Source: an uncultured Candidatus Altimarinota bacterium
GTDB lineage: Bacteria > Patescibacteriota > Gracilibacteria > BD1-5 > UBA6164
Length of the DNA stretch: 37,741 nt
Direction of reading: 5' to 3'
Assembly: GCA_938015455.1 (NCBI GenBank)
Contig: CALLPL010000030.1
Location: 1 to 37,741 of the forward strand
Made by a program: the position numbers and the translations under genes. Positions 1 through 37,741 of the stretch are shown in pieces. Each line of letters begins with the position of its first letter. Position 1 is the stretch's first letter. The notes beneath the pieces were generated by a model. That model was not told the DNA's origin. It did not search any database and saw only the letters and a list, made by a program, of their open reading frames with translations.

Positions 1-3000
1 ATCTACCATATCTTCAACTGGATCAAGGTCTCCATTCGCAGGAGTACCCGTAGCCTCAGCAGTGTTAATAACATTCCCAGCATCTGCCTCCGTCTGTGTA
101 ACAGCTATACTCGTACAAGTATAGGTCCAGGCCTCTGTAGGGTAGAGAATATTATCTGATCCAGCATCTGTTGTAGCATCTAAATTTGGACCCGTAGCAC
201 ATTTAGGATCATCAAGACTTATAAAGGATATAGAAACATTTCCTGTATTCGTTAATACAAAATTATAATCCAGTGTGTCTCATGATCCCGTAGGAGTTGA
301 GTTCGTAGTCTTATCTAGAGTCCAACTTGGATCTGCTGGAGTGAGGTATGTTGTTGGATCCTCTGTAGGATCGCTTCCACTATTTGTATGTTCATCTAGT
401 GGATTATCTGTTTCTGTTGCTCCTGGATTTGTTACTGGATCTCCTGCTGGGTCTGATCATGTATCTGAAACATCAGAAACAGCTGTTCCTCAAGCAGATC
501 CATCGTCCCCTGTTCCTGTAATTGTTGCAGTATTTTCTACTCAACCAGCATCTACATCCGCTTGAGTAAGAACATAGGTCGCAGTGAAAGTTCACATATC
601 TACATCATCTGGTTCCATAAATGCAATTGGTCAACCACTCAGAACGAGTCCTGGAAGTGATGTATCAGTGAGGTTAATATTTGAAATATCAATATTTCAA
701 ATATTTGTTACTGTAAACCTATAATTCAGTGTATCTCCTGAACCAGTATACCCATCTCCATTATCATCAACACTCGAAATATATTTAATAAGTTCGAGTT
801 CAGGATCTGGAGCATAGATACCAAAGTCTTGCTCTCTATTATCCTCTACGCCCGTAATATTTCCAAGCGCATCTGTCTCAAATGGAAGTGTATAATCAGA
901 GATAAATGGAGTCCCTGTTCCATCAGCATCATAGCTTGCAATAGCTCCTGCGGGTGGAGTAATCTTTATTTGATAATCCCCTTGTGGAAGATTATCAAAG
1001 AGGTAGAGTCCGTCTTGATCAGTCGTAGTGGTATATGGTACTGCTCCAGGAGCATCAGAATCTATAACATAACCTGTAGCTGGATTCCAATATACAGGAT
1101 TCCCAGAACCATCAAGGAGTTCTACTACAATTCACTCGATTGGGTCCTCACTAGCATCCTGAACTCCATCTTGGTTCAGATCAAACCATACATAGTCACC
1201 AATAGATCATGACACAGGAGTTACCGTCACATCGTTAGATATAACATTGAGTGATATTTCTGGAATACGTCCCCCAAATGAATTCGTATATACATCTCAG
1301 ATCGCAGGAGAATTATCCCAGTCCACTACTTGTACTCCATTTGGGTCAGCTGTATAGGCTGGAGTACCTCCTATATTTCCAACTGGATTCATTTCAAGAC
1401 TTACTGTTTTTGCTCAAGAAGTAGGAACACTCGGAGCCGTAAAAAATATAGCTGTAACATCTTTAGGAGCTATCGGACATTGAGTCGCAACATTAAGGGA
1501 GGTAGATCATGCACTACAAGCCTGCCAATTAGCTGAGTATGTTCACTGTGGTTGACCATCAGGGAGGAGATTTCCATTATTTATATAATCTTGGTAACAT
1601 AAATCCCCAGATACAGGAACGTATCATGCGGGTTTATTAGAAGAAGCACATGGATCAAGGTTCAAATTTATAGGATTCACGTCTGTCACCCAAAAGTCTT
1701 CGTTATTAGAAAAAGTTGCTCCTTTAAACTCATAGTAACTGTCCGTATCATCTTTAAAACTTGATGCTGGATCTCTAACAGAGGACTTTCCTCCTATTGT
1801 TGTAGATGCATCACCATTAAATGGGAGAATATCTATAAACTCTCATCCTGTATACGCTTCTCCTCAAAGATTTTTATAACTCAGATCAAAGGTGAAATTT
1901 TCATTGACGCTATAGACCTCTTTTGAAACATTTTTTAGTACATCAAATCCATACTCAGGGAGAATCGTCAGTCTATATGATGCGATTACCGGATCTCCAA
2001 CTCCATCTCCAGCATCATTTACTCCATCATCATCCGTATCTATAGTAAATTTATCAGCTGCAATACCAGGAGCATTAAAAGTAGCAGTATTGGTGAAGTT
2101 TCCACTCGTGAGGGTAGGATCAACCAGAACTTTATACCGAATACGTGGCATCTGTTCTCCTGCATCTATAGAACTAAAGCTCCAAGTAATAGGATCTTGG
2201 TCATCTGGAGTAGGACTGCTACTTAAAACTATATCTGGACTCGAAGCAATATATGTTGCGTGATCCATCCATGTCACTCCACCATCAACACTAAACATCT
2301 CTGATCCAGCAATATAATCAGTCTTTGCAGGAAGATTATCCTTAATAGTGGCACTTTCTGAAGATGCCCAGAGACCAAATACTGTCGGAGTTATCTCAAA
2401 CTCTACCACATCTCATCCACGAACAACCTTAATACCTTCTGGAACTGTTTTCTTTCATACAGAAATACCAGATGGAACCAGTATATTACGATCAGCTGAA
2501 TAGATATTATACCCAAAAGTAACGCTTGCAGGATTATGTACCTCGTCACCAGCATTATCTTGCCAAGAATGCCAAGATGTGTTATCTCCAGTAACTGTTC
2601 TTCGAGCATCAGCATAGTTTGGCATATAGTTCTTCGCTCCATATCACGTAGCATCTGTACGAACCTTTAAATCATACATTTGAGTTGCTTGAGTATTTTT
2701 ATGAGACAATCACCCAAATTGGTTATATTCTGACTCAGAGTACACACTATCATACACATATTCCATACGAATTTTTGTAACTCCGTTCGTTCCATCAGCC
2801 GCAGCTGGAACCATAGTATGATCCTCATACCAATCAACTGTACCTGTAGTCGGATTTCCATTTTCATCTATGAGATTTCCTGACATATCCATGATAACGA
2901 CAGAACCATCTGTATTTACGTCATCCTCACATACTTCATTATCGAGATCAGCGAGGTTTCATGAACCGTTTGGAATACTAGAATAAAGAGAAGTCATTAC

Positions 3001-4878
3001 TGGATCACCATCAGAAAAAACATGGAGATTTGATCACTGCACTCCTCACCAAGTCCTCAACACAGGATTATTCGGAGTAGCTCTTGGGTATGAGGTACCA
3101 TTTCAAGTCCAAAAATTTATCATTATTAGACCGTTTCAGTTTGAGTATAGTGGCCACTTATCCCAAGCTGGAACTCCAGCAAACTCGTATTGAGTCGTAT
3201 CGATCTTATCACATATCTGAGATTTACCTCCATCAATGAGACGATAATCATAGATGGTTAATGCTACTGGAAAAACTTCATTTTTCGCTCGAAGCTGATC
3301 AGCAATTTTTGGAAAATACTTAGTATTATCTGATGTTCTCTGAAAGGTTTTTCTATAGGTCCAACTACCTGGACTTGAAGCTACCAGGAGTCAACTTGTG
3401 AGATTATCACTATTACTCGTATGCAAGGCTCCATCTCAAATACCTCCCGGCTCTGAACCTGTTCAATAATTATCCAAATTATTCCCACTCGCATCCTCTG
3501 TCGAAACAGGACTAAATTCTGCTGGTACATTTGCAGAAGTATCAAGTGCCTGGGCTTCGTTTATATGAAAATACTGACATGCCCCTCCTCAACAAGATGG
3601 ATGACTGTTCACATCAGCTGCTGGGATCCATATTCTCACTCGTATATTAAAGAGTGTTCCATCACTATCAGGGTCTCTCGTGTCAATATTATCAAGATCG
3701 ATATGAACATTTGGATCATTGACTCCATCAGGACTCAGTAGAGGTCAACTCCAATCTATTGGATAATCATTTTGTGTACAGGTAGCCGTAGCACCAGCCC
3801 CATTATTTCCATTAAAACTACAAGCTGCCTTAGCAGTACCCCAAGTATAGAGCTTTGCTCCAGCAGAAAGAGCTCCATCATTTCCCGTACTATCGTCAGT
3901 AAAAATATCTATAACATCATAATCCGCATCATAAAAAAATCCATCTCCATCTGTATCAGTTGACTCATCAGGAGAATCTGCAATCATAGAACCTGCTTGG
4001 TATACAGCTTTTATATCATACTCCGCTAAAAATCAACTCTCTCAAGATGGGCCAGCAGTTGCATCTAGCTTTGGCCAAATAGGATTTCCATCTTTATCGA
4101 GGGCAAATCATACCATCTCTTTTGTCATATTTACACGGAAGTTTGCTGTAACAAGGGCTTCAACAGGAGCATCTGTTGCTACAGCTGACGTACCATTATT
4201 TCATGTTGCAGCGCTATTGGAGATCCCAACAGCCGTAACTGAGGCTCACACAATCGAGTCATTCAGGGTTGCTGCTGAACTATCAGTTGAGGTTCATAAA
4301 ACTCTTGATGCTGGAAAAAATACTCTATTTGTACCCTCTCGTGCAAATCAGAGGTTACATACAAGTGTTTCATTTTTTCCATCTCCATCTAAATCCTGAA
4401 GTTCTGAAATTGGACTATATACAAGAGGATCTATCCCACAACCTGATGGAATTTCTATCCACTCTTGGTGAATAGTACCTCAAGCATCTGGGAGACCTGT
4501 TGATTGATTATAAGGATTTAGTGAGACTGTAGCTATAAGCTCGTCTACATCAGAATCATTATTAGAAGCTTCTATCTTATAGGTTACAGAGTCCCCAAGT
4601 CTCACCACATCGTTATCAGAACAACTATCACTCCCATCATATCAACTACCATCATTACCATCGTTGACAGAAGTTCCATTACTAAAGGCCCTATTTGTAT
4701 CAAAAGTATTCCCACCAGGACAGTCATCTGAGCCATCGGAAGTATTAAATGGCTCACTTCCTGTTTTTTCGAGTTTCATATCTACATTTACAACTGGAGT
4801 TGCAGCATATGATACAGGTATAGGAATAAGTCATCATATGAGAGTACACAAAGTAAGGGATGCTAAAAGACGTTTCAT
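1..4878 (-). CDS. Giant secreted repeat protein with SdrD-B and DUF11 domains (C-terminus off the left edge)
   Basis: The first 1626 residues are visible, with no TAA or TAG in frame once TGA is read as Gly. A Sec signal peptide (MKRLL, hydrophobic core, cleavage near residues 24-26 at SYA-A) starts the chain. Residues of about 30-1220 are Thr/Ser/Asp/Asn-rich, cysteine-poor beta-type sequence with many DxDxDG-like acidic loops that may bind calcium. An SdrD-B (Cna-B-like) domain begins near residue 1223 (GDYVWFDLNQDGVQD), a DUF11 repeat follows at about 1357-1510 (NTGN and ENTAT signatures), and a second DUF11 starts near 1515 and is cut by the edge. The N-terminal regions of this protein and of the next gene upstream (5068-11496) share motifs such as ICDxxDTxxxEFAG, so the two are paralogues. 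Its role is probably adhesion or surface display. Whether it also ends in a sortase cannot be seen here. Confidence 0.85.
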
Positions 4879-4909
4879 GATAAAAAATAATTGAGGTATA
4901 AACCCTTTA

Positions 4910-4968
4910 ATTGTAAAAAACTTCACATATATGTAAACAGAGACTAAAATATCGTGTTTACATAATTG
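4910..4968 (-). promoter_or_regulatory. Promoter with overlapping inverted repeat, upstream of the first giant gene
   Basis: On the minus strand a -35-like TTTACA (4932-4937) and a -10-like TACAAT (4910-4915) are separated by 16 bases, about 30 bases before the start codon. An inverted repeat with 14-base arms (4926-4939 and 4955-4968, two mismatches, 15-base spacer) overlaps the -35 box. The same arrangement stands before the second giant gene at 11535-11594. It looks like an operator for a dimeric regulator. An RNA role is less likely, because the repeat lies upstream of the expected transcription start. Confidence 0.6.
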
Positions 4969-5003
4969 TATAAATATTTATAACTCTTAATATTAAGATT
5001 GTT

Positions 5004-5038
5004 AAAAACTAAAAGACTCAGTTTTTAATTGAGTCTTT
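5004..5038 (-). terminator. Intrinsic terminator of the sortase-bearing giant gene
   Basis: A perfect 9-bp stem (5012-5020 with 5030-5038, AAAGACTCA/TGAGTCTTT) is followed on the minus strand by a T-rich tail at 5004-5012. It lies 30 bases past the stop of the 2142-aa gene and ahead of the promoter of the next gene, so the two giant genes are separate transcription units. Confidence 0.75.
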
Positions 5039-5067
5039 ATAGGTTCTAGAATTTCTACAGATATGTA

Positions 5068-8000
5068 TTACATATCAGCAAGGATTTCTTGAGCTATTCT
5101 ATATTGAAGATATTCAAGAATATACGTAATTGTTCTATTATCACTATATTCTGGGAACTTTTGTTCTATTCTATCATATACCATATAGTATTTCTCTGAC
5201 CTCATATCCGTATCTTCAATAGATTCTATTTGATCTATGAGCTTCTCTATAGCATTTTTGTAGACTGCAGAAACCTTTTGTCTCTTTTGAACTGTTGCCT
5301 GTTGAGGGCTTTCTTTGTACTTAGCTTTAATTATCCATCTTCACTCTATGCCTCCAATAGGAGTACAAGTAAAGAGTGTGAGGTTCTTCCCTTCTCATGG
5401 ATTGAGTACTGAAGTGTCACTTGCTGGAGTGTTATATGACTCTTCTGTCACATATTTGTATTGTGAATATCCTCCACTTGAGTTTTTCTCATATATCCAT
5501 ACTTCTTCTCATTTATCCAGTTCTATAATCTTTTGGAAGTGCGTCTTATATCTTCATTGTTCTTGTTTCCAGTATGAACTATGTGCAAAGACTACTTTAT
5601 TACCTACTTCACCATATCCTCTCGTACTGGTTCCTGGATATTCTAGGGCACCTGTTCTCAGTGCTGGATTAATATTTCATTCTCGACCATTAATCATCTT
5701 GTCAAAATCTGGAGAATCTGATCCAAACTCATTAATTGGAATTACCAGTCCATTAGATGGAACAACAATATACTTGTTTGCATCTCTGTCTTCTTCTACC
5801 AGTACTTGTTTCCAGTGATTAATATCATTGTTTGTAGATCCTGCTAGACGGAATACTTCTGAACTTGGGAGTTCCAGCTCTACTCTTCCATTAGGTTTTG
5901 TTTCTACACGTTCACTTATAGGAGTACCGGTTCTTGGGAGTTCTTTTGGAAGAGCTTTAAGAAGTGATTCTCATTTAATCTCTTCTTCTACTTGCTGCTC
6001 TATAAGTACTTCAAGATAGTCTTGGTACTCCCTAATCTGTTGTTCTAGCTCTGATGTATCTGGAGCTGGAGTGCTTGGAGGAGTAATAATAGGAGCTGAT
6101 GGAGTTATTGGAGCTGGTGAAACTGGAGTTCATGATGATGAACTACTACTAGATGAACCACCTCAACCTCTTGATCCACCTCAACCTCAACCTCAACCTG
6201 AAGAAGATGAAGAAGGAGTAGTTGGAGAACCCTCATATACAACTACGGTGTAGTCATTTGTAGTATCTCCATCTGTAGTAGTATTATCCCCGTTTGGAGT
6301 TTCAACATCTCCAGGATTAGATATAGAAGATCATGATCTGTCTGTTGCTGTATCTGAAATATCACTCACATTCCCAGCGCTACTTCCAGCTGTAACGGTT
6401 GCAGTATTTTCTACAAATCCTGCCATTACATCTGGCTGAAGAAGTGAGTATGTTCCTGTGAAAGTTGTTGAATCTGTTGCACCAACAGCGAGTGTAGCTA
6501 TTGGTCATCCACTTACAGTTATAAGAGGATCTGTTACTGTAACATTTGTAAGATCTATATTTCAAGTATTTACAACACTAAAGGTATAGCTTATTGTTTC
6601 ACCAAATTCTCAGTCACCATCACCATTTTCATCATTAAACACTCCTGATTTATAGAGTTCAATTCGTGGAGTTTGTTCAAGGAGATACGTGGTAGGATCC
6701 TCTGTTGTATCATCACCATCGTTTGAGTGCGTATCAAGTGGATTTGGAGTTTCTGTTCCATCTGGATCACTTACTGTGCTCGCGTCTGGATTTGTACCAG
6801 TATCTGAGATATCCTCTACCTCTGATTCATCTGGAGCTATACCTACAACTGTTGCAGTATTTTCTATACCACCAGCAAGTACATCTGCTTGAGTCAGTAC
6901 ATATATAGCCGTATAACTTGTAGAATCTACTCCATTTGGAGCAAGAGTAGGAATACTACTTCATGAAAGTGTTAATCCTGGAAGCGAAGTATCTGTAACT
7001 ATTACATCACTCAAAGGGACATTTCCTGTATTTGTTATCTCAAAACTATAGTTCACCGTATCCCCAGCTCCTATCACTCCTTCTCATGTTGTATCTACTA
7101 CACTAGAAATTGCTTTAATGAGTTTAATAGAAGGTCTTGAAGGGAGTAAGTAGGTAGTTGGATCTTCGGTCATATCACTCACGTCATTTGTATGAGTATC
7201 AAGAGGATTATCTGTCTCCGTCATATCTGGATCACTTACTGGAGATACGTCAGGATTTGTTCCTGTATCTGAAACATCGCTCACAGTTGTTGAACCATCT
7301 GGTGCTGTTCATGTCACTGTTGCTGTATTTTCTATTCCTCAAGCAATGACGTCTGCTGCAGTAAGTATATATGTAGCTGTATAACTCGTAGTATCTACGT
7401 CATTTGGAGCCATGCTAGGAATACTACTTCATGAAAGTGTTAGTCCTGGGAGCGAAGTATCACTCAATGTTACTCCTGAAAGAGTTACATTACCAGTATT
7501 TGTTATCTCAAAACTATAGCTCACTGTGTCTCCTGCTCATATATATCCATCATCTGTTGTATCTGCTACTGATGAAATAGATTTAATAAGCTTAATATCT
7601 GGAATAGGTCCAACAGGTTTAGTCACCGTATCTTGAAGATCATCTAGCTCACCTCTTGCTGGAGTTCCTGATACTGTTGCAGTATTTACAACTTCAGCAT
7701 CATCCGCTTCCTGCTGTGTTACCTCAATAGAAGTACAGCTAAAAGTCCAAACCTCATCTGGTGCAAGAATATTATCTGAACCAATATCAGTAGCCCCATC
7801 AAGTGTTGGCCCTACATCACATTTAGAGTCAAGAAGACTCGTAAATGAAATATCTACGTTTCCTGTATTTGTAAGTTCAAAGCTATAATCTAGAGTATCC
7901 CCAGCCTTCATAGGAGTAGAGTCTGTTGTTTTTTCCAAAGTCCAGCTTGGCATAGGTACAAAATACCCAAAGTCTTGATCAAGATCATCCTGTACGTCAG

Positions 8001-11000
8001 TACCATCAAAAGCAATCGAAGTATTTGACTCATAGTCAGTACCATCATCATCAAAGTCATATGTCTGCACTACTCATGTTGGGAGTGTTGTATCATCTAT
8101 CTGAACTTGGTAGTTTCCAGCTGGGAGATTCTCAAAGAGGTATTCCCCATCACTATTTGTCATAGTAGTTAGAGGATTTCACATCTCGTCTAGCATAGGG
8201 ATATAATCTCCTGGACTAGCTGGGTCTTCTATAAGCAGGTTTACGGTAACATTTTCAATTCCTCACTCTGTTCCATTTTGTGTTCCATCCTCATCCTCAT
8301 CACTCCATATGGTATCTCCTATTGAGCCTGCTACTACCTCAACACAAACATCGTTTGAAATAATATCAAGCGTCACTATATCTGAATTAAGTCCGAAATT
8401 GTTACAATAGAGATCACCCTCCTCTGCAAAAGCAGTATTCATAGTAAGAGTAATATCTCTTGGTGCTCCTGATGCTGGAAAGACTGGAAGCATAGCACGA
8501 ATTGCAGTCACATCAGCTGGATCAGCTGGGAGCGCTCACCAAGTTGTTGTAGCTGTACCTGCTTGTCATGCTGTTGGTACATCCGTTATTGGATCTATAA
8601 GCCCAAGGCTACAAATCGAGTCAAGAGTCGTATTTCCTGAACCAAGACTATCTGATGCTGGCCAGTTACTTGGATGACATGGTCTGTGGTCAATAGTACT
8701 TGGATCATCAGTAGAATATTCAAATGTTTCTCCAGCAGATGAAGGAGTTACTGAAACAAACTCAATTCTCCCATCTGAATCAGAAGTTTGGGTAGAAGTA
8801 TTTGCGTTACTTGGATTTTCTGAGTTAAATCTGAGAGTTGAATCATTTCCATCACCATTATAAGGAAGAATATCAATAAGTTGCCCCTCACCTATATCTG
8901 TTCCTCAGAGATTTGTATAGGTAAGAGTGTTCTCGTAGTCAGTTTGGGGAGTAGTGATATCTTCTTCATCATCTTTTACAATGGCTATACCTGAATCTGA
9001 AACAACTACAATTGATGCTCGACTCTCGTGACGTGCATCAAAAGCATCTTGACACTTAGAAACATTTGCAGCAGTATCACAATGAGAATCATCAGTGAAT
9101 GTTGCAAAATCTGAATCAATAGTTACCCTGTTTTCATAAGATTGTGCTGTAACTCATGGTTGAATTTCCGCAACAACATCAAAACTTGGGAGTGGATCTC
9201 AAACAGTATAACCAGGAACGGTAAAGGTTATATTTCTATTATTTGAAGCTACAGAAGTAGTACAGGTAAGACCTACAGCTGAATATTGACTAGCACAGGT
9301 ATCTGAAACATATTCAAGTCATACAGGTAAAATATCGTTAAACGTCATCTCTACAGCACTCGCATTTGATCACATGGTACTCGGAGAAATAGTAAAGATA
9401 GCTTGGTCTCACTGATCCAAAGGTCCTTGACTACTTGGGTGTACAACCTTATCTATAGCCATACTTGCAGGGAGAATATATACCCTATCTGCGTTCCCTG
9501 TGTTAAATGAATACAAAGGACTTGTAGGATCATCTTCTACATTTAAATTAGCTTGACCAGATGTTGGGTGACCTCATCCATTGATAGTCCATCTCCAATT
9601 TCCATTATACAATCCAGTATAATCATCATATGTTGCTGCTGTATTTGGAATGTAGCTATTGAGAGGTGCTGTTTGTTTTACCTTAAGATCAAAAGAATAA
9701 GATATCCTAGATTTATCTACGAGTGGACTTAGTGCTTCCGAAAACACCAGCGCATAATCTCTATTCCAAGTCATACGAACACGTACTACGCTTGCAGCTC
9801 ATCATGGGAGTGTGGTATAATCAGTAGTCCAATCTGTGGTAGTTGCGTCTCCATCAAGTTCATCCTCACAAGTAGCTGTCCAATGATCGTCACCTGTAGT
9901 AGTATAATCTACATCACTATATTCTACAGTTACTCCATAAGCCAGAGCATCATGTACGGAAGAAGTTGTTAAGTCATTTGCTTTGGTTATCCTCATAACA
10001 GGGTTAAAAAAAGCATGGAGTGGATGATTTTGTCATCAAACATTCCCAAGAGAGGTTGGAAGACCTTGAAATGCTCATGCTTGACCCTTTCAGATACTTC
10101 ACGCAAATTCAAATGAACTTGTATCAAGAGTATCACAAATACCTGAGTTTGCATTAAACCCTCTGTTGTCAGTAATACCAAGAGTTGTACCAACTATTTC
10201 TCATCGAGCAGCTGCTCTTTGTCAAGTCTTTGCTGTTGCTACTTTATGAAAAGATTTTCCAAATGCTAATGTACCGGTAGTACCTGAATTTACTAAAAAG
10301 TCTTCACTATCTGTATAAGGTCCTGTATAAGGAGTTCCTGATTGTGAGGTTACAAGAGCCCCACTTCATCCCCACGCAGTTAATGTTGCAGTATTATTCA
10401 TGAAATATGTTTCTGTTCATCAAGAAAATACTGTTGCGTGTGGGATCCACATTTTCACAGATACCTTTGCAAGTTCAGAATTATCTACTGGAAGGCCAGT
10501 AAACGCGATGTCAATTGGTTGACCAGGTCATGCTTGAGTACAAGTAACAGTTGCTCCAGGAATAGGAGTCACAAAGTCACATGAATCAAGAGGATTTCCT
10601 GTAATATTTCCAAACATTTCAATCATGTCATCATAATCGCCATTTGCATTATCTCACTCAATACTTGCGTCTGATGTACTATGAGTTCCAACCCATGTGT
10701 CTGTAATGGTAAAATCTTGTCTACCTGTACCATCATCTTGAATAAACTCTGAGCCAGTATTATAATTTAGAGCCACATGCCACTCCATTAATGTCCCACG
10801 GAGTGATCAAGATCATGCTGTTCCAGCAGGATAATATCGAGGAGAATAATCTATTTCATCTTCTGCTGCTAGAGAATTAACCGATTTATCTACATTGACT
10901 CCAAAGCCTGCAGTAATTGTTATATCTGGAGTTGTATCTCCTTGAGTAGGTCCAGTATTAGAATTATTATCTGAATTTGAAAGAACTGAAGTTGTAATAA

Positions 11001-11496
11001 TATCAGTATTATTTCATATCGCCTGAGCTACTGGTTGAAAGTTTAATTTTGTTCCTTCGTTATGATCTCAGAGATTACAAAAAAGTGTGTCATTAAGCCC
11101 GTCCGAGTTTGAATCTGAAATGCTTGAATCAGGTGAGACTGCAAATCCATTTGCAATCGTTCGACATTCTGATGGAAGAGTGGTCCAAGCAGCCTTATCA
11201 TTAAGAACTACAGTTGCATTTACATTAGCATCATCTGCATCATTGAGAGATACTTCTACTGAATAGGTAATGAGATCAAAGTTTCTTACAACCTCATTAT
11301 TAGGTGAAGAGTCTGTTCCTGCTGGAGTGCTTGTAGTAGTATCAAAGCTTTCTGTTCCATCAGCAAATATAATAATAGTAGACTCGGTAGCTGGATCTTG
11401 AGCACTTCAGAGTGCGTAGGTCGAGCTTATTGGAGCTATCTGTCACAGCAATCATATGAGCGCTATATTTGATAGTATCTTTTTAAATGTAACCAT
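5068..11496 (-). CDS. Giant secreted SdrD-B/DUF11 repeat protein with in-chain LPRTG motif and C-terminal sortase domain
   Basis: 2142 aa, complete. The signal peptide ends near residue 28 (SSTYA-L). Residues of about 30-1050 are beta-rich and unassigned. An SdrD-B-like domain ([16 protein letters not shown]) lies at about 1059-1177. Four DUF11 repeats follow at about 1182, 1299, 1450 and 1604. A low-complexity Ser/Gly/Pro/Thr linker spans about 1747-1810, and a Glu/Gln-rich coiled coil about 1812-1848. LPRTG is at 1853-1857. A sortase fold covers about 1900-2062: the candidate catalytic His is H1972 (VVFAHSS), Cys is C2044 (LTLFTCT) and Arg is R2053 (GRW). A helical tail of about 80 residues ends in EILADM. 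No transmembrane segment or basic tail follows LPRTG, so it is not a standard cell-wall sorting signal. Sortases are transpeptidases that cleave LPXTG; acting on its own chain or on the neighbouring paralogue is inference. Distant alternative: the sortase domain is only structural. Confidence 0.85.
5311..5790 (-). other. Sortase domain within the giant protein
   Basis: This segment encodes residues of about 1903-2062. The order is that of sortases: a [11 protein letters not shown] strand, VVFAHSS with H1972 (codon 5581-5583), a KGEEVWIYE strand, then [11 protein letters not shown] with C2044 (codon 5365-5367) and R2053 (codon 5338-5340) nine residues later. The TLxTC...R signature is intact. 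The sortase class is not assigned. Confidence 0.85.
5926..5940 (-). other. LPRTG (LPXTG-type) motif
   Basis: Residues 1853-1857 of the giant protein read LPRTG, placed between the coiled coil and the sortase domain of the same chain. It matches the classical sortase recognition motif, but no hydrophobic segment follows, so recognition would have to happen without a membrane-held tail. Confidence 0.6.
6690..7600 (-). repeat. Two similar DUF11 repeat units in the giant gene
   Basis: Two neighbouring units of roughly 455 bases (about 7600-7148 and 7145-6690) are alike in protein and in DNA. Both contain IKLIKxISSV, [12 protein letters not shown] or [28 protein letters not shown] or [25 protein letters not shown] and a TEDPTTYLL ending. 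A related unit occurs in the first giant gene at about 350-810. The likeness points to recent internal duplication or gene conversion. Confidence 0.7.
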
Positions 11497-11534
11497 AGCT
11501 TAGCAGGTGTTAAAAACTTAAAATAAACCCCCTA

Positions 11535-11594
11535 ATTGTAAAAAACTTCACATACATGTAAATAGAGACTTAAATATTAGATTTACATATATGT
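11535..11594 (-). promoter_or_regulatory. Promoter with overlapping inverted repeat, upstream of the sortase-bearing giant gene
   Basis: On the minus strand TTTACA (11557-11562) and TACAAT (11535-11540) are 16 bases apart. An inverted repeat with 14-base arms (11550-11563 and 11581-11594, one mismatch, 17-base spacer) overlaps the -35 box. It closely copies the element at 4910-4968. One base changes in both arms together (GTTTACAT there, ATTTACAT here), so the symmetry is kept. Confidence 0.6.
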
Positions 11595-11604
11595 ATAAAT
11601 AATT

Positions 11605-11626
11605 ATAACTCTCTCCCTAGAGTTAT
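11605..11626. other. Perfect 8-bp hairpin in the divergent intergenic region
   Basis: ATAACTCT pairs with AGAGTTAT around a six-base loop. No T-run follows on either strand, so it is not a clear terminator. It sits between the giant-gene promoter and the start of the plus-strand ATPase gene and could be a further operator. Confidence 0.35.
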
Positions 11627-11640
11627 TAACAATAGTGAAA

Positions 11641-11667
11641 TTGATTTATTCATAAATAAAGTATACT
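11641..11667 (+). promoter_or_regulatory. Possible promoter of the VirD4-like gene
   Basis: TTGATT (11641-11646) and TATACT (11662-11667) are 15 bases apart, 27 bases before the ATG at 11694. The spacing is short, so support is modest. Confidence 0.35.
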
Positions 11668-11693
11668 AAGCTTAATACTTTATAGATTTTCCC

Positions 11694-14120
11694 ATGTTGA
11701 ATCTCATCAACTTTATTGTTTTTTTATCTATTCTCTGAGCTCTAGTAATTTTTTTCTGGAGGAAAAGAGTAAATTATAAACGTACTTTGGGAACTGTATT
11801 TTTGCGTGTAACTCTTCCTAAAAAAGATTCTGACCTTGACAGTAAAAAGGAAACGACAAAAGATTTTAAAGAAATGGTTTCTCTCATGGAACAGCTCCTT
11901 GCCTCTCTCAAGTCAATCCATTCTCACAAGATTATGAAGCGTATTCTTGGTCAGGATACTATGAGTTTCGAATATATTGCGCATGAGCATGAAATATACT
12001 TTTATGTCACCTGTAGTAAACACTATAAAAAACTTATTGAAAAACAGATAAATGGTTTTTATACAGACGCAGTAATAGAAGAAACTAAAGAAATAAACAT
12101 CTTTGAAGGACGAAATGAATTTTCAACTACCTATTTAAATACAGTAAAATCTTTTGCATATCCAATAAAAACTTACCAAAAGCTTGAAAGTGATTCTATA
12201 AATAATATAACCTGAGCGTTCTCGAAGCTAGATGAGAATGAATCTGCTGCGATTCAAATCATGCTCAAACCAATTGCTGACACCTGGCAATGAAAATCCA
12301 CAAAGATATCGAGTAAGATGATGCATCAAAAAACTTCACATTTCTCACTCAATCCTTTTAAAATACTTGCATGAATCTTTCACATATTTTTTAGCAGTAG
12401 TGAAGAAAATCCTCAAACATCAGAAAATAATAACTCAAGTGCACTTACTCAAGAGCGCGCAAAAACTGTAGATGAAAAAGATGATAAGGTATGATATCAG
12501 GTTCTAGTACGAATCATAACTACAGGGAATAATAAACACGATACAGAGAGTGAGTTAAAAAATATTATATCCAGTTTTGCTCAGTTCAACTACCCTGAAC
12601 TCAATAAATTTTGACCGAGTCTTTACCATAGTGAAAAGGCTCTTATTAAAAACTATATATATAGGTACTTTAAACATCCTTTTTGGTTGAAGAAAATGAT
12701 CCTTAATACCGAAGAAATTGCCTCTATTTTTCACTTTCCACATATAAAGTATAATGAAACTCCTGAAATAAAATGGCAAAATTATAAGATAGTAAAGGCT
12801 CCTACAAATATTCCAAAAGAATGACTACTTCTGTGAGAAAACTATCACAGGTGAATCAAAAAAGAAATACGCATAAAAACTGATGACAGACTCAGACATT
12901 TTTATATTATCGGACAAACAGGTACCGGTAAAACATCTATCATGCAGGCTATGGCAAGACAAGACTTTACTAATGGAGATGGGCTCGCTGTTATGGATCC
13001 TCATGGAGATTTGGTAAAAGACCTTCTCCCTTTTATTCCCCGAGAGCGAGCTGATGATGTAATTGTATTTGACCCATCAGATATCGCAAGACCTATCTGA
13101 CTCAATCTCCTTGAAGCTGAACCAGATGAACGCGACATGGTGGCACAAGATGCAAACAATATCATGATAAAACTTTTTTGAAACGAGATATTTTGACCTC
13201 GACTTCAAGATTATTTTCTCAATGGTTGTCTCACTCTCATGGAGTATCCACAAGGATGAGCTATTACTGATATTATAAGACTCTTTACTGATGATGATTT
13301 TCAAAAGGATCATGTGAGGAATGTAAAAAACCCAATTGTAAAAGCATGGTGGGATAAAACCTACGCATCTATGGGACAAAGAGAGAAACAAGAAATTATC
13401 CCCTACTTTGCAGCAAAGTTCTCGGGATTTATTACCAACCAAACGATGCGAAATATCATAGGACAAACAAAGAGTTCCTTTAATATTGCTCAGTGTATGC
13501 AGGAGGGGAAAATCATGCTCCTCAACCTCTCTAAATGACTTGTATGAGACCTCAATTCTCAGCTCCTAGGTATGATCGTTGTAAGTAAAATACAAACAGC
13601 AGCTATGCAACGTCAGCGCATGGAAAAAGAAGAACGTCGTGATTTCTATCTTTATATCGATGAATTTCAAAACTATGTTACTCCGAGTATTGAGTCTATC
13701 CTCTCAGAAGCACGTAAGTATCGACTGGGACTCGTGCTTGCCCATCAATACCTTGGTCAGTTAGAAAAATCTGATGCACTTACCAAATCATCTCTGAATC
13801 TAAAAAATGCAATCTTTGGTAATGTAGGTTCTGTAATGAGTTATAAAGTTGGTCCCGAAGATGGAGAATTTATGGCAAAATATTTTCAACCAACCTTTTC
13901 TGAACAAGACCTTATTAATATGGATAAGTATAAATGAGTCATGAAACTCTCAGTCGATACTCAGCCATCAACTCCCTTTTCTATTATCCCCACAAACCCC
14001 TATCTCGTAGAGTGAGATCCAAAGATTGCAAAGGCTCTTGTAGAACTTTCGAGACTTAAATATGGTCGAGACAAAGCATTCGTTTCAAAAGAGATTGAAT
14101 ATCGAATTTGAGTAATGTAG
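11694..14120 (+). CDS. VirD4/TraG-like membrane-anchored ATPase (type IV coupling-protein type)
   Basis: 808 aa. An N-terminal transmembrane segment (about residues 4-22) is followed by RKR, so the bulk is cytoplasmic. The middle is poorly conserved. The motor domain has Walker A GQTGTGKT at 407-414, then AVMDPHGDLVKDLL, and Walker B FYLYIDE ending at 656-657, with LVLAHQYLGQL after it as in VirD4/TraG/HerA-type DNA-pumping ATPases. Coupling proteins deliver DNA or protein substrates to a type IV channel, or act in DNA translocation. No relaxase or VirB4 partner is in the window, so whether it works in conjugation, DNA uptake or secretion is open. Two unknown genes follow on the same strand. 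At least a dozen TGA codons are read as Gly. Other possibility: a general HerA/FtsK-type translocase. Confidence 0.75.
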
Positions 14121-14130
14121 ACATCTCTCC

Positions 14131-14153
14131 AGACTACTCTAGGAGTAGTTCTA
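14131..14153 (+). terminator. Possible hairpin terminator after the VirD4-like gene
   Basis: An imperfect inverted repeat (AGACTACTC with GAGTAGTTCT, 3-base loop) lies 11 bases past the stop. The run of T that would make it a firm terminator is missing. Confidence 0.35.
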
Positions 14154-14216
14154 GACAGGTTAAAATACATATTACTTTTGATTTTTACTGTCAATAATAA
14201 TTGTCTAACATCTATC

Positions 14217-14984
14217 ATGGACACCAATAACATATCTCTCGAAGAGGAAAATCAAAGACTCAGAAAACAACTCGAGGCAGCTCGAAAATGGATGAGTAGT
14301 GAAGTTATTGACGCGCGAAAAATCATAACCAGGGAGCAAACCCAATGAGATACCCATAGCTTATATCACTCAAATTTAGAGGATATTATTTCAGAGAGAA
14401 TTTATGCGTTTTTCCCGTCCGAAGTTCTTTCACACTTTCCAAGTGACGGAGTAGAAAATATACTTTCAAGCGAACTTATCTATTATCATATTATCCACGG
14501 AGGTCATGTAGATGGAACTGGAGTTATTATCTGATATCAAAAAGTTCTTGATAGCATGATCGAACTCTATATCACAAAAGGATACCGGAAGTATGTACTT
14601 AAACATCCAGTGTGAAGTCAAACCGTCAATAGTTCTCTTGAAAAGTGATTTCGATCAGTAGTAGAAAAGAAATACATCCTATCTCTAGGAAGACTTTACG
14701 ATATACTTGATAAAATTCATAACAAACTTCCCCTTTCTCCCTACTGTCAAAGCTTTTCAGACTATCTCAAGTCAAGGCCTTTCTTAGAAAAAGCTTTGCT
14801 TCAAGGTAGTTTCTTACTACAATTAGAATCACTCATGCACTTACATGCAACTGGAGAAAAACGTCATCATGGCTCACTCTCTCCAGAGGATACCAGTAAA
14901 GCTCGAGATATCTGTATTTGAAATTTTTCTGATACGAACTGTCTTCTTTATATCCTTGCTGCATCGCAAAGTACTGATTTATAA
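14217..14984 (+). CDS. Unknown 255-aa protein with N-terminal coiled coil
   Basis: I do not recognise a family. The first 30 residues form a short coiled coil (LEEENQRLRKQLEAARK). The rest is mostly helical with many aromatic and His residues, for example HIIHGGHVDG and a HLHATGEKRHHGS stretch near the end that could bind a metal or nucleic acid; this is only a suggestion. There is no signal peptide or membrane segment, so it is probably cytoplasmic. It sits between the VirD4-like ATPase and a membrane protein on the same strand, with gaps of 96 and 15 bases, and may serve that ATPase. Confidence 0.7.
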
Positions 14985-14999
14985 CTAACCCTCCTAATT

Positions 15000-15443
15000 A
15001 TGAGACTTCTCCTTTTTGTTCCAGCTTTTCTCTATCTTTTTCTCCTAGTTATCAACCTAGATATCTTCAAAGCAATGACAGAAATAAACTTTTTCTGGCT
15101 CGCAAGCTTTAACATTCCAGTTGTTATATTTATTTCTATATTTTTTATTCTCTACATCCTCCTACTTTGGATTGGGTTTAACTTCTCGAATGTTTTCACT
15201 AACATGAAAACAAAAAAGCTTGAAAAAGAAATATTTGACCTCAAGTCAAAACTCTTAAATAAACAAGGAGAACTTATAAAAAATATAGAAGATAAGTTTG
15301 ATAAAAAACTCTGAGAATTTAAAACAGAAGCAGACAAAAAACTCGAACTCACAAAAAAAGAAACTGAAAAAGTTGTATCAAATGTACAGTACGACTTTAA
15401 AGATATCCAAGATAAACTTACAAAGATCTCAAAGCAGAAATAG
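15000..15443 (+). CDS. Small two-TM membrane protein with C-terminal coiled coil
   Basis: 147 aa. Two hydrophobic segments lie at about residues 2-20 and 30-58, separated by a short loop. A long charged coiled coil rich in Lys and Glu (about 65-147, with KKLEKEIFDLKSK and LTKKETEKVV) is probably cytoplasmic. The layout recalls LapA-domain proteins, but similarity is structural only. It starts 15 bases after the previous stop and ends before a strong terminator, so it is likely co-transcribed with the 255-aa gene. Confidence 0.7.
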
Positions 15444-15461
15444 GCTTTACTTCACTTTTAT

Positions 15462-15502
15462 AAATCATACACTTAAGTTTAACTTATTTGTATGATTTTT
15501 TT
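15462..15502 (+). terminator. Intrinsic terminator running into the rsmI start codon
   Basis: A 10-bp stem (15462-15471 with 15489-15498, AAATCATACA/TGTATGATTT) ends in seven T (15496-15502). The next base is the A of the rsmI ATG at 15503. It ends the upstream unit, or acts as an attenuator for rsmI. Confidence 0.75.
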
Positions 15503-16165
15503 ATGCTCTACATCGTCCCTACCCCTATCTGAAACCTTGAAGATATGACTTACCGTGCCGTGAGGATTTTAGGGGAAGTAGATTTGATAGCCTGCGAAGA
15601 TACTCGAACTTCTGGAGTGCTTCTAAAACACTATGATATCAAAACTCCAACTATATCCTACCACTCTCACTCTGGACAAACAAAAACGGATAAGATAATA
15701 GCTATGCTGCAAGAGTGAAAAGACGTAGCCCTCATCTCTGATGCTGGGACTCCTGGTATATCTGATCCTGGCTATGCTCTTGTACAAGAAGTCCTCTTAC
15801 AAGATATTGAAATAACCGCTCTCCCAGGACCATCTGCAGTAATCACTGCCCTCTCAGCCTCTGGTCTCTCGTCTCATCACTTCCTCTACCTTGGGTTCCT
15901 TCCAGTGAAGAAATGACGTCAGACCATCCTGACCCGAATTTCTGAAAATAAAACAGAAACCATAGTCATATACGAGAGCGTTCACCGCATAGAACGAACA
16001 CTCTGAGATCTCGCAAAGTACTTCTGAGAGGATCACAAGATAGTTATCTGAAGAGAACTTAGCAAGAAATTCGAGCAGTATGTCAGAGGAACTATCTCTG
16101 AAACTCAGGAATACTTCAAAGAAAATCCAGGAAAAGTGAAGTGAGAATTTGTAATATTACTATAA
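15503..16165 (+). CDS. rsmI: 16S rRNA (cytidine-1402-2'-O)-methyltransferase RsmI
   Basis: 220 aa, a little shorter than the usual 270-290 because the C-terminal extension is missing. RsmI uses S-adenosylmethionine to methylate the ribose of C1402 in the decoding centre of 16S rRNA. Family motifs are in order: VPTPIGNLEDMTYRA at the N-terminus, EDTRTSGVLL, SYHSHS, ALISDAGTPGISDPG, ALPGPSAV, FLGFLP and YESVHRI. The Gly of PIGNLED is a TGA codon at 15530-15532, direct support for the altered code. The ATG directly follows a terminator T-run. The next gene begins 3 bases after the stop, so the two are probably translated from one message. Confidence 0.95.
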
Positions 16166-16168
16166 ACG

Positions 16169-16588
16169 ATGGAAATAGTTCTCTGAAATAACAATGACTA
16201 CACATCATGTAAAGAAATTGCAGATGCATTTTCCGAGTCTACTCCATCAGAAGAAGTATTTTCAGAACTCGTAAAAAATTCTCAAATCTTTGTAGCAAAG
16301 GAAGCTGGGAGGATACTCTGATTTGGCTCATATAAACTCCTTTGGAATGAAAGTTTATTTTTACAGTTTCTTAGAATACATAAAGATCATCACAGAAAAT
16401 GAATCGCCAGAAAACTCGTAGAACATATCGAAAAAGTTTGAAGAGAAAAATGATACTACGAAATTATGAGTACTCTTCTAGAAGATAATGAATCTTCAAG
16501 AAAACTTCATGAAGCACTATGATACAGACATTCAGGAGAGATTAACTTTGATTCAGGGAAAGAGCTTGTATTTCTTAAAGTATTATAA
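16169..16588 (+). CDS. GNAT-family N-acetyltransferase
   Basis: 139 aa, the standard size for one GNAT domain. The acetyl-CoA loop is seen as HRKGIARKLVEHIEK at about residues 74-88. Before it is a strand ending in FLRIHKDH, and after it the usual EALGYRHSGEI segment near the C-terminus. These enzymes move an acetyl group from acetyl-CoA to an amine; the substrate cannot be told. It starts 3 bases after rsmI and ends 2 bases before the next gene. Confidence 0.8.
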
Positions 16589-16590
16589 AA

Positions 16591-16857
16591 GTGAAAGATA
16601 ATCTCTTATACATACTCATATTCCTTTACGGAATTGGTTGAATCATTACCTTCATAGGTTTTATACCAACAATGAAAGACCTGTGGAATAAAAAACCTAG
16701 CGCAAACGTTACAACATATATCGTCTGGGCAAGTACAACATTTATAACTTCGCTTTATGGGTTTTTTATACTTCAAGATCTTGTATTTAATATAGTTATA
16801 AACCTACAATTGCTCGCATGCTTGATAGTCTTAGTATTAAGAATACGTCTAAACTAA
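16591..16857 (+). CDS. Small three-TM protein resembling PQ-loop/SemiSWEET transporters
   Basis: 88 aa from a GTG start chosen because it lies 2 bases after the GNAT stop and adds the first membrane helix; the first ATG (16672) would lose it. Three hydrophobic helices lie at about residues 4-26, 40-60 and 64-84. The IGFIPTMKDLWNKKPSANVT segment matches the PQ-loop layout with PT in place of PQ. SemiSWEETs are three-helix sugar transporters that work as dimers; a transport role here is a family-based guess. Confidence 0.6.
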
Positions 16858-16863
16858 AAAATT

Positions 16864-17145
16864 ATGGATATCTGAAATGCCCTAAGACGAGCCGGACGCG
16901 ATGATATCACAACTCGTTCTGTTATCGCAAACACAGTGAAAGAAATCACTCAAAAACAGCTCTGATACGATATCACTATTGAGTCCGTACATATCAAAGG
17001 AAAAAAAATCCTTGTAAAGACTTGAAATGCTGTTGTGAATTCCGAGCTTCAAATGCTCGAGTGAGATATAAAGAAAGCTTCTTTAAAGAAGCTTTCTACC
17101 ATGCACATCAAGATTGGAAAGGATATAGTTTTTAGATTTATTTAG
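16864..17145 (+). CDS. Small DciA/DUF721-like protein
   Basis: 93 aa. The pattern of one strand (KKILVKTGNAVVNSEL), a helix rich in Leu and Lys, and a closing strand (HIKIGKDIVFRFI) resembles the DUF721 domain of DciA-type proteins, which help load the replicative helicase. This is weak and could be wrong. The gene starts 6 bases after the previous stop and closes the rsmI run. Its last 8 bases overlap the end of the convergent gene at 17138. A perfect 26-bp palindrome lies inside it. Confidence 0.5.
17072..17097. repeat. Perfect 26-bp palindrome inside a coding region
   Basis: The 26 bases equal their own reverse complement and encode KKASLKKLS in the small DciA-like gene. Transcribed, they could form a 10-12 bp hairpin 50 bases before the stop. 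No T-run follows. Confidence 0.7.
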
Positions 17146-17392
17146 AAATCTTCGAAAATACTATTTCATACTCCTCACCATCTATCACTACTACATTTGT
17201 AGCCGAGAGAGTATTTCCTACTGAAGACTCTAAAATATTTCCCTTCATGAGATGCGTTCAACTTGCATTTGCAGATGGTACAATTGCTCAAACTAGGAGA
17301 ATAAGTAGCGTCACCATGAGTACAATACAGGTAGAGTTTTGAAGTGTCTCATCAAAAAATGTATAGTAACTTGTAACTGCCTTTTGAAACAT
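17138..17392 (-). CDS. Small single-pass membrane or exported protein
   Basis: 84 aa, not recognised. Residues of about 23-42 are a hydrophobic helix (CIVLMVTLLILLVGAIVP), followed by SANAS, which could be a signal peptidase site. The remaining 40 residues are a small strand-rich extracytoplasmic tail (VVVIDGEEYEIVFSK). The gene is convergent with the DciA-like gene and their ends overlap by 8 bases. Confidence 0.55.
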
Positions 17393-17497
17393 CTATTTTG
17401 AGTAAAAGTATAACTTACATCTAGTATGTCATACTTTTATTGTGAGGTCAAAAAAAGACACAAAATATTTCAGTTTTATAGAAGTCAGTAGGTCTTC

Positions 17498-18640
17498 TTA
17501 TAAAATGAATTCCAGATAGTTTTCTGAGTGAATTACCTTAAAAGTCAGATCTCAATACTCTTTCTTAAATCCAGACGGAATTGATACTTTTTTTTCTTTC
17601 CACTTATATTCGTATGCTGATACTTCTTCGCCTATCTCTTCAATATAATCTATTTCTTGTTGCGCATAACTTTTCCAAAAGTATTTATTATACTGACTTC
17701 TTTCGTAACTATTCTTCTTCATTCTTTCAATCATCAAAAAATTCTCCCATATATCTCATAAATCACTTCTATTCTCAAGAGTATTAAAATTATTTAAAAT
17801 AGCGTTACGTATTCAAAGGTCATAAAAATATATCTTATGTGCCTTACTTATTTCTTTTCTCTTATTTCTATAAAACGGAGGAAGGCGAAAAACAATATAA
17901 CTTTTTTCAAGGAGATCAATATAACGATCTACTGTCTTCATATCTATTCCCAAATCCTTTGCAATCCTATGAAGAGATAGTTCTTTTCCTATTTGAAGAG
18001 CAAGGAGTTTCAGTAGTTTTACAATAACTCAGCTATTACGAATTTGTTGAAACTCTAATATATCCCTATAGAGATTCGAACTTGCAAGTTCTCAAAGAAT
18101 TTCTTTTTTTTCGCTCAATCACTCTTCACTAAGAACAGCTGGGTAACTTCCATAAATAAGTAATTCCGTTTTTTTTCGATCAAGAATGAGTGTATTAAAG
18201 CTTTCTTGGATTTCCATAGCCGAAATCCCAAACATCATAAATACTCTCTTTCTTCCCGTAAGAGGTTCTTGGGTTAAATCAAGTAAATGAACGGACGATG
18301 ATCATGTTACAATTATTTGTTTTTTATCCTTATAGGTATCTATAAGAATCTTTAAGGTATTTGAAATATTTGGTATTTTTTGAGCTTCATCAATAAAAAT
18401 AATATCTGCTCCATGAATATTAGATTCTAACATATTCCAGTTCTCTCATGAGACTCTAGTTTGATCTTCTAATTTATCCCCAGTAAAACGAATAACTTTT
18501 TTTTCTCATTCCTTCTTTTCTAGTATCTTCTCAACCAAAGTAGTTTTTCCTACCTGTCTTGGTCAAAGTAACATAATGATTTTACCTCCAAAAAGACTCC
18601 CTTCTATCTGTGACTCTAGTTTACGAAGAAACATATTCAT
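17498..18640 (-). CDS. AAA-type ATPase with DUF4143 domain
   Basis: 380 aa, typical length. The N-terminal P-loop is GPRQVGKT at residues 26-33 with the first Gly encoded by TGA. Walker B is ADIIFIDEAQKIPN, and GSSSVHLL with TGRKRVFMM follow as in this family. The second half (about 220-380) has the DUF4143 features: a winged-helix-like ELSLHRIAKDLGIDMKTVDRYIDLLE and a nuclease-like C-terminal fold. Such proteins are common in archaea and CPR bacteria with no settled role; links to toxin-antitoxin or stress functions are suggestions from the literature. It is transcribed alone, with a palindrome before its start. Confidence 0.85.
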
Positions 18641-18650
18641 AAATTTTAGT

Positions 18651-18690
18651 ATTATGTTCCGAAATATTATATTAATTTTCGGAATATAAT
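18651..18690. promoter_or_regulatory. Inverted repeat upstream of the AAA/DUF4143 gene
   Basis: Two arms of about 15 bases (18651-18665 and 18676-18690, two mismatches) share the core TTCCGAAA/TTTCGGAA. The site lies between the end of the RND gene and the start of the ATPase gene. It could be an operator or a weak terminator of the efflux operon; no T-run follows. Confidence 0.5.
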
Positions 18691-18701
18691 CAAGTTTTTA
18701 G

Positions 18702-21700
18702 TTATTTCACTATCTTCTTTCTCAAATAGATTGAGTAGTATAGGGCTGGAATAATAAAGAGGGTCATGAATGATCCAGCGAAGAGACCGAATATGATGGT
18801 GAATCAGAGTCCTGCCCAAAAGGCATCTTGGAGGGCGAGAGGGAGTACTCAGAAGAGCGTAGTAAGGGTAGTTACGATGATGGGCTGAAGACGCGATTTC
18901 CCTGCTGCAACGAGTGACTCAACGTAGTCATCAAGCTCTAGTTTCTTCGTTCAAGCATTTCGTACCAGTCTATCAAGATTACGATTGATACGATCAACCA
19001 GGATAATAGCATCATTAACCACAACTCATGTAAGAGCTATAAATCAAATACCAAAAGTCATAGAATATGGATTTCCTGTTACAAAAAGTCCTATATTTAC
19101 TCACAACAGCGCGAGCACTACAGAGTAGAGAATAATAACTGGCTGTGAGTATGAGTTAAATTGAAATACGAGTATCGTAAATATGAGAAATAACGCTATG
19201 AAAAATGACTGAAGTGTTGCCTGAATCAGTTCGGCATTTTCTTCGTTTTCTCCACCTGCACTATAAGAAATTCCTTCTGGAAAGCTATAGGACTCAGCGA
19301 ACTCAATGAGCTTTGGTTGAACCTCTGTAGGAAGTACTCAGGGTTCAAGGTCAGAGTTTGCTCAAATTGTTATTTTTCCATCTTCTCGTCAAATAGAAGA
19401 TAGTCCTGGTTCAAAAGAGTAGCTTACATAGTCTCAAACACGAATCTTCCCTGCACTTGTATTTATCAGCAGGTCGCTAATATCTGTTGGATTAAGTGTA
19501 TCTTCAAACTCTGCTACTGAGAGTACAATATCGTTATCCTCATAACTAGACTGAATAGAACCTGCATTAATACCCGTTATATAAATACGGAGCTCTCAGA
19601 GTATATCGTCTGGAGTGAGTCCTGAAAAACTCAATTTTTCTCTATCAAAACGAAATACAAACTGACCAGGATTTTCGGCTGATGAGGTTGAGGCATTTTT
19701 TGTACCTGGAGTTGATTGAAGAAACTGTTTAAAGTCATCTGCTACCTGCTTGAGTGTATCAATGTCTTTTGAACTTGTCGCATTGAGCTTAATCCCAACA
19801 GGAGATCCTGCTGGAGGACCATTTTCTACGGTTGCTACCTCTACAAGTAAGCCATCTGATTCGAGGACTTTGAGACGAGTAAGTATTTCTGTTTCGAGAT
19901 CAAAAACTGTTTTTTGTCATGCATCTTGACGGACTTTTGCATCTGTGAGTTCGATATATACTGTAATCTCGTTTCCTGAAAGAGTAACATAATATACTTT
20001 CATCTCTTCATAGGATGAAACAACGTCTTCAATATCGTCTATATATCATTCTAAAGACTCTTTATTTGAACCTGTTTGTCCTTCTATACTCATCGTTATA
20101 ATCCCCTCATCCGAAGCAGGAAAGAGCGTAAATCCGATCTTTGGAGAAAGAAATACAAAAGAGAGAATCAAAAGAAGGAAAGGAATAAAGATAGACAGAA
20201 GTCTCGAACTGCGACTCTTTAAAAAACGTGACAGGAGCTTATAATAACCAAGTCCTAAAAATCCTAAGAATTTATCTCGAAGGTTTCCATAAGATTCTTT
20301 TAAACCTTCTTTTCATTCTCTCTGAGATTTAAGAAATTTTGCTTCTTCTTTTGAGAGACTCTCTTCAAACTTTTCATCAATATGATATATTTTTTTCTTT
20401 TTCGACATCCTATAAAATAGTGCTGTTGCAAGCGTCAGAGAGAGTATAAGTGCCGCAAGGAGGGTTATAAATACCGTAATTGGTATATATGCAAGAAATC
20501 GTCCGAGGATCCCAGGAAGGAATATCATAGGAAGAAACGCTACAAGCGTTGTTGCGGTACCACTAATAAGTGGTGAACTCAGATCCTGCACTGCAAGAAT
20601 AACAGCATTTTTTCGACTATATCCTATCCGCTGCCTCTCCGCTGCCCCCTCAATAATTACAATAATCGTGTCTATTGCTATTCACAATGTAAGAACCAAA
20701 GAGAAGTTAGTAAGAAAGTTGAGTGAAAAACCTAGAATATTGAGAACTATAAAAGTAATGAAAAAAGCGAGAGGTAAGAGAATACTCGCAATAATAGACT
20801 CTCTGAGTCCAACAAATATAAATATAGTAATAAATACTAAAACAAGAGTTTGAAGTGCTGTAGTACCAAGGTTTTTATAATCCTCGATAATAACTTCTCA
20901 TAAGTCTTGGGAATATTTTACCTCAAGATTCTCAAATCATGACTCTGTTTCTAGGAAATCTTCAAGAGATCATTTTGCAGACTTTGAAATAGAAAATACA
21001 TTATCTCAGGCCTTCTTATTAAAAGATAGAGTAACATAGTTGAATCCTTTAGCTTCATAAAATCAAAGACTTTTTATAACATCTTCATCATATTCCCTAC
21101 TAATACTCGCAACATCTTTGAGTCTTATACTTGATACTCAACTCCCTTTAACAATTGTGTTTTCAAGGTCAGCTATGACGTCAAACTCTCCATCAAAGCG
21201 AAAGTCATAATTGAGATCACCTATAGTAAAATTTCATAGAGGAGTATTTTTATTATAGGCTCTAAGTGTATTTGAGATTTGCGCTATAGAGAGATCAAGA
21301 AGTTCAAGTTTTTCTTTAGATATGAGTACCTGTATATCATATTCTGATCCTCATCCTCATCCTCAAAATGGATCAGCTCCAGATCATCAAATATCTATAG
21401 AAGCTATTCAACTCTTCCCCTCAAGTTTTGATTGTATTTGGCGAGCCTTTTGCGTGAGACTAAAATTATCTATAGTCGCTCAAGACGAATATATCAGAGC
21501 TTCAAAAAGCAGCTCATTTCTGGTAGATATTTCCTGAACTCTCGTATCATCAGCATCTGTTGGAAAGCTGAGTGTATCTATACGGTCTTTAATATCCGTC
21601 ATAACATTACGAGTCACCACACCATTTTCTAGTTCAACTGTTACAGAGCTTACTCAAACTGATGAGTTAGAACTAATACCTGATATACCTTCTATGTCTT

Positions 21701-21929
21701 CGATTTCTTTTTCAATCTTTTCTGTAATCAAACTATCTATATCTGTAGGATTTACTCAGGAATAAGGAGTAGTTATAGAAATAATACCAAATTTAATATC
21801 AGGGCTTGATTCCTTTGGTATCTGAAAAACCGCTAAAAGCCCTACTACGATAATCAAAAAGAGAAAGAGAAATGAAACCTTATAGTTCTCTATCCAAAAT
21901 GTAAAAAATCCTTTTTCGAGTTTTTGCAT
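18702..21929 (-). CDS. RND-family efflux transporter permease (AcrB/HAE1 type)
   Basis: 1075 aa, full length. The usual plan is visible: TM1 (YKVSFLFLFLIIVVGLLAVF), a porter domain, TM2-6, a charged linker between TM6 and TM7 (KKKKIYHIDEKFEE), TM7, a second porter domain, and TM8-12 ending in PALYYSIYLRKK. These pumps use the ion gradient to expel drugs, lipids or other hydrophobic compounds. In TM4 the proton-relay pair DD of AcrB is D420-T421 (GIAIDTIIVIIE), and TM10 has GVVVNDAIILVD where AcrB has a Lys. The ATG follows the adaptor stop by a single base, so the two are translationally coupled. No outer-membrane channel gene is nearby. Confidence 0.92.
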
Positions 21930-21930
21930 A

Positions 21931-24018
21931 TTATTTTTCTACAATTTTAAATTTATTCTCATCAAAGTTTCCTATATCATTCGTAATAATATTGAGGTCT
22001 TTACAATATTTTGCGCAAGAGACTATTTCTACTTGCTCTCAAAACACCTCTCACATTCGTACTCGCACATCTGCAAACGATGATCACGAAAGCGTCTTCA
22101 CCGTTCCAATCTCTCATCATTGCGTTGTTATTATATTAAGAGGAAGTAGCATCTTTCCTGTTTCAATGGGAACCTCTACTGATACGAGATTTCCAATGAG
22201 GTTAGTTCCACTTTGAAAAGTGATCGTTGCCTTATAGTTTAAATTCGTATCTGCTATATCTGATATCGCGTAAATACTTCCTGTAATTCTCTCTCCATCT
22301 ACTTCAACAAAAACTTTCTGGCCTTTTTTCACAAGGTCTTTTTCTCAGGCAGAAAATGAAACTTCTACCTCTGGAGTTTTGTCACTCACAATACGAAAAA
22401 GAGGAGTTCACTGAGATACTTCTTGGCCAGCATCAACAAGTACATCAGATACTGTACCATTAATAGGAGAACTTACAGTGAGTTTTTCAAACTCTTTTGC
22501 AGACGAACTGTAGCCAATCCTAGCTTCTTGTATAGCGTTCGAAAGACTTCTCAGAGTGACATCTTTATTCTTTCTTGCATTAGAGAGAGTGTTCTGAGCG
22601 GATCTAATTTGTGTCTCTAGGCTTGCAATATTATCATTAATCCCTATGCGGGTTCTCTCAAGGCCCGTTTCTGCTGAGAGTTCTCCACTCTTTGTATTTC
22701 TCAGAAGTATCGCTTTGTCCTTTTCTAAGACAAGTTTATCTTTCTCTAAATTATTTCTATCTTTTTCCAGTCCAATTTTATCTTTTTCTAAGGTCTTTAT
22801 ATCTTGCTCTTGGAGTTCTATATTTCTGAGTATTGAGTTTTGATTATCCCTATATGTCACAAAAAAACTTTCTACTCATGATTCAAAAGAAAGAAAAGCC
22901 CCATAGTTTCACTGTAATTGAGACTGATATCAATTAATACTTCCTATAAAAGCATTAATCTCAATATCTCCAAGACTCCCAACACTCTTTATAGAATTAT
23001 TTATTGTTTGTTCAAGTGAACTTAAAAGAGTCTTCGAATCTTCATATCACATTTCTATATCACCTATGATGTCTCTGATTTGTTCCTGAGAAAAACTCCC
23101 AGCATCTATTTCTAAACTCAAATTCTTAAAAGCTTCTGAATTCCTATATTCTATTAATTCTATAAGCCTGGTTTCTGATAGAGTTCTTTGAACTCTATCA
23201 TTTGCTCATAGGTAACTTTCAAAGCTGTCGTTTTCATTTCTGTTGAGAAAGGTTACTCCTAGAATTTCATCACTAAACTCTATGATATCATCCAGAAATA
23301 TTATGAGAGTATTATATTGAGTCTTAAGAGTTGCTCCATAACTCTCGATATTTTGTGCATCAGCTCGCAAACGATCCTCATAATCTAGTCTTGATTTTTC
23401 TATATTATTTTTGAACTGCTCTATTTGTAGATCAAGCTTGTCTGCTTGGAGGTCAAGCTTGTCTTGTTGGACAATAAGTTTATCTGCTTGCAGATCGAGT
23501 TTTTCGATATTTCACAAATCTTGAGAGTTTTTGAGAGAATCTTCTGCCTGAATAATACTTTGAGTACTGTCTTTTCTTAAAGTAGCAAGACTTCTCTGTA
23601 GATTCTCAAGGTTTACACCCGCATCAAATATTTGTTTATCAAGAGATATCTTTTGCGACTCATAATTAATTTGCGCCCTTTCGATACTATTATTTCCTCT
23701 CTGAAGATTAATACTATAGCTCCCAATATTATCCTCGAGTTTTGCAAGATTTTTACCTACTCATACTGAGTCTCACGGCTTAACATACACACTCGAAACT
23801 CTTCCACTCGCATTCGCCGTAAGTTCAATATCTTGGCTTGAACTTACTTGGCCTGTCTTTTTTAGAAAACTCTCTCCTGAAAAGCTTTTTCAAGAAGTTG
23901 TTTCCACAAAAAAATCAGTTTTTATTATTTCTTCTTCATCTTGCTCTTCTCAATCCCTTCAAGAACATGATGATAAGAAGAATGATATTAGCAAGAGAAG
24001 TGCAATTATTTTTTTCAT
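21931..24018 (-). CDS. RND periplasmic-adaptor-like (membrane fusion) lipoprotein with extra-long coiled coil
   Basis: 695 aa, against about 350-420 for usual adaptors. The signal ends in a lipobox LSSC with C18 as the lipidated residue. Residues of about 45-90 hold the first lipoyl half (GQVSSSQDIELTANASGRV). Then comes some 380 residues of alpha-hairpin with heptad microrepeats (LQADKL and LEKDK). The second lipoyl half is EFEKLTVSSPINGTVSDVL, followed by the beta-barrel and membrane-proximal parts (FRIVSDKTPEVEVSF). The protein would link the RND pump to the outer envelope. The long hairpin may bridge a thicker or unusual envelope. It lies between an AbrB-like gene (10-base gap) and the pump gene (1-base gap). 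Confidence 0.85.
22720..22800 (-). repeat. 21-base microrepeats coding LEKDK heptads
   Basis: Four near-copies of a seven-codon unit beginning LEKDK or LEKDR sit in a row in the adaptor coiled coil. A second cluster at about 23420-23500 codes repeats of LQADKL. They suggest growth of the hairpin by slippage. Confidence 0.65.
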
Positions 24019-24028
24019 GCTGCTCATA

Positions 24029-24268
24029 TTATTGGATTAATGTTATATTTTTCTCTGACTGAATATACTCAAAGAGTTCTTCTATATCTGTATTTGGGAT
24101 CACTCCTAAAAACTTTTCATCCTTTACTAGGAAACTGACACTATCACCAGGAGATAGACCAATCGCATCCCTTGCATCTTTTGGAATAACAATTTGTCAT
24201 TTACTTCCTATATTTCATGTTCCACACAAGCGCATGGTAGATTTTCTTGAACACTTTTTATCTGGCAT
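24029..24268 (-). CDS. AbrB/SpoVT-family DNA-binding protein
   Basis: 79 aa. The swapped-hairpin AbrB domain reads GNIGSKGQIVIPKDARDAIGLSPGD followed by VSFLVKDEKFLGVIP. It dimerises to bind DNA and may be a transition-state regulator or antitoxin. The N-terminus (MPDKKCSRKS) is basic. It is the first gene of the efflux operon, 10 bases before the adaptor gene, and so is a good candidate for its autoregulator. Another reading is a stand-alone antitoxin, but no toxin gene is next to it. Confidence 0.8.
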
Positions 24269-24291
24269 ATCTATAAGTTAGAAAAGTATGA

Positions 24292-24304
24292 AAAGTAATA
24301 CTTT
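24292..24304. promoter_or_regulatory. Palindrome upstream of the AbrB-led efflux operon
   Basis: AAAGTAATACTTT is an odd-centred palindrome 24 bases before the AbrB-like start, beside further AAAAGTAT copies. It may be the operator of that regulator. A TATACT/CATACT -10 box is possible nearby but not firm. Confidence 0.4.
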
Positions 24305-24315
24305 CAGTATAGTAT

Positions 24316-24358
24316 AAAAAAATACAGGGTAAATCAAGTGATTCTTTCTGTATTTTTT
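24316..24358 (-). terminator. Strong, possibly bidirectional terminator
   Basis: AAAAAATACAG pairs with CTGTATTTTTT around a 20-base loop, so a U-run is formed on either strand. It ends the operon of the 895-aa and 153-aa genes and insulates the efflux operon. Confidence 0.8.
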
Positions 24359-24373
24359 GTGAAGGAGTTTATA

Positions 24374-24835
24374 TTATTCGCTTACTGTTTCTCTAATATT
24401 TTCAATAATGTCAGCATCATCAGATATCTCTACTCATGTTTGAATATCAATCTCTGCCTCAAGCTCAGGATCTACTAGATTCTCATCTATTTCTTCTGTT
24501 CACTCTCCAGATTCTTCTTGAGGTATAACTGCTTCACTGTCAGTATTTTCATTATCATTTTCTTCGCTTCATTCACTAGAGATATCTTCTCCTGAATCTA
24601 TAAGTTCGGCTCCTGTCTCTATAGTTATTCACTCTGCTTCGAGTGAAGTACTTCCAGAAAGTGTTTCAAGATACTGTTGAATCTCTTCCTCTGATATTTC
24701 AGGATACGCAGATTCTCAACCACCTGTAAGCGAGTTTACTATTACTAAAGCTCAGGTACCAATGATACCTATAACAATAGCAATCAGGGCAATAAAAGCC
24801 ATTATTTTAGCGAGTGTATTTTTTCTTTTCTTCAT
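24374..24835 (-). CDS. Acidic single-pass membrane protein, unknown
   Basis: 153 aa. After the basic start MKKRKNTLAK comes one hydrophobic helix (about residues 11-35, IMAFIALIAIVIGIIG). The rest is a very acidic, Glu/Asp/Ser-rich, probably disordered outside tail (SEGSEENDNENTDSEA). No family is recognised. It starts 2 bases after the 895-aa gene, so the two are likely partners, the tail perhaps acting as a spacer or ligand on the surface. Confidence 0.65.
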
Positions 24836-24837
24836 AT

Positions 24838-27525
24838 CTATTGTAAATATTTATCAATTTCAGCGAATGGAATCTGTTTGCTTGTGAGCTTTTGAGTTCC
24901 CCTATAGATACTATCTATGTTCCCCCCTGAGACAGAAATATTATAGCTTTTTCACTCTAAATCAAACTTAAAAGTCATTTTTTTTGTGCGTGAACTAAAT
25001 TGCATAACCACACCTTCTGTTTCATAATCTTGATTTAGAATGCTGTATTGTCAAGAATAAGCAGAAATATGAGTAAATATTTCTTCAATACGTCACGGAA
25101 AATCCGTAAGTGAAACTCTCCCTGAGATTTGTATGGGTGTACTTCAGAATACTGGTTTAATATTTGTCTCTGTTCAAGAATATACCCTGAGTTTTATGTT
25201 TTCAAAATAGTGATCCTCTTTGTTAAGAATATATTTTCCATCCATAACAGCTTGATAATTCGAAATATTTCAGATAGAAAGCTTTCATAAAGATAGTGGT
25301 GCTCCTTCTATAAATATATCGTAAAGTTTTTCATTCTTACTCACTCTTATATTTTTATACTCTAAGGGAAGAACATCCTTAATAACTGAGAACTCTCCAT
25401 TATCTCCTAAAAGTATATCTCGCTTAAATACTATCTCTGTTTTATCTTCGTTTGGTCCTGCTTCAATATTTATAAACTCCTCAACTTTATTTGTTTGCTT
25501 TGCAAAAAAGGTATTGATAAAGAATTTCTTAAAATTATATAGATCTTTCTCTTCTATTGAGGCCATTTTATATTTTTCTTCCCAATCTGACTCGACTATA
25601 TCTAGTTTATAAATAAATGGTGATGCTACTGAGTTAACTGAAATATCTTGGATTCTATTTGCAGCATCTGGATAAAGTGTGAAATTAAAGATCTTTCATC
25701 TGATATATGCTTGCTTAATTTTATAGAAACCTTTTCATACTTCGATACTAGCGTTTTCAATAGACATTTCTTGAAACTGATTGAGATAGGATCTTATTTT
25801 TGCATCACTTAGAGATGTATCATCACTTCAAAAGGTATTTAAGCTTAGAAGATTCTTTTTTGAAATATCATATTCTGAAACATATGATTCATAATTCTTT
25901 AATGCAAGGAGATATTCTGATAAACTTGCTTTTGATCAGAGAATTCAAGTAACTATAGCTTGGTCTCGTGAACTCGTCATTGAAAGAAACTTTTTATTTT
26001 GCTCATAAATATCAAATATCTCTTCCAGCTCTACCCTAAGAAGTTCCACCTCTCATCATGTAACTCTATTTTCTGAATTATAAACGAGCAGACCATCTGT
26101 ATTTCTCTCTGTTTTAAAATACTGAGTCCTTAAAAAAGAATCAACTTTTGTTAAGATATCATTAAACACATAGAGTGTTGAGATTCGAGTATTTTTCTCA
26201 GAATCATAAAATGACTTCGTAACTTCTGTATGGTTCCTTAATATATCAATGAATGAGTTCATTGAAAAGTTTTCACCATCTCCATCTAGTATAAAAAGAA
26301 GTTGTTCTTGTAAAAAATAAGAGAAGTACTGATTTCTAAGAGTCTTCTGTGAGTTTGAAGTACTTTTTAGATTTGTAAATTTTTGAAACGACTCTAGAAA
26401 TATTTCTTCAGTTTCACGTTCAATTCTACCATTGTCATCATAATACGAAAAGAGAGAGAAACCTGCTAATGGGAATTCATATTTATCTTTTGAAGGTAAC
26501 GCATCACCAATCAAAGTAAATAGGATCTTAGGGCTTATATAATCCCTACCAGTAAATGCATATAGCAAACTCATATAGTCTTCTTTTAGCAACAGAAGTT
26601 CTCTATATGATTCAGTATCTAATTCCCTAAGGGTTTCTAGATCTTTTTCTACCTGAGATACTAACTGCGTATTATATTCCTTTGAGTTCATAATATCACT
26701 ATATCCTCTAAGAATAATATTCTTATAAAAGGCTATCTTTTTTTGTTTATTTACAAATAAGTGTATGTATCTATTTGCAGCTGTAAATCCTGATATTTGA
26801 GATACCTTCTGGTCTAGAAATAAATCTAACTTCTGAGTATATACCTTATCCCTATTTAAGATATGAGCAGCTGCTGATTGGAGAAAGCTTTCTTCTCCCT
26901 CACTATATTTCTTTGCCACTTTATCTCACTGTATATCCTGTACTTGGTTTCATAGGTATCAGAGAGTATAGACTGTTTGAACACGGAGTGCATCAGAATT
27001 TTTCAAGAAACTCCCCCTACTTGGTTGAAATACAATATACATATGAGGTTGCAATAGGATATCTGTATAATGCTCTGATCATTCTTCGTTTGTAAGCTTT
27101 ATCTTTAAAGGAGTATTGAGTGAGAGGATAAATACTTTTCCTGTATCTGTTTCACTATCAATAAAAATTTCTCCAATACCTTCTTGCTCAATAGCGTATC
27201 ATGTTCCTTGTAATACATATTTTCTTCGTAGATCTCTTAGGGAAGTAAAATACTTTCAAGTATTTGTAATATCAATCTGTAAACTTCAAGATTGAGTATC
27301 TATTTCTGGAGTTTCTCAACTACTCAGAACTGTTTCAAATATGCTCAAATCATTTGACTGCATTGTTCCTCATGCGTAACTAAGAGCCCCTGAAGAATTT
27401 TTCTCATCAAAAGAAAAAACTGGAGCCTCAAAATATTCTGCCTCAGAGAAAAAACTTGTAGCTACAATAACAGCAAACACTAGGAATAGAAACAAACTTA
27501 GTATGATACGAAAAAGAAAAAACAT
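24838..27525 (-). CDS. Large exported protein of unknown function
   Basis: 895 aa with no in-frame TAA or TAG. The N-terminus (MFFLFRIILSLFLFLVFAV) is a signal peptide or membrane anchor. The rest is a mix of strands and helices with many Phe, Tyr and Lys, without known repeats, cell-wall motifs or catalytic signatures that I can name. Residues of about 200-490 are helical (from AKKYSEGEESFLQSAAAHIL), and the C-terminal part is more strand-rich. It is followed 2 bases later by the acidic membrane protein and preceded by a weak terminator. A secreted structural or binding protein is likely. Confidence 0.7.
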
Positions 27526-27540
27526 TAATTAGATCATGCT

Positions 27541-27563
27541 AAAAAATACTACTAATAATAGTA
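27541..27563 (-). terminator. Weak intrinsic terminator after the PLD-like gene
   Basis: An imperfect 6-bp stem (TACTACT with AATAGTA, 27547-27563) is followed by six T on the minus strand, 16 bases before the start of the 895-aa gene. Confidence 0.45.
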
Positions 27564-27599
27564 CCATAAAGCGTTTCTCTTGTAAAATCTACACATACA

Positions 27600-28664
27600 T
27601 TACTGCTTGCCAAACGTAAAATCCGACTCAAAAATACTTTGAAATTTTGATATAACTTCAGTATCAGAAATAATAATCCCTACCTCCCTATTTTCATCCA
27701 GACTATATGTCGAGTAATTTATACTCCCAATATATAAATACTTCTCATCCACTAGTATAGCCTTTGCGTGAAGTTTTGGTTTCTTCATAGTTCTCAAAAT
27801 GTAGTTTTTTGACTGTGCTTTGTTCATAAGTTCAACTCACCGTTCATCTGTATAGTCCTGTCCTACTACTCAGCGAATCTTGACTTCCTCAGTTCTCTGT
27901 TGCGCAAATATCTCATCAAGTCATCTATCTGTCATATATGGGAAGTAAAAATCAATACTCTTTGTAGCACTTTTCAAGAGTTCTTCTATCTTTTGCCTAC
28001 TGGAGTAGGGTGAGACTAAAAGTTGAGGATGAAATACTCAGCTCTGTGTATGATTAAAGTCTAAGATAAACAACTCTTTCAACTTATCTACTATTTCACT
28101 ATCTACTACTTCTACAAAGAAATCCCTATTCTTCGTGAAACTTGAATATGAAAAATTTCAGGTAGCAACATATGCCCTATTATCAATAATCAAAAGCTTA
28201 GAGTGATTCAGAGAATAGTTTAGCGGATCAGACCAACGAACATTAACTCACGCGTCCATAAAACTTTCATAATGATTATCATTAAGATATGTAGCTTTAT
28301 AAGGGTTATTTTCTAGAAGTATCTGCACCTGTACTCACCTCTTATGAGCACGGATAAGCGCATCTCTCAGATCTCTTTCTGTAAAAATATATACTTCTAC
28401 GAGTACCTCCTGATTGGCCTCATCTATCTCTCTTACTAATTTTTTTAAGAGCTCGACAGAGGGAGTCTCCCAGAGCTCTATCTCTTGTGATGGTTCATTA
28501 ATTTCTTCCAGAGAAAAGTCTTGTCCCTGCTTATATGCTTGTTGCTCGAATATCTTTTTTTCTGTCTCTGTTTCATGAAAACTCCAGTATTCATGACCAA
28601 AAAAATATCCAAAACTCAGGAAGAATATTAAGACGCAGACTATTTGAAATATCTTATATCTCAT
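27600..28664 (-). CDS. Phospholipase D-like protein (cardiolipin-synthase type)
   Basis: 354 aa. One membrane anchor lies at about residues 5-22. Two HKD-type motifs are present: HSKLLIID with H154 and a following GNFSYSS, and HAKAILVD with H299 and a following GSINYS. Both have the His, Lys and distal Asn of active PLD enzymes. Such proteins make or remodel phospholipids (cardiolipin synthase) or cut nucleic acid; the anchor and size fit the former. The start at 28664 was chosen because it lies 2 bases after the ABC stop; an earlier in-frame start would lie inside the ABC gene. It forms an operon with that exporter. Confidence 0.85.
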
Positions 28665-28666
28665 AT

Positions 28667-30424
28667 CTAAAAACCACTCTGAAGATCTAGCATTTCTTTG
28701 TAAAATCATCTCTTTTTTACAAGTTCTGCGTGTGTACCTCGCTCCATGATCTCTCCTCACTCAATGACTACTATATCGTCTGCATGTTTTACCGTTTGGA
28801 GTCTATGAGCTATAATAATAACAGTCCTCCCCTTAAAGAGATTATGCATCGCTTCAGTAATCTTTTTTTCACTAAGACTGTCTAGAGCGCTCGTAGGTTC
28901 ATCGAGAATAATAATTTTTGGATCTTTCAAAAATATCTTTGCAATCGCAAGACGCTGCTTCTGCCCTCCACTAAGTTTCACTCATCTTTCCCCTATTTCT
29001 GTATCAAGGCCATTTGGGAGATCATAAATGAATTCACAATGAGCAAGTTTAATGATCTCATCAAACTTGTTTGCACTTGGTTCTTGGTTCACAGCATAAA
29101 GTAAATTTTCTCTCACGCTTCCATCAAATACGCTTGGCTCTTGCGTCAGATATCCAATATCCTTATAGTAACTCTTCAGAGAAATATCTCTCAAGTTTTG
29201 ATTATCTACGAGTATATCTCAACTATCTTGTCTGATATAGCCACTAATGAGTTTTACCAGAGTAGACTTTCCTCAACCACTTGGGCCTACCAGTGCTGTT
29301 ATTTTATTTCATTTTAAATCAAGAGAAAAATTCCTAAAAATTAGATTTTCTGAAGTGTAGCCATAACTAATATTCTTGAGTTCTATTTTCCCCCTTCTAT
29401 GCTCAAATATACCTCACTCATCGTACCCAACTATTTGAGGAGTAGAATCAAAAAAATCCCAAAGTTTTTCTACAGAAACCATCCGTTTATTGAGATCTAC
29501 ATAAAATTTTACAAAGTCTCAAATAGTTTTTTGCATGAGTACAAAGGTTCATGAAAGCCCCACAAGAAAAGATATTTCTAAACCAATAGACACCATACTG
29601 AAAGTGACATATAAAAAAAGAAAAAATAAACTCATATGTAATAAAAAAGGTGCAGCTCTCTTATTTACAGTCCTAAAGGGACTCATAGCCTTACTGATTC
29701 TACTTCCTTCAGATAAATAGTATGATAAAGACTCTAGATCAGTATCAAGCTTTCATGTTTGTAATATCTCGTTCTTATTAGATATAATTTTCACAAAGTC
29801 TTTTAAAACCAAATTTTTATACTCATATCTTTCAGAACGAAATAACATAAGCCTTCGATTCATAAAATAGGTAATTATACAAAACACCAAGATCATTCAT
29901 ATAAATATAAACGGGAGAGTGTAATGTATTCGTCCTATCATATACATGGTAAAAACTATTCCCACAAACAAAGATACAACTGTAGTAAACATATCTGCGA
30001 GTATTTCAGTCCACCTCAGTACCCCATCATACATAATTCCAACTAATTTCCCACTTCAGACCTTCTCTACTTGTGTGTTATCCAGACGAATATATTTTTT
30101 AAAAAATCACGAAAACAGATCATCCATTCATTTATACAAGGGGTCCATCCATCACCAATTTTTCGTAGCGTAGATAATACACTCTGAGGCAATAATAAAT
30201 ACTAGGAAATATATAAGTATCTCCATCATTTCTGGTACAATACCTTTTTGTATCGCAATAGTTATTTTTTCTAAAAACAGTATAGCTATAACTGAAGAGA
30301 GTGGCACCAATAAGGATTGAAAAACAAATTTTAGATATATTTTCTTTCTCAAAAACACAGGTTCTAAAAACCTCTTAGTTTTGTTGCCTAAGCTTTGTTC
30401 AAGTATTTTACTGCGAGTAGACAT
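28667..30424 (-). CDS. ABC exporter, half-size (fused membrane and ATPase domains)
   Basis: 585 aa. The N-terminal 310 residues are a six-helix exporter domain (for example [18 protein letters not shown]). The ATPase domain has Walker A GPSGGGKS at 380-387 with the middle Gly coded by TGA, signature [12 protein letters not shown] at 482-493, Walker [13 protein letters not shown] and the H-loop IIAHRLQTV. It would work as a homodimer exporting lipid, peptide or drug. The start codon lies directly after the T-run of the dnaJ terminator, leaving no usual ribosome binding site. A PLD-like gene follows 2 bases later, which hints at a lipid-linked cargo. Confidence 0.9.
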
Positions 30425-30462
30425 AAAAAAAATAGCTATGAATATATTTCTACCATAGCTAT
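30425..30462 (-). terminator. Intrinsic terminator of dnaJ, running into the ABC start codon
   Basis: A perfect 9-bp stem (30432-30440 with 30454-30462, ATAGCTATG/CATAGCTAT) is followed on the minus strand by eight T that end at the ATG of the ABC gene. It may act as an attenuator. Confidence 0.75.
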
Positions 30463-30487
30463 AATTAATATTTTAGAAAGCTGAGAT

Positions 30488-31591
30488 TTAGCCAAATATT
30501 TTCTCAAATACTCACTTTTTAGAGTTTACATTCAGTTTCTTCTCACTTGCAAGCTCTTCATAGAGCTCTCGTTCTTTCTTTCCAAGTTTTTTAGGTATAG
30601 GAATGTGAAGGTGAATAATGAGGTCTCCTTTTGCATCTCGGTCTATATACTTTACTCCATCTCCTGAGATTTTAAGGATACTTTCTGCCTGAGTTCCAGC
30701 TTCTACAGCAATAGAGCGTTTTCCAATAATAGGGATATTTACTTCTTTTTTCGTTCAGAGTACTGCTTCTATGAGATCAAGCTCAAGATCATAATGTAGA
30801 TCAGCTCAATCTCTCGTAAGTCAATTTTCCTCTGATTGTACATAAAATCTAATATAAAGATCTCCAGGTACTGACGTTCAAACTCCAGCATTCCCCTCTC
30901 AGGTCATTTTTATCACCATTCCATCATCGATTCCTGCTGGAATATCTATATCAAGTGTTTCTTTCTTTAAAACTCGCTTTTCACCATGACACTCAGAACA
31001 TAGCTCCTTAAAGCTCTCTCCAGATCCCTCACAATCAGGGCACGTCCTAGTTTGTTGTATCACTCCAAATGGACTCTGACTTGTCTGCGTCACCTGACCC
31101 TGACCTCAACAAGTGCCGCAAGTCTGCTTTCCAGAGCCTCAGATTCCATCACAGCCAGAACAAGCATTTCTTCTGTTAAACTCTATAGATTCTGTACCCC
31201 CATAAATACTGGTTTTAAGATCAATCTTAAGATCATATTCCAAATCTTCTCCTCTCGTCTCTCGTCTTTGTCACCTTGAAGTTCACGAAAAACCTCCACC
31301 AAAAAATGAATTAAATATATCTGAAATATCATCTCCCTGAAATCATCCTGATCCCCCAAAAGGATTTCCTGCTCATCCTGTAGATCCGTATGTATCATAC
31401 TGCTGTCTTTTCCCTGCATCTGAAAGTACCGAATATGCTTCATTTACCTCCTTAAACTTTGCCTCTGCATCTTTATCTCCAGCATTTCTGTCTGGGTGGT
31501 ATTTCATCGCAAGCTTTCTATAGGCCTTTTTTATTTCTTCCTTGCTTGCACTCTTATCTATATCTAGTACACCATATAAGTCTTTTGACAT
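30488..31591 (-). CDS. dnaJ: Chaperone DnaJ (Hsp40)
   Basis: 367 aa, usual length. DnaJ delivers unfolded clients to DnaK and stimulates its ATPase. The J domain has the HPD triad at residues 32-34 (MKYHPDRN). A Gly/Phe-rich stretch ([16 protein letters not shown]) follows. The zinc domain has all four CxxC pairs (CSGC, CGTC, CPDC, CSEC). The C-terminal client-binding region follows ([12 protein letters not shown]). The gene has its own promoter with a GC-rich inverted repeat at the start site and is ended by the hairpin next to the ABC gene. No dnaK or grpE is nearby. Confidence 0.95.
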
Positions 31592-31614
31592 GTCTTTTTT
31601 ATATTACAACAAAT

Positions 31615-31659
31615 AATTCCGTATCTGCGGGATTATAAAAAATATCATGAATAAATCAA
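31615..31659 (-). promoter_or_regulatory. dnaJ promoter with an inverted repeat at the start site
   Basis: On the minus strand TTGATT (31654-31659) and a perfect TATAAT (31632-31637) are 16 bases apart. Right after the -10 box, AATCCCG and CGGAATT (31615-31634, 6-base loop, one G-T pair) form a GC-rich inverted repeat at the expected start of transcription. It is not the CIRCE element of HrcA but could be a heat-shock operator or an RNA thermosensor. Confidence 0.6.
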
Positions 31660-31722
31660 AAAAGAAGCTTTCATTATTTTTGCTTCGATCTATAATTATG
31701 AGAACCTCTTTTATAAAACACT

Positions 31723-32721
31723 ATGTTTCTTACCGTAAATCTAGCACAAGACCAATCGAAAATCTCGAGATACCTCTCGAGTACGCTTTTGGATGAGATT
31801 GAAAATACTCTGAAAAAATGAGAAAAAATACTCATCTATCTCAATAAACGTGGGAGTCATAACTCTCTGGTATGTAAGGATTGTCAGCATCTTTGGGAGT
31901 GTCAAAACTGTGATGTAAGTTTATCCGTTCACAACAACCCAAGAAAACTCCTCTGTCATTTATGCGGAAATAGTGAGTGATTCCCTCTAGAGTGTAAAAA
32001 TTGTCATGGAACAAATCTCCTCACAGTTGGTGTAGGGACACAGCAGATCGAAGAAACACTTGGAGTATACTTTAAGAAAAATGATCTTAATATCTACCGT
32101 TTCGACTCAGACTCTATGAAAAATATTTCTAGTAAGAAGGCTGCTATAGGAGAACTAGAAGCAGCTGACATCATCATCGGAACCAAGATGATTACTACAG
32201 GTTTTGATTTTGAGAGAGTTGGGCTCATAGGAGTCGTCCTGGTAGAGCAAGAACTTGGCTATCCAAGCTTTGACGCTGAGGAGCGAGCGTATGCAAATCT
32301 TAAACAGCTTATAGGAAGATGAAATAGAAAGTCTCAAGAAACAAATATTGTTCTACAGACATTTATCCCTAAACATCAAAGCGTCTTAAGCTTAACAGAA
32401 ACACATATGAAAGGATTTTTTATAAAAACCCTCAAAGAACGGCAGAGTTTTTCTTATCCTCCCTATAGAGAGCTTATCAGACTCGAATATCGCGATACAA
32501 GTGCAGAAAAGACACTGCAGTTTATAGGAAAACTTGAGTCAAAACTCCAAGAGTACAACACAGATAATGCCTATACTATTATTTCCTCAAGTACTACCTT
32601 TCGTAAAAATAATTCTCACCATGGCAGCTGCATAGTAAAGTGAGAAAATTTGCGAGATCTCTTAAAAAACATCGAACCTCTAATCCTGAGAACCTCAAAA
32701 CTCTCTGTTGTATTTTCATAA
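31723..32721 (+). CDS. PriA-like protein lacking the N-terminal half (primosomal protein N', truncated)
   Basis: 332 aa against about 700-730 for PriA. It starts at the junction of the two helicase lobes (SKISRYLSSTLLDEIE, then ILIYLNKRG). All eight zinc ligands are present (CKDC, CQNC, CHLC, CKNC). GVGTQQIEETL, IIGTKMITTGFDFERVGLIGVV and QLIGRGNR match the second lobe, and FSYPPYRELIRL the C-terminal domain. Absent are the 3'-DNA-binding domain, Walker A and the DEAH box. An in-frame TAA at 31714-31716 and only 131 bases to dnaJ leave no room for them. Either a decaying gene or a real PriA fragment that works with another partner. It precedes dnaN by 94 bases. Confidence 0.85.
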
Positions 32722-32815
32722 ACAACTTTTTAACAGAGAATTTTTTTCCTCCTTGATTTCATCTAAGAAATAATGAAACTAAGGTATATATTTTAGCAAT
32801 CAATTCTTATGTATC

Positions 32816-33946
32816 ATGAAATTCGAAATATCTACTAAAGCTCTCCAGAAGTGACTCTGAGTTGTATCACACGCAACTGCAGGAATTACGACTACTCCTA
32901 TACTTGAGAATATTCTCATCAAAGTAAACTTTAAAAATATTATCCTCACAGCCAATAATCTTGAGATGGCTATTGAATATATGGTCGAGGATGATGTAAA
33001 AATTATTTCAGAGGGAGCATTTTCACTGCCAAGTAAACTTTTTGGAAGCTACATAGGACTCCTCCAAGATGATATAGTTCAAGTTGAAATGACTGGACAA
33101 GACGCAATTGAGATAAAGACAGAAAGTGGGAAGACAAAAATCAAAGGAATCGCAGCAGAAGATTTCCCCGTAATTCCTTCCGTAAAAGAGGAACTTTCTC
33201 TTTCCCTTAAATGAGAAGTAGTACGTAGATCTATTGAAAAGACTCTCTTCTCAAGTGCCGAGGGGAATATCAGACCAACTCTTGCAGGGCTCTTTGTAAA
33301 TATTACAGGAAAAGACGCAATATTTGCTTCAACCGATAGTTTTAGACTCTCTGAATATAAGACCGTTTTGGATACTCCAAGTGAAATTAGCTTTTCTCAA
33401 ATTATTCCTTCAAAGACCTGTTTTGAAATCAAGTCTATTCTCTCAGATGATGAGAATGTAAAGATAATTTCAGGGGAAAATCAAATAGCCTTCTTCTTTG
33501 GAAATGTGAAAATGTATTCTCGGCTCCTGAATGGAAAATTCCCAGACTATTCAAACTTCTTCCCAGAAAGTTATTCAACAAAATGAACCATCAATAGGAT
33601 AGACCTCATACAGGCACTCAAAAAAATTAATCTTATCTCTCGCGAGAACAACTACTCTATAAAAATGAGCTTCTCCGCAGATAACGGAATTCTCCTAGAA
33701 ACCTCTGAAACACAAATTGGTGAGGGTGAAGTAAGACTTGTCTGAAGTGTCGAATGAGAAGACGCAATTATCGGTATCAACTCTACCTATTTCCTCGAGT
33801 CCCTGTGAGTAATCGAAACAACCCACGTCTCACTCCAATTCGAAAATCCCCTTGCACCAATACTTCTCCTACCCGTTAAAGACGAATGAGCCAAGAAGAA
33901 ACTCCCATGAGAATTTAGACATATTATTATGCCACTCAAGATATAA
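32816..33946 (+). CDS. dnaN: DNA polymerase III sliding clamp (beta subunit)
   Basis: 376 aa, normal for the clamp. Three like domains close into a ring around DNA and hold the polymerase. Signs include MKFEISTKAL at the start, FPVIPSVKEE, the STDSFRLSEYK segment of domain two, NGKFPDYSNFFP, and the closing APILLLPVKDE and HIIMPLKI, the usual end of the beta clamp. Several Gly are TGA-coded. It follows the PriA-like gene and ends 4 bases before the convergent TrmB-like gene. Confidence 0.93.
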
Positions 33947-33950
33947 AAAA

Positions 33951-34673
33951 CTATAAAATCTTCCAAAAATAATTATGGAGATTCTTAAAAAAGTCGGCAA
34001 AGAACTTATTTTTTATGAAAATTGCCTGGAGAGGATCAAAAGATATGAGTATCACTGTGTCTTTTACAATATTAATATCAACTTCCAAATCAAAGTCCTG
34101 AGGAAGAAGTTTCGAGTTATTTCAAGTATGAGGATTCTTAATATGTCTTTTTCAAAATGGATCGTTCTTAAGCAAAGTCTTTGCAGTCGTTCCATGTTTA
34201 GAGGATATGCTTTCTAACTCTTCTTCAAATTCTTCTCAAACAATTGCATTAAATTTTTCAGGAGAAAAGAACGAAAATACTTTTACTCAAGATGTCTCCA
34301 TCCTTCTATAAGCATCCTTCACTTGCTTTTTTCATTCATACAATTCTACTTTTGGCTTTGGAGCGTTATTATTGTAAATTTCTTCTAAAAAAGGAAGTTT
34401 CTTGAGGAAATCAGTTTTTTTGGCTTCGAAAATCTCTAGGAGTCTCTTAGGAGACTCAGCGATAAAGAATGTTCTCTTTCCATGAATACTTCTTTTTAGA
34501 TAGCTCTTCTCTAAAAGAGGATTTATATATGAATAAATCGTGGTTCTTTTAATATTAGATTTTTTCGATATCTCCGTTACTCCTGATTTACCAATATTTA
34601 AAACAGTTATATAAATTTTAGCTTCATTTTTAGAAAGCCCTATTCATTCGAGAATGTTCTCTATATCTTTCAC
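33951..34673 (-). CDS. TrmB-family transcriptional regulator
   Basis: 240 aa from GTG, the only start after an in-frame TAA. The first 80 residues are a winged helix (IGLSKNEAKIYITVLNIGKS, then EISKKSNIKRTTIYSYI and LLEKSYLKRS). A charged helix follows, then a C-terminal TrmB-type sensor fold (about 130-240, with SPEKFNAIV and VILISFDPLQAI). TrmB proteins sense sugars or similar ligands and repress transport or metabolic genes. It is divergent from a membrane-protein gene and sits behind a strong promoter flanked by a repeated ACCTATTT site, so self-control and control of that neighbour are likely. Confidence 0.8.
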
Positions 34674-34694
34674 TCTTTTTTATAATAAAAAATA

Positions 34695-34731
34695 ACCTAT
34701 TTATAGTACTTCATTTACATATAATCGTCAA
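34695..34731 (-). promoter_or_regulatory. Promoter of the TrmB-like gene with operator-like site
   Basis: On the minus strand TTGACG (34726-34731) and TACTAT (34703-34708) are 17 bases apart, 30 bases before the GTG. AAATAGGT (34695-34702, minus strand) directly follows the -10 box. The same AAATAGGT is found on the plus strand at 34775-34782, next to a weaker TATATT box for the divergent gene. Confidence 0.65.
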
Positions 34732-34774
34732 TTTTTTCGACACTTAATTCTACTAAAAACCTTATATTCTCTTA

Positions 34775-34782
34775 AAATAGGT
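34775..34782 (+). promoter_or_regulatory. Second AAATAGGT site, facing the membrane-protein gene
   Basis: It is in inverse orientation to the copy at 34695-34702, about 80 bases away, and lies just after a possible TATATT (34763-34768). It may be a shared operator of the TrmB-like regulator. Confidence 0.4.
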
Positions 34783-34857
34783 AATATTTATGGCAATACT
34801 TGGAAATATATATATTTATTGTTTAATATTATTACTTATTTAATAAGTTTCCAATAA

Positions 34858-35313
34858 ATGAAGGACCAGCGACCTTGCTATTTCTTAAAGCTACAAGAAT
34901 ACATAAAGAGATATGGTATAGCTGAACTTGTATCCTATACCTGTGCTATCATAGGAGGGAGCATGGTATACTATGCTACTGAGAGTCACGCTATTGCGGC
35001 TTTTGTAGTAATAGTTGGAGATAATCTTTGATACTATGGAACTATCGCTATTCAAGAGTTTATGAGATATTATCAGAAAAATTGATTTTCGTACTTGCTG
35101 TTCCCAAAAGTATGAGCAAGTCTTGGGTTTGAATTTTGACTTCCTCAGATAATTGAAACTTTAGTAGTATATCCAGCTTTACTCTATTATATTCCACAAT
35201 TATTTACAAGCTACCCCGTATGAATATTTGTCGCAATGACGCTTGCGATACTAATATTTTATCTGCAAGCAATCATACTCTATGAAATAAAGAAGAAATA
35301 TTTTAACATCTAA
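34858..35313 (+). CDS. Four-helix membrane protein, unknown
   Basis: 151 aa. Hydrophobic helices lie at about residues 24-40, 46-66, 88-110 and 122-142 (for example AIAAFVVIVGDNLGYYG and IFVAMTLAILIFYLQAIIL), with a basic tail KKKYFNI. No family is recognised. It is divergent from the TrmB-like regulator and 12 bases before the second TrmB-like gene, so the three may form one regulated unit. Confidence 0.65.
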
Positions 35314-35325
35314 GCTCGATAACAT

Positions 35326-36222
35326 ATGATCCCTATCACCTTCCAAAAAGCCACTCCTGAAGATCTTTATGAGATCACTCTTCGTGAAACTCAGACAAAA
35401 AGTAAGCAGGTCTATATTATGGAACTGTGAGAAATGTCTGATCTATTTGACAAAAAACAGGTAGAAGATCTTCGCTCCACTTTTGTAAAGAACGGCATTA
35501 GAGTCAAACAGATAACAAATATCTCAAGTCTTGAGAAATTTACAGAAAATAATCAGTTCGTGAACGAGGTTATGAGCTTTCGCTATCTCCCAAAGGAAGT
35601 ATTTCATATAAAAAAAGAACTCGTTATATTTGATGATATCGTAGCAATATATGACACTGAAAAGATATGTATCATAGAGAATTCAGACTTTGCCTCTATG
35701 CAGAAATCACTATTTGAGACACTCTGGGAACAAGGAAACTCTCCAGGTCTAGAGTTCGAATATATTCCAAATCACTCCTTTTATAACGATATAGATTACT
35801 TTCACAATGATCTCCAAATAATAGTTTGGCCCGACGCAGAAGCCTGAGATGCGTACTGAAATATTTCAAAAAAAGTCCTCTGAGAATACCTCTCTAGTAT
35901 AATTTCTTCTGACTCCGATTTTAGTGATGCTGCATATATAATAGTTTTCATTTGGTCACTAGGTGGAGCAAAAATGGCAGACGTATGGAAGTTTATTGAA
36001 AATCCTGTTGATGATCGTTCTGGACCACTATCTGACGTAAGAGTGTACAAAGAAGGAAAAATCTATGGAGATATATGACTTGCAAGTGGTAATACACTAC
36101 TAGTACTTGGTCACGAAGAAAAACTCAGAAGACAATCTAAGGATCTTAAAGATTACCTAAATGGCCCAAGACCAAATCTCCCACTTGAAGTTATGAATGG
36201 ACAAGATTTTTTTAATTCTTAG
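35326..36222 (+). CDS. TrmB-like sensor protein without a DNA-binding domain
   Basis: 298 aa. Residues of about 1-140 resemble the TrmB C-terminal sensor: GIRVKQITNI, then FRYLPKEVFHIKKELVIFDD, VAIYDTEKICIIENSDFA and LFETLWEQ. No helix-turn-helix precedes it. The remaining 160 residues are not recognised (for example KPVEN-like turns and GLASGNTLLVLGHEEKLRRQ) and may bind a further ligand or protein. It follows the membrane protein by 12 bases. It may sense the same ligand as the full TrmB next door, or bind it; both are inference. Confidence 0.6.
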
Positions 36223-36259
36223 TATCTAGATAAAGTCCCTACATATTAGCTCAATCTTC

Positions 36260-36550
36260 ATGACTCAAAAAGCTCGTCTTCCTGCTCGCTACAAAACTAT
36301 CTCTGTTTTCTGTAAATGCTGAGAGCTGCTTGTGAAGTACAAAAAATGAGGCAAATGAAGACTTAGAAAAATTCATAGAGACCGAATCACTACTGACTAT
36401 ACAGAAAAGCTCTCAGATAACACTTCTCCTATCTGAACCGATGTGTCTTGCCCCAACTGCAACGAAAGAATAGCTACTATACAAATGGTGAGCTGAAAAT
36501 ATGTCCACAAAGTAAATCAATGACAACTAGGGATTATCAGGAAGAGTTAA
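36260..36550 (+). CDS. Small zinc-ribbon protein
   Basis: 96 aa. An N-terminal CKCG and a CPNC about 45 residues later form a Cys4 zinc ribbon. The rest is strongly basic (KKGGKGRLRKIHRDR), so nucleic-acid or ribosome binding is plausible. No family is named. Its TAA lies within the TTAA shared with the stop of the convergent gene. Confidence 0.7.
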
Positions 36551-37536
36551 GTGTATTCTTCTCAATAATTAACACTTGCTGTGGAAGGTAACGTTCCATC
36601 TCTTTCATCAATCATATCAGCTATAAAAGTAGCTGCGACATCTCAAAATGGAGGAGTTGGTGTTGCCCAAGTCGGTTTCATACAGACATTATGTGTAAAT
36701 CATAACTCACCTAAATAGGTTTTACAGAATATTTCTCTTAACTCTACAACTGCAAAAATAAGATTCCTAATATCCTCTTTATTATCTATGCTTATAAACC
36801 TGTTTGCATATCATTTATCAGATTGGCCCATTACTAAAATGTCTTTAGCATATCTTGCAAATTCAACTGCTAATTTCTTAACATCATCCTTGAGATCTTC
36901 AGATGCTTGAACTTCTCAAGGGATTAAACCAGGATTATCAAAAATAGATGAAAAAATACTATTTATGAGCTCTATACCTATCTGGTAGTTTCAAAGTAAC
37001 AGCCTTAGGTCTCTTCAAAGTCACAATTTATCCATCTCATCAGCAGTATTATATAATCGTTTATCTCGTATAACTCTTTTATTCATTGGAACATTTCAAA
37101 ATAAATCTCATAAACCATGAAAGAATGCTTCTCTTGAAAATCAATCCTTTAAACGATTTACATAGCTTGTTGGTCAAATAAGTTGTGTCTTTCATTCACC
37201 TTTTAGTTCCATGAGAGCTGCTTTTGTTCCTCATCATATAACTTTCCTTAATGATCTATGTCAAAATTGACTTACTATACTCTGAGCGTTAATAGTATTT
37301 CAAACTCAGCAAGAAATAGGAACTTTCATCCCTTTAGGCTGAAGTGCTACTAGTTCTTGTACAAATCTTCATATTTGAGATCGAAGCTCTCCTATATTTT
37401 TGAAAGGGATTCTTTGAGGAGATCAATGAATAGTTATATCATCCTTTATTTCTCATCACACAATCACCTGAGAGCTTTGTAATCAATCTCGATCAGGAAG
37501 CACAACAAACGCTCATCAAAATATTTTTTCTGACAT
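36547..37536 (-). CDS. Unknown 329-aa protein
   Basis: No signal peptide, membrane segment or known motif is visible. It is rich in Gly, much of it TGA-coded (for example SEKIFGGAFVVLP, KVIGGGTKAAL, NVCMKPTWATP). A helical core covers about 150-270. The open frame is broken by nothing but TGA, and residue choice is protein-like throughout, so I take it as real. It lies between the zinc-ribbon gene, whose stop overlaps its own, and the start of an IS30-like element. Confidence 0.65.
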
Positions 37537-37644
37537 ATAAGATAATTACAAATAATATCTATTACTTGTAATTATTAAATACATTTTGTCAATTTTTTGA
37601 ACTTACAATCTATTTCAAATCGCACAATAGTTGAGAAATAAAAA

Positions 37645-37696
37645 GAGACATTGCATAATAGGAGTTGCTTACACCCTTATTATTACAAAATGTCTC
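37645..37696 (+). promoter_or_regulatory. Stem enclosing the transposase start codon
   Basis: GAGACATT (37645-37652) pairs with AATGTCTC (37689-37696), which holds the ATG at 37690. An AGGAG lies in the 36-base loop. Such folding can hide the start from ribosomes when the element is read through from outside. Confidence 0.5.
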
Positions 37697-37741
37697 ATAC
37701 TAAACTTACTCATAGAGAAATATATGCAATAGAAATATACT
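37690..37741 (+). mobile_element. IS30-like transposase, 5' end only
   Basis: The first 17 codons (MSHTKLTHREIYAIEIY) match the opening of IS30-family transposases, where a similar LTxxERYxI pattern leads into a helix-turn-helix. The rest is outside the window, so the DDE residues and both inverted repeats cannot be checked. The element's left end probably falls in 37600-37690. Confidence 0.6.

Follow-up and report, generated by a model that had tools for sequence, protein, structure and literature searches.

A giant adhesin with an LPRTG motif and a sortase domain in one chain: a candidate self-sorting surface protein of Gracilibacteria

Our analysis showed that an LPRTG motif (residues 1853-1857) and a sortase domain (Pfam PF04203) lie in one 2142-aa chain, as an earlier note on this DNA had claimed. 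We think it somewhat better than even (a probability of about 55%) that this chain is a self-sorting adhesin, in which the sortase would act only once, cutting its own LPxTG between T and G and passing the adhesin on to an amine. The textbook arrangement is a single membrane enzyme that acts in trans on many substrates. In the present case, the substrate and its enzyme seem to have been merged into one secreted chain, and to have been kept so across several genera. If this reading is true, it would amount to one-enzyme, one-product surface display without a membrane-held sortase, in a group of likely epibionts about whose ways of attaching little is known.

Gene and domain layout

The window (the whole stretch of DNA that was analysed, 37,741 nucleotides) is contig C30 of a 48-contig, 1.33-Mb genome (G000) in which TGA is read as glycine (genetic code 25). 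When the window was translated with tables 11 and 25, table 11 gave no long ORFs at all. The adhesin-sortase gene (P0001; 5068..11496, minus strand) contains 54 TGA codons, and its frame is open only with TGA as glycine. The coordinates given for the protein in the earlier note, 5068-6300, have to be extended to the full gene, 5068-11496, of which they cover only the C-terminal fifth.

All features of the chain are given here on the minus strand. It begins with a signal peptide, recognised by inspection of the translation (about residues 1-28; 11413..11496), followed by a DUF11 domain (residues 689-802; 9091..9432; Pfam PF01345), an SdrD B-like domain (SdrD_B, residues 1058-1159; 8020..8325; PF17210, E 1.5e-14) and four stretches of DUF7507/DUF11-type repeats (about residues 1183-1720; 6337..7950; PF24346, E 1e-78), with DUF7507 as the main repeat. 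A Ser/Gly-rich linker read from the translation (residues 1758-1791; 6124..6225) leads to a predicted helix or coil (residues about 1815-1851; 5944..6051; an AlphaFold helix at model residues 17-36), which stands just N-terminal of the LPRTG motif (5926..5940), itself 285 residues short of the C-terminus of the chain. The sortase barrel (residues about 1908-2060; 5317..5775) is placed by Pfam, AlphaFold and VIA-align; its Pfam match covers residues 1944-2059 and scores 44.5 bits against a cut-off of 26.6 (E 1.6e-11). The triad consists of H1972 (5581-5583), C2044 and R2053, at the positions that had been claimed for it. Up to this point the layout (signal peptide, repeats, linker, helix, motif, sortase) stands as first described; what had been overlooked is a helical tail of about 65 aa after the sortase (residues about 2077-2142; 5071..5268), which forms three helices in the AlphaFold model and is conserved among homologues.

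The hydrophobic helix and positively charged tail typical of LPXTG wall-anchored proteins are absent downstream of LPRTG, again in agreement with the earlier note. A Kyte-Doolittle scan of the whole window chain found no segment that reaches the transmembrane threshold, and no fused chain of the family has a hydrophobic segment after its LPxTG. LPRTG 1853-1857 is the only LPxTG in the 2142 aa. When the chain's composition was shuffled, 8% of trials had an LPxTG somewhere in the 2142 aa and 0.2% had one within a given 90-aa stretch N-terminal of the sortase; a chance motif can be ruled out, as the homologous place is conserved in 18 chains.

Conservation of the motif where passenger and enzyme are joined and where they are apart

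In a search of 77 genomes from the order and 380 from the phylum, a cassette profile gave matches above 200 bits only within the order, with ordinary sortases at about 113 bits or less elsewhere. A scan of 84,980 named genomes mostly recovered these members again, under the labels Gracilibacteria, Absconditabacterales or unnamed bacterium. Complete fused chains run from about 500 to 3451 aa, each with a signal peptide at its start; their passengers differ widely, and the LPxTG-sortase-tail cassette is common to all. Several genomes have at least two fused genes. One of them, G027, has three copies (L050, L051 and L052, on contigs C2, C19 and C22) with identical barrels, different passengers and the motifs LPETG, LPQTG and LAQTG, a pattern that suggests gene conversion or cassette shuffling. 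An assembly chimera is unlikely, given that this genome has two fused chains and that nine other genome bins have the fusion as well.

For the motif itself, we compared 18 fused sequences: the window chain, a 2353-aa copy from the same genome and 16 chains from related Gracilibacteria and Absconditabacterales. An LPxTG-like motif is present in 18/18 of these passenger-plus-sortase chains, 186-217 residues N-terminal of the catalytic Cys (186-199 outside the G027 group, which has an insertion and a distance of 215-217). The family motif can be written as P-x-x-L-[P/L/A]-[K/Q/R/E]-[T/S]-G, mostly with TP next. Its P at -3, L and G never vary, 17 of the 18 have T and the remaining one S, and the linker around the motif is variable. 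The triad (H174, C246 and R255 of the aligned segment) is likewise invariant in every homologue aligned (16 alignment rows). Noncanonical motifs occur among the fused chains, LLKTG in two and A for P in another two (LARTG and LAQTG); these are weaker than the canonical LPxTG and count against the self-sorting reading.

We found four detached sortases of the fused clade, with no adhesin part: one in this genome, on contig C8, and those of G032, G010 and G054 (C34). The triad is kept in all four and the LPxTG motif in none. In the tree, all four fall within the fused clade, with support of 100/97 for C8 and 100/98 for G054 (both starred) and weak placement of G032 and G010. The C8 sortase (281 aa, with an N-terminal membrane helix) is 65% identical to the window chain over the enzyme and has KIPQTRAS at the motif position, in which IPQTR looks like a decayed remnant of the motif. 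The converse arrangement is seen in two genomes, where an adhesin directly adjoining a fused adhesin-sortase gene (L140:1987-3885 in G040; L199, G041:C12 near 45650-45886) keeps the pre-motif helix and the tail, without a sortase and without LPxTG. Among the ordinary sortases compared, LPxTG is absent near the sortase domain. The motif thus goes with the joining of passenger and enzyme in a single chain and is missing where one stands without the other, which we regard as good but not final evidence, from small sets (18 fused chains, 4 detached sortases, 2 sortase-less adhesins) of related sequences. Loss of the motif once sortase and passenger separate favours self-recognition.

A role of the tail in the adhesin itself is probable, given that the sortase-less adhesins have kept it. 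A tail search of this genome found it nowhere outside the two sortase chains; in other genomes, the matches to L197 (G036) and L203 (G027) are probably due to chance, and a further match was to L201, also of G027.

Proposed mechanism, predicted fold and alternative readings

In the self-sorting reading, the signal peptide would export the chain, and the C-terminal sortase domain would take the LPxTG of the same chain, about 190 residues upstream, as its substrate, as the co-conservation of the two suggests. C2044 would cut between T1856 and G1857 and keep the adhesin as a thioester; a cut at T-G with a thioester on the Cys is established sortase chemistry. The adhesin would next pass to an amine on the cell envelope, a Gly-sortase-tail fragment would be left behind, and each enzyme molecule would make one turnover, on its own passenger. 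More speculatively, the C-terminal tail and the pre-motif helix might serve to keep the chain at the surface until it is processed. Engineered purification fusions also have a sortase and LPETG in one chain and cut themselves in cis (PMC10334657), so that one-chain chemistry is known to work, though these fusions are man-made and the order of parts is opposite (sortase-LPETG-cargo there, cargo-LPxTG-sortase here). The window chain would be a natural self-processing sortase cassette comparable with such engineered self-cleaving sortase tags. Counting against self-sorting, the N-terminal Gly of the enzyme fragment would be left near the active site, where it could lead to reversal of the reaction. 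It is improbable that the sortase couples the giant adhesin to amines of another cell, a partner or prey, instead of to its own wall; if true, this would give an ultra-small epibiotic bacterium a covalent, self-catalysed grip on that cell.

A sortase barrel is predicted confidently in the AlphaFold model of residues 1799-2142 (16-sequence alignment, mean pLDDT 77.7), alongside a triad and a fused-chain LPxTG that are conserved in homologues. VIA-align of this model against A. oris SrtC-1 (2xwg) gave Z 16.4 and an rmsd of 2.3 over 141 residues, and a second model, of a G027 protein, keeps the barrel (Z 14.5). The barrel fold is shared with the class C (pilus) sortases at a Z of about 14-16; at the same time, the solved folds nearest to it come from sortase classes A, C and E with about the same score, and no NCBIfam class model exceeds its cut-off (classes C, D and E each about 23 bits against cut-offs of 140-165, the class C cut-off being 160).

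The position of the motif in the window model brings in a first alternative, in which LPxTG is a pseudo-substrate lid held over the active site in cis, as DP(W/F/Y) is in class C enzymes, and the opened enzyme acts on other proteins. Alignments of lid-bearing class C sortases begin at model residue 42-46, those of class A and E sortases mostly at about 95-107. The lids of S. pneumoniae SrtC1 (D58-P59-W60) and GBS SrtC1 (D49-P50-Y51) both fill the groove (PMC3166054). From the first and last aligned residues alone, ungapped extension at the alignment starts would place these two lids at model residues 53-55 and about 60-63, with LPRTG at 55-59. The motif stretch (41-60), of block pLDDT 73 and 66, is locally ordered and is flanked by two disordered stretches below 50. 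The place of the motif in this model would match that of the class C active-site lid. The same superposition was not reproduced in the second model, where alignments start near residue 102, so that the likeness holds in one of two models. The aligned segment N-terminal of the barrel has no DPW, DPF or DPY lid; LPxTG takes its place and, unlike in class C, stands at the end of a passenger about 1850 residues long. An intact LPxTG is what a sortase takes as substrate, not an inert plug, and a lid required by the enzyme should persist in the detached sortases, which have the triad and would still need a lid; its absence there counts against this reading, which we consider unlikely.

A little less likely again is a pilus-like polymer with one enzyme per subunit, in which the sortase cuts the LPxTG of a neighbouring chain and joins that chain to an amine of a further one. 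The same sequence facts fit this reading, the occurrence of two or more fused genes in a genome would suit it, and pilus sortases are among the closest solved folds; on the other hand, these about tie with classes A and E, no acceptor lysine motif was identified, and the near-constant spacing of motif and enzyme favours action in cis.

The suggestion in the earlier note that the sortase could act on the paralogue next door found no support. This giant adhesin (P0002; 1..4926, minus strand) has its C-terminus beyond the contig end. Its closest relative, L132 from an Absconditabacterales bin (63% identity over 1114 aa), has an LPRTG and a sortase of its own, and P0002 most likely has its own sortase beyond the contig end as well. 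Nor do the two relatives with a sortase-less neighbour adhesin speak for a substrate in trans, as that neighbour is also without LPxTG. Residues 826-950 of P0002 weakly match the isopeptide-forming fimbrial domain TIGR04226 (24.5 bits against a cut-off of 30).

Quite improbable, in our view, is hydrolysis of LPxT-G by the sortase, shedding the adhesin from a tail-anchored stump. Some sortases hydrolyse when an acceptor is absent, and the tail and helix kept by the sortase-less adhesins may be the real anchor; against this, sortases are mainly transpeptidases, and anchoring by the tail is only putative. That the motif instead serves the ordinary membrane sortase of the genome, with the fused domain incidental, is very improbable: the genome does have such a sortase and classic LPxTG proteins with helix and basic tail, but this motif lacks both helix and tail, and a signal for a trans enzyme should persist in the sortase-less neighbour adhesins, which lost it although their genomes have an ordinary sortase.

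Other sortases in the genome and related systems

The genome has four sortase domains, in the window chain, a second giant on contig C36, the C8 protein and a C19 protein. The C36 giant is the 2353-aa copy with motif and sortase; its C-terminal part is 74% identical to the window chain, its cassette is P0001-like and its N-terminal part P0002-like. The C19 sortase is an ordinary membrane sortase of 333 aa, distant in the tree. An LPxTG-anchor search of the genome for trans partners gave only two convincing conventional proteins (G000:C6:68273-68356 and G000:C36:31369-31464), with LPETG and LPQAG, a membrane helix and a basic tail in that order. Judging from these substrates, this genome does make use of ordinary LPxTG sorting.

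With Gram-positive LPXTG wall sorting the window chain shares a signal peptide, repeats, LPxTG and a sortase with a His/Cys/Arg triad; it differs in that substrate and enzyme are one chain, with no hydrophobic helix or basic tail past LPxTG and no membrane anchor on the enzyme. The open-licence papers that we read on sortases in Gracilibacteria, Absconditabacteria or Patescibacteria mention only ordinary sortases, and among the open-licence papers that a broad search for fused sortases brought up we recognised engineering work and no native fusion. None of the parts is new; what the literature searched did not show is their occurrence together in a single native chain with a conserved motif.

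A different joining of a DUF11-like adhesin to a sortase-like domain in one frame is seen at L120:1015-2586, in a genome of another Patescibacteria class that uses table 11 (G202). Like the window chain, L120 has LPRTG; unlike it, L120 has the full classic sorting signal (LPRTG, membrane helix, RRLKK), followed by a second membrane helix and the sortase-like domain, in which the Cys is replaced by Ser (LQTSYPIG). From its sequence, L120 reads as an independent adhesin-sortase fusion, the sortase of which is possibly inactive.

Elsewhere in the window, an 895-aa protein (24838-27525, minus strand) has no Pfam match at E 0.001. Sortase sorting is typical of monoderms; in this genome, which also uses it, an AcrB-type transporter gene adjoins one for an HlyD-type fusion protein (18702-24027 of the window, minus strand).
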